Shown here piece after piece: positions 1 through 51,099 of a stretch of DNA of 51,099 bases (position 1 is the first letter of the stretch; each line of letters opens with the position of its first letter). The notes beneath the pieces are model-generated. The model made no database searches. It saw only the letters and a program-made list of their open reading frames with translations, and was not told the DNA's origin. Origin of the DNA: Anaerolineales bacterium (GTDB lineage: Bacteria > Chloroflexota > Anaerolineae > Anaerolineales > DRMV01); assembly GCA_027053355.1 (NCBI GenBank), contig JALUDX010000062.1, positions 1 to 51,099 of the forward strand, written 5' to 3'. A program made the position numbers and the translations under genes.

Positions 1-497
1 GGTGGGGGCAGCGCGGCCAAGGATTGCACCAGGGGGCGTAAATGCGCGGGGATTTCAGCCTGGTTGGGTTGCGCGCCGCCGGGCGAGGTGGGTGGTGTGT
101 GGCCGGCGGGCAGCACTGCGGCCATCACCAGCGGCGTGGGGGTCATGGTGGGCTGTTGCAGGGCCTGGGCGACTTCGCGGTTGAGCCGTTGAAGGATGTT
201 GAAGCCGTTGAGCAGCACCAAGGCCAGCCCTAACACCGCGGCGACTTCGACGGCTAAGAGTAGGCGGTCGAGCCAGCGGCGTCGCCGCGAGGTTGGCAGC
301 GCGGCTTCGCTTGCGGAAGGGGGAGCCTCTGAGCGCAGCGCGGCGAGGTGGGGTTCGACGTCGGGGCTGAGGATGACCGCGCGGCCGCTGCGCCGAAAGC
401 GTTCTAAGCGCACCTGGCGCTCAGCCCGGCGTTTCTCGATGAGCAGGCGCTGGAGTTCTTGTATCGATAGGTCTTCGGGGCAACGGCGGCAGGGCAT
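1..497 (-). CDS. sortase family protein, N-terminal part (cut by window edge)
   Basis: Reading the minus strand from ATG at 497, the frame stays open for 165 codons to the window edge, so only the N-terminus is present. It begins MPCRRCPEDLSIQELQRLL, a short Cys-containing, charged helical cytoplasmic segment. A basic stretch (TSRRRRWLDR) and one hydrophobic membrane segment (about residues 87-105, LLLAVEVAAVLGLALVLL) follow, then a Pro-rich extracellular linker with LPAGHTPPTSPGG and AEIPAHLRPLVQ. This layout is what I recall for Chloroflexota class D/E-like sortases, whose catalytic His/Cys/Arg domain would lie beyond the window. The family call therefore rests on the linker, not on the active site. 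A minus-strand promoter lies at 543-571. Confidence 0.6.
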   Translation of the reverse strand, partial: MPCRRCPEDLSIQELQRLLIEKRRAERQVRLERFRRSGRAVILSPDVEPHLAALRSEAPPSASEAALPTSRRRRWLDRLLLAVEVAAVLGLALVLLNGFNILQRLNREVAQALQQPTMTPTPLVMAAVLPAGHTPPTSPGGAQPNQAEIPAHLRPLVQSLAALPP

Positions 498-504
498 AGG
501 GTGA

Positions 505-542
505 GGGATTGGGGGGATTGCGGGGATTGAGGGATTAGGGGG
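505..542 (+). other. G-quadruplex-prone G tracts in the sortase leader
   Basis: Five G runs (505-507, 511-516, 522-525, 531-533, 538-542) are separated by ATT-type spacers of 3-5 bases, fitting the standard four-tract G4 pattern. The run lies between the sortase ATG (497, minus) and its predicted -10 box (543-548), so the G-rich strand is the template strand of the sortase leader. A regulatory effect is inference only. Confidence 0.45.
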
Positions 543-571
543 ATTATAACCGCTTTTGCGGCTTTTGCGAA
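543..571 (-). promoter_or_regulatory. predicted promoter of the sortase gene
   Basis: On the minus strand a perfect TATAAT (543-548) follows a 17-base spacer after TTCGCA (566-571), a 4/6 match to TTGACA. The expected start near 536 leaves a leader of about 40 bases. It is back to back with the tRNA-Glu promoter, whose -35 begins only 5 bases away at 576. Confidence 0.55.
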
Positions 572-575
572 AAAC

Positions 576-604
576 TTGACCCCCGCGGTGCTCTCTGGTA
601 AAAT
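576..604 (+). promoter_or_regulatory. promoter of tRNA-Glu
   Basis: TTGACC (576-581), a 17-base spacer and TAAAAT (599-604) form a near-consensus housekeeping sigma promoter. The predicted start (about 611) lies just before the mature tRNA at 616. Confidence 0.8.
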
Positions 605-615
605 GTTGCCCGCTT

Positions 616-690
616 GCCCCCATCGTCTAGCCTGGCCTAGGACACGGGCCTTTCAAGCCCGCGACACGGGTTCAAATCCCGTTGGGGGCA
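616..690 (+). tRNA. tRNA-Glu (anticodon UUC)
   Basis: A full cloverleaf can be drawn. The acceptor is GCCCCCA (616-622) with TGGGGGC (683-689) and discriminator A690. The anticodon stem CGGGC/GCCCG encloses the loop CTTTCAA with anticodon TTC at 652-654. The T arm is ACGGG-TTCAAAT-CCCGT. The 3' CCA is not encoded. It has its own promoter (576-604) and an intrinsic terminator (697-726), so it is a single-gene unit. Confidence 0.95.
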
Positions 691-696
691 CAGCAG

Positions 697-726
697 CAAC
701 CCACCGCCGCGGTGGGTTGTTTTTTT
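697..726 (+). terminator. intrinsic terminator after tRNA-Glu
   Basis: CAACCCACC (697-705) pairs with GGTGGGTTG (711-719) around a short GC loop and is followed directly by seven T residues (720-726). Confidence 0.85.
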
Positions 727-740
727 GTTTGGTCACGTTG

Positions 741-775
741 TGAAAAAACAAAAGCCCCGCTGGGTTGCGGGGCTT
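741..775 (-). terminator. intrinsic terminator of the sucCD operon
   Basis: Read on the minus strand, AAGCCCCGC (767-775) pairs with GCGGGGCTT (752-760), followed by a T-rich stretch (TTTGTTTTTTC, complement of about 742-754). It lies 18 bases past the sucD stop. Confidence 0.8.
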
Positions 776-793
776 GGTGGGGGAAAGGGGGCG

Positions 794-1659
<866 letters not shown>

Positions 1660-1663
<4 letters not shown>

Positions 1664-2802
1664 CGGAGGCCTCCCTTCGCTGCGGCTACGGCTTTTTGGG
1701 CAGCGTCTACCAGGGTGTCGGCGGTAATCATGTTTGCGTTGGCCAGCAGGCGGCGCCCTTCCTCAGCGTTGGTGCCGACGATGCGGGCGACCATGGGCAC
1801 CTGCGGGTTGACTTCTTCCATAGCGGCGAGGATGCCGCGGGCCACTTCGTCGCCGCGGGTGATGCCGCCAAAGATGTTGATGAGCACGGCCTTGACGTTG
1901 GGCTCGGAGAGGATGATGCGGAACGCGGCCGCCACTTTCTCCGCACTGGCTCCGCCGCCGATGTCCAAGAAGTTCGCGGGTTCGCCGCCGTACAGTTTGA
2001 TCACGTCCATGGTGGTCATGGCCAGCCCCGCGCCGTTCACCATGCAGCCGATGTCGCCGTCGAGTTTGATGTACGACAGGCCGTATTTGCGGGCTTCGAC
2101 CTCTTCGGGGGCTTCCACGTCCAGGTCGCGCATTTCGGCAATGTCGGGGTGGCGGAAGAGGGCGTTGTCGTCGACGATCATTTTGCCGTCTACGGCGAGT
2201 ACTTGCCCTTCTTCGGTGACCACTAAGGGGTTGATTTCGGCCAAGGTGGCGTCGCTGTTTTTGTAGGCTTCCCACAGGCCGAAGCAGACCTTGCTGAAGG
2301 CTTTCCAGTGTTCTTTGGGCAGATCGATGCCCAGGGCCAGGTCGCGAGTCTGGTAGCCGCGCAGCCCCAGCAGGGGGTCGATGTGGATTTTGATGATTTT
2401 TTCAGGGGTCTGGCGGGCGACTTCTTCGATCTCGACGCCGCCCTCGGCAGAGGCCATCATCACGGGTTTGCGCGCTGCGCGATCGTTGGTGATGCCCAGG
2501 TAGATTTCTTTGGCGATGTGGGCGGCCTCGTCGATCAGCACCTTGCGCACGGGCAGGCCTTTGAGTTTCATGCTTAGGATTTCAGTTGCCCGTTCTTCGG
2601 CCTCTTCGGGGGTGTTGGCCAGTTTGATGCCGCCGGCTTTGCCGCGGCCACCGACTAACACCTGCGCTTTGACTACTACCCGGCCGCCTAATTCCGCAGC
2701 GATTTGCCGCGCTTCGGCTGCCGTGGTCGCCACGCGCCCCTTGGGAATGGGGACGCCGTATTTGGCGAAAATCTGTTTGGATTGATACTCGTGTAGTTTC
2801 AT
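1660..2802 (-). CDS. sucC: succinyl-CoA synthetase (ADP/GDP-forming) subunit beta
   Basis: This nucleotide-binding subunit forms the ligase with SucD. The N-terminal ATP-grasp fold begins [20 protein letters not shown] and contains [15 protein letters not shown]. The nucleotide/metal region includes AEINPLVV, and the C-terminal CoA-ligase flavodoxin-like domain has [20 protein letters not shown] and [13 protein letters not shown]. Its 380 aa are typical. GGGGAG sits 5 bases before the ATG. The gene leads the operon, with an extended -10 promoter (TGG-TATAAT) about 60 bases upstream. Confidence 0.97.
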
Positions 2803-2862
2803 AGAAACTCCCCAGTTGACGGGTCGGTGCCCGGGGTTGTGGGTTTGTGTTGCTCGGCAGAG

Positions 2863-2871
2863 ATTATACCA
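2863..2871 (-). promoter_or_regulatory. extended -10 promoter of sucCD
   Basis: On the minus strand TGG precedes a perfect TATAAT (2863-2868), an extended -10. A weak -35-like CCGACC lies 17 bases further upstream. The expected start (about 2856) gives a leader of roughly 53 bases. Confidence 0.65.
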
Positions 2872-3044
2872 CCGTTTTGAGAATTGGTCGGATTAGTCTT
2901 ATTAGTCGTATTAGTATGATGATTTTTGGCGGTTTAGTCACAAGGGGATAAACCGCAGAGACGCAGAGGGAACGCAGAGGGAGCAAAGCGATACAAAGAC
3001 GCAGAGGGAACGCAAAGGGCGCAAAGCGATACAAAGACGCAAAG

Positions 3045-3250
3045 GTAACTATTCAGCCACAAGGGAATAGACCACGGATAGCACGGATTTTTAGGTCGCC
3101 AAGGTCGCCAAGATGACGCCAAGACCGCCAAGAAGTGAAGGCAAGCGTGGGCTTTTTAGTGTTTTTCGCCCAATCTATGCTCATCTGTGGATCTCTTTCT
3201 GCGTAATCTGCGTAATCTGTGGTTTCTTCTTGCCAAGGTTGAATAGTTAC
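3045..3250 (-). mobile_element. MITE-like element, subfamily A (no target duplication visible)
   Basis: The ends are GTAACTATTCAGCC (3045-3058) and GGTTGAATAGTTAC (3237-3250), a near-perfect 14-bp inverted repeat. The interior matches the copies at 20375 and 23817 in the opposite orientation, including iterated CTTGGCG (here CGCCAAG) units and CGTAATCTGCGTAATCTG. The flanking octamers (ACGCAAAG and TCTGTGGT) differ, so this copy has lost its duplication or has recombined. It encodes no protein. Confidence 0.75.
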
Positions 3251-3444
3251 TCTGTGGTGTTTCTGTGTCTTCTGTGTTTTTCTCTCAATCGGTGAAAATC
3301 TGTGTCAATCTGTGGATGAAACCGCAGAGGCGCAGAGGGAACGCCAAATTGCCAGGAGAGGCAAGCACCAAGCAACCAAGTCACCACGCAACCACGCAAC
3401 CAAGTCCCCCTTTACCCCAATCTAAGGCCAAACCGTTACGCTGG

Positions 3445-3717
3445 TTATTTCTTGGCCGGCGGCTGGGGGGCCAACGCCTGACCCGCGGCCAGGAAGAGCA
3501 GGCTGCCCGCGGTGGCCGCGCCGAAATGGAGCGCGCCCACCAAGTCCCATTGCCAATGTTGCAGGTTGGCCAGGCCGTGCCCCAGCCAAAAACCGACGAA
3601 GGCCAACAGCAGATCGGCGAGCAGCCGCAGCAGGCCGCCGCCTTTCCAAAAATGGAACAGGCTGCCGTAGAGCACGGCCAGCAGCGAACCGAAGATCAGC
3701 GCGGGAAGGGTTGGCAT
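3445..3717 (-). CDS. small integral membrane protein of unknown function
   Basis: A 90-aa protein with two or three hydrophobic segments (about residues 4-22, 28-48 and 58-80: LIFGSLLAVLYGSLFHF, LADLLLAFVGFWLGHGL, GAATAGSLLFLAAGQAL) and a short Pro/Lys tail. I do not recognise a named family. ATG at 3717 is preferred over a GTG two codons upstream, because GAGAGG lies 5 bases before this ATG. It follows the PanE-type gene by 29 bases on the same strand and is probably its co-transcribed distal gene. Confidence 0.6.
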   Translation of the reverse strand: MPTLPALIFGSLLAVLYGSLFHFWKGGGLLRLLADLLLAFVGFWLGHGLANLQHWQWDLVGALHFGAATAGSLLFLAAGQALAPQPPAKK

Positions 3718-3746
3718 AAGCACCTCTCAAAGGAGGGATGGAGCGG

Positions 3747-4790
3747 CTAATCGGCGGGTGCGCTTTGCGCCAAAGCCTGCAGCAGGGCCTGGGGCTTGTG
3801 GCGAAAGGTTTCGCGGGGCAGGTCGCCGCGGGCGAGGGTGTGCAGGGTTTGGGCGAGGAAGGCGTTGACCGGCGTGGGGACGCCCCACGCGGCGCCGTGA
3901 CGCACCACCGCGCCGTGCAGCGCGTCCACTTCGGTTTGCCCGCGGCCGCTATGCAGGTCCAGGTGAAAGGAGGGCATTTTGTCCCCGCGACCGCTGCGCA
4001 GCAGGGGGGGCAACGCCCGCCGCAGCACCGGCCAGGGCAACCGCCGCACGCTCCAGCCCAGCCAGCGCACCGGCGCGCCCGGCAGGTTGACCACGGGCAG
4101 GTTTTGGGCGGCCATGACCGCTAAGGCCTCTTGCATCTGGCGCACCTCCAGCCGCAGCAAGCCCGGGTGGTCGTAGATGGCCCCGGGGGGCAGGCCTAAA
4201 ATGGCGCTGGTGGCGTTGCTCAGCAGGTTGGTCAGTAATTTCGACCATTTCATCGCCGCGGCGTGGGGGTAGAGGCGAGGGCGCAGGCCTGCCTGGTGGA
4301 AGGCCGCGGCCAATCTGCGGGAAAGAGGGTGCCCTGCGGCCAGGCCAACCCCGCGGGCTTTGCTCACCTCGGCTTCGTGCTTGCTGCGCCGCGCCACCGC
4401 GGTGGTCACCGTCGCGGCCAACACCTTGGCCGGCCCCAACACCTGGCTTAGGCGGGCTTCTGCGTCCACCCCGTTTTGCAAGCACACCACCGGCGGGAAC
4501 GCATCTTCCTGCCCGGTTAAGGCGCGCAGAAAACCCGCGGTGTGGTAAGTTTTCAGGGCCAGGAGCGCGGCGTCATAGGGCCCGGCGGCCAGGGCCTCGG
4601 GCACCGAAAGGGCTGTCTGAGGGCGGGGAAGGCGCCACACCTCGTCCTTTTGCCGCAGGCTGAGGCCGTGTGTGCGCAGGTGGGCTGCAGTGGCCGGGCG
4701 CACCAAAAAGGTGACCTCGTGGCCGCTGTGGGCCAGGCTCACGCCCAAGTAAGTGCCGATGGCGCCCGCGCCGATGACCAGAAACCGCAT
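3747..4790 (-). CDS. panE: 2-dehydropantoate 2-reductase (ketopantoate reductase family)
   Basis: It should reduce 2-dehydropantoate to pantoate with NADPH, a step towards coenzyme A. The N-terminal Rossmann motif is MRFLVIGAGAIGTYLG (GxGxxG), followed by VRP at the end of the second strand and the family segment LLALKTYHT. The middle holds CLQNGVDAE, the segment where the catalytic Lys (MKWSKLLTNLLSNA, about residues 176-190) and the conserved Asn fall. It has 347 aa against about 300 for the family, the excess being C-terminal. ATG at 4790 matches the family start; a longer frame runs upstream into the phosphatase gene. Ketopantoate reductases have many paralogues, so the exact substrate is uncertain. 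Confidence 0.85.
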   Translation of the reverse strand: MRFLVIGAGAIGTYLGVSLAHSGHEVTFLVRPATAAHLRTHGLSLRQKDEVWRLPRPQTALSVPEALAAGPYDAALLALKTYHTAGFLRALTGQEDAFPPVVCLQNGVDAEARLSQVLGPAKVLAATVTTAVARRSKHEAEVSKARGVGLAAGHPLSRRLAAAFHQAGLRPRLYPHAAAMKWSKLLTNLLSNATSAILGLPPGAIYDHPGLLRLEVRQMQEALAVMAAQNLPVVNLPGAPVRWLGWSVRRLPWPVLRRALPPLLRSGRGDKMPSFHLDLHSGRGQTEVDALHGAVVRHGAAWGVPTPVNAFLAQTLHTLARGDLPRETFRHKPQALLQALAQSAPAD

Positions 4791-4800
4791 CTCCGCCACC

Positions 4801-5442
4801 TCACTGACAGGGGAATATGGCGTCGTCCAGGCGGTGACACAGCCCGAACATGGCCCATTGATGGCGGGCAGGGGCATATTGCAGGATGACGTAAGCCGCG
4901 TTGGGCAGCCGGAAACTGGGCGCGTGGGGGTAAGGCTGCGGCGGGATGCTCAGCGCAGCCCGCAGCACCCAATTCAAAATGCCGCCGTGGGAGACCACCA
5001 AATAGCGCCCCGGTGGATGCTGGAGCAGCCGCCGCAGAGCCTCGGTGGCGCGTTGGTACACTTCCCACAGGCTTTCGCCCGTTTCCCCCACGGGCGCAAA
5101 GAGCGATGACGGCGGCGTGCCCGCGGTTTGCTCGAAGGGCAGCCCCGTGAGTTCGCCCTTGTCGCGCTCTTGCCACACCGCGTCGTATTGAATTTGCGCT
5201 TCGGGGAAGCCCAATGCCCGCGCCACCAGCCGCGCGGTCTGTGCCGCCCGGGCCAAAGGGCTGCTGATGATGCCGTCGAAGGTCACGCCTTGGGCTGCCC
5301 AGCGTTGGGCCAGCGCCTGCGCCTGAGCGCGGCCGCGCGGGGTCAGGGGGAAGTCGGCCTGCCCCTGATGCACGCCTTGGCTGTTCCCCTCCGATTCCCC
5401 ATGCCGCAGAAAGACCACCAAATAATTCTCTGGAGATGGCAT
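4801..5442 (-). CDS. histidine phosphatase (phosphoglycerate mutase-like) protein
   Basis: A 213-aa branch-1 histidine phosphatase. The phospho-acceptor motif is FLRHGESEGN (about residues 11-20), followed by LTPRGRAQA, SSPLARAAQTA, the acidic WQERDKGELTG segment with the general acid, and the second catalytic His in VVSHGGILN. The family includes alpha-ribazole phosphatases, cofactor-dependent phosphoglycerate mutases and broad sugar-phosphate phosphatases; the sequence does not decide among them. It stops 10 bases before panE and is the first gene of a three-gene minus-strand run. The upstream gap to the GNAT gene is a divergent promoter region. Confidence 0.88.
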   Translation of the reverse strand: MPSPENYLVVFLRHGESEGNSQGVHQGQADFPLTPRGRAQAQALAQRWAAQGVTFDGIISSPLARAAQTARLVARALGFPEAQIQYDAVWQERDKGELTGLPFEQTAGTPPSSLFAPVGETGESLWEVYQRATEALRRLLQHPPGRYLVVSHGGILNWVLRAALSIPPQPYPHAPSFRLPNAAYVILQYAPARHQWAMFGLCHRLDDAIFPCQ

Positions 5443-5620
5443 GGCTCAGATGATAACACAATTTGGGCTCCTGTTCGGCCTGGGCCGGGAAAACGGCAGA
5501 AGTGGTTTTCTGTTTCGTAAGCCGTAATGCCTCTTTGAGGCTGAACGGTTGCGGCAAAGTGAGATATACTTGAACACGTCGGGCGTTGTCCCGGTAGACC
5601 TGCGCCACTGTGAGTCCTCT

Positions 5621-6592
5621 ATGCCTTCCTTGCCCGGACATGCTCGTTGGATTGACGTCCACCGCGACCTGGCGCCGCTGGCCGAGTTGCTGAGTATGGC
5701 CTTTGCCGACCGCCTGGACGAAGAAGGCTGGCAGACCATCCGGCAGTTGCGGCAGATTGCGCGCAACCGTGCGGCTCAGCGCTACTATCGTCGCCGCGAA
5801 GTGCCGGGTGCGCCCCTGTACGGCTTTGTGTGGGAGGTGGGCGGTCGGCTGGTGGGCAACGTGAGCCTGATCCTGCTGACCACGTCTCCCCGGCAGTATT
5901 TGATCGCCAACGTGGCGGTAGACCCGATGTACCGCCGGTTGGGCATTGCGCAGCGATTGATGCGCCAGGCGTTGCGGTACGCCTGGCAACGGAAGGCACA
6001 GACCCTTTGGCTGCAGGTCGAAACGTTCAATCAGGGGGCGATTCGGCTATACCGCGCGCTGGGTTTCGAAGAGCAAGAGGTGGTGACCCTGTGGCGCACA
6101 CCGCCTCCAGACCAGACCCCCACTGTGGTTGCTCCCGCCCGCGATGTAAAGTCGCATGCCCGCCTGGCTACTGCAGCGGAATGGGGCCAGCAGCAAGAAT
6201 GGCTGGCTGCAGTGTATCCCCAGCACCGGGCCTGGCATTGGCCGCTCCCCTGGCCGCGGGCGTTGGCCCCGACATGGCGTGGTGTGTTGTGGCGTTTGTT
6301 GCACCCCGCGGCCTTTCAGCAATGGGTGGCCCGCCGGCACAATCGGTTGGTGGGGGCGGCTACGTGGGTGCCGCGGCCCCACGGGGCCTTTGACGAGGTG
6401 CTTTTAGCCTGCCCATCTTTGTTGCCCCCTGCCGATCTGACTGCGTTGCTGATGCCGCTTCGTCAGCGTACCGACCGTACCCTGCGCGTCGAATTGCCTC
6501 GCGGCTATCTGGCGCAATCGCTCACGGCCGCCGGATTTTTGCCTGCCCGCCATCTGCTCTGGATGCGCTACCCCGTGCGTCGGGGGCAATGA
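5621..6592 (+). CDS. GNAT family N-acetyltransferase
   Basis: A 323-aa protein with one clear GNAT domain in the N-terminal half. VGNVSLIL is beta-4; YLIANVAVDPMYRRLGIAQRLM is motif A with the acetyl-CoA pyrophosphate loop RRLGIA; LQVETFNQGAIRLYRALGFEE is motif B. The C-terminal half (about 170-323) is a divergent second domain with no intact acetyl-CoA loop, a duplicated layout seen in other Chloroflexota GNAT proteins. The substrate is unknown. ATG at 5621 is chosen because upstream in-frame codons overlap the divergent promoter region; an upstream start at 5549 is possible but lacks a better ribosome-binding site. Confidence 0.8.
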   Translation: MPSLPGHARWIDVHRDLAPLAELLSMAFADRLDEEGWQTIRQLRQIARNRAAQRYYRRREVPGAPLYGFVWEVGGRLVGNVSLILLTTSPRQYLIANVAVDPMYRRLGIAQRLMRQALRYAWQRKAQTLWLQVETFNQGAIRLYRALGFEEQEVVTLWRTPPPDQTPTVVAPARDVKSHARLATAAEWGQQQEWLAAVYPQHRAWHWPLPWPRALAPTWRGVLWRLLHPAAFQQWVARRHNRLVGAATWVPRPHGAFDEVLLACPSLLPPADLTALLMPLRQRTDRTLRVELPRGYLAQSLTAAGFLPARHLLWMRYPVRRGQ

Positions 6593-6692
6593 ACGGCGGC
6601 GATGGCGTGCGGCGAGGGGGTGAAGTGGCCCCTTGGCGCTTTTCTGAGGCGGGGTAACCATGGCCTTCCCCTTCGGGCTGAGTAGTGATTTG

Positions 6693-6879
6693 GTCACCGT
6701 GCCGCTTGGGAAAATGGCTGCGGATAATCACGGATGAGCAAATTTTTTAGACGCCAAGGCCGCCCTGCTGCCAAACGCTTAACGCATCCCGCTTTTTGTG
6801 TCTTCTACGTCTCCCTTGTGTCTTCTGTGTTTCCGTGCGCGTCATTGAGATCTCTCTTTTGTTTGCGCTGAACAGTTGC
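6693..6879. mobile_element. MITE-like element, degenerate copy, 6/8 target duplication
   Basis: The left end GTCACCGTGCCGCTTGGG resembles the left end of the neighbouring copy at 6996. The right end is GCTGAACAGTTGC (6867-6879). Flanking octamers GTGATTTG (6685-6692) and GTGACTCG (6880-6887) agree at 6 of 8 positions, both differences being T-to-C. The interior is eroded, so this is one of the older copies. Confidence 0.6.
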
Positions 6880-6966
6880 GTGACTCGAAAAACATGACAC
6901 CCTGCACTTGACAACCGGCCTCTGCATGGCCCGTTCATTTTCGTTTCACCTGACCTGGGGACGACG

Positions 6967-6975
6967 TGCTACAAT
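6967..6975 (+). promoter_or_regulatory. extended -10 promoter upstream of the MBL nuclease gene
   Basis: TGC-TACAAT (6967-6975) is an extended -10 element with no clear -35 at the usual distance. The predicted start near 6982 lies just before the 8-bp duplication at 6988, so the adjacent element inserted into the first bases of the transcript. Confidence 0.5.
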
Positions 6976-6995
6976 GAAAAAGATCTTTCTGCGAG

Positions 6996-7186
6996 GTTAC
7001 CGTTCAGACTTGGGAAAATAAACCACGGATGTGCGCGGATTTGTGGATCGCCAAGATGACGCCAAGCCCGCCAAGAAACGAAGGTGAGCGTTGTGCTTTT
7101 GGGTGTTTTGCGCCCAATCGGTGCCCATCTGTGGATGTTGTTTTTGCGAAATCTGCGGCTTCTCTTTGCTGAGGCCGAACAGAACC
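6996..7186. mobile_element. MITE-like element with perfect 8-bp target duplication (TCTGCGAG)
   Basis: A 191-bp unit with ends GTTACCGTTCAG (6996-7007) and GCCGAACAGAACC (7174-7186). TCTGCGAG occurs immediately outside both ends (6988-6995 and 7187-7194). The interior carries the subfamily A features: CCACGGATGTGCGCGG, iterated CGCCAAG units, CCCATCTGTGGAT and GCGAAATCTGCGG. It lies between the predicted promoter and start codon of the MBL gene, lengthening the leader by about 200 bases. Confidence 0.85.
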
Positions 7187-7218
7187 TCTGCGAGCACATC
7201 TTTATAAAGGAGGCCATC

Positions 7219-8607
7219 ATGCGCCTGACATTTCATGGAGCAGCCCGCACCGTGACCGGCTCGCGCCACCTTTTGGAGATCAACGGCCACCGCGTGTTGT
7301 TGGAGTGCGGCTTGTATCAAGGCCGCCGCAAAGACACCTATGAACGCAACCGCCGCTGTGGCTTTGACCCCCGCAGCATCGACGCAGTGCTGCTTTCGCA
7401 CGCCCACATCGACCACAGCGGCAACTTGCCGTTGTTGATCAAACACGGCTATCAGGGGCCGGTGTATGCCACTTCGGCCACCGCCCACCTGGCCAACATC
7501 ATGTTGCTGGATTCCGGCCACATTCAGGAAGAAGATGCCCATTACCTGAACAAAAAACGGCGGCGCAAAGGGCTGCCGCCTGTGGAGCCGCTCTATACCA
7601 TCGAAGACGCGGCGCGGGTGTCTGAACATTTCGTCGGCGTGCCCTACAATTTTACGTTCGAAGTGGTGCCTGGCGTGCGCGCCAAGTTCGTCGACGCAGG
7701 CCACATCTTAGGCTCGGCTGCCATCGTGTTAGACCTGGAAGAAAAGGGGCGCAAGGTGCGGCTGTGGTTTTCCGGCGACATCGGCAGGCGGCACATTCCC
7801 ATCCTGCGCGACCCGGTGCTGCCCGACCATGCCGATTATCTGCTCATGGAGTCCACCTATGGTGACAAGCCGCACCGCGATGTGCAGGCTGCGTTCGAAG
7901 AACTGCACAACGTGGTGCGCCGCACTGTCGAGCGCGGGGGGAAGGTGATCATCCCCGCCTTTGCCGTCGGCCGCACCCAAGAGTTGGTCTACGCACTGCA
8001 CCGGATGATCGAAAGCGGCGACATCCCCGACATTCCCATCATCGTCGATAGCCCCCTGGCGGTCAACGCGTCCGAAATCTACCACGCCCACCCTGAGTGT
8101 TACAACGCCGAAGCGCGGCAAATGCTTTTGCGTGGCGACGACGTCTTGGGCTTTGGACGGGTGGCTTACATCCGCTCGGTCGACGAATCCAAAGCCCTCA
8201 ATGACCGTCACGACCCCATGGTGATCATCTCTGCCTCGGGCATGGCCGAAACCGGCCGCATTTTGCACCATTTGAAGAACAACATCGAAAATCCCCGCAA
8301 TACCGTGCTCATCGTTTCGTGGCAGGCTCCCTACACGTTGGGGCGCCGCCTGGCCGACCGGGAGCCCCAGGTGCGTATCTTTGGCGAAACGTATCAAGTG
8401 CGGGCTGAAGTGGCCACGATCAACGGCTTTTCGGCGCATGCAGGGCGCAATGGTTTGTTGCGTTACGCTCGACGCCTCAAAGGGCAAGCCCGCCGGGTGT
8501 TTATCGTGCACGGCGAGCCACGCGGCGCCTTGCCGCTAATCGAAGCCCTGCACAGCGAGGGGATGAAAGTTTCGTACCCCCAACCCCACGAACACGTCGA
8601 TTTATAA
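7219..8607 (+). CDS. MBL-fold / beta-CASP RNA-processing nuclease (RMMBL type)
   Basis: A 462-aa metallo-beta-lactamase superfamily nuclease of the beta-CASP group, known for endo/exonuclease action on RNA with two zinc ions. Zn motif 2 is HAHIDHSG (about residues 59-66). Later metal ligands lie in DAGHILGSA and FSGDIGR. The beta-CASP domain has PAFAVGRTQELVYALH and ISASGMAETGRILHHLKN. The C-terminal RMMBL segment has VATINGFSAHAGRNGLL and IVHGEP. Length fits the bacterial YsnA/TTHA0252-like group. AAAGGAGG (7206-7213) sets the ATG at 7219; the frame continues upstream only through the inserted repeat element. RNA as substrate is family knowledge. Confidence 0.93.
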   Translation: MRLTFHGAARTVTGSRHLLEINGHRVLLECGLYQGRRKDTYERNRRCGFDPRSIDAVLLSHAHIDHSGNLPLLIKHGYQGPVYATSATAHLANIMLLDSGHIQEEDAHYLNKKRRRKGLPPVEPLYTIEDAARVSEHFVGVPYNFTFEVVPGVRAKFVDAGHILGSAAIVLDLEEKGRKVRLWFSGDIGRRHIPILRDPVLPDHADYLLMESTYGDKPHRDVQAAFEELHNVVRRTVERGGKVIIPAFAVGRTQELVYALHRMIESGDIPDIPIIVDSPLAVNASEIYHAHPECYNAEARQMLLRGDDVLGFGRVAYIRSVDESKALNDRHDPMVIISASGMAETGRILHHLKNNIENPRNTVLIVSWQAPYTLGRRLADREPQVRIFGETYQVRAEVATINGFSAHAGRNGLLRYARRLKGQARRVFIVHGEPRGALPLIEALHSEGMKVSYPQPHEHVDL

Positions 8608-8697
8608 CGGGTGCGGCGCAATGGCGCTATCGCTTGTGGCGAAGCCCTTGGCTGTATTGTTTTTACGCCTTTTTTATCTTTCGTCAGCCCATTTCCC

Positions 8698-8730
8698 TTG
8701 CCGAAACTGTGCAAACTTACAGTTTGGCAA
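8698..8730 (+). terminator. hairpin, possible terminator of the MBL gene
   Basis: TTGCCGAAACTGT (8698-8710) pairs with ACAGTTTGGCAA (8719-8730), 12 pairs with one bulged G, around an 8-base loop, followed by ACTTTT. It lies 90 bases past the stop. The weak T tract makes the terminator call tentative. Confidence 0.4.
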
Positions 8731-8813
8731 ACTTTTGGCAAAAAAAGCCGGGTAAGATAACCATGGTTGCAACAGCAGGTGCTTTCCTCAACAGGAAGCA
8801 GGGGACGAATTGT

Positions 8814-8862
8814 GGCCACACCGGTGGGGCCTGGGGGAGGGTACCCACCGGTGTGGCCTTTT
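8814..8862 (+). terminator. strong hairpin with T tail
   Basis: GGCCACACCGGTGGG (8814-8828) is perfectly complementary to CCCACCGGTGTGGCC (8844-8858) across a 15-base G-rich loop, and TTTT follows (8859-8862). It ends 32 bases before the tRNA-Leu -35 box. It could end MBL read-through or a short RNA made from within 8760-8810. Confidence 0.65.
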
Positions 8863-8893
8863 AAGGAACGAGCCTCGACCTGCGCGCAAAGCG

Positions 8894-8921
8894 TTGACCT
8901 TTCCTCGGCTTACGGTATAAT
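8894..8921 (+). promoter_or_regulatory. promoter of tRNA-Leu
   Basis: TTGACC (8894-8899), a 16-base spacer and a perfect TATAAT (8916-8921). The predicted start near 8928 is about 4 bases before the mature tRNA. Confidence 0.85.
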
Positions 8922-8931
8922 TCTTCTGCCT

Positions 8932-9013
8932 GGGCATGTGGTGGAATTGGCAGACACGCCAGACTTAGGATCTGGTGCCTTTCGGCATGTGGGTTCGAGT
9001 CCCACCATGCCCA
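8932..9013 (+). tRNA. tRNA-Leu (anticodon UAG)
   Basis: The acceptor GGGCATG (8932-8938) pairs with CATGCCC (9006-9012), discriminator A9013, CCA not encoded. The anticodon stem CCAGA/TCTGG holds the loop CTTAGGA with anticodon TAG at 8966-8968. A variable arm (TGCCTTTCGGCA) makes it a class II tRNA, and the T loop is GTGGG-TTCGAGT-CCCAC. Confidence 0.95.
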
Positions 9014-9022
9014 TTGCTTGGC

Positions 9023-9046
9023 AAGGCAGCCCGCGCGGGTTGCCTT
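9023..9046 (+). terminator. hairpin downstream of tRNA-Leu
   Basis: AAGGCAGCCCGC and GCGGGTTGCCTT form a 24-base near-perfect palindrome with a single G-T pair. No T tract follows, so it may act as a processing or pausing structure instead of a classical terminator. Confidence 0.4.
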
Positions 9047-9078
9047 CGCCACGTTTCCCTTCGCCACTGGGGAAATGA

Positions 9079-9084
9079 TATAAT
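9079..9084 (+). promoter_or_regulatory. -10 box of the original tig promoter
   Basis: A perfect TATAAT without a good -35. The expected start (about 9091) coincides with the first base of the octamer GCAATTTT duplicated by the adjacent element. Before the insertion the tig leader would have been about 30-40 bases. Confidence 0.5.
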
Positions 9085-9098
9085 GACGCCGCAATTTT

Positions 9099-9334
9099 GT
9101 AACTATTCAGCCTCAAAGAGACGCTACGGATGACGCAGGCAGAAAACCACAGAAGACACAGAAAGCGGGAAGTAAAGGCGTGATGCGGGAAGAGGTGAGG
9201 GGCTAAAGGGTTGGGTGGCTGGTTGCTTGGTTACTCAGGTGCCTCTCCTGACGCCCTCGGCGCCCAAAAATCCGCGTCTATCCGCCATCATCCGCGTTCA
9301 TCCGTGGGCCGTTTTCCAAAGACTGAACAGTTAC
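9099..9334. mobile_element. MITE-like element, subfamily B, perfect 8-bp target duplication (GCAATTTT)
   Basis: A 236-bp unit with ends GTAACTATTCAGCC (9099-9112) and GACTGAACAGTTAC (9321-9334). GCAATTTT abuts both ends (9091-9098 and 9335-9342). The interior has CCACAGAAGACACAGAAAG, GGTTGCTTGGTTACTCAGG and CCATCATCCGCGTTCATCC, shared with the copies at 34228 and 38626 but different from subfamily A. It separates the -10 box at 9079 from the tig start. Confidence 0.88.
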
Positions 9335-9365
9335 GCAATTTTCACCCTTTCTGCGAGGTATAACC

Positions 9366-10922
9366 TTGAAAGTGACAACCGAACCCCGTGACGACCATCA
9401 AATCCTCCTCACGATCACCTTCGACCGAGAGGAGTTGGAAAACGCCAAGCGCCGCGTGGCCCGTAAATACGCCAAACGCCTGCGCTTTCGCGGCTTTCGG
9501 CCGGGCAAAGCCCCTTACGAAGTCGTGGCGCGGCGTGTGGGCGAAGAAACCCTGACCGAGGAAGCCTTAGACGACCTGATAGAAAAGACTTATCCCGAGG
9601 CCTTGGAACAAGAAGGCATCGAGCCCTATGCCCCAGGGGAAGTGCAAGACTTGAAACTCGAAGACCAGGCAGAGATCCGTATTTTGATACCCCTCCAGCC
9701 CGAAGTTTCCTTGGGCGACTACCACAGCCTGCGCGTTCCTTACGAGCCGGAAGAGGCCCCTGAGGAAGCGGTGGAGGCCGTTTTGGAGATGTACCGCTCG
9801 TGGTTTGCCGACTTGCAGCCGGTGGAACGCGCCGCGCAAATAGGCGATGTGGTCAAGGTCAACGTCGAAGCCTACGAAGAAGGGAAAGAAGACGGTGAGC
9901 CCCTTTTCGCCGACCGGGAGCACCCGGTTTTGCTCGACGAACCCCGAGAGGACGAGTGGCCTTACCCTGGCTTTGCCAAGGCTTTAGAAGGTTTGGCCGC
10001 GGGGGATCAGAAAACCCTGATTTACACTTACCCCGACGACGCGGAAGACGAAAGCCTGCAGGGCAAAACCGTGGTCTTCAAAGTCGAAGTCACGGAAGTG
10101 CAAGAGCGAAAGGCGCCCGATTTGGAAGAACTCGCTTCGCGGCTGGGCATGGCGTCGGCTGAGGCGTTGCAGGAACGGGTGCGCGAGCAAATACAAGAGG
10201 ATGCAGACAACGCCTACGCTCAGGATTACCTGGCTGATTTGTTGGAAAGGATCGAGCAGCAGGCTGAGATCAAATACCCACCGCAAATGGTGGAAAAGGA
10301 AATGGAGAACCTTGAAGAGAGCCTGCGGGAGCAGGAGCAAATGACGGGCGCTCCCTGGGAGAAGGTGCTCGAAGACGCGGGCTTCGACCCCGAAAATTTC
10401 GAAGAGGAACTTCGCGAGGAGGCAGAGACTATCATTAGGCATCGCCTGATTTTAGAGACGATAGCGAAGCAAGAAGAGATTCGGCTTGACCCTGCCTTGG
10501 TGGAGCAGAAGTTCCGGCAACTCATCGCCGAGGTGACCAAGGGGATGAGCCAAAAACAGATACGGCGTTTTGCCAAAGACAAAGAGGCATTGACCGACTT
10601 GTACCTAGCCACAGCGTTTGATGTTATGGTGGAGCAGGCGGCAGAATGGCTGGTGGCGCTGGCCAAAGGTGAATTGGACCAGGAAGAGGAAGACGAGGCC
10701 GCAGAAAGTGAAGCCGCAGAAGACGAGATCGCGGAAAGTAAAGCCGCAGAAGCCGAGGGCGCAGCCCCCGCCGAGGAAGCGCCAGCCCCGGCCGATGAGC
10801 CCGCTGAGGGCGCCGAAAGCGCGGAAACCCCAGCAGAAACACCCCCTTCCCCCGCCGAAAGCGCGGCAGAGGCAGCAGACACACCCCCTTCCCCTGCCGC
10901 AGACGAGGAACCACAAGGCTGA
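9366..10922 (+). CDS. tig: trigger factor (ribosome-associated chaperone, FKBP-type PPIase)
   Basis: It binds the ribosome at the exit tunnel and shelters nascent chains. The N-terminal ribosome-binding domain (about 1-110) carries the signature [14 protein letters not shown]. The FKBP PPIase domain (about 155-240) runs from [13 protein letters not shown] to [13 protein letters not shown]. The helical C-terminal chaperone arms follow (about 245-430). The protein has 518 aa against about 430-450 usually. The excess is an 85-residue Glu/Ala/Pro tail after [14 protein letters not shown], probably disordered. The start is TTG at 9366 with GAGGT seven bases upstream; no ATG fits. It is followed by clpP after 29 bases, the usual tig-clpP order. 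Confidence 0.95.
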
Positions 10923-10951
10923 CCCCTCGCGCCTTGTTGAGGAGACGTGCT

Positions 10952-11560
10952 ATGTTTGACCCTCGCGCCTTGATCCCCATGGTCATCGAAAGTTCAGGCC
11001 GTGGTGAACGGGCTTACGACATTTACTCCCTGTTGCTCAAAGAGCGCATCGTGTTTTTGGGTACGCCCATCAACGACCAGGTCTCTAACTTGATGGTCGC
11101 CCAGTTGCTTTACCTCAATCGAGAAGACCCCGAAGCGCCCATCCAGATGTACATCAATTCGCCGGGTGGGCAAATTTACGCCGGGTTGGCCATTTACGAC
11201 ACCATGCAGATGATCACCAACCCCATCAGCACGGTGGCCGTGGGGCTAACGGCCTCGTTTGGCACCGTGCTGCTGGCCGCGGGCACCAAAGGGCAGCGTT
11301 ACGCCCTTCCCCATGCCACCATTCACATGCATCAGCCTTTGGGCGGCGCGCAGGGCCAGGCCTCGGATATCGAAATCCAGGCCAAGGAAATTTTGCGCCT
11401 GCGGGCGCGGCTCAATGAGATCCTTGCTCGGCACACGGGGCAGCCTTTGGAGGCCATCGAGCGGGATACCGAGCGCGATTATTACATGAGCGCGGAGGAA
11501 GCCGCCGCCTACGGCCTGGTGGATAAGGTGCTCGAGCCACCGCCCAAAGCCGAGTTGTGA
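10952..11560 (+). CDS. clpP: ATP-dependent Clp protease proteolytic subunit
   Basis: The serine peptidase barrel of ClpXP/ClpAP, 202 aa. The catalytic triad is in place: Ser in [14 protein letters not shown], His in [15 protein letters not shown], and Asp in [15 protein letters not shown]. The oxyanion segment is [10 protein letters not shown], and [15 protein letters not shown] is the hydrophobic pocket helix. GAGGAG lies 7 bases before ATG 10952; an alternative start six codons upstream lacks this spacing. clpX does not follow; the next gene is a HAD phosphatase 56 bases on. Confidence 0.97.
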
Positions 11561-11616
11561 CCTGTGCTCTTGTGACCGCGTCGGGCTTGCCCGGCGCGGT
11601 GTCGTTTGGAGGCCCC

Positions 11617-12546
11617 ATGCGCGATATCAAAGCCCTGATTTTGGATATGGACGGCGTGCTCTGGCGCGGCCCGCAGCCCTTGGGCGACCTGGGGCGGCTG
11701 TTCGCGGAAGTCAAGCGGTTGGGGCTGCGTTATGTGTTCGTGACCAACAACGCGACCCGCTCGGTGGCGCAATATGCGGCGCGGCTGCGGGGCCTGGGTG
11801 TGCCTGCGGACGAAAAGCACATTTTGAACGCCGCACAAGCCGCGGCGCATCTGTTGCAAGAGGCGCTGCCCCAGGGTGCGGCGGTGTATGTGGTGGGGGA
11901 AGCCGGGCTGCAGGCCATGTTGGCCGCGGCGGGATTTCGTATAGCCAATAAAGAAACGAGAGAAAAGGCAAGCGAAGAGGCGAGGGCGGAAAAAGGCCGC
12001 CTGCCCGACGCGCAGGCCGTGGTGGTCGCGCTGAGCCGCGCCTGCACTTACGACCAATTGCGCACCGCCACGTTGTTGGTGCGCCGCGGCGCTTTGTTCG
12101 TGGGCACGAACCCGGATCGTACCTTCCCTACGCCCGAAGGGCTGGTGCCCGGCGCAGGCGCGCTGATTGCCGCTTTAGAGGCCGCTACCGACCAGCCCGC
12201 CCGCATCGCAGGCAAGCCCCAGCCCCTGCTCTTCCGCCTGGCTTTGCAGCGCCTCGGCACCCGCCCCGAAGAAACCCTGGTGGTCGGCGACCGCCTGGAA
12301 ACCGACATCGCCGGCGGCCAGGCCGCGGGGTGCCGTACGGCCTTGGTGCTTTCGGGCGTGACCTCCATGGAACAGGCCATGGCCTGGGAACCCGCGCCCG
12401 ACCTCATCGCGATGGATTTTGCCGCGGTGCTCCGTTTTCTGGCGCGGGAGCGCGCCTGGCAGGGGCGGCGGGTGGTCGCCGCGGCAGACGACGAGACCCT
12501 CAGACTGCCCCCCTTTCCCCCTGGTGAGGGCGATGGCCGCCACTAA
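11617..12546 (+). CDS. HAD-IIA family hydrolase (NagD / 4-nitrophenylphosphatase-like)
   Basis: A 309-aa HAD phosphatase. Motif I is LILDMDGVLWRG (nucleophile Asp with the second Asp two residues on), motif II is VFVTNNATRS, the motif III Lys is in IAGKPQPLLF, and motif IV is VVGDRLETDIAGG. The C2-type cap between motifs II and III matches the subfamily of NagD, AraL and phosphoglycolate phosphatases. The substrate cannot be read from the sequence. GGAGG precedes ATG 11617 by 4 bases. Its last 14 bases overlap rlmN, implying coupling. Confidence 0.9.
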   Translation: MRDIKALILDMDGVLWRGPQPLGDLGRLFAEVKRLGLRYVFVTNNATRSVAQYAARLRGLGVPADEKHILNAAQAAAHLLQEALPQGAAVYVVGEAGLQAMLAAAGFRIANKETREKASEEARAEKGRLPDAQAVVVALSRACTYDQLRTATLLVRRGALFVGTNPDRTFPTPEGLVPGAGALIAALEAATDQPARIAGKPQPLLFRLALQRLGTRPEETLVVGDRLETDIAGGQAAGCRTALVLSGVTSMEQAMAWEPAPDLIAMDFAAVLRFLARERAWQGRRVVAAADDETLRLPPFPPGEGDGRH

Positions 12547-13606
12547 ACCCTTGATCTACGATTTGGACGAGGCCGACCTGCTGGCCTGGGTGACCGCGCA
12601 AGGCCAACCGGCTTATCGCGCCCGCCAGATTTGGGAAGGTCTCTACCGTCACCTGTGGGCTGCGCCGGAAGCGTTTACCCCGCTGCCCAAGGCGTTGCGC
12701 CGTGCGTTGGGCGAGGCTTTTGCCTTCGAGGCTTTTCAGCCGGTGGCCAGCCAGATGTCTTCCGATGGCGAAACGCACAAGACTTTGTTTCGCCTGCCCG
12801 ACGGCGCCCAAATCGAAACCGTGCGGATGCGCTACGTGCGACGCCGCACTTTGTGCCTTTCGACCCAGGCCGGCTGCGCTATGGGCTGCGCTTTTTGCGC
12901 CACCGGCCAGATGGGCTTGCAGCGCAACCTCAGCGCAGGCGAAATTGTCGCCCAGGTGCTCTACTACGCGCGCTGGCTGCGCCGCCGGGGCGAGCGCGTG
13001 ACCCATTTGGTCTTCATGGGGATGGGGGAACCTTTCCATAATTACGAGGCCACCCTGCGCGCGGTCGACCGGCTCAACCACCCCCGCGGCTTTGCCTTGG
13101 CCGCGCGGCGGATGACCATTTCGACCGTGGGGCTGGTGCCGCAGATCCGTCGCTTTACCCGCGAGCGGCGGCAGGTCAACCTCGCGGTTTCGCTGCACGC
13201 CGCCGACGACGCGTTGCGTTCCGCACTGCTGCCCATCAATCGGCGGTACCCCATTCCCGTGTTGATGGAGGCGTTGCGGGCTTACGTCGCGGCCACCCAC
13301 CGACGGGTGACTTTTGAATGGGCGTTGATCCGGGGGCGCAACGACACCCCCGAGCAGGCGCGCAAGTTAGCCGCCTTGCTGCAAGGGATGCTGGCGCACG
13401 TGAATTTGATCCCCCTCAACCCCACGCCGGGCTTTGCTGGGGAAGCGACCTCCCGCCGGCGGGCGCAGGCTTTCTGTCAGATCGTGCGCGCCGCGGGCGT
13501 GCCCTGCACCGTCCGTTTGCGGCGGGGGGTGGATATTCAGGCCGGGTGCGGCCAACTTGCTTCGCGCGAGAGGCCTGCGCTGGATTTTGTGCTACAATCG
13601 AAGTAG
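12533..13606 (+). CDS. rlmN: 23S rRNA (adenine-2503-C2)-methyltransferase, dual-specificity type
   Basis: A radical SAM enzyme that methylates C2 of A2503 in 23S rRNA (and A37 of some tRNAs in characterised members). The 4Fe-4S motif is GCAMGCAFCATGQMG (Cys 115, 119, 122). THLVFMGMGEPFHNY and ISTVGLVPQIR are family signatures. The resolving/catalytic Cys is in GVDIQAGCGQL near the C-terminus, and the first catalytic Cys of the family can be sought in the same strand pair. An N-terminal HhH-like domain precedes the barrel. Length 357 aa is normal. ATG 12533 overlaps the HAD gene by 14 bases, with GGTGAGGG just upstream. Confidence 0.95.
   Translation: MAATKPLIYDLDEADLLAWVTAQGQPAYRARQIWEGLYRHLWAAPEAFTPLPKALRRALGEAFAFEAFQPVASQMSSDGETHKTLFRLPDGAQIETVRMRYVRRRTLCLSTQAGCAMGCAFCATGQMGLQRNLSAGEIVAQVLYYARWLRRRGERVTHLVFMGMGEPFHNYEATLRAVDRLNHPRGFALAARRMTISTVGLVPQIRRFTRERRQVNLAVSLHAADDALRSALLPINRRYPIPVLMEALRAYVAATHRRVTFEWALIRGRNDTPEQARKLAALLQGMLAHVNLIPLNPTPGFAGEATSRRRAQAFCQIVRAAGVPCTVRLRRGVDIQAGCGQLASRERPALDFVLQSK
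13590..13598 (+). promoter_or_regulatory. extended -10 promoter for the NIL-domain gene
   Basis: TGC-TACAAT (13590-13598) lies within the last codons of rlmN, about 95 bases before the next start. No clear -35 is seen. It would allow separate expression of the small gene. Confidence 0.45.
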
Positions 13607-13691
13607 CGGTTCATCGTTTGGTTGCCGGGTGGCCTGGTTGCCGGGTGACCTGGTGACGTTATCCGCGTTCCATTTCCCCAAGGAGGAAATG

Positions 13692-13931
13692 ATGAAAGAG
13701 CCTGTGGTACGCCTGGTGTATCCCCCTGATTTGTTGCGGGTGCCGGTGCTCAATCAGTTGATTCAGCGTTTCCCCATCACCGTCAACATTTTGCGGGCCC
13801 AGGTGGGCTCTGATGCGGGCTGGATCGAACTGCAACTGCGCGGGGAGAAAGCGGAAGTAGACGACGCCCTGGATTGGCTGCGGGAGAAGGGGATTTACGT
13901 GCAGTTTGTAGAACCTTCGTCGGAAGATTGA
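13692..13931 (+). CDS. NIL domain protein
   Basis: A 79-aa protein consisting of one NIL domain, the small ferredoxin-like fold named for its Asn-Ile-Leu motif. Here the motif is TVNILRAQVGSDAGWIELQL, after VRLVYPPDLLRVPVLNQLIQ. In MetN transporters this domain binds methionine; the role of stand-alone versions is unknown to me. AGGAGG (13681-13686) favours the second of two adjacent ATG codons (13692, 5-base spacing) over 13689. Its last 37 bases overlap the convergent YihY-type gene. Confidence 0.8.
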   Translation: MKEPVVRLVYPPDLLRVPVLNQLIQRFPITVNILRAQVGSDAGWIELQLRGEKAEVDDALDWLREKGIYVQFVEPSSED

Positions 13932-14800
13932 GCCGCAGCACCGCGGGCAGGGGATTTTCTTCCTTCAGGTTGGTGCCAGGGCAGGGGCGGGGCTTCGCAG
14001 GTGGTCAGGTCGCGCAGCACCGCGTTGAGTTGCGCGCCGCCCAACAGGGTTAGGTTGACCAGGTAAAGGTAAAACATCAAGGCGATGGCCGCGGCTAAGG
14101 AGCCGTAAATCAGGTTGAGCCGCGGCAAGTTGTGCGCCAGATAGGCGCTGAAGCCGAGGTTGATGGTTTGCCACACCAGCGCGCTGAGCGCGGCGCTGAG
14201 GAAGGAGTTGCCCCGGCTGCTGCGCCGCGTGGGGATGAGGCGGAAAAGCAGGTAAAAGGCCAGCGTGGCTACGCCCAACACCACCAGTTGCCTGCTCAGC
14301 AGGTGCAGCGCCGGTGGGGTGGTCTGCCCAAACGGCAGCAAGGGGAGCCAGTGCGCGGCCAAGGTGAGCACGGCCATGCTTAGCAGCGCGGCGGTGATGA
14401 TCAGGCCGATGAGCAACAGGCTCCAGGCGCGCAGGAACAGGCCGCTGCGCCGCACGCGGCCGTCGTGAATCACGCTGACCGCGGTGAGCAAGCCATACAG
14501 AAACCCCGAAGCCGACCATAGCAGGCCGACCGCGGCCGAATAGTTCGCCACGTGGTGGGTAAGGGCGACCTCGCGCACCACGCGGGTGAGGGTGTTGCTG
14601 CCCTGCGGCAGTAAACCGAGCACCGCGTGCACCACCGCGCGCTGCCGCGCCGGGTCTTGCAGCAGCCAACCGATGCCGCTGGTGAGCAACAGCACCAGGG
14701 GGAAAACCGAAAACACCGCGTAATAGGTCAGCGCGGCCGCGCGCAGCGAAATTTCGTTGCGCAGCCAGCGATGGTAAAAGCAGCCGACAAAACGTTTCAT
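13895..14800 (-). CDS. YihY/BrkB family inner membrane protein
   Basis: A 301-aa polytopic membrane protein with about six hydrophobic helices. The family signature is near the N-terminus: RNEISLRAAALTYYAVFSVFPLVLLL. Later come SAAVGLLWSASGFLYGL, the YHLL-type segment LLFRLIPTRRSS, and the Gly-rich LIYGSLAAAIALMFYLYLVNLTLLGGAQLNA. The family was once annotated as 'ribonuclease BN', which is no longer accepted; its function is unsettled. ATG 14800 matches the family start, while the longer frame from GTG 14833 reads through repeat sequence. The 3' end overlaps the NIL gene tail-to-tail. Confidence 0.9.
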   Translation of the reverse strand: MKRFVGCFYHRWLRNEISLRAAALTYYAVFSVFPLVLLLTSGIGWLLQDPARQRAVVHAVLGLLPQGSNTLTRVVREVALTHHVANYSAAVGLLWSASGFLYGLLTAVSVIHDGRVRRSGLFLRAWSLLLIGLIITAALLSMAVLTLAAHWLPLLPFGQTTPPALHLLSRQLVVLGVATLAFYLLFRLIPTRRSSRGNSFLSAALSALVWQTINLGFSAYLAHNLPRLNLIYGSLAAAIALMFYLYLVNLTLLGGAQLNAVLRDLTTCEAPPLPWHQPEGRKSPARGAAAQSSDEGSTNCT

Positions 14801-14905
14801 AAGCACCACTAACGCAGAGAGGGGCAGAGACACCGAGGGACGCAGAGACGCCGAGCAGCCTCCATTTTACTGCACTTGCGCCCGCGGGGTTTGGTGTCGG
14901 CGCGG

Positions 14906-15482
14906 GGAACCACAGAAGGCAGGGTAGGGGCGAGGCGTGCCTCGCCCGCTTTTGGCGTTCGCCCCTACGAAAGCCCCCTCGAATTTTGGGCGCGGCGCGG
15001 GGAAACCACAGAAGACACAGAAAGACCACAGAAAACACAGAAGGTTGCAGGGTAGGGGCGAGGCGTGCCTCGCCCGTTTTTGGCGTGCAGCGTTCCTGTA
15101 GGGGCGAACGGCCGTTCGCCCCTACGAAAGCCCTCGCGAATTTTGGGCGCGGCGCGCGGGAAACCACAGAAGGCACAGAAAGGCCACCGAAAACACAGAA
15201 GGCGGCAGTGTAGGGGCGAGGCAGCGCCTCGCCCGTTTTTGGCGTGCAGCGTTCCTGTAGGGGCGAACGGCCGTTCGCCCCTACGAAAGCCCTCGCGAAT
15301 TTTGGGCGCGGCGCGCGGGAAACCACAGAAGGCACAGAAAGGCCACCGAAAACACAGAAGGCGGCAGGGTAGGGGCGAGGCGTGCCTCGCCCCTTTGGGC
15401 GCGCGGTGCCAAGGCATCGCTCGGGTAGGGGCGCACGGCCGTGCGCCCCCACGAAAGCCCCCGCGAATTTTGGGCGCGGCGC
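14906..15482. repeat. tandem array of about 158-bp units with palindromes
   Basis: Units begin with AAACCACAGAAG at 15003, 15161 and 15320 (periods 158 and 159 bp), after a shortened unit from about 14906. Each full unit has four parts in order: CACAGAAGGCACAGAAAGGC; a palindrome based on GTAGGGGCGAGG / CCTCGCCC; a second palindrome with half-site GTAGGGGCGAACGG (perfect 28-base palindromes at 15098-15125 and 15257-15284, a variant at 15425-15452); and CGCGAATTTTGGGCGCGGCG. Units 2 and 3 are nearly identical, so the expansion is recent. Apparent open frames on both strands are repeat translations. Confidence 0.88.
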
Positions 15483-15490
15483 GTTTTTTC

Positions 15491-15519
15491 TTGCCACTGA
15501 GCCGCCTTCGTGCTAAAAT
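15491..15519 (+). promoter_or_regulatory. promoter of the nusA operon
   Basis: TTGCCA (15491-15496), a 17-base spacer and TAAAAT (15514-15519) directly follow the tandem repeat array. The predicted start near 15526 gives a leader of about 130 bases. Confidence 0.75.
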
Positions 15520-15552
15520 TGCGCCGCGGGGGTGTGCCTGGTTTTTGCGGCG

Positions 15553-15575
15553 AAAAGTGGGTACCCCCCACTTTT
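15553..15575 (+). other. hairpin in the nusA leader
   Basis: AAAAGTGGG (15553-15561) pairs with CCCACTTTT (15567-15575) around a 5-base loop, followed by CTGTGTATT. Such a leader stem could serve autogenous control, known for nusA in other bacteria; that role is inferred. Confidence 0.45.
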
Positions 15576-15656
15576 CTGTGTATTAACCGCCCCCCACGAA
15601 CCTGGTCGTGCCCTGGTCAGCCCAGGGCTTTCATGCGCGTGGAGAAAAGCAGAAAC

Positions 15657-17615
15657 ATGCCCAAAAGCGAACTCTTGTTGGCGTTCAACGAACTCTTAGA
15701 AGAACGGCACTTGCCGCCCGAAGCGGTGGAAGACGTGCTCAAAAAAGCCCTGGCCGCGGCTTACCGCAAGGAAGTGGGCGCGCCCGGCTCCCAAGAGGTC
15801 GAAGTCGAATTAGACCTCAAATCGGGGGTCTTCTCGGTCAAGGCCGAAAAAGAAGTGGTCACCGACGTGCAAAACCCGGCCACCGAAATCGCTTTGGACG
15901 AGGCCGAGCAGATCGACCCCGAAGTCGAACTGGGCGACGTGGTCATGGTCGACGTCACGCCTTCCCACCTGGGGCGGGTGGCCGCGCAGACCGCGCGGCA
16001 GGTCCTCCGCCAGCGGCTGCGCGAGGTAGAGCGCGAGTTGCAATACAAGCACTTCAGCCTGCTGAAAGGCGAAATCATCAACGGCGTGGTGCAAGCCGTG
16101 CGGGCCGGCGGCGTGGTCATGGGGCTGGAGAAAAACGCAGAAGGCCTGCTGCCGCGCAAAGAGCAGATCCCCGGCGAGCGTTTCCGCATTCACGACCGGG
16201 TGCGCGCCCTGTTGCTCAACGTGACCATGGAAAACAAAGGCCCGCAAATCATCCTCTCGCGGGCGCACAAAGACTTCTTGCGCCGGTTGTTGGAAGAAGA
16301 AGTGCCTGAAATTTACCGCGGCGAGGTGGAAATTCGGGCGATTGCCCGCGAGGCGGGGCGGCGTTCCAAAGTAGCCGTCTCGGCTGCCGCCCCAAACATC
16401 GACCCGGTGGGCGCGTGCGTGGGCATCCGGGGGGTGCGCATCCAGGCCATCATGCGCGAACTGCACGGCGAGAAAATCGACGTCATCGAATGGAACCCAG
16501 ACCCCGAAATTTTCATCGCCAAGGCCCTCAGCCCCGCGCAGGTGTTGGGCGTGTACCTGCACCCCGAAGCCGAAGGCCACCGCACCGCGACCGTGGTCGT
16601 GCCCGAAGACCAGTTGAGCCTGGCCATTGGTCGCCAGGGGCAGAACGCGCGGCTGGCAGCCAAACTCACGGCCTGGCGCATCGACATCAAGAGCGTGCTC
16701 GAAGCCGCGGCCGACGTCCTCTACAAACTGCAAAACGATCCCGAAGTGGCCGCGATGGCCGAAGCCGAGGCCGAACTCGTCCCCCAGGTGGAGGCCATCT
16801 TGGCCAAGAAGGCCGAGGGGCGGCTACTCGCACCCGAGGAATACCGCTTGGTGATTGGCTTTATCGACCGGGTGGAGCGCGGGGTGATCGCCCAGCAGGC
16901 CGAAGCCCTTTCCGAAGAAGCCCGCCGCCTGGCCGAACTGCGGGCGCAGATTCCCGAAGCGGCCTTCGACCTGCCTATCGACGTGCTGGGCCTGTCCCCG
17001 CGGCTGACCATCCGCCTGACCGAGGCGGGCTACAACGCGGTGGGCGACCTGATGCTCCAGATGAAGCAAGACCCCGACGCGATTTTGGCTTTGGACGGCA
17101 TCGGCCCCAAAGCCATGGAAAAAATTGCGGAGACGTTGGCCTTCTTCGAAGAAGAGCACCGCGCAGCCCACGCGGAGGAGGAAGAAGCCGCAGCCGAAAG
17201 CGCCGAGCAGCCCCCGGCAGCAGAGACCCCCGTTCCCCAGGCCGAGGCCCAGGGCGAAGCCCCCGCCGCCGGCGAGGCTGAAGCCGAAGCCCCGGCGGCC
17301 AGCGAGGCCGAGCCCGCTGCCGAGCCTGAGGAAGCGGAAGCGCCCGCCGAAGCAGCCCCTGCCGAGGCCGAAGAAGCGGCTACCGAGCCTTCTTTGGACG
17401 ACCTTTTCGCCGCGGCCATCGATGCCGAGCCCATCCCCGAACCGGCCGAGGCAGAACCCGAACCTGAAATCACGCCGAAAAAGAAGAAAAAGAAGAAGAA
17501 AAAGAAGAAGCCTCGCCAGTACGTCGAACTGGCTTACGGCGAAGACGAAGAAGACCTGATCCCCGTCAAGCGCCACAAGCGTGGCGAAGACGAGTGGGAA
17601 GACTGGGGCTTCTGA
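15657..17615 (+). CDS. nusA: transcription termination/antitermination factor NusA
   Basis: It binds RNA polymerase and nascent RNA and modulates pausing, termination and antitermination. The N-terminal RNAP-binding domain starts [20 protein letters not shown]. An S1 domain follows (about 135-200), then KH domains with [19 protein letters not shown] and [20 protein letters not shown]-terminal helix-hairpin-helix unit is [19 protein letters not shown]. Beyond it lies an extension unusual for NusA: an Ala/Glu/Pro-rich tract of about 110 residues, a run of 11 lysines, then a mixed acidic/basic end. Total 652 aa against about 350-500 in most bacteria. ATG 15657 follows homology; ATG 15633 has the closer AGGG and cannot be excluded. 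No rimP precedes it. Confidence 0.95.
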
Positions 17616-17631
17616 GCACGAAGGAAGACCG

Positions 17632-17946
17632 ATGAGCAAGAAGCGGCGCGGCAAACACATCCCGCAGCGGACGTGCGTGGGGTGCCACCGCACCCTGCCC
17701 AAGCGGCAATTGGTGCGGCTGGTGCGCACCCCTGAGGGCGTGCGCGTCGACCTGACCGGCCGCCAGCCGGGGCGCGGCGCTTATTTGCACGACCGCCGCG
17801 CCTGCTGGGAGCAGGCGCTCAAGCGAGGCACCCTGGCCCGCGCCCTGCGGGTCGAACTCACCGAAGACGACCTGACCCGTTTGCGGGCCTTTATGGCCGT
17901 TTTGCCCGACGACGAAGACGATTCTTCTGACCCTCACGCTGCGTAG
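17632..17946 (+). CDS. ylxR: YlxR family RNA-binding protein (DUF448)
   Basis: A 104-aa basic protein between nusA and infB, its conserved position. Family motifs are RTCVGCHRTLPKRQLVRLVR and GRQPGRGAYLHDRRACWEQA. Members bind RNA; a Bacillus homologue was reported as an RNase P modulator (RnpM), so a role in tRNA maturation is possible here. The acidic tail LPDDEDDSSDP is extra. AAGGAAG precedes ATG 17632, 16 bases after the nusA stop, consistent with one operon. Confidence 0.9.
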   Translation: MSKKRRGKHIPQRTCVGCHRTLPKRQLVRLVRTPEGVRVDLTGRQPGRGAYLHDRRACWEQALKRGTLARALRVELTEDDLTRLRAFMAVLPDDEDDSSDPHAA

Positions 17947-18003
17947 CGCGCCCTCGCAGCCGGGGGCACAGCGCCCGACGCGCGCAGCAAGGAGGTAGTA
18001 TTG

Positions 18004-19815
18004 ATGACGCCCACCACCCAACAGGAACCGATCCTGCTCCCGCCCAAGATGACGGTGCGCGAACTGGCCGAGACCTTGCAGGCCAGCCCCATCGACTTGA
18101 TCAAAACCTTGATGGCCAACGGGGTGATGGCCTCGATCAACCAGACCATCGACTACGACACCGCGGAAATCGTAGCCACCGAACTGGGCTATGAAGTCGC
18201 GCTGCAGGCGCCCGAAGAGGAAATCGCCACCGAAGCCGAAGCCGAAATCCCACTCTGGCGGCGGCTGATCGCCGACGAGCCGGAAGACCAACTGCAGCCA
18301 CGGCCGCCGGTGGTGGCCGTGTTGGGGCACGTCGACCACGGCAAAACCTCGTTGTTGGATGCCATCCGCCACACCAACGTGGCCCAGCGCGAGGCCGGCG
18401 GCATTACCCAGCACATCGGCGCTTACCAGGTGGTGCACGACGGCCGCAAAATCACCTTTTTGGATACCCCCGGCCACGCGGCGTTTACCGCCATGCGCGC
18501 CCGCGGCGCCCAGGGTGCGGACATCGTGGTCTTGGTGGTCGCCGCGGACGACGGCGTGATGCCCCAGACCCGCGAGGCCATCGACCACGCCAAGGCCGCC
18601 CAAGTGCCCATGGTGGTGGCCCTCAACAAAATCGACCGCCCCAACGCCAACCCCGAGCGGGTCAAACGCCAACTGGCCGACGCGGGGCTGGTGCCCGACG
18701 AGTGGGGCGGCGAAACCATGGTCGTGCCGGTCTCGGCCAAGTTGGGCCAGGGCATCGAAGACCTGCTGGAAGCCATCCTCTTGGTGGCCGACAGCATGGA
18801 CATCCGCGCCAACCCCAACGGCAGGGTGATCGGCACGGTGATCGAAGCCCGCCGCGAAAAAGGCCGCGGGGTGGTAGCCACCCTATTGGTGCAAAACGGC
18901 ACCCTCAAACTACGGCAGGCCGTGGTGGCCGGCACCACCTACGCCAAAGTGCGCGCCATGACCAACGAGCACGGCAAAGCCGTGCGGTCAGCCCCCCCTT
19001 CCACCCCGGTGCAGGTGCTGGGCTTCAACGACGTCCCGGCCGCGGGCGAACTCTTCCAGGTCGTGGAAAACGAAAAGGTTGCCCGCGAAATCGTCGCCCA
19101 ACGGTGGGACGCCCAGCGTTCCCAAACCCAGCAAGAAAGCAAGCAAATTTCCCTGGAAGACCTGTTCAACCAGGTGCAAGGCGGCGAGATCAACGAACTT
19201 CGCTTAGTGGTCAAAGTAGATGTTCACGGATCCCTGGAACCGGTGGTACAATCTATACAGGACGTGGCAGAAAAGAGCGAGATCAAGGTGCGGGTTTTGC
19301 ACGCCTCGGTGGGGCAGATCAGCGAGAACGACGTCAACCTGGCTGCGGCATCCAAGGCCGTGGTCATTGGGTTCAATGTCCACCCCGATGCGCCGGCCCG
19401 CAAATTGGCCGAAAGCCTGGGCGTATCCGTTCGTACTTACAACATCATCTATCGTTTAACCGAAGACCTGGAAAAGGCCCTCAAGGGCATGTTGGGCGCG
19501 GAGGAAGTGGAAACCTCCTTGGGCAAGGCCGAAGTATTGGCCGTGTTCAAAGTGCCCAAGGTGGGGAAGGTGGCGGGCTGCCGGGTGCGAGAAGGCGTCA
19601 TCCGCCGGAACGCGTTGGCGCGCGTGGTGCGGCAGGGCGAAACCCTTTTCGAGGGCCCGCTGGCTTCTCTGAAGCACGAAAAGGAAGACGTGCGCGAAAT
19701 CCGCGCCGGCTTCGAATGCGGCATCGCGCTCAAGGGGTTCCAAGATTTTCGGGTGGGTGACCTCATCGAGTGTTTCACCCGCAGCCGCGGTGAAGTAGAA
19801 GAGAGCGGCTGGTAA
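18004..19815 (+). CDS. infB: translation initiation factor IF-2
   Basis: A GTPase that delivers initiator fMet-tRNA to the 30S P site and drives subunit joining. 603 aa, a compact form with a short N-domain ([21 protein letters not shown]). The G domain has G1 GHVDHGKTS, the T-containing switch [13 protein letters not shown]3 DTPGHAAF and G4 NKID. Domain II, then the C1/C2 domains follow, with [17 protein letters not shown] in C2. AAGGAGG (17989-17995) lies 8 bases before ATG 18004; the TTG at 18001 is too close to be preferred. It is followed by rbfA after 13 bases. Confidence 0.96.
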
Positions 19816-19828
19816 CGAGAGGCAAGCC

Positions 19829-20248
19829 ATGGTTTCGCGACTGCGTTTGCGCCGCATCAACGAGCGCATCAAAGAGGAACTCGCGGTGCTGCTGTTGTAC
19901 GAAGTGGCTGACCCGCGGCTGCAGGGCGTGACCGTAACCGACGTCCGGGTGGATCGGGAACTGGCCTATGCCGATGTCTTTGTTTCTGCCGTGGAGGGCG
20001 CGGCGCGCAAGGATGAAATTTTGGCCGGGCTGGCGCACGCCCGGGGCTTCTTGAGCCGCCAGTTGGCGCAGCGTGTGGAACTGCGGCAGTTCCCGCGACT
20101 GCGTTTTCACTGGGATCCCACACCCGAGCGCGCGGAGCGCATCGAGCAATTGTTGGCCCAACTGCGCACGGAGCGCGACGCGGCCGAAGAGGTCGCCGAC
20201 GCGGCAGAAAGCCTCCCTCCCTCTCTCTCCCCCGACGAGGATGCTTAG
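19829..20248 (+). CDS. rbfA: ribosome-binding factor A
   Basis: A 30S maturation factor with a KH-like fold, needed for 16S 5'-end processing and cold adaptation. 139 aa. Family motifs: RLRLRRINERIKEELAVLL at the N-terminus, VTDVRVDRELAYADVFVS, and RLRFHWDPTPERAERIEQLL. GAGG lies 6 bases before ATG 19829. An intrinsic terminator starts at the stop codon, so it is probably the last gene of the nusA transcript. Confidence 0.94.
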   Translation: MVSRLRLRRINERIKEELAVLLLYEVADPRLQGVTVTDVRVDRELAYADVFVSAVEGAARKDEILAGLAHARGFLSRQLAQRVELRQFPRLRFHWDPTPERAERIEQLLAQLRTERDAAEEVADAAESLPPSLSPDEDA

Positions 20249-20270
20249 AAAAGGCAGGAATTGCCTTTTT
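20249..20270 (+). terminator. terminator after rbfA
   Basis: AAAAGGCA (20249-20256) pairs with TGCCTTTT (20262-20269) around GGAAT, extended by one T. It is short, but sits directly after the stop and reads similarly on both strands. Confidence 0.55.
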
Positions 20271-20675
20271 GAGCAAAAATTCCATAGGAACACCCAATAA
20301 TTAGGGTGTTGACGCAAAGGCGCGGAGAGGGCAATGACGCAGAGACGCAGAGAAAGGCAAAGACGCAGAGAACGGTAACTATTCAGCCTTGGCAAGAAGA
20401 AACCACAGATTACGCAGAAAGAGATCCACAGATGAGCACAGATTAGGCGAAAAACACTAAAAAGCCCTCTTTCGCTCTCGCTTCTTGGCGGTCTTGGCGT
20501 CATCTTGGCGACCTTGGCGACTTAAAAATCCGTGTTATCCGTGGTCTATTCCCTTGTGGCTGAATAGTTACAGAGAACGTAAAATTGCCGCTCCCCGTAC
20601 CCGGCCCTCAGTTCTCCCCTCTGCGTAATCTGTGCTACCTGCTGCCTGCAACCACATTCCTCCCCCGAGGTGAGC
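20271..20675. other. spacer dominated by a MITE-like insertion
   Basis: It holds CGCAGAGACGCAGAGAAAGG-type low-complexity sequence (about 20310-20370), the element at 20375-20571, and about 100 bases leading into nrnA. No clear promoter for nrnA was seen. Confidence 0.6.
20375..20571 (+). mobile_element. MITE-like element, subfamily A, perfect 8-bp target duplication (AGAGAACG)
   Basis: A 197-bp unit with ends GTAACTATTCAGCC (20375-20388) and GGCTGAATAGTTAC (20558-20571), a perfect 14-bp inverted repeat. AGAGAACG abuts both ends (20367-20374 and 20572-20579). Inside are ACCACAGATTACGCAGAAAG, four CTTGGCG units spaced about 9-11 bases, and AAAATCCGTGTTATCCGTGG. It separates rbfA from nrnA. 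Confidence 0.9.
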
Positions 20676-21647
20676 ATGGACGACTCCCGAGACTTGGCTG
20701 CAGCCGGTGAATGTTTGCGCGCGGCCTCGACTGTGAGCATCGTTTCCCACGTCGGCCCCGATGGCGACGCGGTGGGCTCGGTTTTGGGCCTGGCGGCCGC
20801 GTTGCGCGCCGCGGGCAAGCACGTCACCGTGGCTCTGGCCGACGGCGTCCCCGAACGCTTCTTGCATTTGCCGGGAGCCAACCAGGTGGCGCGGCGGGGC
20901 GACCCCCAGGCCGAGTGCCGCGTCTTCCTCGACTGCGGTGACCTGCAGCGGGCGGGCAGCGCCTGGCAGCCCCAATGGCCGGTGGAACTCAACATCGACC
21001 ACCACAAAACCAACACCCGCTTCGCCCGTTTCAACGTGGTCTGGCCCCACGCGGTGGCCACCGCGGCCATGCTCGCCGAACTCTTGCCCCGCTGGGGCTT
21101 TGAAATCACCCCCGAGGCCGCCTCGGCCTTGCTCACCGGGATGCTCACCGACACCATCGGCTTCCGCACGTCCAACATGACTGCCCAGGCTCTCCGCTTG
21201 GCCGCCGACCTGGTCGACCGGGGCGCACCCCTCAGCGAACTTTACTTCAAAGCCCTGGTCGAGCGTCCCTTCGCCGCTTTGCGCTACTGGGGGCAAGGGC
21301 TGAGCCGTTTGCAGCGCGAGGGCGGTTTGGTGTGGACTTCGCTCACCCTGCACGACCGGGTCGTGAGCGGTTACCCCGGCGACGACGACGCCGGCCTGGT
21401 CAGTTATCTGGCCACCGTGCGCGGCGCAGCCATTGGCGTCATCTTCATTGAGCAAGACGACGGCACCGTCAAAGTCAGTTGGCGGGCGCGCCCCGGCTGG
21501 GATGTCTCCGGCGTGGCCGTGCAGTTTGGCGGTGGGGGACACGCCCCTGCTTCGGGAGCCACAGTTCCCGGCACATTAGAAGAGGTACAAGCCGCTGTTC
21601 TTCAGGCGACTCGTATGCTGTTGCAACCATCTTTTGAAGAGGGATAA
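20676..21647 (+). CDS. nrnA: bifunctional oligoribonuclease / pAp phosphatase (DHH/DHHA1)
   Basis: It degrades nano-RNAs and dephosphorylates 3'-phosphoadenosine 5'-phosphate. 323 aa. The DHH domain has VSHVGPDGDAVGS (DxD metal site), FLDCGD and the DHH motif in NIDHHKTNTRF, followed by TGMLTDTIGFRTSN. The DHHA1 domain ends with KVSWRARPGWDVSGVA and QFGGGGHAPASGA. GAGGTGA is a few bases before ATG 20676. It overlaps nothing but sits 2 bases from truB. The order rbfA-nrnA-truB-ribF is the usual one, interrupted here by an inserted element. Confidence 0.93.
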   Translation: MDDSRDLAAAGECLRAASTVSIVSHVGPDGDAVGSVLGLAAALRAAGKHVTVALADGVPERFLHLPGANQVARRGDPQAECRVFLDCGDLQRAGSAWQPQWPVELNIDHHKTNTRFARFNVVWPHAVATAAMLAELLPRWGFEITPEAASALLTGMLTDTIGFRTSNMTAQALRLAADLVDRGAPLSELYFKALVERPFAALRYWGQGLSRLQREGGLVWTSLTLHDRVVSGYPGDDDAGLVSYLATVRGAAIGVIFIEQDDGTVKVSWRARPGWDVSGVAVQFGGGGHAPASGATVPGTLEEVQAAVLQATRMLLQPSFEEG

Positions 21648-21649
21648 AA

Positions 21650-22573
21650 ATGGACACTCAAAGTATGATCCGCGATGTTGTCTCCGGCGTGTTGGTGGTC
21701 GACAAGCCCGTGGGGATGACCTCCCACCAGGTGGTGCAGGTCATTCGGCGGGGCACCGGCATCCGACGCGCCGGGCACACGGGCACGTTGGATCCGCGTG
21801 CCTCTGGTGTATTGGTGGTGCTGATTGGGCCAGCCGTGCGCCTGAGCGAATGGGTTTCGGCCTCCGACAAACGCTATATGGCCACTATTCGCTTGGGCAG
21901 CGCGACCGACACCTACGACGCAGAAGGGCGTACCACAGAGGTCGCCCCCTGGGAAAGCATCACCGAAGAAGAATTCGAAGCCATTTTGCAGCAATTCGTG
22001 GGCGAGATCGAACAAGTGCCGCCCCCTTACTCCGCGGTGCGGGTGAAGGGGAAGCGCGCCTACGACTTAGCCCGCAAAGGCCAGCCGGTGGAACTCAAAC
22101 CGCGCAAAATCCAGGTGCATAGTCTGGAATTGCTGGAATGGGCACCGCCCGAGGTCGTCATCGACGTCCATTGCTCCTCCGGCACGTACGTGCGCTCTTT
22201 GGCTCACGACATCGGCAAAGCCTTAGGCTGCGGTGCGCATTTGGTTGGCCTGCGCCGCACCCAGAGTGGCCGCTTTACCCTGCGCGACGCTGTGCCCCTG
22301 CGCCGCCTGGAAGAGGCCTTCCGCCGTGGGGAATGGTATCGGTACCTCATCCCCGCCGCGGAGGCGCTATCTGAGTGGCCGATGGTGGAACTGGATCCCG
22401 ACACAGTGGAACTGGTGCGCCACGGTCACCGCATCAAGCCGCCTGCCGGTGTGACGCTGGAAGACGGCCAGATGGTGCGCGCGGTCACCGAACAGGGCGA
22501 CCTGGTGGCAGCGATGATCTATCGGGCTGAAGACGGCGAACTGCAGCCGAAAAAGGTCTTCTTTGCCTCGTGA
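21650..22573 (+). CDS. truB: tRNA pseudouridine(55) synthase
   Basis: It converts U55 in the T loop of tRNAs to pseudouridine. 307 aa. The N-terminus is GVLVVDKPVGMTSHQVV. The catalytic Asp lies in GHTGTLDPRASGVL. Further motifs are YMATIRLGSATDTYDAEG, PPPYSAVRVKGKRAYDLAR and CSSGTYVRSLAHDIG. The C-terminal part (about 245-305) is a small PUA-like domain. Spacing of 2 bases from nrnA and 1 base to ribF suggests translational coupling. Confidence 0.96.
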   Translation: MDTQSMIRDVVSGVLVVDKPVGMTSHQVVQVIRRGTGIRRAGHTGTLDPRASGVLVVLIGPAVRLSEWVSASDKRYMATIRLGSATDTYDAEGRTTEVAPWESITEEEFEAILQQFVGEIEQVPPPYSAVRVKGKRAYDLARKGQPVELKPRKIQVHSLELLEWAPPEVVIDVHCSSGTYVRSLAHDIGKALGCGAHLVGLRRTQSGRFTLRDAVPLRRLEEAFRRGEWYRYLIPAAEALSEWPMVELDPDTVELVRHGHRIKPPAGVTLEDGQMVRAVTEQGDLVAAMIYRAEDGELQPKKVFFAS

Positions 22574-22574
22574 C

Positions 22575-23540
22575 ATGCAGCACGTTTACACGCTGACCTC
22601 ACTTCACCTGCGGGGGGCGTGGGTGACCATTGGCGTGTTCGATGGCGTGCACCGGGGGCATCAGGCGCTGCTGCGAGATTTCGTGGCCGAAGCCCACGCC
22701 CACGCTGCGCCAGCCGTGGTGGTCACCTTTTACCCCCACCCAGCGGAAGTGTTGAGCAACCGCCGCGCCCCCTTTTACCTCACGTCGCCTGAAGAAAAGG
22801 CGCGGTTGATTGCGGCTTTAGGCGTTGACGTGCTGCTCACCCACCCTTTCGATGAGGATGTAGCCCGCCAGCCGGCGCAGGTCTTCATGCAGGCCCTCAA
22901 GGCGCATTTGGGCCTGCGTCGGTTGTGGGTGGGCTACGACTTCGCCTTAGGCCGTGGCCGTGAGGGCGATATCCCCACCCTGCGGCGTTTGGGCGAAACC
23001 TTAGGCTATACCGTGCACGTGGTGGAAGCCTATCGCCTGGATGGCGAGGTGGTCTCTTCTACCCGCGTGCGTCAAACCCTGGCTGCTGGCCAGGTGCGGC
23101 AGGCGGCTCGCCTTTTGGGGCGGCTTTATGCGCTGCCCGGCCAGGTGGTGCCCGGCGAGGGGCGGGGCCGCCGGCTGGGGTTCCCCACCGCCAACCTGGC
23201 CACTTGGCCCAAACGGATGGTGCCGGCAAGCGGCGTGTACGCTTGCTACGCCGATCTGGCGGAGGGCACGTTCCCCGCGGTGGTCAACATCGGCGTGCGC
23301 CCGACGTTCGAGCAGGGTGATGCCGCGCCGCGCATCGAAGCCCACCTGTTGGATTTTTCCGGCGACTTGTATGGCCGCCGGCTGACTTTGCGTTTTGTCG
23401 CCCGTTTGCGGGCAGAGCGCCGCTTCCCCTCGGCTGAAGCGTTGGCGGCGCAGATTGCGCGCGATGTGGCCCAGGCCCGCACCGTGCTGGCTGCAGAACC
23501 GGCGTCCCGCGCTGCCGCCCCGGTGCCTTCCCTCGGCTAA
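22575..23540 (+). CDS. ribF: bifunctional riboflavin kinase / FAD synthetase
   Basis: It makes FMN and then FAD. 321 aa. The N-terminal nucleotidyltransferase domain has VTIGVFDGVHRGHQALL (HxGH-like) and FYPHPAEVL, then VGYDFALGRGREG and VSSTRVRQTLAAGQVRQA. The C-terminal flavokinase domain has LPGQVVPGEGRGRRLGFPTANL, VYACYADL and PAVVNIGVRPTFEQGD with the conserved Thr/Asn. ATG 22575 starts one base after the truB stop; a TTG four codons earlier overlaps truB. The last roughly 20 residues are an Ala-rich tail. Confidence 0.95.
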   Translation: MQHVYTLTSLHLRGAWVTIGVFDGVHRGHQALLRDFVAEAHAHAAPAVVVTFYPHPAEVLSNRRAPFYLTSPEEKARLIAALGVDVLLTHPFDEDVARQPAQVFMQALKAHLGLRRLWVGYDFALGRGREGDIPTLRRLGETLGYTVHVVEAYRLDGEVVSSTRVRQTLAAGQVRQAARLLGRLYALPGQVVPGEGRGRRLGFPTANLATWPKRMVPASGVYACYADLAEGTFPAVVNIGVRPTFEQGDAAPRIEAHLLDFSGDLYGRRLTLRFVARLRAERRFPSAEALAAQIARDVAQARTVLAAEPASRAAAPVPSLG

Positions 23541-24127
23541 CCTTGGCCCGCTAACGGCCGTGCCCGAGGAAAAACCGCAGATCCCGCAGAGAAAAACACA
23601 GAAGACACAGAAAAGGCACAGAAAACACCGAAGCGGGGACGCGAGAAGCAGCAACATCGCGTGCTTCGCTCCCTTTGCGCCAACTTTGTGTTCTCTCTGC
23701 GTCTTTGCCTTTCTCTGCGCCTGGTATGATTGGCGTTACCAACCACCGATTGACACAGATTTACACCGATTGGGTGAAAAACACAGAAGACACAGAAAAC
23801 CCACAGAAAACACAGAGTAACTATTCAGCCTTGGCAAGAAGAAACCACAGATTACGCAGATTACGCAGAAAGAGATCCACAGATGAGCATAGATTGGGCG
23901 AAAAACACTAAAAAGCCCGCGCTCGCCCTCACTTCTTGGCGGTCTTGGCGTCATCTTGGCGACCTTGGCGACTTAAAAATCCGTGCTATCCGTGGTCTAT
24001 TCCCTTGTGGCTGAATAGTTACAACACAGAAACTTTTCTTGGCGCCCTTGGCGCTAATCTCTCTGCGCCTCTGCTTCCTCTGCGCCTCTGCGTTTTTGCC
24101 TCTTGAGCACGAGCGGCTCGCTGGTGG
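23541..24127. other. spacer with repeat tracts and one MITE-like element
   Basis: It contains AACACAGAAGACACAGAAAAGG-type iterations (about 23575-23640 and 23780-23816), the element at 23817-24022, and a C/T-rich stretch to the next gene. No terminator after ribF and no firm promoter for the next gene were found. Confidence 0.6.
23817..24022 (+). mobile_element. MITE-like element, subfamily A, perfect 8-bp target duplication (AACACAGA)
   Basis: A 206-bp unit, nearly identical to the copy at 20375 and in the same orientation. The ends GTAACTATTCAGCC and GGCTGAATAGTTAC form a perfect inverted repeat, and AACACAGA lies at 23809-23816 and 24023-24030. It differs from the 20375 copy mainly by one extra ATTACGCAG unit. 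The target itself lies in repeat-like sequence. Near identity suggests recent movement or copying. Confidence 0.9.
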
Positions 24128-26668
24128 ATGCTTATGTCGGCCTTGCTTTGGTATTTCGCGTTGTTGCTGACCGGTTGGGCGGCCTTTCCCTTGGCCTATC
24201 GGCTGCTGCCCGCGTTGGCCGATCGCGGCTACGCGCTGAGCCGCGCCTTGGGGTTGTTGTTGGCGGGCTATGTGTTTTGGCTGTTGGCCTCGCTGCACTT
24301 GGCCCTCAATACCCCTGGCGGCGCGTGGAGCGCGTGGCTGGTGATGATGGCGCTCAGCGCGGCGGCGGCCTGGCGGCAGCGCGAGGCGTTGCGCGCCTGG
24401 CTGCGTGAGCGGCGGGCTGTGATTTTGTGGGTCGAGGGGGTTTTCTTGCTTGCCTTTGCCGCGGCTGTGGCGGTGCGCTCGGTGATCCCTGCTGCGGTGG
24501 GCACCGAAAAGCCCATGGAAATGGCCTTCCTCAACGCCATCCTGCGCTCGCCCACGTTCCCGCCGCACGACCCCTGGCTTTCGGGTTACGCGATTTCCTA
24601 CTATTATTTTGGCTATGTCCTGGTGGGGATGCTGGCCCAGGCTTTGGGCGTGCCGGGCACCGTGGCCTTCAACCTGGGGCTGAGCACCGTGTTTGCGCTT
24701 ACGGTCACCGGCGCGTTTGGCCTGGCTTATACCCTGATCCGTCCCCGCCGACCGTGGGTGGCGCTGTTGGCGCCCCTCTTTGTCGCCCTCAGCGGCAATT
24801 GGGAAGCCGCGCTGGAGGTGCTGCACAGCCGCGGCCTGCTTTCGCCGGCGTTTTGGCAGTGGTTGGGCATTCGCGATCTCGCGACCCCGCCGCAGGCGCC
24901 TTTTTCTTGGACGCCGCACCGTTTTTGGTGGTGGTGGCGGGCTTCGCGGGTGGTGAGCGATTTCAACCTCGCGGGCACGTTCCAAGAGGTCATCGACGAA
25001 TTCCCCTTCTTTTCTTACCTGCTGGGCGACCTGCACCCCCACGTGTTGGCGCTGCCCTTTGCCCTGCTGGCGGTGGGGCTGGCGCTGAACGTGTATCTGG
25101 GCGGTGCTCGGCCGGTGGCCCGCGCCTGGCGGGCTTTGCCCCGCCCGGCCTGGCCACCGCGGCCTCGCCTGGGCGAGCGCTCCCTCGCCTATGGGCGGCG
25201 CTGGGCGCGCGGCGCTCTGGCCTGGGCCCCCTTTTGGGGAAAGCGTCTGACCCGCGAGGTGGCGCGCCTGGTTTCGTGGCCCACGTTTGCCCTCGCCGCG
25301 GTGGTGTTGGGCGGCTTGGCCTTCCTCAACACGTGGGACTTCCCCATCTACGTGGCGCTGTTTTTGGCCGCGCTGGCTGCCCGGCGCAGCCGTAGCCAGG
25401 GCTGGGTTGCGCAGTGGAAGCCCTTGCTCACCTTGGGGTTGGCGTTGGGGGTGAGCGGCTGGTTGCTGTATTTGCCTTTTTATGTGGGTTTTTCTTCGCA
25501 AGCCGGCGGCGTGTTGCCCAATTTGACCACGCCGACCCGCGGGGTGCAATTTTGGGTGATGTTTGGCGTGTTGCTGGTGCCGGTGGGGGTGTGGCTGGTT
25601 TGGGCGGCCTGGCCCCGTGACCGCGCGGCGCGCAACCGCCTGACTACCGCATTAGGCCAAAGCGCGCTGCTGGTGGGGGGTATGTTCGTGGCGGCTTTGC
25701 TCTTGGGGTGGATGCTGTTCCATCTGGGCGGCCTGCACCCCGGGTGGAAGGCCCAGGCCATGCGCTTGCTGGGCGCAACCCAGGCTGCGAGTTGGGGCGC
25801 TCTGGCTGCGGCCGCGTTTCGCCGCCATCTCGCCGCGGGCAGCACCTGGTTCCTCTTGCTTTTGTTGGGGTTGGCCTGGTATGTCTTGCAGCGGGGGCTG
25901 CGCACACCTCGCCGCAGCGGGCAACGGTCGCCTGCTACGCGGGAAGGCGCGTTTGCCGCCCTGTTGGTGCTGTTTGGGGGCTTGTTGGTGCTGACGCCGA
26001 ACTTCTTTTATCTGTTAGACCAGTTCGGTACCCGCATGAACACGGTGTTCAAGTTTTACTACCAGGGCTGGGTGCTCTGGGGGCTGGCTGCCGCGTATGC
26101 CGCCGCCTGGATTAGCCGCCAGCGCAGCCGCTGGCAGCCTTTGGCACAGGCCGCATGGGCGGTGGCCCTGCTCTTGGGGCTGCTCTACCCGGTTTTGGCG
26201 CTGCCTGCCCGTACCGATGGCTTCCACCCCGCGCAGGGGCTGACGCTGGATGCAGGCGCGTATCTCAGCCGCCAGCAGCCCGACCTTTGGGGCGCGGTGC
26301 AGCATTTGCAGGCCTGGCCGGTGGGGCCCCTGGCCGAGGCCGTGGGCGGCAGTTACAGCGAATATGCCCGCGTGAGCACGTACAGCGGCCAGCCCGCGGT
26401 GCTGGGTTGGCCCGGCCACGAAAGCCAGTGGCGCGGCGGCGATGCGCTTTTCCGTGACCGCACCGGCGACGTGCAAGCCCTTTACACCACCCCCGATTGG
26501 AGCCAGGCCCAGGCGATTATCGCCAAATACCACATCCGCTACATCGTGGTGGCGCCGTTGGAGCGACATACCTACGCGGTGCAGGAGCGCAAATTCCAGA
26601 CCCATCTGCCGGTGTTGTACCAGCAAGGCGAGGTGGTGGTCTATGGCGTGCCTGCCCCTTGGCGTTGA
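24128..26668 (+). CDS. DUF2298 'YYY' domain polytopic membrane protein
   Basis: 846 aa with many hydrophobic segments across the whole length. The diagnostic region is GTEKPMEMAFLNAILRS followed by SGYAISYYYFGYVLVGML (Tyr 158-160), then RFWWWWRASRVV and EFPFFSYLLGDLHPHVLALPF. These match the Chloroflexi/archaeal YYY family (DUF2298), thought to be GT-C-like envelope glycosylation proteins of unproven activity. The extracytoplasmic C-terminus carries TPNFFYLLDQFGTRMNTVFKFYYQGW. The start could also be the ATG two codons on; both have a weak ribosome-binding site. The GT-C protein 275 bases downstream is its usual partner. Confidence 0.88.
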   Translation: MLMSALLWYFALLLTGWAAFPLAYRLLPALADRGYALSRALGLLLAGYVFWLLASLHLALNTPGGAWSAWLVMMALSAAAAWRQREALRAWLRERRAVILWVEGVFLLAFAAAVAVRSVIPAAVGTEKPMEMAFLNAILRSPTFPPHDPWLSGYAISYYYFGYVLVGMLAQALGVPGTVAFNLGLSTVFALTVTGAFGLAYTLIRPRRPWVALLAPLFVALSGNWEAALEVLHSRGLLSPAFWQWLGIRDLATPPQAPFSWTPHRFWWWWRASRVVSDFNLAGTFQEVIDEFPFFSYLLGDLHPHVLALPFALLAVGLALNVYLGGARPVARAWRALPRPAWPPRPRLGERSLAYGRRWARGALAWAPFWGKRLTREVARLVSWPTFALAAVVLGGLAFLNTWDFPIYVALFLAALAARRSRSQGWVAQWKPLLTLGLALGVSGWLLYLPFYVGFSSQAGGVLPNLTTPTRGVQFWVMFGVLLVPVGVWLVWAAWPRDRAARNRLTTALGQSALLVGGMFVAALLLGWMLFHLGGLHPGWKAQAMRLLGATQAASWGALAAAAFRRHLAAGSTWFLLLLLGLAWYVLQRGLRTPRRSGQRSPATREGAFAALLVLFGGLLVLTPNFFYLLDQFGTRMNTVFKFYYQGWVLWGLAAAYAAAWISRQRSRWQPLAQAAWAVALLLGLLYPVLALPARTDGFHPAQGLTLDAGAYLSRQQPDLWGAVQHLQAWPVGPLAEAVGGSYSEYARVSTYSGQPAVLGWPGHESQWRGGDALFRDRTGDVQALYTTPDWSQAQAIIAKYHIRYIVVAPLERHTYAVQERKFQTHLPVLYQQGEVVVYGVPAPWR

Positions 26669-26697
26669 TGCCCGGTCACCGTTTAGCCCTCCTCTGG

Positions 26698-26910
26698 GAT
26701 GCGGGAAGAGGTGAGGTGCCGAAGGGTTTGGGGGGTGGTTGGTTAGATGCCTCTCTGGGCGACTGGCGCGTCGGCGTCTCTCTGCGCCTCGGCCTCTCCT
26801 TTGCGCCTTGGCGTTAACGCCTTGGCGACCTTGGCGTTAACGCCTTGGCGCCTTAAAATCCGCGTCTATCCGTAATGCCCCGCGTTCATCCGCGGGCTGT
26901 TTCCTGAGGG
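26698..26910. repeat. eroded remnant of a subfamily B MITE-like element
   Basis: GATGCGGGAAGAGGTGAGG, GGTTGGTTAGATGCCTCTC and ATCCGCGTCTATCCG align in order with the interior of the 9099 copy, but recognisable terminal repeats are missing. Two perfect GGCGTTAACGCC palindromes (about 26810 and 26832) lie inside. It fills most of the gap between the DUF2298 and GT-C genes. Confidence 0.5.
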
Positions 26911-26942
26911 CTGCAAGATGCCCGAAAGATGGTGGTGGTGCG

Positions 26943-28613
26943 ATGAGTCAGACACGGCGAGTTTCCACAGAGCAGGGGCTGTATGCCTTGGCGCTGCTGT
27001 TGGCGTTGGTTTTGCGGCTGTGGCGGCTGGGCGCTGCGCCCTTGGGGGAAGGCGAAGCCCGCCTGGCGCTAAACGCTTTGGGCGTGGCCGGGCGGCATGT
27101 GCAGGCGTTGGGCGCTGCGCCCTTGTTGACCGCGCTGAGCGGGCTGGCTTTTTTCGCCCTCGGCAGCACCAACGCCATCGCCCGCCTGGTGCCCGCCTTG
27201 GTCGGAAGTTTTTTGCCTGCCCTGGCGTGGCCGTTGCGCCGTGCCGTGGGGCGGCCTAATGCCCTCGTTCTTGCCTTTGCCCTGGCCTTGGATCCGGTGC
27301 TGGTGGCGCTCTCCCGCCGGGCAGATAGCCCTGTGCTCGCGGTGGCGGCTTTGGCCGCTTTGCTCATCGCCGTGTATCGGCAGCGGTGGGCCTGGGCGTT
27401 CCCCTTGCTGGCGCTGGGTGCGTTGAGCGGCCCGACCTTTTGGTGGGGCGGCCTGGCTTTGCTCTTGGGCCTGGCTTTATGGCGGGTGCGGGGCGGGCGG
27501 CTGCGCCTGAAAGTCGATCTGCCCGCGGTGAAACGCGGCGTCTGGATCGCGCTGGGCCTGTGGGTTTTGGGCGCTTCGCTGGCCTTTTGGACGCCGGAAG
27601 GGGTGGGCAGTTTGCTCAACAGCCTGGTCGCGCTGGTGCGGATGTTCTTCCACCGGCAGGGCGCATCGCCGTGGTTGTTGGGGGTGGCTCTGGCGGCGTA
27701 TGCGCCGTTGGCCAGCGGTGCGGCGGCAGTGGCCGCGGGCATCGCGTGCTTCCGCCAGCGTCGCTTGCCCTGGTGGGGCTGGGTGATTTTGGCGACCATG
27801 CTGCTGTGGGTGCTCACGCCGTCTCGTAGGGTGGCGTTGTTGGCCTGGCTGATGCCGCTGCTGTGGTTGGCCGCGGCCGAGGCTCTGACCGCGCTGCCCC
27901 GCCGTCACCTTCGCGATGCTGCCTGGCAGGCCGCGGTTTTGCTCAGCATGTTGGGCTTTAGCGGCCTCAACCTCGCGGCCTGGTCTCAGCGCAATGGTCA
28001 GCAGGCCTCCCTGGCTCTGCTGCTGGCAGTGGGCACCTGGGGGCTGGCGCTGATTTTGGCCGCGTTGATGGCCACCTCGTGGCGCGGTTATGGCCGCCGT
28101 TGGGGCGAGGCGCTCGCCGGGCTGACTTGGGGGTTGAGCGCGGTGGGCGGTTTGCTCACCGTGGCTGCCCTTTTTCACGCGGCCTACGGCCCCCGCAGCG
28201 CAGAGATTTGGTACCCTCAGGCCACGGCGACGCCCACGGTTTTGTTGCAAACCACTCTGGAAGACATGGCGCAATGGTACACCGGCAGGCCCGACGCTTT
28301 GGAAGTGGTCGACCTGACCCGCGCCGCGCCAGTGGCCTGGATGCTTCGCAACATGCCCGCCGCGCACTCACAGTTGGCCTTGGGGCCTGCCCAACGGCCG
28401 CCGGTTGTGGTGGCGTTCGAAACGTGGCAGCCGCAGAACCTCGGCGGCTATCGCGGGCAGGATTTCCTCTTCCGCCGCGCGAGCGTGTGGCCTTTCGCCA
28501 GTACGAAACACGCGGTGCAATGGCTTTTCTTCCGGCCTTTGCCCCTGCCTCAGCCGCGTTTGGTGCTTTGGGTGCAGGCCGACCTCTTCCCCCAGCCGAA
28601 GAAGCGGCCCTAA
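26943..28613 (+). CDS. polytopic GT-C-like membrane protein (TIGR03663-like)
   Basis: 556 aa with about 11-12 hydrophobic segments and a C-terminal soluble part from about residue 420 (YGPRSAEIWYPQATATPTVLL onward). The first extracytoplasmic loop has PLGEGEARLALNAL, in the place where GT-C transferases carry an acidic DE motif, then long hydrophobic helices. The pairing with a DUF2298 protein and the overall shape fit the TIGR03663 family ('flippase activity-associated', Agl23-like), seen in Chloroflexota and archaea. Substrate and activity are unknown. ATG 26943 has only a weak upstream GGTGG. The family call rests partly on context. Confidence 0.65.
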   Translation: MSQTRRVSTEQGLYALALLLALVLRLWRLGAAPLGEGEARLALNALGVAGRHVQALGAAPLLTALSGLAFFALGSTNAIARLVPALVGSFLPALAWPLRRAVGRPNALVLAFALALDPVLVALSRRADSPVLAVAALAALLIAVYRQRWAWAFPLLALGALSGPTFWWGGLALLLGLALWRVRGGRLRLKVDLPAVKRGVWIALGLWVLGASLAFWTPEGVGSLLNSLVALVRMFFHRQGASPWLLGVALAAYAPLASGAAAVAAGIACFRQRRLPWWGWVILATMLLWVLTPSRRVALLAWLMPLLWLAAAEALTALPRRHLRDAAWQAAVLLSMLGFSGLNLAAWSQRNGQQASLALLLAVGTWGLALILAALMATSWRGYGRRWGEALAGLTWGLSAVGGLLTVAALFHAAYGPRSAEIWYPQATATPTVLLQTTLEDMAQWYTGRPDALEVVDLTRAAPVAWMLRNMPAAHSQLALGPAQRPPVVVAFETWQPQNLGGYRGQDFLFRRASVWPFASTKHAVQWLFFRPLPLPQPRLVLWVQADLFPQPKKRP

Positions 28614-28658
28614 GCCCGCCCTCGCACCACACCCTTTGCCAGAGAAGGAGATTGTCAG

Positions 28659-29345
28659 ATGCCTTTGCCGCAGCGCATAGCGATCGACGGCCCGGCCGCT
28701 TCGGGCAAATCGACCCTGGCCCAGCGCCTGGCCGAAACGTTGGGCTATCTGTACTTTGATACCGGCGTGCTCTATCGGGCGGTGACCTGGGCGGCCTTGC
28801 AGCGCGGTGACGCGGTGGAAGATGCGGACGCGCTCACCGACCTGGCCGCGAACCTGCCCATCGACGTCCGCCCGCCCAGCAAGGCCGACGGCCGCAAGTA
28901 TGACGTCTGGGTGGGGAAGCATGACGTCACCTGGGCTATCCGTTCGCCAGAGGTGGACCGCTGGGTGTCGATCGTCGCGGCGCATCCGGGGGTGCGGCAG
29001 GCTTTGATCGAAAAGCAGCGGGAAATCGGCCGTCGCGGGCGAGTGGTCATGGTGGGCCGCGATATCGGCACCGTGGTGATGCCCGACGCGGACTTGAAAA
29101 TTTATCTGGACGCTTCGGCTGAGGAACGCGCCCGCCGCCGTTACGAAGAGCGCCGCGCCCGCGGGGAGCACGTGTCGTATGAACGCATTTTGGCCGCGGT
29201 GCAGGCGCGCGACCGTCTGGACGCCCAGCGCACCGTAGCCCCCCTGCGCGCCGCCGACGACGCGGTGGTCATCCAGACCGACGACCTGGACGCAGCCCAG
29301 GTCTTTGGCCGCGTGCTGGCTTTGATCGAAGACGCCGATTGCTGA
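28659..29345 (+). CDS. cmk: (d)CMP kinase
   Basis: It phosphorylates CMP and dCMP using ATP. 228 aa. P-loop: IAIDGPAASGKSTLAQRLA. The family segment YFDTGVLYRAVTWAAL follows, then the nucleotide-binding insert, VSIVAAHPGVRQAL, RGRVVMVGRDIGTVVMPDADLKIYL, and the LID AEERARRRYEE. AAGGAG precedes ATG 28659 with good spacing. plsC follows 13 bases later, the common cmk-plsC pair. Confidence 0.95.
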   Translation: MPLPQRIAIDGPAASGKSTLAQRLAETLGYLYFDTGVLYRAVTWAALQRGDAVEDADALTDLAANLPIDVRPPSKADGRKYDVWVGKHDVTWAIRSPEVDRWVSIVAAHPGVRQALIEKQREIGRRGRVVMVGRDIGTVVMPDADLKIYLDASAEERARRRYEERRARGEHVSYERILAAVQARDRLDAQRTVAPLRAADDAVVIQTDDLDAAQVFGRVLALIEDADC

Positions 29346-29358
29346 GCCTGAGCGGACG

Positions 29359-30099
29359 ATGGCGCGAGCAGCCATGAGCAACCGACCTTACACCCCCTGG
29401 CGAACGACTTACGACCCCGAAGCCTGGCGGCGCAAGCGCGTTTGGCTGCGCCGTTTGGTGGGCAAGTTGGGTTTCACCTTTCTGGTGCGCATCGAAGCCG
29501 TCGCCGGGCTGGAAAACCTCCCCCGGCAGGGGCGGGTGGTGGTGATTTTCAACCACATCGCTTTTATCGACCCCCTGGCGGTCATGTATGTCAGCCCCCG
29601 CGATTTGGTGCCGATGATGAAGGTGGAAGCCTTGGATTACCCGCTCATCGGCGCGTTGCCCCGCTGGTGGGGTGCGATTCCCGTGCGCCGGGGCGAGGTG
29701 GATTCCCTGGCCATTCGTCAGGCGCTGGCCGTGCTCGAAGCCGATGAGCCGCTACTGATCGCGCCCGAAGGCACCCGTAACCCGTCGTTGCAGCGGGGTA
29801 AGTTGGGGCTGGCGTATTTGGCAGCCCGCACCGGCTCGCCCGTAGTGCCGGTGGCCATCGAGGGCACCGAGGGCTACCCGACGTGGCCTCTTTCGTCGCG
29901 CTGGCGTGGGCCGGGCGTGCGGCTCACGTTTGGCCGGCCCTTTCGCTTTGCCGTGCAGCAGCGCCATCCCCGCCGCCAATTGCTGCAAAAGATGACCGAC
30001 GAAGCCATGTACGTGCTGGCCGGGCTGCTGCCCCCTGAGCGCCGCGGGGTGTACGCGGATCTGAGCCGCGCCACCCAGGAAACCATCCGCTGGCTGTAA
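29359..30099 (+). CDS. plsC: 1-acyl-sn-glycerol-3-phosphate acyltransferase
   Basis: A membrane-associated acyltransferase that makes phosphatidic acid. 246 aa. Motif I is FNHIAFIDPL (HX4D), motif II has the segment WWGAIPVRRGEVDS, motif III is LLIAPEGTRNPS, and motif IV is VVPVAIEG. The N-terminal segment after WLRRLVGKLGFTFLVR is the usual membrane anchor. The start may be ATG 29359 or ATG 29374; neither has a strong ribosome-binding site. Confidence 0.9.
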   Translation: MARAAMSNRPYTPWRTTYDPEAWRRKRVWLRRLVGKLGFTFLVRIEAVAGLENLPRQGRVVVIFNHIAFIDPLAVMYVSPRDLVPMMKVEALDYPLIGALPRWWGAIPVRRGEVDSLAIRQALAVLEADEPLLIAPEGTRNPSLQRGKLGLAYLAARTGSPVVPVAIEGTEGYPTWPLSSRWRGPGVRLTFGRPFRFAVQQRHPRRQLLQKMTDEAMYVLAGLLPPERRGVYADLSRATQETIRWL

Positions 30100-30179
30100 C
30101 TCGCAGAGAGCCGCGGAAGGGCAACCAAGCCACCGGGCCACCAAGTAACCAAGGCTCCAGGCAACCCATTCCCCCACCG

Positions 30180-30188
30180 TGGTAAAAT
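30180..30188 (+). promoter_or_regulatory. extended -10 promoter upstream of ccdA
   Basis: TGG-TAAAAT; no good -35 at 17 bases. The predicted start near 30195 would place the palindrome at 30206 at about +11 to +26. Confidence 0.45.
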
Positions 30189-30205
30189 TCAGGGCGTTGT
30201 GCGCA

Positions 30206-30221
30206 CCGGTTGGCCAACCGG
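30206..30221. promoter_or_regulatory. perfect 16-bp palindrome, operator candidate
   Basis: CCGGTTGGCCAACCGG is fully self-complementary and lies just past the predicted ccdA start point. It could be a dimeric repressor site or an RNA stem. No regulator is identified. Confidence 0.4.
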
Positions 30222-30233
30222 GTACGGCGAGCC

Positions 30234-30439
30234 GCACCTGTTCGGTCACAAGGGAATACACCACGGAGGACACGGGGACGAATTGCGGGTTGCGCCTTGG
30301 GATGGGACGCCGAGCACGCCAAGAAATCGCGGCCTCTCATCAATCTGTGCCCATCTGTGAAATCTGTGGATGTTTTTTCTGCGTAATCTGCGCAATCTGC
30401 GTAATCTGCGGTTTCTCCCTGCTGAGGCCGAGCGGTTAT
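30234..30439 (-). mobile_element. MITE-like element, subfamily A variant, 7/8 target duplication
   Basis: A 206-bp unit with ends GCACCTGTTCGGTC (30234-30247) and GGCCGAGCGGTTAT (30426-30439), diverged from the consensus. Flanking octamers GGCGAGCC (30226-30233) and GGCGAGTC (30440-30447) differ at one position. The interior starts CACAAGGGAATACACCACGG and ends GCGTAATCTGCGGTTTC, the reverse orientation relative to the 20375 copy. It lies between promoter and start codon of ccdA. Confidence 0.75.
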
Positions 30440-30472
30440 GGCGAGTCAAATTTATGGTTTGTGGAGGGCCTG

Positions 30473-31180
30473 ATGAATCTTTCCATTGGCTTGGCCTTTG
30501 TGGCCGGGTTGGCTTCGTTCCTTTCGCCCTGCGTGTTGCCCTTAGTGCCCGCCTACATCGGCTATTTGAGCGGTCGCGCGCTGGCCGAGCCCGGCCAGGG
30601 CAGCCGCCGCAGCCAGGCTTTTTTGCACGGCCTGGCTTTTGTCATTGGCTTTAGCCTGGTTTTCATCTTATTGGGGGTGGCGACCTCTGCCTTGGGCGGG
30701 GTGCTTTATAGCCTGCGCACCTGGTTAGCCCGTATCGGCGGCGCTATCGTGGTCATCTTTGGCGTGCACATGACCGGCCTGATCCGCATCCCGTTTTTGG
30801 AATACGACGTGCGGCCGGACGCGGATTTCGACCACGTGGGGCTGCTTTCTTCGGCTTTGATGGGCGTGTTTTTCTCCGCGGGCTGGAGCCCCTGCGTGGG
30901 GCCCGTGCTGGGCGCCATCCTTACCTTGGCCCTCAACGGCGGCTCCATTGGCTGGGGGGTGGTGTTGCTCACCGCCTATTCCGCGGGGCTGGCCGTGCCG
31001 TTCTTGCTGGCGGCCTTGAGCCTCGATTGGGTCACCGTGCTGGTGCAGAAATACAGCCGCGTCAGCCGCATTGTGGAAATCAGCATGGGCGTGCTCCTCA
31101 TCATTGTGGGCGTGATGCTCATGCTGGGCACGTTTGCTCATCTTGCTCGCTTTGGTAATTTTCTCGATTTAGGATTGTGA
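30473..31180 (+). CDS. ccdA: cytochrome c biogenesis protein CcdA (thiol:disulfide membrane transporter)
   Basis: It passes electrons from cytoplasmic thioredoxin across the membrane to extracytoplasmic thiol proteins. 235 aa, six hydrophobic helices. The two redox Cys are in FLSPCVLPLVPAYIGYLSG (helix 1) and GWSPCVGPVLGAIL (helix 4), each in the usual Pro-rich setting. GGAGGG lies 4 bases before ATG 30473; a longer frame upstream passes through the inserted repeat. The TlpA-type thioredoxin starts 1 base after its stop, an expected partner. Confidence 0.95.
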   Translation: MNLSIGLAFVAGLASFLSPCVLPLVPAYIGYLSGRALAEPGQGSRRSQAFLHGLAFVIGFSLVFILLGVATSALGGVLYSLRTWLARIGGAIVVIFGVHMTGLIRIPFLEYDVRPDADFDHVGLLSSALMGVFFSAGWSPCVGPVLGAILTLALNGGSIGWGVVLLTAYSAGLAVPFLLAALSLDWVTVLVQKYSRVSRIVEISMGVLLIIVGVMLMLGTFAHLARFGNFLDLGL

Positions 31181-31181
31181 C

Positions 31182-31772
31182 ATGGCAAAGAAATACGCAA
31201 AACCTTCTGGGAAGAAATCGCCCTCGCCGCAGACCGCCCTGCTGCGGGGCGGGTTGCTCATCCTTGGCCTGTTCCTCTTGGTGTGGGGTGTGGGCACGCT
31301 GCTCAAGGGCAACGGCGCTTCAGAAGAGGCCGAAGCCCGCAACACCGCGCCGGTGGTGGGCTCGTATGCCCCTGATTTTACGGCTTCGACCCTCGATGGG
31401 AAACAGGTGCATCTGAAAGACACGCGCGGCAAACCCTTGGTGCTCAATTTTTGGGCCACGTGGTGCCCCCCTTGTCGGGCTGAAATGCCCTTGCTGCAGC
31501 AGTATTTCGACAAGCACCGCCGGGATTATCAGATGCTCGCGGTCAACAACGCGGAGCCACCGGCGCAGGTGCAAAGTTTCATTCAGCAGCAAAAATTCAC
31601 GTTTACCGTGGTGTTGGATCCCCAGCAGAGCATTGTGCGCAAATATCGCATTCAGGGCTTCCCGACCACTTTCTTCATCGACGCGCAAGGGGTGATTCGC
31701 TTCATGCACGTAGGCATGTTGGACGAGCCGACCCTGCAGGCCGGGCTGCGCAGCATTGGTGTGACCCCATGA
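31182..31772 (+). CDS. TlpA-like membrane-anchored thioredoxin
   Basis: 196 aa with an N-terminal anchor (about residues 21-42, LLRGGLLILGLFLLVWGVGTLL) and an extracytoplasmic thioredoxin domain of the AhpC/TSA-Redoxin type: GSYAPDFTASTLDGK, then NFWATWCPPCRAEMP with the active CxxC, and cis-Pro in GFPTTFFID. It should reduce disulfides outside the membrane, recharged by CcdA. It follows ccdA by one base and overlaps the next gene by four (ATGA). Confidence 0.93.
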   Translation: MAKKYAKPSGKKSPSPQTALLRGGLLILGLFLLVWGVGTLLKGNGASEEAEARNTAPVVGSYAPDFTASTLDGKQVHLKDTRGKPLVLNFWATWCPPCRAEMPLLQQYFDKHRRDYQMLAVNNAEPPAQVQSFIQQQKFTFTVVLDPQQSIVRKYRIQGFPTTFFIDAQGVIRFMHVGMLDEPTLQAGLRSIGVTP

Positions 31773-32725
31773 TCACCGTGCTGCTTTACACGCGCCCCGA
31801 AGACCAGGGCGTGGCCGAGTTGAAGGCCATGCTGGCTTCTTTGCAAGAGGAAGCGCCGCACCGGCTGGTGGAGGTGGATGTCAGCCAGCAGCCGGGGCTG
31901 CGCCAGGCGCTGGAAGGGCGCACGCCGTTGCTGAAAATCGGCCCTTACCGCCTGGCCGCGCCGGTGGAACGCAAGCAGGTGCTGGTGGCCTTGCGGGCTG
32001 CCGCGCAGGGGGCGGCGCAGGGGCGGGCGGTGGAACCGCGGCGGGCGACCCGCAGCGACCGCTTCCTCTACTGGTTTGCCCGGCATTGGCTGTTGGTGTT
32101 CAACCTGGCGGTGGCTTTGTATCTTTCCCTCCCTTTTGTCGCGCCGGTGTTGATGAAAGTGGGGGCGCAGCGGCCGGCGCGGGTCATTTATACCCTGTAC
32201 GGCTTCACCTGTCATCAGTTGGCTTTCCGTTCCTGGTTCCTTTTTGGCGAGCAACCGGCCTACCCGCGGGCCGCCGCGCACGTTCCCGGCCTGGTGCCCT
32301 ATGGCCAGGCCACCGGCTTGGACGAAAACGACCTGCTGCAGGCGCGCCATTTCCTCGGCAACCCCAAGGTGGGCTACAAAGTGGCCATTTGTGAGCGGGA
32401 TGTCGCGATTTATGGCGGCGTGTTGCTCTTTGGGCTGCTGTTTGCCCTCTTCCGCAAGCGATTGCCCCATTTGCCCTGGTATCTGTGGCTTTTGCTGGGT
32501 TGGGTGCCCATTGGCGTCGATGGGGTGAGCCAGATTGTCAGCCAGATTCCCCATGCGCCTTTGCCGTATCGGGAAAGCACCCCCTTGTTGCGCACGGTGA
32601 CCGGCCTGCTTTTTGGCCTGACGACCGCGTGGTTCCTTTACCCGTTGGTCGAGGCGTCGATGGCCGAGAACCGCGAGGCGCTGGCCGCGCGGCTGCATGT
32701 TTCGCGGCAGGTGTGGGGCGAGTGA
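31769..32725 (+). CDS. Cys-less glutaredoxin-like domain fused to DUF2085 membrane domain
   Basis: 318 aa. Residues about 1-80 look like a glutaredoxin: ITVLLYTRP, then HRLVEVDVSQQPGLRQAL, the cis-Pro segment RTPLLKIGPYRL. Where family members have CxxC after YTRP, this protein reads EDQGVAEL, so the redox pair is absent. From about 105 onward is a DUF2085 membrane domain with the family motifs YTLYGFTCHQLAFRSWFLFG and VAICERDVAIYGGVLLF and four or so helices. DUF2085 function is unknown. The start overlaps the TlpA-like gene (ATGA), so it belongs to the ccdA redox operon. Confidence 0.8.
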   Translation: MITVLLYTRPEDQGVAELKAMLASLQEEAPHRLVEVDVSQQPGLRQALEGRTPLLKIGPYRLAAPVERKQVLVALRAAAQGAAQGRAVEPRRATRSDRFLYWFARHWLLVFNLAVALYLSLPFVAPVLMKVGAQRPARVIYTLYGFTCHQLAFRSWFLFGEQPAYPRAAAHVPGLVPYGQATGLDENDLLQARHFLGNPKVGYKVAICERDVAIYGGVLLFGLLFALFRKRLPHLPWYLWLLLGWVPIGVDGVSQIVSQIPHAPLPYRESTPLLRTVTGLLFGLTTAWFLYPLVEASMAENREALAARLHVSRQVWGE

Positions 32726-32738
32726 GGGGGCAGGGCTG

Positions 32739-33554
32739 ATGCCGTTCGTGGCGTTTCGCGGGTTGCGCTATTATGTTTTCGAGCATCTGACGGCCGCGGG
32801 GGTGGTGCACGGCGTGTTTACCCGCCGCGGGGGCGTGAGCCCCGCGGCGTGGCAGAGCCTCAACATGGGCGCGACCGTGGGCGACGATTGGGGGCGGGTG
32901 CAGTTCAACATCCGCTTGGCTTTCGAGGCGTTGGGGCTGTCGGTGGGCAGCCGTTATGACGTGTGGCTTACGCACGGTCGGGATGCGGTGGTGGCGCGCG
33001 CGCCGCGGCCGCTTGCCAGCCCTTCGCCCCCGCGCAAGGCCGATATTGCCCTGACCGACCGGCCGGAGGTCACTTTGGTGATGCGCTTTGCCGATTGTGT
33101 GCCCGTGTTGTTGTACGACCCCCGACGGCAGGCGTTGGCCTTGGCGCACGCGGGCTGGCGGGGCACGGTGTTGGGCACGGCCGCGGCCGCGGTGCAGGCC
33201 ATGACCCAGGCCTTTGGCAGCCGGCCCGCGGATTTGCTGGCCGCGATCGGGCCCTCCATTGGCCCCGACCATTACGAGGTGGGCCCTGAGGTGGTCGCCG
33301 CGGTGGAAGGGGCTTTTCCCGATGCAGCGCGGTTTTTGCCCCGCTTTGGCCAGCGGCGGCATTTCGACCTTTGGGCGGCGAACCGCTGGCATTTGTTGCA
33401 GGCGGGCGTGCCCGCTGCCCACATCGAGATGGCGGAAATTTGCACGGCCTGCCATGTGGACGACTGGTATTCGCATCGCGCAGAACGCGGGCGTACCGGC
33501 CGCTTCGGGGTGCTGTTGGCCTTGCCCGCAGCGCGAGAAAGGCGGTCGACATGA
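32739..33554 (+). CDS. pgeF: peptidoglycan editing factor PgeF (YfiH, laccase-domain family)
   Basis: 271 aa. Members hydrolyse mis-incorporated cell-wall dipeptides or act as Cu-dependent polyphenol or purine-nucleoside enzymes; PgeF is the usual automatic name. Motifs: GVFTRRGGVSPAAWQSLNMG, a His-Gly pair in WLTHGRDAVV, FADCVPVLLYDP with the metal Cys, and AHAGWRGTVLG with the metal His. ACTH-rich end: EICTACHVDDWYSHRAE with the conserved Cys and Ser. ATG 32739 has GGGGGCAGGG upstream. Its stop overlaps the start of the next gene (ATGA). Confidence 0.9.
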   Translation: MPFVAFRGLRYYVFEHLTAAGVVHGVFTRRGGVSPAAWQSLNMGATVGDDWGRVQFNIRLAFEALGLSVGSRYDVWLTHGRDAVVARAPRPLASPSPPRKADIALTDRPEVTLVMRFADCVPVLLYDPRRQALALAHAGWRGTVLGTAAAAVQAMTQAFGSRPADLLAAIGPSIGPDHYEVGPEVVAAVEGAFPDAARFLPRFGQRRHFDLWAANRWHLLQAGVPAAHIEMAEICTACHVDDWYSHRAERGRTGRFGVLLALPAARERRST

Positions 33555-34207
33555 AATCTGCGTCTGCCGGCGATGATCTGCAAAGCCGTCGGGCAGCCCT
33601 GGACGCGCTGCGGCAGCGCATCGCGGTGTGCCGCGCTTGCTTAGAGGCCGGCTATTGGGTGCATCCCCGCCCTATCTATTCCGGCCACGTGGGTGCGAAG
33701 ATCATGGTCATCGGCCAGGCGCCGGGCATCACCGAGGTGGAAGCGGGGCGTCCGTTCAACGCCGGCAGCGGCAAACGGCTGTTCCAATGGTTGGCCGAAG
33801 CCGGTATCGATGAGGCGTGGTTCCGCCGCACCCAGTACATGACTTCGGTGACCAAGTGTTACCCCGGCCGCGCGAAAACGGGCAGCGGTGACCGCGCCCC
33901 CAGCCGCAAAGAACAGATGCTTTGTCGCCCTTTTCTGGAAGCCGAAATTGCCTTGGTGAATCCCGAACTGATTTTGCCCGTGGGGCGGCTGGCCATCAAC
34001 ATGTTTTACCCGCCCAAACAACCGCTGCGGGAGATCATCGGCACGGAAAAAAAGGTCGCTGGCCGGTGGGTTGTGCCGCTGCCGCACCCCTCGGGCGCGA
34101 GCCGCTGGCATCAGAGCGAGGCCAACCGCGCGTTGGTGCGGCAGGCGGTGGGGCTGATTGCGCGGCACTTGCGCCGGCTTTTCCCCGAGTGGCCGCCGAG
34201 GGGGTAG
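33551..34207 (+). CDS. uracil-DNA glycosylase superfamily protein (4Fe-4S type)
   Basis: 218 aa. It resembles family 4-type uracil-DNA glycosylases that excise uracil from DNA. Four Cys positions for an Fe-S cluster are present: VCRAC near the N-terminus, TKCYPG, and MLCRPF. The catalytic loop is VIGQAPGITEVEAGRPFNAGSGKRL (family 4 usually has GEAPG), and the C-terminal DNA-intercalation/His loop is PLPHPSGASRWHQ. Substitution of Gln for Glu in the first motif and the unusual long linker between the last two Cys leave the exact family open. It overlaps pgeF by four bases. Confidence 0.82.
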   Translation: MKSASAGDDLQSRRAALDALRQRIAVCRACLEAGYWVHPRPIYSGHVGAKIMVIGQAPGITEVEAGRPFNAGSGKRLFQWLAEAGIDEAWFRRTQYMTSVTKCYPGRAKTGSGDRAPSRKEQMLCRPFLEAEIALVNPELILPVGRLAINMFYPPKQPLREIIGTEKKVAGRWVVPLPHPSGASRWHQSEANRALVRQAVGLIARHLRRLFPEWPPRG

Positions 34208-34227
34208 CGGCCTAAAGCATAACAATA

Positions 34228-34482
34228 GTAACTGTTCGGTGCAAACAAAAGAGAGATCTCAATGACGCAGACGGGGAAACACAGAAGACACAGAGAAGGT
34301 GCCGAGAACACAGAAGGCAGGAGGGGGTGGGGTGCCGAGGGATTGGGGTAAATGGCGCTTGGTTACTTGGTGCTTGGCTACTCAGGCACCTCTCCAGGTG
34401 CCCTCGACGCCCTAAAATCCGCGGCCATTCGCCATCATCCGCGTTCATCCGCGGCCTATTTCCCCAAAGGCGGAATAGTTTA
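34228..34482. mobile_element. MITE-like element, subfamily B, right end altered
   Basis: The left end is GTAACTGTTCGGT. The interior (GACGCAGACGGGGAAACACAG, GGTTACTTGGTGCTTGGCTA, CGTTCATCCGCGG) matches the copies at 9099 and 38626. The right end GGCGGAATAGTTTA departs from consensus and runs into a GTAGGGGCGAGG-type palindrome. No 8-bp flanking repeat is seen, so the right end may have been reshaped by the palindrome. Confidence 0.6.
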
Positions 34483-34506
34483 GGGGCGAGGTACGCCTCG
34501 CCCCTA
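34481..34506. repeat. isolated GGGGCGAGG palindrome
   Basis: TAGGGGCGAGG (34481-34491) and CCTCGCCCCTA (34496-34506) form an 11-bp stem with a TACG loop. It is the same motif found repeatedly in the 14906-15482 array. It lies 44 bases past the trpS stop and may help end that transcript, although no T run follows. Confidence 0.7.
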
Positions 34507-34549
34507 CGAAATTTGCTCAATCTGCGGGTTTGCTTTCGCCCGGTGCGGC

Positions 34550-35593
34550 TCACATTTTGTGGGATAACTCGAAGCCGTACATCCCCATGGCCTCGAACAC
34601 CCGTTCCATGGTTTCGCGCGCCTCGGCGCGCATCCGCCGCCCCCCTTCGACCAGGATTTCTTCCACCAGGTCGGGGCGGTTTTCGTATTTGGCCCGCCGT
34701 TCGCGGAAGGGCTCCAGAAACGCGTTGAGCGCGCGCGCCAGTTTCTGTTTCACTTCCACATCGCCCACTTTGCCCTGGCGGTAGCGGGCTTTCAGATCTT
34801 CCACTTCCTCTTTGTTGGGGTTGAAGATGTCGTGATAGCGGAAGACCACGTTGGTGGGTTTGTCGGGGTCAGCGGGGATGTCGGGGCGGACGCGGCTGGG
34901 GTCGGTGAACATGCGCCGCACTTTGGCGTTCACTTCTTCGGGGCTGTCGGAGAGGAAGATGGCGTTGTTCAGGCTTTTGCTCATCTTGGCCTGCCCGTCG
35001 ATGCCGATGAGGGTGGGCACTTCGCCGATGAGCGCCTTGGGCAGGGGAAAGACCTTGCCATACAGGCGGTTGAAACGGCGGGCGATTTCGCGGGTGATTT
35101 CCACATGGGCTTCGTTGTCTTTGCCCACGGGAACCAGGTGCGCCCGCGGCAAGAGAATGTCCACGGCCTGCAGCACGGGGTAGCCGACCAACCCAAAGGG
35201 GATGGCTTCGTCGTCCATCTGCGCGGCGCGCGCCATGTCTTTGATGCTGGGCAGGCGGGTGAGCCGTGGCAGGGTGACCAGCATTTCGAAAATCAGGTTG
35301 AGTTGGTAGGTTTCGGGAATGGTGGACTGCACGAAGATGGTGCTTTTTTCGGGGTCGATGCCCGCGGCCAGATAGTCGAGCACGATGTCGTGGATGTTTT
35401 GGCGCAGTTGGGCGATTTCGGCTTTGCTCGATTTGGTGGTCAGGGTGTGTAGGTCGGCGATGATGAAAAAGCATTCGTATTCGTCTTGCAGGGCGACCCG
35501 GTTTTTCAGGCTGCCGACGTAGTGGCCCAGGTGCAGTTTGCCGGTGGGTCGGTCGCCGGTGAGCAGGCGTTTTTTGGGTTTGGCTTCGGTCAT
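34550..35593 (-). CDS. trpS: tryptophanyl-tRNA synthetase
   Basis: A class I synthetase charging tRNA-Trp. 347 aa. The HIGH-type motif is GDRPTGKLHLGHYVGSLKN and the KMSKS motif is GQAKMSKSLNNAI. The amino-acid pocket segment includes GYPVLQAVDILLPRAHLVPVGKD. ATG 35593 with GGAGAAC upstream is preferred; the frame runs upstream into a 15-bp hairpin that cannot be coding in the family. It follows korB by 102 bases on the same strand. Confidence 0.95.
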   Translation of the reverse strand: MTEAKPKKRLLTGDRPTGKLHLGHYVGSLKNRVALQDEYECFFIIADLHTLTTKSSKAEIAQLRQNIHDIVLDYLAAGIDPEKSTIFVQSTIPETYQLNLIFEMLVTLPRLTRLPSIKDMARAAQMDDEAIPFGLVGYPVLQAVDILLPRAHLVPVGKDNEAHVEITREIARRFNRLYGKVFPLPKALIGEVPTLIGIDGQAKMSKSLNNAIFLSDSPEEVNAKVRRMFTDPSRVRPDIPADPDKPTNVVFRYHDIFNPNKEEVEDLKARYRQGKVGDVEVKQKLARALNAFLEPFRERRAKYENRPDLVEEILVEGGRRMRAEARETMERVFEAMGMYGFELSHKM

Positions 35594-35633
35594 GGGCAGT
35601 TCTCCGGAGGCGCGGGGGGAAGGGCCGGTGTGG

Positions 35634-35670
35634 CAACACCGCTGCGCGAGGGGGCCGCGCAGCGGTGTTG
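35634..35670 (-). other. 15-bp perfect hairpin between korB and trpS
   Basis: CAACACCGCTGCGCG (35634-35648) and CGCGCAGCGGTGTTG (35656-35670) pair perfectly around a 7-base loop. There is no T tract on either strand, so it is not a standard terminator. It may be an mRNA stabiliser protecting the upstream kor message or a leader element for trpS. Confidence 0.6.
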
Positions 35671-35695
35671 GCAAGTCGGGAAACCCGCTTCCTGC

Positions 35696-36724
35696 TTAGA
35701 ACATCAGGTCGTTGAGGGTTTTGATGGTTTCGGGCGCGGGGCGCAGCCGTTCTTCAGGGAAGCGGTTGAGGGGGAGGTCGTCGGGTAGTTCGTAGAGGTC
35801 GGGCAGGGATGGCCGCTCAGGGTCGATGTAGAGCAAGCCGGTGAGCAAGATGTGTTTCTGCTTGGCCTCTTCTAAGGCGCGGATGGCCGCGAAGCGGTCG
35901 GTGGGGTCGTAGTCACGTTCCACCTGTTTGAGCACCAGCACCGAGCCGTCGTGCATGGTCACTTCACGCACCTCGCCGGGTTGCATGGCGCCGTTGAGTT
36001 GAATTTCCTTCGCGTTGGGGTGGAACTGCATTTCGTGCAGCAGCACTTCGTGCTGTTTGCCCCATTCGTAGGACTGGGTCGAGGTGGGTTGGTTGTTGAA
36101 GGAAACGCAGGGGCTGATGATGTCCAGCACCGCGGTGCCGTTGTGGTGCATGGCGGCTTTGATCAGCGTTTTGACCTGTTTGGGGTCGCCGGCAAAAGAA
36201 CGGGCGACAAAGGTGGCGTTGGAGGCCAGGGCTTCCATGCAAATATCTACCGGCTCGAAGGGGTTGACGCCCTGTTTTTTGAGTTTCATGCCGCGGTCGG
36301 AGGTGGGGGAGAATTGCCCCTTGGTCAGGCCGTACACGCCGTTGTTGGCGACGATGTACACTAAGGGCATGTTGCGGCGGATGATGTGTTTGAATTGCCC
36401 CATGCCGATGGCCGCGGAGTCGCCGTCGCCGCTCATGCCGATGCCGATGAGCGAAAGGTCGCCGAAGAGCGCGCCGGTGGCCAGGGAGGGCATCCGCCCG
36501 TGCAGGCCGTTGAAGCCAAAGGAGCGGCCTAACATGTAGGTGGGCGCCTTGGAAGAGCAGCCGATGCCGCTGAATTTGACCACGCCTTCGGGGGGAAGGT
36601 TTTCTTCGAAAACCGCGCTGATGATTTGGCTGATGATGGAGTTATGGCCGCACCCTTGGCAGAGGGTGGTGGGTGCGCCCTTGTAGTCTTTGATGCTTAA
36701 GCCGAGGGCATTTGTCTTTGCCAT
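35696..36724 (-). CDS. korB: 2-oxoacid:ferredoxin oxidoreductase subunit beta
   Basis: A thiamine-diphosphate subunit that decarboxylates a 2-oxoacid (probably 2-oxoglutarate) to acyl-CoA with ferredoxin reduction. 342 aa. TPP/Mg motif: GIGMSGDGDSAAIGMGQF (GDGD) ending with VANNGVYGLTKGQFSPT. N-terminal Cys for the Fe-S cluster are in TTLCQGCGHNSI and SGIGCSSKAP. A further Cys is in ISPCVSFNNQ. It begins 4 bases after korA, a two-gene unit. With sucCD in the window it provides both steps from 2-oxoglutarate to succinate. Choice of 2-oxoglutarate over pyruvate is inferred from subunit layout. Confidence 0.9.
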   Translation of the reverse strand: MAKTNALGLSIKDYKGAPTTLCQGCGHNSIISQIISAVFEENLPPEGVVKFSGIGCSSKAPTYMLGRSFGFNGLHGRMPSLATGALFGDLSLIGIGMSGDGDSAAIGMGQFKHIIRRNMPLVYIVANNGVYGLTKGQFSPTSDRGMKLKKQGVNPFEPVDICMEALASNATFVARSFAGDPKQVKTLIKAAMHHNGTAVLDIISPCVSFNNQPTSTQSYEWGKQHEVLLHEMQFHPNAKEIQLNGAMQPGEVREVTMHDGSVLVLKQVERDYDPTDRFAAIRALEEAKQKHILLTGLLYIDPERPSLPDLYELPDDLPLNRFPEERLRPAPETIKTLNDLMF

Positions 36725-36728
36725 GATT

Positions 36729-38552
36729 TTACTCCTCTTCTTCCAGGATGGCGTTCATGATCCAGCGAGCGGTCAGGGGCAGGCCGTCGCCTTTGGCGAT
36801 GGAAACCAGGCGGTCTGCCATGGCAGGCACTTCCAGTTCCAACAATTGGCGCATTTGGCCGTCGCGGTTGGCTTCGACCACGTAGACGCGCTCATGGCTG
36901 GCGATGAAGTCTTTGACTTCGGGGGCGAAGGGGTAGGCCCGCAGGCGCAGGTAGTCGGTGGCGATGCCTTTTTCTTCTTTCAGGTAGTGGCGGGCTTCCA
37001 GAATGGCTGGGTGGTTGGAGCCGAAGGAGATGATGCCGAAGCGCGCACCCTCGCTGCTCTCGATTTCGGGCTTGGGGAGGATGTGCCGCGCAGTCTCGTA
37101 TTTCTTTTTGATGCGCTTGAGCACCCGCACCCACACTTCGGGGTCTTCGCTGTAGCGGGCGAATTCGTCGTGGCCGGTGCCGCGGGTGAAGTAGGCCGCT
37201 TTGGGGTGTTTGTTGCCGATCACCGTGCGGTAGGGGATGCCGTCGCCGTCCACGTCCAGGTAGCGACCCCAGGCTTTGCCTTCTTTTTCCCATTGTTCCA
37301 GGTCTTCTTCCCACAAGATTTTGCCGCGATCCATGGGCTCGGTGGGGTATTCGAAGGGCTTGCACATCCACTGGTTTTGGCCGATGTCCAGGTCGCTCAT
37401 CACGAAGATGGGGGTTTGCAGGCGTTCGGCGTAGTCGAAGGCGCGCCAGCCAAATTCAAAGGCTTCGTTGGCGTCTTTGGGGAAGAGCATGATGCTGTCG
37501 GTGTCGCCCTGGCTGAGGAAGGCCACCTGGGTGATGTCGCCTTGCATGGTGCGGGTGGGGAGGCCGGTACTGGGCGCGCCGCGCTGCACGTCCCACACCA
37601 CCAGGGGCACTTCGGCGTAGTAAGCCAGGCCCAAGAATTCACCCATCAGGCTGATGCCCGCGCCCGAAGTGGAGGTCATGGCACGCAGGCCCGCCCAACC
37701 GGCGCCGATGGCCATGCCCACGGCCGCCAGTTCGTCTTCTGCCTGCACCACCACCACGGTGTTCTTGCCGGTCTTCGGGTCTTTGCGCAGTTTGGGGATG
37801 TACTGGTTCATGGTTTCCACCAGGCTGGAGGCCGGGGTAATGGGGTACCAGCCCACGAACTGCACACCGCCGTAAAGCGCGCCCAAGGCGGCCGCGGTGT
37901 TGCCGTCGGCCATGATGTAGCCCTCGGTCGCGTTCATGGGTTCCAGGCGGTAGGGGTCTTTCTTTTCCAAGTTTTCTTTGGCCCAGGCCGCGGCGGCTTC
38001 GATGACGCCCATGTTCAGTTTGATGGGGCCTTCTTTGCCTTTGAAGTGGAAATCCAACGCAGCCCGGATTTTGTCCATCTCGATGCCCAACATTTCGGCT
38101 AACACGCCCACATAGACCATGTTGGCCACGTAGTCGCGCAGTTTTTGAGGCGCGCCCGATGCCCGCGCCAGTTTTTTCACCGGCATGGGGTAGAGGGCGA
38201 TGTCGTCGCGCTGTATGGGCAGTTTCAGATGGTCGGCATAAAACAGCGCGCCGCCGGGGATGACGTCTTCGATATCGTCTTTGATGGTGGCCGGGTTCAT
38301 GGCGACCACGATTTCGTGCTCTTCGCGGCGGGCCAGCCAGCCATCTTTGCTGATGCGCAGGGTGTACCAGGTGGGTAGGCCTTGAATGTTGGAAGGGAAG
38401 ATGTTTTTCCCTGAGATGGGGATGCCCATTTTGAACACGGCCCGTTGGATGGTCAGGTTAGAAGTCTGACTGCCGGTGCCGTTGACGGTGGCCACGGTGA
38501 TGGAAAAGTCGTTGATCACCGGGCGCGAGGTTGGAGCGGTTTGTTTGGCCAT
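36729..38552 (-). CDS. korA: 2-oxoacid:ferredoxin oxidoreductase subunit alpha (gamma-alpha fusion)
   Basis: 607 aa. The N-terminal gamma domain (about 1-190) starts ITVATVNGTGSQTSNLTIQRA and binds CoA. The alpha pyrimidine-binding domain then starts near GYIMADGNTAAALGAL with FVGWYPITPASSLVETM and AEDELAAVGMAIGAGWAG, RAMTSTSGAGISLMGE. C-terminal domain III has FGIISFGSNHPAILEA and RVYVVEANRDGQMRQLL. The fused arrangement is typical of KorA/OorA in Anaerolineae and others. GGAGAATGAGG precedes ATG 38552. The GntR-type regulator lies upstream on the same strand, separated by an inserted element. Confidence 0.92.
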   Translation of the reverse strand: MAKQTAPTSRPVINDFSITVATVNGTGSQTSNLTIQRAVFKMGIPISGKNIFPSNIQGLPTWYTLRISKDGWLARREEHEIVVAMNPATIKDDIEDVIPGGALFYADHLKLPIQRDDIALYPMPVKKLARASGAPQKLRDYVANMVYVGVLAEMLGIEMDKIRAALDFHFKGKEGPIKLNMGVIEAAAAWAKENLEKKDPYRLEPMNATEGYIMADGNTAAALGALYGGVQFVGWYPITPASSLVETMNQYIPKLRKDPKTGKNTVVVVQAEDELAAVGMAIGAGWAGLRAMTSTSGAGISLMGEFLGLAYYAEVPLVVWDVQRGAPSTGLPTRTMQGDITQVAFLSQGDTDSIMLFPKDANEAFEFGWRAFDYAERLQTPIFVMSDLDIGQNQWMCKPFEYPTEPMDRGKILWEEDLEQWEKEGKAWGRYLDVDGDGIPYRTVIGNKHPKAAYFTRGTGHDEFARYSEDPEVWVRVLKRIKKKYETARHILPKPEIESSEGARFGIISFGSNHPAILEARHYLKEEKGIATDYLRLRAYPFAPEVKDFIASHERVYVVEANRDGQMRQLLELEVPAMADRLVSIAKGDGLPLTARWIMNAILEEEE

Positions 38553-38625
38553 AACCTCATTCTCCTTGAATTTTTCCGGCAGAGCCGGGGATGCGAAAGT
38601 AGGGGGGGGTTGAGTTAGTGGAGGC

Positions 38626-38845
38626 GCAACTGTTCAGCCTCAAAGAGACACTGTGGACGACGCAGACGGAAAACCACAGAAGACACAGAGAAGGCACCGA
38701 GAACACAGAAGGCGGGAGGGGTTGGGGGAAATGGCGCTTGGTTACTCAGGCACCTCTCTTGGTGCCCACGGCGCCTTAAAATTCGCGTCTATCTGCCATC
38801 GTCCGTGTTCATCCGTGGGTTGTTTTCCAAAGGCTGAACTGTTAC
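38626..38845. mobile_element. MITE-like element, subfamily B, 7/8 target duplication; overwrites the end of the GntR gene
   Basis: A 220-bp unit with ends GCAACTGTTCAGCC (38626-38639) and GGCTGAACTGTTAC (38832-38845), 12 of 14 complementary. Flanks are GTGGAGGC (38618-38625) and GTGGGGGC (38846-38853), one mismatch. On the minus strand, joining the flanks as before insertion gives codons CAC TAA, so the original stop of the regulator gene was directly at the junction. The present gene reads 18 extra codons into the element. It also separates the regulator from korA. Confidence 0.88.
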
Positions 38846-39517
38846 GTGGGGGCGATGGTAGAGCAGTTCGGTGTGTTCCAGCAGCGCCTGATGGCCTTTT
38901 TCGTATTCGCCCGCGCAGATGGCCTCGACGATGCGTTGGTGATATTCCCACACGCGGCTGAGGTAATCGTAATCGGTGTACCGGTTGTAGCCAACCGATT
39001 CGTAGGCGTCCCAATAGGCTTCCAGGATGCCGCGCACGAAGACGTTGTCCAAACGGCGGTAGATGGTGAGGTGCAGGTCTCGGTGTTCCTGGTGGGGAAT
39101 GTGGATGGGCTGCCCGCGCAGTTGTTCCCACGCGGCGCGGACAAGGGCTTTGAGGTGGTTTTTGTCTTCGGAGGTCAGCAGACGTGCAGCCTGGATAAAG
39201 TAGGTGGCTTCGGTTTTTTTGCGTAGGTCTGCGAATTGCTGGAAGTAGCCCTCCCGATCCAACTGCAAAGCATAGTGCAGGCTGAGAGAAACCGCGGGGG
39301 TAAAGGTGTAAGGCAGGCGGCGCAAGCCAATACGAGGTCGGGCTTCTACCAAGCCCAAGGCTTTAGCCACGGCCAGTTCTTCGCGCACCCGGGTGATGCT
39401 CCAGCCCAAGGCTTCCCCCACGTCTTTCAGCGGCGGCAGGCGGTCTTCGGTGCCGTTTTGCGCGGCCAATTGGCTCAGGTATTGCAGCAAGGGGTACTGT
39501 TCCCACGGATGGGGCAC
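38789..39517 (-). CDS. GntR-type transcriptional regulator with FCD-like domain, C-terminus rewritten by an element
   Basis: 242 aa. The N-terminal winged helix reads EDRLPPLKDVGEALGWSITRVREELAVAKALGLVEARPRIGLR, the GntR-type HTH and wing. The all-helical ligand domain (about 85-220) includes HRDLHLTIYRRLDN and EYHQRIVEAICAGEYEKGHQAL; metal-ligand His residues typical of FCD are likely among HLTIY and the terminal EHTELLYHRPH. The start is GTG 39517 with GAGG 8 bases upstream; the nearest ATG is out of frame. The last 18 residues (VTVQPLENNP...) come from the inserted element. As first gene of the strand it may control korAB-trpS. The ligand is unknown. Confidence 0.82.
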   Translation of the reverse strand: MPHPWEQYPLLQYLSQLAAQNGTEDRLPPLKDVGEALGWSITRVREELAVAKALGLVEARPRIGLRRLPYTFTPAVSLSLHYALQLDREGYFQQFADLRKKTEATYFIQAARLLTSEDKNHLKALVRAAWEQLRGQPIHIPHQEHRDLHLTIYRRLDNVFVRGILEAYWDAYESVGYNRYTDYDYLSRVWEYHQRIVEAICAGEYEKGHQALLEHTELLYHRPHVTVQPLENNPRMNTDDGR

Positions 39518-39710
39518 GTTAAATCCTCATATCAATTGAATTATTCTTATCAAACTGCGCCGATTTTACCGCCAAGCGGGTGGGCTGTCAAGGATGCCTG
39601 TCTGGCGACGCACGGTTTGAGCCAAAACCCCCCACCCTTTGCCGGAGTGCGCTATAATACCCTTGGCGTCGCCCTTAGGGGCGGATCCCCCGTACAAACC
39701 AGGCCCTCTT
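39518..39710. promoter_or_regulatory. divergent promoter region between the regulator and rel
   Basis: An AT-rich patch (about 39530-39556, with ATATCAATTGAATTATTC) precedes the regulator on the minus strand, containing a -35-like TTGATA and several weak -10 candidates. It is also the natural place for an autoregulatory operator. For rel a clear TATAAT lies at 39653-39658 on the plus strand, without a good -35. Confidence 0.5.
39653..39658 (+). promoter_or_regulatory. -10 box of rel
   Basis: A perfect TATAAT 52 bases before the rel ATG. No TTGACA-like box is found 16-18 bases upstream, so activator dependence is possible but unproven. Confidence 0.45.
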
Positions 39711-41918
39711 ATGCAAATCGAACAACTTTTGGTGCACTTGCCTCCTTACTACACCTTGGCCGACAAAACCCTGGTGGAGCGCGCTTACCGCGTGGCCGAA
39801 AAGGCACACCAGGGGCAGAAGCGCGCCTCGGGCGAGCCTTACGTGCAGCATTGCCTTGCCGTGGCCGATATTTTGGCCGAATTGCGTATGCCCGCAGCCG
39901 TGGTGGCCGCGGGCCTTTTGCATGATACGGTGGAAGATACCGACGTCACCCTCGACGACCTGCGCCGCGATTTCGGCGAGGAAGTGGCCTCCCTGGTGGA
40001 TGGGGTGACCAAACTGGTCTCTTTGCCGCGGGTTTCGCGAGCCGACAACGCCCTGCAAGAGGAAGGGGGCCCTGCCGAGGACTTCCACGCGTCGGAGTGG
40101 GAACGCAAGCGCGCCCTGACCAACGAATCGCTGCGCAAAACCTTCTTAGCCATGAGCAAAGACGTGCGGGTGGTGATCATCAAACTGGCCGACCGCTTGC
40201 ACAACATGCGCACCCTCGCCCACCTGCCGCCCGAAAAGCAGCGCCGCATTGCTCAGCAGACCTTGGACATCTTCGCCCCCTTGGCCAACCGCCTGGGCAT
40301 CTGGCAGATCAAGTGGGAACTGGAAGACCTGGGGTTCCGCTACGTCAACCCTGAAGCCTACAAAGAGATTGCCAGCAAACTCGCAGAGCGCCGCACCGAG
40401 CGCGAAAAGGAACTTACTCGCGCCTCCGAACGCATCCGCGAAGTGCTGGCCGAGGCCGGCATCCAGGCCAAGGTGTACGGCCGCCCCAAACACATCTACT
40501 CCATCTATCGCAAAATGCAGCGCAAAGGCGTGCCCTTCGAGGCGTTGCGCGATGTGCGCGGGGTGCGGGTCATTGTAGACGACATCCCCACCTGCTATAC
40601 CGCGCTGGGGGTGGTGCACACCCACTGGAAACCCATCCCCGGCGAATTCGACGACTACATCGCCAACCCCAAGGACAATTCCTACCAGTCGTTGCACACC
40701 GCGGTGCTCTTCGAAGACCGCAAAGTGCTGGAGGTGCAAATCCGCACCCCCGAAATGCACCAGCGCGCCGAATACGGCGTGGCCGCCCACTGGCGTTACA
40801 AAGAGGGCGATAGCCACCTCGACGAAGATTTCGAGCGCAAGATCAACTGGCTGCGCCAACTGATGGAATGGCAGCAAGACGTCGCGGATGCCTCTGAGTT
40901 CCTGCAAGGCATGAAGACCGATTTCTTCGACGACCGGATCTACGTCTTCACCCCGCGCGGCGATATTTTAGACCTGCCCGTTGGCGCGACGCCCATCGAC
41001 TTTGCCTACCACATTCACACCGAAATCGGCCATCGCTGCCGGGGCGCCAAAGTCAACGGGAAACTGGTGCCGCTGAGTTACAAACTTCAGACCGGCGACC
41101 AGGTAGAAATTTTGACCGCACGGCGCGGTGGCCCCAGCCGCGATTGGCTCAACCCTCATCTCGGCCTGGTCAAAACCCAACGCGCCCGCGCCAAAATTCG
41201 CCAGTGGTTCAAGCGGCAGGCGCGCGAGCAAAACCTGACCCACGGCAAAGCCGTGTTGGAACGCGAATTCCGCCGCCTGGGACTGGAGGCTGTTGCTCTG
41301 GAGCCCCTGGCGCGCTATTTCAACTACCAAGCCGTCGACGATTTCTACGTGGCGGTGGGCTGTGGCGACCTTTCCCTGAACCGCATCGTCAACCGCTTGG
41401 CCGAAGTGGAGAAAGAAAAAGAGAAGCCTTACCTCACCGCGCACCCTCGTTCGGCAGAGAAAACGCCTCCCGAAGACGAGATCACCATCATGGGGCTGAA
41501 GGGGATGCTCATCCAGCGGGCGAAGTGCTGCAACCCCGCGCCGGGCGACCCCATCGTGGGCTACGTGACCCGGGGCCGCGGCGCGGTGATCCACCGGCAA
41601 GATTGCCCCAACATCCTGCGCGTGCGCGACAAAGGGCGGCTGGTGCAAGTTTCCTGGGGGGTGCCCACCCAGGCTTACACCGTGCCCGTGCGGGTGCAGG
41701 CTTACGACCGCGACGGTCTGATGAAAGACATCGCCGTGGTCATCGCCGACGAGGGCGTGAACATCGAAAACGTCAGCGTCAAAGTATCCGAAAAAACCGG
41801 TCTGGCGCTCATCAACCTGGTGCTGAGCGTGCGCGATATTGCCCAACTCAGCCGGGTGCTCAACCGGTTGGAAAACCTCCCCAACGTCTTGGAGGCTTTT
41901 CGTCAGCGCGCCGGCTAG
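39711..41918 (+). CDS. rel: RelA/SpoT family bifunctional (p)ppGpp synthetase/hydrolase
   Basis: It sets stringent-response alarmone levels. 735 aa, full-length Rel. The HD hydrolase domain has YVQHCLAVADIL and the HD pair in GLLHDTVEDT (His71-Asp72), followed by KLADRLHNMRTL; these suggest active hydrolase. The synthetase domain has YGRPKHIYSIYRKM, RDVRGVRVIVDD and KDNSYQSLHTAV with EVQIRT. TGS (about 385-450) has VFTPRGDILDLPVGATPIDFAY. A zinc-finger/conserved-Cys region holds AKCCNPAPGDPIVG and HRQDCPN. The C-terminal ACT domain ends the protein. ATG 39711 lacks a clear ribosome-binding site, but matches the family start. Confidence 0.95.
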   Translation: MQIEQLLVHLPPYYTLADKTLVERAYRVAEKAHQGQKRASGEPYVQHCLAVADILAELRMPAAVVAAGLLHDTVEDTDVTLDDLRRDFGEEVASLVDGVTKLVSLPRVSRADNALQEEGGPAEDFHASEWERKRALTNESLRKTFLAMSKDVRVVIIKLADRLHNMRTLAHLPPEKQRRIAQQTLDIFAPLANRLGIWQIKWELEDLGFRYVNPEAYKEIASKLAERRTEREKELTRASERIREVLAEAGIQAKVYGRPKHIYSIYRKMQRKGVPFEALRDVRGVRVIVDDIPTCYTALGVVHTHWKPIPGEFDDYIANPKDNSYQSLHTAVLFEDRKVLEVQIRTPEMHQRAEYGVAAHWRYKEGDSHLDEDFERKINWLRQLMEWQQDVADASEFLQGMKTDFFDDRIYVFTPRGDILDLPVGATPIDFAYHIHTEIGHRCRGAKVNGKLVPLSYKLQTGDQVEILTARRGGPSRDWLNPHLGLVKTQRARAKIRQWFKRQAREQNLTHGKAVLEREFRRLGLEAVALEPLARYFNYQAVDDFYVAVGCGDLSLNRIVNRLAEVEKEKEKPYLTAHPRSAEKTPPEDEITIMGLKGMLIQRAKCCNPAPGDPIVGYVTRGRGAVIHRQDCPNILRVRDKGRLVQVSWGVPTQAYTVPVRVQAYDRDGLMKDIAVVIADEGVNIENVSVKVSEKTGLALINLVLSVRDIAQLSRVLNRLENLPNVLEAFRQRAG

Positions 41919-41947
41919 CCCGGCTACTTTTTGGGTAGGAGGTCTCG

Positions 41948-42388
41948 ATGTCCTGGACACCCAGCAAGTCTTATTGGGCTTCGGTGGTTCTCACCGTGAT
42001 CGGCTTGCTCGACGCGGTTTACCTTTCGCTGCTCAAATTCACCCACCACGAAGCCATGTGCGCGGGCGTGGGCGATTGCTACACTGTCAATACCAGCCCT
42101 TACGCCCAGATCTACGGCATTCCCATCGCGCTGTTGGGTGCATTGGCCTATCTGGCGATTTTGGCCTTGCTGTTAGCCGAGCCGCGCCACCCCTTGGCCC
42201 GGTCATACGCGCCCTGGGGTGTTTTTGCCCTCACTTTCGCAGGCGTGCTCTATTCCGCCTATCTCACTTATCTGGAGGCTTACGTCATCCACGCCTTTTG
42301 CCCCTATTGTCTGCTTTCGGCCACGGTCTTGCTTTTTTTGCTCCTTTTGGCTATGATTCGCCTGCTCAACGAGCCGCCCGAGGCTTGA
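41948..42388 (+). CDS. vitamin K epoxide reductase (VKOR) family protein
   Basis: 146 aa with four or five membrane helices. It reduces quinone and oxidises thiols, driving extracytoplasmic disulfide formation in bacteria that lack DsbB. Conserved Cys38, Cys44 (AMCAGVGDCYTVNTS), the Ser/Thr with the adjacent segment, and the CxxC in HAFCPYCLLSA (Cys118, Cys121) are all present. No fused thioredoxin domain exists, so a separate DsbA-like partner is expected. AGGAGG precedes ATG 41948. The TlpA/CcdA reducing system lies 10 kb away. Confidence 0.92.
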   Translation: MSWTPSKSYWASVVLTVIGLLDAVYLSLLKFTHHEAMCAGVGDCYTVNTSPYAQIYGIPIALLGALAYLAILALLLAEPRHPLARSYAPWGVFALTFAGVLYSAYLTYLEAYVIHAFCPYCLLSATVLLFLLLLAMIRLLNEPPEA

Positions 42389-42454
42389 CCTTGGCCGTTG
42401 CTCAGCGAGTCAACCAGGTAACCCAGCAACCCATTTTTCAGGAGGTAGTCTTCC

Positions 42455-42667
42455 ATGCCCCGCATTCGTTGCGCTTATGAAGACTGCGTGTTTTTGGACG
42501 ACCATTACTGCACCGCCCCCCAGGTTGAAATTACCCCTGAACAGGGCTGCCTGACCTACAAGCCCTTGGCCGAAGCCGAAGACCTGCTGGATGATTGGGA
42601 CGACGAAGACGACCTGTTGGACGACGATCTTCTGGAAGACGATGATTTGTGGGACGACGATTTCTAA
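42455..42667 (+). CDS. small Cys-motif protein with acidic tail (DUF1540-like)
   Basis: 70 aa. The N-terminal half has four Cys in a C-x4-C-x7-C-x12-C pattern (Cys 6, 11, 19, 32: RCAYEDCVFLDDHYCTAP), resembling DUF1540 zinc-binding miniproteins. The C-terminal half (40-70) is nearly all Asp, Glu, Leu and Trp (DDWDDEDDLLDDDLLEDDD). A strong CAGGAGG precedes ATG 42455, so it is probably translated. Its function is unknown. The acidic tail suggests binding to a basic partner. Confidence 0.7.
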   Translation: MPRIRCAYEDCVFLDDHYCTAPQVEITPEQGCLTYKPLAEAEDLLDDWDDEDDLLDDDLLEDDDLWDDDF

Positions 42668-42715
42668 ACCCGCGTGCTGACGCCGCGCCCCTGAACGCAT
42701 CGCCAAAGGCTTACT

Positions 42716-44221
42716 ATGCGCTATCGTGATTTGTTCGGGCAAACGCAACGGCAGGCGCCCCGCTTCCCAGCAGAAGACGGGCGTCATTGGCTGATGCGCG
42801 GCGGCTACCTCTACGAAGCCGCGGAAGGGGGGGTGTGGCTGCCCTTGGGGCAGCGTCTGCTGCAGAACCTGGCTGCGGTGCCCCAGGCCGAAGGGCTGCC
42901 GCAGACTTTGCCTTTGGGCTGGCCGCCTCCGCCGCTGCCCTGGCCGCGCACGCTGCCGCCTCTGCTGCAAAAACTGCTGGAGGCGCACGTCCACGCCTAC
43001 CGCCAACTGCCGCGGCTGCTCGCAGGCTGGCACGGCGACCGCTGGTATGCCCTGGCCGTAGATGAAAGCGCGGCTGCCGCCCGCGCCAGGCTGCACCCCT
43101 TTTGGGAACGCTGGCATCAAGCCCTGCACGAGGGCGGGGTAGTGCTTGCCGAAGCCGAAGCCGCCAGCGCCGCCGCGGTTCTTGCCTCCACCCAAAGCCG
43201 CGCCTCGGCCCAGGCGCTGGCCTGCCCCCGCTGCGGCTACCATGGCCTGCAGCCCTGGGCGCGGCGGCAAAAAAGCGCGCCCCCGGCCGAGCCCCTGCAA
43301 CCCCTCACCCCCGTGGCTACCCCCCAGGCCAACACCATCCGCAGCCTGGCGGAATTTTTGGGCGTGCCCGAAAGCCGTACCGCCAAAGCCGTTTTTCTGG
43401 AGACCGTAGGCGCGTCGCCGCGGCTGGTTTTTGCCGTGGTGCGGGGCGACATGCAGGTTTCACTGCCCAAACTCGCCCACTGCCTGGGCGTGCAAGGGCT
43501 GCGTCCGGCCTCGGAAGAAGCCATCCGCCGGGTGGGTGCGGTGCCGGGCTATGCCTCGCCTGTGGGGGTCAAGGGCGCGTGGGTGGTGGTCGACGATTTG
43601 ATCCCCCAAAGCCCCAACCTGGTGGCCGGAGCCAACCGCGAGGGCTACCATTTCACCGGCGTGAATTACGGCCGCGACTTTCAGGCCGACCTGGTGGCAG
43701 ACATCGTGGCCGCCGCGGCAGGCGACCCTTGCCCGCGCTGCGGCGCAGGGCTGGAAGCCCGCCCCGCGCACCCCATCCTGCACTGGCAGGCGTGGGAAGG
43801 CCCGCCCACCTACCTGGATGCTGCGGGCAAAGCCCGGCCTGTGGGCGTGGCCGCGCTGCTGTTGGACGGGTACGCCGCGCTGACCGCCTTGGCCGAGGCC
43901 AATCACGACCAGGCCGGGTTGGCTTGGCCCCCCGCGCTGGCGCCCTTTGCCGTTCACCTGATTGCCCTGCGCGGGGGCGAAGCCCAGGCCGAAAGCCTCT
44001 ACGCCGCGTTGCAGGAAGCGGGGATCCCCGTGTTGCTGGATGCCCGCAAAGCCAGCCCGGGCGTCAAGTTCGCGGACGCGGATTTGCTGGGCTTCCCCTG
44101 GCGGGTGACCGTGAGCAAGCGAAGCCTGGCGCAAGGCGGGGTAGAACTCAAACCGCGCCGCGGCGAGGCTCGCATTCTCCCGCCCGAGGCAGCGCTGGCT
44201 CGGCTGCGCAGCGCCCTCTGA
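42716..44221 (+). CDS. degenerate prolyl-tRNA synthetase paralogue (editing and anticodon domains kept)
   Basis: 501 aa versus about 570 for bacterial ProRS. The beginning follows ProRS (MRYRDLFGQT, then GGVWLPLGQRLLQNL and AYRQLPRLL). The stretch that should carry the TxE loop and motif 2 (THEE; FRDE...RPRFG...R.REF) is absent: AYRQLPRLLAG runs directly to WYALAVDES. The motif 3 GxGxxR is replaced by VGVAALLLDGYAAL, with no Arg. The INS/YbaK editing domain (about 202-335) is well kept: Lys224 in RTAKAVF, the GxxxP loop GYASP, and His312 in GYHFTGVNYGRDF. The C-terminal anticodon-binding domain (about 400-500: AWPPALAPF, DARKASPGVKFADADLLGFP) is also kept. It likely does not aminoacylate; tRNA-Pro proofreading is inferred. 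Confidence 0.8.
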   Translation: MRYRDLFGQTQRQAPRFPAEDGRHWLMRGGYLYEAAEGGVWLPLGQRLLQNLAAVPQAEGLPQTLPLGWPPPPLPWPRTLPPLLQKLLEAHVHAYRQLPRLLAGWHGDRWYALAVDESAAAARARLHPFWERWHQALHEGGVVLAEAEAASAAAVLASTQSRASAQALACPRCGYHGLQPWARRQKSAPPAEPLQPLTPVATPQANTIRSLAEFLGVPESRTAKAVFLETVGASPRLVFAVVRGDMQVSLPKLAHCLGVQGLRPASEEAIRRVGAVPGYASPVGVKGAWVVVDDLIPQSPNLVAGANREGYHFTGVNYGRDFQADLVADIVAAAAGDPCPRCGAGLEARPAHPILHWQAWEGPPTYLDAAGKARPVGVAALLLDGYAALTALAEANHDQAGLAWPPALAPFAVHLIALRGGEAQAESLYAALQEAGIPVLLDARKASPGVKFADADLLGFPWRVTVSKRSLAQGGVELKPRRGEARILPPEAALARLRSAL

Positions 44222-44240
44222 CGCCCCTCGAAACCCGACC

Positions 44241-45020
44241 ATGGCAGACACCCTTTCCTTCCTCTTGCAACAAGCCGCCGAAATCCTGCGCCGCGCCCGC
44301 CGCGGGGTGGCCCTGACCGGCGCGGGCATTTCCACGCCCTCGGGCATTCCCGATTTCCGCTCGCAAAACAGCGGCCTCTGGCATCGCCACGATCCCATGG
44401 AGGTGGCTTCCCTCACCGCGTTCCGCCATCACCCGGAGCAATTTTACGCCTGGACGCGCCCCCTGCTGCAGCACATCTTGCAAGCCCAGCCCAACCCTGC
44501 CCACCGGGCTTTGGTCTCGTTGGAGCGCGCCGGTCATTTGCAAGGGGTGATCACCCAAAACATCGACGGCCTGCACCAAAAGGCCGGCGCGCAGCAAGTG
44601 GTAGAAGTGCACGGCTCGCTGAGCACCGCCACCTGCACCCATTGCTATCACACCTACCCCGCGGCCGACTTCCTGCCCGCGCTGCTCGCGGAGGGCACGG
44701 TGCCCCGGTGCCCCGCCTGCGGCGGTGTGCTCAAGCCCGACATCATCCTCTTTGGCGAGGCGCTGCCCTGGCAGGCCTGGGAGGCCGCGGAGCGCCTGGT
44801 GGCGGAATGTGACCTGCTGCTGGTGGCCGGTTCTTCGTTGGCGGTGATGCCCGTAGCCCGGCTGCCGGTGGAGGCCGCCCGCCGCGGCGCAGCGGTGATT
44901 GTCGTCAATCAGACCCCCACTTACATGGACGAGCGAGCCGACGTGGTCTTGCGCGGCGACGTGGCCGACCTGCTGCCGCGCCTGGCCGCCTTGGTGTTGC
45001 AGGAAGAAGGCCGTGCCTGA
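44241..45020 (+). CDS. NAD-dependent protein deacylase, sirtuin family
   Basis: 259 aa SIR2 protein that removes acyl groups from lysines with NAD. Motifs: [18 protein letters not shown] (NAD site), [14 protein letters not shown], catalytic His in EVHGSL, zinc Cys pairs CTHC and [16 protein letters not shown], and [14 protein letters not shown]. The Arg/Tyr pair that marks SIRT5-like desuccinylases was not evident, so deacetylase activity is more likely. It starts 19 bases after the ProRS-like gene and overlaps the transpeptidase gene by 8 bases. Confidence 0.92.
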
Positions 45021-46074
45021 CGACCGCACCCTCAGCCGCCGTGATGCCCTCAAACTGGCCTTGCTGGGGCTGGGTGGCTTAGCCTGGCGCCCCTGGCCCC
45101 GCTGGCTGGCCCGCCGCGACCGCGGCTGGTGGCCTTTTGTGGGGCTGGCGCGCATCACCATCGCCGACGTGCCGTTGCACAGCCAACCCGACTTGCGCAG
45201 CCCGCGGGTGGTTTCGCTGGCTCGCGACACCGTGGTGCGCATTTTGGAAGAAGTGCACTCGCCCGCGGGGCCGCCCACGAACCCCCGCTGGTATCGGGTG
45301 CCGGGCGGTTTCCTCCACACGGCCTACACCCAACGGGTGGCCGTGCGATTCAACCGGGTGCCGGTGGCCGTACCCGAAGGGGGACGCCCTGCAGAAGTCA
45401 CCGTGCCCTTTACCCAAAGTTGGCAACGCCTGCCCGACGGCTCCCGCCGCCCCCTGTATCGCCTTTACTACGGCTCGGTGCACTGGGTGGTCGACGTGCG
45501 CCTGGGCGACGCGCAAGAGCCGCTGTACGTGATCGACGACGATTTGATCGGCACCCGCTACGAGGTGTTTGCCCCCCATCTGCGGATGATCCCCAAGGAA
45601 GAGATGACCCCCCTTTCGCCCGCCGTGCCGCCCGGCGCTAAATCGTTGGAAGTGGATTTAGCCGCCCAGCAAGTCATCGCCTACGAAGGCGGCCGCGAAG
45701 TGCGGCGGATGTCGATTTCTTCGGGCATCCCCAGCGATTTGCCCACCGACAACGGCGTGCCGACCCGCACCCCCTCGGGGCGTTTTCGCATTTTCCACAA
45801 ATACCCTTCCCGCCACATGGGCAACGGCGACCTGACCTCGGCGTTAGAAGCCTACGAACTGCCGGGGGTGCCGTGGGTGAGTTTTTTTGTCGACACCGGC
45901 GTGGCCTTTCACGGCACCTACTGGCACGATAATTTTGGCAAACCCATGAGCCACGGCTGCGTCAACATGCGCAACGAAGATGCCCGTTGGGTCTTCCGCT
46001 GGTCGACGCCGACTTACGAGCCTTTTGCCCTCACCGCGCGGGGCAACGGCACTCGCGTGTGGGTGCACGAATGA
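45013..46074 (+). CDS. L,D-transpeptidase (YkuD) with Tat-like signal
   Basis: 353 aa. It cross-links or modifies peptidoglycan outside the cell. The N-terminus DRTLSRRDALKLALLGLGGLA is a Tat-type signal (SRRDALK resembling SRRxFLK). A central SH3-like wall-binding segment (about 45-115: ITIADVPLHSQPDLRSPRV) follows. The YkuD catalytic domain has SLEVDLAAQQVIAYEGG, TPSGRFRIFHKYPSRHMG, FHGTYWHDNFGKPMSHGC with the catalytic His and Cys, and VNMRNEDARWVF. GTG 45013 is chosen because GAAGAAGG sits just upstream; it overlaps the sirtuin stop. Confidence 0.9.
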   Translation: MPDDRTLSRRDALKLALLGLGGLAWRPWPRWLARRDRGWWPFVGLARITIADVPLHSQPDLRSPRVVSLARDTVVRILEEVHSPAGPPTNPRWYRVPGGFLHTAYTQRVAVRFNRVPVAVPEGGRPAEVTVPFTQSWQRLPDGSRRPLYRLYYGSVHWVVDVRLGDAQEPLYVIDDDLIGTRYEVFAPHLRMIPKEEMTPLSPAVPPGAKSLEVDLAAQQVIAYEGGREVRRMSISSGIPSDLPTDNGVPTRTPSGRFRIFHKYPSRHMGNGDLTSALEAYELPGVPWVSFFVDTGVAFHGTYWHDNFGKPMSHGCVNMRNEDARWVFRWSTPTYEPFALTARGNGTRVWVHE

Positions 46075-46090
46075 GCCGGAGCGTTGGGCC

Positions 46091-47167
46091 ATGAGCGCCT
46101 CTCGCCCCACGGTGGCCGTCGCCATGAGCGGTGGCGTCGATAGTTCGGTAACCGCAGCCCTGCTGGTGCAGCAGGGCTATCGGGTGGTGGGGTTGATGCT
46201 GCGCTTGTGGACCGAACCTGGTCACGAAGCCGAAAACCGTTGTTGCACCTTAGAGGCTACCGACCTGGCGCGTCACGTGGCCCGGCAACTGGGCATCCCC
46301 TTTTACCTGCTCGACGCGCGGCAAGCGTTCCGGGAAACGGTGGTGCAGTATTTTTTGGACGATTACGCCGCGGGCCGCACCCCTAACCCCTGCCTGTTGT
46401 GCAACCGCCGCATCCGCTGGGGCCTGCTGTGGGAGCACGCCCAGCGCCTGGGCGCGGCCTGGCTGGCCACCGGCCATTATGCCCGCTTGCGCCGCGATGC
46501 CGAGGGGCGGGTGCATTTGCTCCGGGGGGTGGACGAGCGCAAAGACCAGTCTTACTTTCTCTCTCGCCTCACCCAAGCCCAATTGCAGCACACCCTGTTG
46601 CCCATCGGGGGCTATCGCAAGGCGCAAATCCGCACCCTGGCTCAGGAAATGGGGCTGCCTGTGGCCCGGCGTCCCGACAGCCAGGATCTCTGTTTTTTGG
46701 CCGGGGGAGATTACCGGGATTTTCTGCGCCGCCACGCGCCCCACACCCAGCGGCCGGGCCCGATTTTGGATACCAACGGTCGGCCCTTGGGCGAGCATCG
46801 CGGGTTGGCCTTTTACACCATCGGGCAGCGGCGGGGGCTGGGTGTGGCCGTGGGGCAGCCCCTCTACGTGGTGGACAAGGATTTCGCCCGCAACGCGCTC
46901 ATCGTGGGCCCGCGGGAAGCGGTCTTCCGCACCACCTTGCGCGCCACCGCGGCCCAGTGGATTGTGCCGCCCGCGGAAAAGGCGTTCCGCGCCGCGGTGC
47001 AAATCCGGGCCACCGCGGCGGCCCAGCCCGCCACCATCGCCTTGCAGGAAGACGGGGGCTTTCAGGTGACGTTCGACCAGCCGCAAAAGGGCATTGCCCC
47101 GGGCCAGGCCGCGGTGGTGTACGTGGGCGACGAATGCTTGGGCAGCGGCATCATCGCGGGTGCGTAA
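46091..47167 (+). CDS. mnmA: tRNA-specific 2-thiouridylase
   Basis: It makes 2-thiouridine at the wobble position of tRNA-Lys, Glu and Gln. 358 aa. The PP-loop is VAMSGGVDSSVTAALL. The catalytic Cys are in GRTPNPCLLCNRRIRW and DSQDLCFLAGGDY. Other segments: ATGHYARL, DERKDQSYFLSRL and FYTIGQRRGLG, and the C-terminal barrel ending in DECLGSGIIAG. ATG 46091 comes 16 bases after the transpeptidase stop. The ribosome-binding site is weak. Confidence 0.95.
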   Translation: MSASRPTVAVAMSGGVDSSVTAALLVQQGYRVVGLMLRLWTEPGHEAENRCCTLEATDLARHVARQLGIPFYLLDARQAFRETVVQYFLDDYAAGRTPNPCLLCNRRIRWGLLWEHAQRLGAAWLATGHYARLRRDAEGRVHLLRGVDERKDQSYFLSRLTQAQLQHTLLPIGGYRKAQIRTLAQEMGLPVARRPDSQDLCFLAGGDYRDFLRRHAPHTQRPGPILDTNGRPLGEHRGLAFYTIGQRRGLGVAVGQPLYVVDKDFARNALIVGPREAVFRTTLRATAAQWIVPPAEKAFRAAVQIRATAAAQPATIALQEDGGFQVTFDQPQKGIAPGQAAVVYVGDECLGSGIIAGA

Positions 47168-47238
47168 ACGCACCGCAGGGCCGCGGCTTCCCCGCTTCCC
47201 CGCTTCCCCAATCCCCCGCACCGCCGCAAGCGGTCGGA

Positions 47239-47247
47239 TGTTATAAT
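47239..47247 (+). promoter_or_regulatory. extended -10 promoter placing the start at the scpA ATG
   Basis: TGT-TATAAT ends at 47247, six bases before ATG 47254. Transcription normally begins about 7 bases past the -10, so the transcript would start at or next to the A of ATG. There is no Shine-Dalgarno sequence. Confidence 0.65.
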
Positions 47248-47253
47248 TCCCCC

Positions 47254-48030
47254 ATGCCCAGCGTCCTCGGTTTTCAGGTGCAGCATTATCAGGTGCAAAC
47301 CCCGGTGTATCAGGGGCCGTTGGATCTGTTGCTGCAACTCATCGAGCAGGCCGCGCTGGATATTACCAAAATCGCCCTTGCCCAGGTCACCGACCAATAC
47401 CTGCACCACATCGCCCAGATGGAAAACCTCTCGCCCGATGAGGTTTCGGCCTTTTTGGTCATTGCGGCCAAACTGGTGCAGATCAAATCCGAAGCCCTGC
47501 TGCCGCGGCCGCCGCAGCGGGCCGAAGGTGAAGAAGACCCCGGCGAGGCATTGGTGCGGCAGTTGCGGGAATACCGCCGCTTCAAGCAGGCGGCGGCCTG
47601 GCTCAAGGAGCGGCGGGAAGAGGGGCTTCAGGCTTTCGAGCGCGTGGCGGTGCCGGTGGTCAGTGGCGAGACGCACTGGCCGTCTCTCGACGTGGACGCG
47701 TTGCAGCAGGCCGCGCGCCGCGCCTTTGCCCTGCGCCCGCGCGCACCCTTGGGTACGGTGATCTCCCCGCCCAAAATCACCATTCGCGAGAAAATCGCGG
47801 CCATTTTGCAAGCCCTGCGCCGACAGCGCCGCCGCCTGACCTTCCGCACCCTGTTGGGCCGGCGGCCTACCCGCCTCGAAGCCGTGGTCACTTTCCTGGC
47901 CTTGTTGGAATTGGTCAAGCGCCGTTTCGTGCGCACGGCGCAGACCGAACTTTTTGGAGAAATTACCATCTATCCCGCCGAAGACGCGCCCCCTGAGGAC
48001 GTGGAGATCGTCTCCGAATTCGGCGAATAA
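47254..48030 (+). CDS. scpA: segregation and condensation protein A
   Basis: The kleisin subunit of the SMC-ScpAB condensin. 258 aa. The N-terminal domain reads YQGPLDLLLQLIEQAALDITKIALAQVTDQYL, which binds the SMC neck, followed by the conserved helix ENLSPDEVSAFLVIAAKLVQIKSEALL. The C-terminal winged helix has IREKIAAILQALRR, RLEAVVTFLALLELVKRRFV and EITIY and binds the SMC cap. scpB is not adjacent. It appears to be leaderless, with its own extended -10 promoter just before the ATG. Confidence 0.94.
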   Translation: MPSVLGFQVQHYQVQTPVYQGPLDLLLQLIEQAALDITKIALAQVTDQYLHHIAQMENLSPDEVSAFLVIAAKLVQIKSEALLPRPPQRAEGEEDPGEALVRQLREYRRFKQAAAWLKERREEGLQAFERVAVPVVSGETHWPSLDVDALQQAARRAFALRPRAPLGTVISPPKITIREKIAAILQALRRQRRRLTFRTLLGRRPTRLEAVVTFLALLELVKRRFVRTAQTELFGEITIYPAEDAPPEDVEIVSEFGE

Positions 48031-48043
48031 CCCCGGAGCGCTC

Positions 48044-49846
48044 ATGCGACACGCTTTGCCCGCCTGGAGCGGGTATCTCGAAGAACGGAACAACGACGCT
48101 GTGGCCTGGCAGCCCTGGCAGCCCGAAACTTTGCGCCAGGCCAAGCGCCGCGGCAAGCCCATTTTCCTGCACATCGGCTATACCACCTGCACATGGTGCG
48201 AGCGGATGGGCTTCGAGACCTTCCGCCACCCGGCGGTGACGGCTTACCTGAACCGCTATTTCGTGCCGGTGGTGGTGGATCGCCATTGTCGGCCTGACCT
48301 GGCGCGGGCGTATCAGATGCCCGTGGTGGCGATGACCGGCAAGACGGGCTGGCCCCTGAACGTCTTTTTGACCCCCGATTTGCAGCCTTACCACGGCGGC
48401 ACGTATTTTCCCCCACAGGGCGCGGGGGTGCCGGGCGCGGATGCGCTCCAGCAGGTGCTCACCGAAGCCGCCCGCGGCTGGCAAGAAGACCGGGAACGGG
48501 TGGTGGACGTGGCCCAGGAAATGGCGCGGCAGATGGGCGAGGGCTTGCGCCCCCTGTTGGAGCAACTTCCCCCTGCCTCTGCCCCGCCGGGCGCGGACGC
48601 GTTGCAGGCCGTACAGGCCGAGTTCGACGAGCAGCACGGCGGCTTCGGCGGCCCGCCCAAGTTCCCCCAGCCCTTGCTTTTGCACTGGCTGCTGGCCCGG
48701 GGGGAAAGGGGTGATGCCGAAGCCCGGCGCATGGCGCTGACCACCCTGCGCGCGATGGCGCAGGGCGGCATCTACGATTTGGTGCACGGCGGCTTTTTTG
48801 CTTATACTGACGACGCGGAATGGCGGCAGCCGCATTTCGAAAAGTCGCTGGCCACCAACGCGCTGTTGGCGCAGGTTTACTTGCGCGCGTATCGGCAAAC
48901 GGGTGACGCCCTGTTCCGCGAGGTCGCGCAGGCCACGTTGGGCTTTTTGCAAAGCCAGGTGGAGCCGCATTGCGGCCTGTTGGGCCATGGCGAGGGCGGC
49001 CTGGAGGAAGCCGATAACCCCGATGGCCGTTATCACACCTGGACGGCCGGGGATATTGACCGCGTTTTGCCCCCTGCTTTGGCCGAGGTGGCGCGCGCGG
49101 CCTACGGCCTGGATGACGAGCCTCGCGGCCTGCGGCAACGCGCCGCGCTGCCCGCGCTGGCGCAGCAGTTGGGCCGCTGCCAGGGTGATGTGGCGCAGGC
49201 TTTGGCCGAAATTCGCCGCCGGCTGGCCGCTGCCCGCCCTGCCCGCCGCGCCCTCCAGGCCGACCGGGGCGCGCGCTTGGGCTGGAACGCGCTCGCGGTG
49301 CAGGCGTTTTTCGCCGCCGCCCAAACCTTGAACCACCCGGGCTACGCTCGCCTGGCCCGCCGCGCTTATCTGGCGTTGGGGCGGTGCTTTGCCACCGACC
49401 ACGGCCTGGCGCACCACGTGTTCGCCGGCGAGGCGCGGGTGCCCGCGTTTTTGGACGACCTGGCCGCCTGGGCGCGGCTACACGTGGTGGCCCAGCGTGA
49501 CCCCGCGGCCGCGCTGTGGCCCGACGGCCACCCGCCCTTGTATCGCGCGGTGGAGGTGCTGGAACTGGTGGAAGAGCATTTCGCCGCGGATTGGGGCTAC
49601 TACGACACCCTACCCGACCACCATTTCCCCTTCGGGCGGCCGCAAACGTTGTTGGATGCCGAGGCCCCGGCGGGCAACCCCTGGCTGATTCACCTGCTGC
49701 TCGACCTGGCCGAAGTGGCCGACCAGCCGGCCCTGGCCGAGAAAGCCGGCGCCCTCTTGCAACGGATCGCCCCCTTGCTCGCCAAGCACCCCACGGCCTT
49801 CCCCTCCTGGCTGTGGGCGTTCGAGCGGCTCTCGCCCGCCCCCTAA
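48044..49846 (+). CDS. DUF255 thioredoxin-domain protein (YyaL/SSP411-like)
   Basis: 600 aa. The N-terminal DUF255 thioredoxin fold has PIFLHIGYTTCTWCERMGFE with a CxxC (CTWC), VDRHCRPDLARAYQ and GWPLNVFLTPDLQPYHGGTYFPP. An (alpha/alpha)6-type domain follows, with DEQHGGFGGPPKFPQPLLL, GGIYDLVHGGFFAYTDDAEW and PHFEKSLATNALL, features shared with N-acylglucosamine epimerase-like folds. The usual opening segment (NPVDW-type) is reduced here to DAVAWQPWQPE, and the C-terminal half is shorter than the usual 650-700 aa. Function in bacteria is not established. GGAG precedes ATG 48044. Confidence 0.85.
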   Translation: MRHALPAWSGYLEERNNDAVAWQPWQPETLRQAKRRGKPIFLHIGYTTCTWCERMGFETFRHPAVTAYLNRYFVPVVVDRHCRPDLARAYQMPVVAMTGKTGWPLNVFLTPDLQPYHGGTYFPPQGAGVPGADALQQVLTEAARGWQEDRERVVDVAQEMARQMGEGLRPLLEQLPPASAPPGADALQAVQAEFDEQHGGFGGPPKFPQPLLLHWLLARGERGDAEARRMALTTLRAMAQGGIYDLVHGGFFAYTDDAEWRQPHFEKSLATNALLAQVYLRAYRQTGDALFREVAQATLGFLQSQVEPHCGLLGHGEGGLEEADNPDGRYHTWTAGDIDRVLPPALAEVARAAYGLDDEPRGLRQRAALPALAQQLGRCQGDVAQALAEIRRRLAAARPARRALQADRGARLGWNALAVQAFFAAAQTLNHPGYARLARRAYLALGRCFATDHGLAHHVFAGEARVPAFLDDLAAWARLHVVAQRDPAAALWPDGHPPLYRAVEVLELVEEHFAADWGYYDTLPDHHFPFGRPQTLLDAEAPAGNPWLIHLLLDLAEVADQPALAEKAGALLQRIAPLLAKHPTAFPSWLWAFERLSPAP

Positions 49847-49915
49847 CCCCCTATCCGCCTATCCCTCCTCGCCATGCGCTCCGCCACCCCACCTTGCTTT
49901 TTGTGAGCAGACACC

Positions 49916-50554
49916 ATGGGTTCCTCTAAGCCTACCCCTTTAGTCATCGGCATTGCCGGTGGTAGCGGTTCGGGCAAGACCACCGTTGCAGACCGTATTC
50001 TCAAGCAAATTGGTGCGGCGCGGATTGCCTACCTTCCGCACGACGCATATTACAAGGCCAACGAAGGCCTTTCCTTCGCCGAGCGCGCCCGCATCAATTA
50101 CGACCATCCCGATTCCCTGGAAACCAGCCTGCTGGTGCAGCATTTGTATCGCCTCAAAGCGTGGCAGCCGGTGGAGCGGCCGGTTTACGATTTTACGCGG
50201 CACACCCGCGCCCCCGAGACCGTGCGTGTCGAGCCCCAGCCGATCATCTTGGTGGAAGGCATCTTGATTTTCGTGGAACCCGAACTGCGGCAGGCGTTGG
50301 ACGTCAAAATTTTCGTGGATACCGACGCGGATATCCGCTTTATTCGGCGTTTGCGTCGCGATATTCAAGAGCGCGGCCGCACCATGGAATCGGTCATCGA
50401 GCAATATCTGAAGACCGTGCGGCCGATGCACCTGGAATTCGTCGAACCTTCGAAGCGCTACGCGGATGTGATCATCCCCGAAGGCGGCTTCAACGATGTG
50501 GCGTTGGAAATGGTGGTTGCCCGCCTGGAGACCATGTTGCGCAAAGGGAAGTGA
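49916..50554 (+). CDS. udk: uridine kinase
   Basis: It phosphorylates uridine and cytidine in pyrimidine salvage. 212 aa. P-loop: IGIAGGSGSGKTTVADRIL; DHPDSLETSLL and PVYDFTRHTR bind the nucleoside; VEGILIFVEPELR is the Walker B region; DIRFIRRLRRDIQERGRTMESV and HLEFVEPSKRYADVIIPEGG complete the family pattern. No strong ribosome-binding site is seen. Its stop overlaps the next start by one base. Confidence 0.95.
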   Translation: MGSSKPTPLVIGIAGGSGSGKTTVADRILKQIGAARIAYLPHDAYYKANEGLSFAERARINYDHPDSLETSLLVQHLYRLKAWQPVERPVYDFTRHTRAPETVRVEPQPIILVEGILIFVEPELRQALDVKIFVDTDADIRFIRRLRRDIQERGRTMESVIEQYLKTVRPMHLEFVEPSKRYADVIIPEGGFNDVALEMVVARLETMLRKGK

Positions 50555-51096
50555 TGACGCCCCAGAAACGCCGCGGCCGCCCCTGGCTGCAAGGGCTTGG
50601 GCTGGCGGTGGTGCTCGCACTGAGCGTGATTTTGTACACTCAGCGGGCTGAGGTGCAGGCGCTGAGAGGGTATGGTTACGTCGGGCTTTTCTTCTTTGCC
50701 CTCCTCACCAGCGCGAGCGTGATTTTGCCCATGCCGGGGCTGGTGTTGCCCTACGTGTTGGGCGGCGTGCTGAACCCCTGGGGCGTAGCCCTGGCCGCGG
50801 GGAGTGGCGCGGCGTTGGGCGAACTCACCGGCTACCTGGCGGGCTGGAGCGGCAAGGCGTTCATCGAAGATTACCGCCGTTACGACCAGGTGCGAGCCTG
50901 GATGCAGCGTTACGGCGCAGGTACGATTTTCGTGTTGGCCTATTTGCCTCTCCCCTTGATGGACTTGGCCGGGATTGTGGCCGGCGCCACCCGGATGCCT
51001 CTCTCGCGCTTTTTGTTTTGGTGTTGGTTGGGCAAAGTGCTCAAAATGCTCACCGTGGCCTTCTTAGGCGCCCTTTCCCTCCCCCTAACCCCCTAA
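50554..51096 (+). CDS. VTT-domain (DedA-like / SNARE-associated) membrane protein
   Basis: 180 aa with an N-terminal helix and three or four further membrane segments. The VTT core includes LGELTGYLAGWSGKAFIEDY and the Gly/Pro-rich FVLAYLPLPLMDLAGIVAGATRMPLSRFLFWCWLGK, a signature of this group of lipid scramblase-like or transport proteins. Family function in bacteria is not settled. ATG 50554 overlaps the udk stop (TGATG), indicating coupling. The stop TAA lies at 51094-51096, three bases from the window end, so the gene is complete. Confidence 0.85.
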   Translation: MTPQKRRGRPWLQGLGLAVVLALSVILYTQRAEVQALRGYGYVGLFFFALLTSASVILPMPGLVLPYVLGGVLNPWGVALAAGSGAALGELTGYLAGWSGKAFIEDYRRYDQVRAWMQRYGAGTIFVLAYLPLPLMDLAGIVAGATRMPLSRFLFWCWLGKVLKMLTVAFLGALSLPLTP

Positions 51097-51099
51097 CCC

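Follow-up and report, generated by a model that had tools for sequence, protein, structure and literature searches.

The window analysed here, a stretch of 51,099 nucleotides of DNA from an Anaerolineales bacterium, carries at 42716–44221 on the forward strand an open reading frame that encodes 501 residues and has no internal stop. It is interpreted here as an editing-only relative of the bacterial P-type prolyl-tRNA synthetase (ProRS), and the name ProRS-ed is proposed for it. The Pfam search of the 501-aa protein returned tRNA_edit at residues 202–317 (E 2e-23; 83.1 bits against a Pfam cut-off of 25.5) and HGTP_anticodon at residues 422–485 (E 2e-12), and the class II core domain tRNA-synt_2b was not matched anywhere in the protein. 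All three domains were matched in the intact relative L018. The solved structures nearest by sequence are those of bacterial ProRSs, and the score against the NCBIfam ProRS model PRK09194 was 209.9 bits, below the cut-off of 558.

From its N-terminus, the protein begins with a remnant of the motif 1 region (42716–42895, forward strand, as are all features below), in which conservation counts identify T10, R12, R28 and P43-L44. According to the same counts, this region is retained by most degenerate forms; motif 1 makes the dimer interface in class II synthetases. When aligned with intact relatives, the protein has neither a TxE loop nor motif 2: both are deleted or replaced, and at the corresponding position (42977–43069) HAYRQLP is followed by a short segment of unrelated sequence. 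The editing (INS, tRNA_edit) domain, delimited by Pfam and residue conservation, comprises residues 197–330 (43304–43705), with K224 at 43385–43387, the GYASP loop at 43547–43561 and H312 at 43649–43651. It is flanked in the alignment by two CxxC motifs, C170/C173 (43223–43234), which intact enzymes also have, and C339/C342 (43730–43741). Alignments and conservation counts place a remnant of motif 3 without the ATP-binding Arg at 43826–43891, where PVGVAALLLDGYAALTAL is found instead of the consensus GSYGIGxGR. The anticodon-binding domain (ABD) comprises residues 404–501 (43925–44218; HGTP_anticodon and residue conservation) and has nearly all of its conserved residues, except that it reads DAR where most relatives read DDR.

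Only one of eight aminoacylation residues was scored as present in the window protein; it lies in a gappy stretch and is probably there by chance, since motif calls within deleted stretches depend on the alignment. From sequence alone, the protein is not expected to activate proline. In contrast to these losses, K224, D245, G278, P282, D293, N307 and H312 of the INS domain were invariant in an alignment of 63 sequences. The AlphaFold2 model built with 63 relatives as input was confident (pLDDT 94.6, pTM 0.90) and aligned end to end with Enterococcus faecalis ProRS (2j3l; Z 34.0, 488 residues, rmsd 4.8), which was also matched along the full length of the model by Foldseek (E 1.8e-43), indicating that the overall ProRS body was kept.

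A sequence-only reading of this gene had described an end-to-end ProRS relative without TxE loop, motif 2 and motif 3 Arg, with Lys 224, GYASP and His 312 of the INS domain kept and the ABD intact, and had taken the losses for selective rather than random decay. The first claim was confirmed by the alignments, Pfam and the structure model, the second by the 63-sequence alignment, and the third apart from the DAR substitution; the selective character of the loss is strongly supported, as the same pattern recurs in 91 degenerate P-type proteins (see below). The reading erred in placing the gene three genes after rel. The order is rel, a VKOR-family gene and ProRS-ed, with the first two at 39639–42388, so that the gene is the second after rel. 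A relevance of this proximity is unsupported, because the order was found only within the same family.

All five congeners have the same degenerate protein, as do sister genera. Moreover, the scores of P-type ProRSs were split when 247 genomes of the class with a completeness of 90% or more were scanned, and the low-scoring genes were fetched for inclusion in an alignment of 218 P-type proteins. All eight aminoacylation residues examined were present in 127 of the 218, and the remaining 91 had between zero and six of them, none having seven. Some of those keeping six might still be active. At one extreme, the degenerate forms are full-length with point losses (e.g. L169, L173 and L175); others, such as that of the window, have deletions, and the shortest have about 400 aa. 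In the approximately 400-aa forms of one family (f12), most of the catalytic domain is gone except the N-terminal motif 1 region, and this minimal form was also predicted to fold confidently (pLDDT 94.0, pTM 0.87). One degenerate form (L076, none of the eight residues) belongs to the cultivated Levilinea saccharolytica KIBI-1, which also has an archaeal/eukaryotic-type (E-type) ProRS.

For counting INS residues, four fragments were dropped from the degenerate set and four archaeal members were added, again giving 91 proteins. The INS Lys, the Gly of GxxxP, and the Asp, Asn and His were present in 91 of 91, and the Pro of GxxxP in 88; position 245 was Glu in two. Additionally, the ABD residues D442, R444, G449, D456, G459 and P461 were found in 90 of 90 degenerate forms. 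Since the degenerate class was defined by its catalytic residues, their loss is built into these counts, but the conservation of the INS domain and ABD is not. Poor conservation of the INS residues in orthologues had been named beforehand as an outcome that would refute the editing interpretation, and the result came out in its favour. Also retained are I208, L211 and K224, the counterparts of I263, L266 and K279 of the alanine pocket of the Escherichia coli enzyme. Some exchange between Leu and Val occurs at position 211, as it does in intact enzymes. Both the losses and the retained residues are shown by the alignments.

The reverse situation was observed in family f57, where two full-length P-type ProRSs (L239 on G150:C5 and L250 on G234:C27) have all catalytic residues, with Ser for the Pro of GxxxP, Asp for the catalytic His and Lys for the Asn of GAN in the INS site. 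Judged on sequence, these two enzymes have probably lost editing, and their genomes also encode an E-type ProRS.

Comparison of the domains at matched divergence shows where constraint persists. In pairs with an INS identity of 0.50–0.55, identity in the catalytic region was 0.29 for degenerate pairs against 0.58 for intact pairs, and that of the ABD was 0.48 against 0.52. Between the window protein and its nearest congener, dN was 0.55 in the catalytic region, 0.14 in the INS domain and 0.22 in the ABD, and in most degenerate pairs catalytic dN exceeded INS dN. The dN/dS ratio was below 1 in every domain and every pair in which dS could be estimated, which shows purifying selection, although at divergences like that of the window protein and its congener dS approaches saturation and the ratios are rough. 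The constraint for aminoacylation is gone, and that for editing and tRNA reading is still in force.

A phylogeny of these proteins, proposed by the sequence-only reading as a check, was built from the INS and ABD columns of 101 proteins. Degenerate and intact forms were interleaved, with at least 20 changes of state (16–20 in the bootstrap trees), 10 of which were forced by supported branches. Under a strict definition of degenerate (no more than three of the eight residues), there were 16 changes (bootstrap 12–17), eight of them forced, and on a preliminary tree of 186 proteins 17 changes were counted, six of them forced. A single origin of the degenerate form was found in 0% of bootstrap trees. 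A single ancient editing-only paralogue was therefore rejected, and the independent recurrence of the degenerate state is shown. The direction from intact to degenerate is inferred, because a regain of deleted motifs is implausible.

The complete proS of the window's own genome (G000:C183) encodes an E-type (family I) ProRS of 478 aa, which scored 575 bits against a model cut-off of 437 and has no tRNA_edit domain in Pfam. No intact P-type proS was found in this genome. The expected second complete proS thus exists, an outcome in favour of the sequence-only reading, but it belongs to another type, and the pair are not two copies of one gene; the idea that a further intact P-type copy performs the housekeeping role was likewise rejected. 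The P-type gene has degenerated, and the E-type enzyme most likely does the charging. Two tRNAPro genes were found, with anticodons UGG and CGG, and both are of the bacterial type (C1:G72, A73), a kind of tRNAPro that bacterial E-type ProRSs charge (PMC12152171). In addition, the genome has three further INS-like genes, which resemble ProXp-x (L001), a distant ProXp-x relative (L002) and YbaK (L004). No ProXp-ala structure was among the matches of these three, and no ProXp-ala candidate was identified in the genome.

The association with an E-type enzyme extends across the class. An E-type ProRS was present in 68 of the 69 genomes with a degenerate P-type protein against 64 of the 129 with an intact one (Fisher p 1.4e-14, uncorrected for shared ancestry; for genes that were not fetched, intact is score-based), and this co-occurrence is shown. 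Two genomes with a degenerate form lacked an E-type ProRS, one in the sample (G256, 91% complete) and one outside it (G034, 96% complete); both are drafts, and the contig with the E-type gene may be missing. The 64 genomes holding both an E-type and an intact P-type ProRS indicate that gain of the former does not force loss of the latter. Five genomes (G296, G064, G174, G206 and G264) had only an E-type ProRS and no detected tRNA_edit domain, suggesting that Ala-tRNAPro editing is dispensable in some cases. Strict complementarity with ProXp-ala was not shown, given such E-type-only genomes without an INS gene, and the free-standing INS genes of E-type-only genomes were sorted only roughly, by similarity to YbaK or ProXp-x.

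In many Anaerolineae, the genes for the E-type and the full-length P-type enzyme adjoin (G108:C70, G190:C19, G071:C814, G133:C99, G142:C58, G147:C108, G211:C88, G272:C138 and G297:C95). Such neighbours might be co-regulated or might have been acquired together.

The degenerate form is not confined to bacteria. A Heimdallarchaeota metagenome-assembled genome (L074) and four more genomes of its class, the Heimdallarchaeia of the Asgard archaea, among 58 searched, encode a degenerate P-type protein in which the INS signature is complete and the catalytic residues are gone. The five proteins form one clade (support 100/98) separate from the others, and at least a large fragment of an E-type ProRS was found in each of the five genomes. 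Stray contamination is unlikely, as a divergent clade is common to five metagenome-derived genomes. In L074, a gene recognised by eye as TnpB-like (IS200/IS605 type; 291–1574) lies directly upstream of the editing-only ProRS, and this could conceivably have been a vehicle of transfer.

Considering these results, ProRS-ed is probably a P-type ProRS that has lost aminoacylation and survives as a trans-editor of Ala-tRNAPro, with its specificity for tRNAPro provided by the ABD. Trans-editing of tRNAPro, already suggested by the sequence-only reading, remains the best explanation, and it rests on sequence and predicted structure, without an assay. The hydrolytic activity, alanine as the substrate, the use of the anticodon and the dimeric state are all inferred, and there are no data on activity, expression or binding. 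In the proposed mechanism, the acquired archaeal-type ProRS, having no INS domain, would charge proline, would misload part of the tRNAPro with alanine and would then release the product. ProRS-ed would grip the mischarged tRNAPro through its anticodon domain (G35/G36), and its INS site would hydrolyse the mischarged aminoacyl-tRNAPro, most likely Ala-tRNAPro. Retention of the motif 1 region makes it probable that the protein works as a dimer. According to published work, the INS domain of ProRS cannot recognise tRNAPro unaided and relies for this on the ABD, which reads G35/G36, whereas ProXp-ala uses the acceptor stem (PMC3973320; PMC11295145). An INS domain freed of aminoacylation would therefore have to retain the ABD, as was observed. 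A bolder reading, towards which we lean with some reserve, is that enzymes displaced by a foreign synthetase have repeatedly become dedicated proofreaders with an anticodon reader of their own, in both bacteria and archaea. This would be a general route for separating aminoacylation from editing, down to a protein of about 400 aa with INS and anticodon domains.

Four alternatives were considered. The substrate might not be Ala-tRNAPro but, for example, tRNAPro carrying cysteine or a non-protein amino acid. INS relatives vary widely in substrate (PMC11295145), and the substrate cannot be given with certainty by sequence. However, the genome already has YbaK for cysteine and a ProXp-x relative, the alanine-pocket residues are retained and the genome yielded no ProXp-ala candidate, so that another substrate seems unlikely. 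It is similarly doubtful that the protein acts as an editing subunit in a stable complex with the E-type ProRS rather than freely in trans. This would fit the E-type enzyme in nearly all genomes with a degenerate form and the side-by-side E-type and full-length P-type genes of several genomes, and for E. coli YbaK complex formation with ProRS has been proposed as the source of its specificity (PMC3973320). However, the degenerate genes are mostly away from the E-type proS, and with an ABD of its own the protein requires no partner for specificity.

A tRNAPro-binding regulator or sensor, like HisZ or Gcn2, without hydrolysis and perhaps serving the stringent response via rel, is very unlikely. 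The ABD is intact, and rel, the VKOR gene and the ProRS-ed gene adjoin throughout the family, but an INS active site is needless for binding only, and yet its Lys, Gly, Asp, Asn and His are universal in the degenerate set and the domain is conserved as in working enzymes by identity and dN. The rel neighbourhood is absent outside the family, and a link to the stringent response through rel was rejected on this ground. Finally, a decaying gene heading for loss, as might be suspected from the degrading catalytic regions and from related genomes without any P-type proS, is hardly credible, because relatives of 50–60% identity have open frames, dN/dS is well below 1 in every domain, the INS domain and ABD are conserved as in working enzymes, independent origins led to the same outcome, the predicted fold is confident, and the marks of a pseudogene (broken frame, lost constraint) are not met.

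Compared with known systems, the protein is an end-to-end homologue of bacterial P-type ProRSs with an INS domain (E. faecalis 2j3l, E. coli) and has their domain order, but the TxE loop, motif 2 and motif 3 residues are missing, and by these residues and the PRK09194 score it does not qualify as a functional P-type ProRS. Membership of the INS superfamily is met, with tRNA_edit above the cut-off and K224, G278-P282 and H312 present. ProXp-ala has a homologous INS domain and the same proposed reaction, but it is a single domain, a criterion that a 501-aa protein with its own ABD does not meet. YbaK, encoded in the same genome, is also a trans-editor of the superfamily; however, it is single-domain, acts on Cys and lacks intrinsic tRNA specificity (PMC3973320). 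Streptomyces bacteria likewise have an additional protein derived from ProRS, named ProRSx, but it is catalytically active, is paired with a special tRNA and puts proline at alanine codons (PMC9437257). INS-type trans-editors were described in a recent review as having a single domain (PMC11295145), and no earlier report of an editing-only ProRS was found in the open-licence literature searched. If the proposed function is true, a multi-domain, synthetase-derived INS editor would be an added class of trans-editor, and the annotation 'proline--tRNA ligase' in Anaerolineae would be affected. The family also constitutes a natural separation-of-function experiment, in which aminoacylation was removed many times and exactly the INS domain and ABD were kept, and the cultivated Levilinea strain makes the reading testable.

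The closest analogue, after which ProRS-ed was named, is ThrRS-ed of some archaea, which is also synthetase-derived, combines editing and anticodon domains without aminoacylation and occurs beside an editing-less synthetase (PMC11295145, PMC7373986). This architecture is met here, with editing and anticodon domains lacking the aminoacylation residues and a separate editing-less ProRS in the genome. The ThrRS-ed family proper is not met, since its editing domain is DTD-like and derived from ThrRS, whereas that of ProRS-ed is the unrelated INS/tRNA_edit domain. Moreover, the partner of ThrRS-ed is a ThrRS stripped of editing, whereas that of ProRS-ed is a ProRS of a different type, and in ProRS-ed forms, unlike ThrRS-ed, the catalytic fold often persists without its residues.
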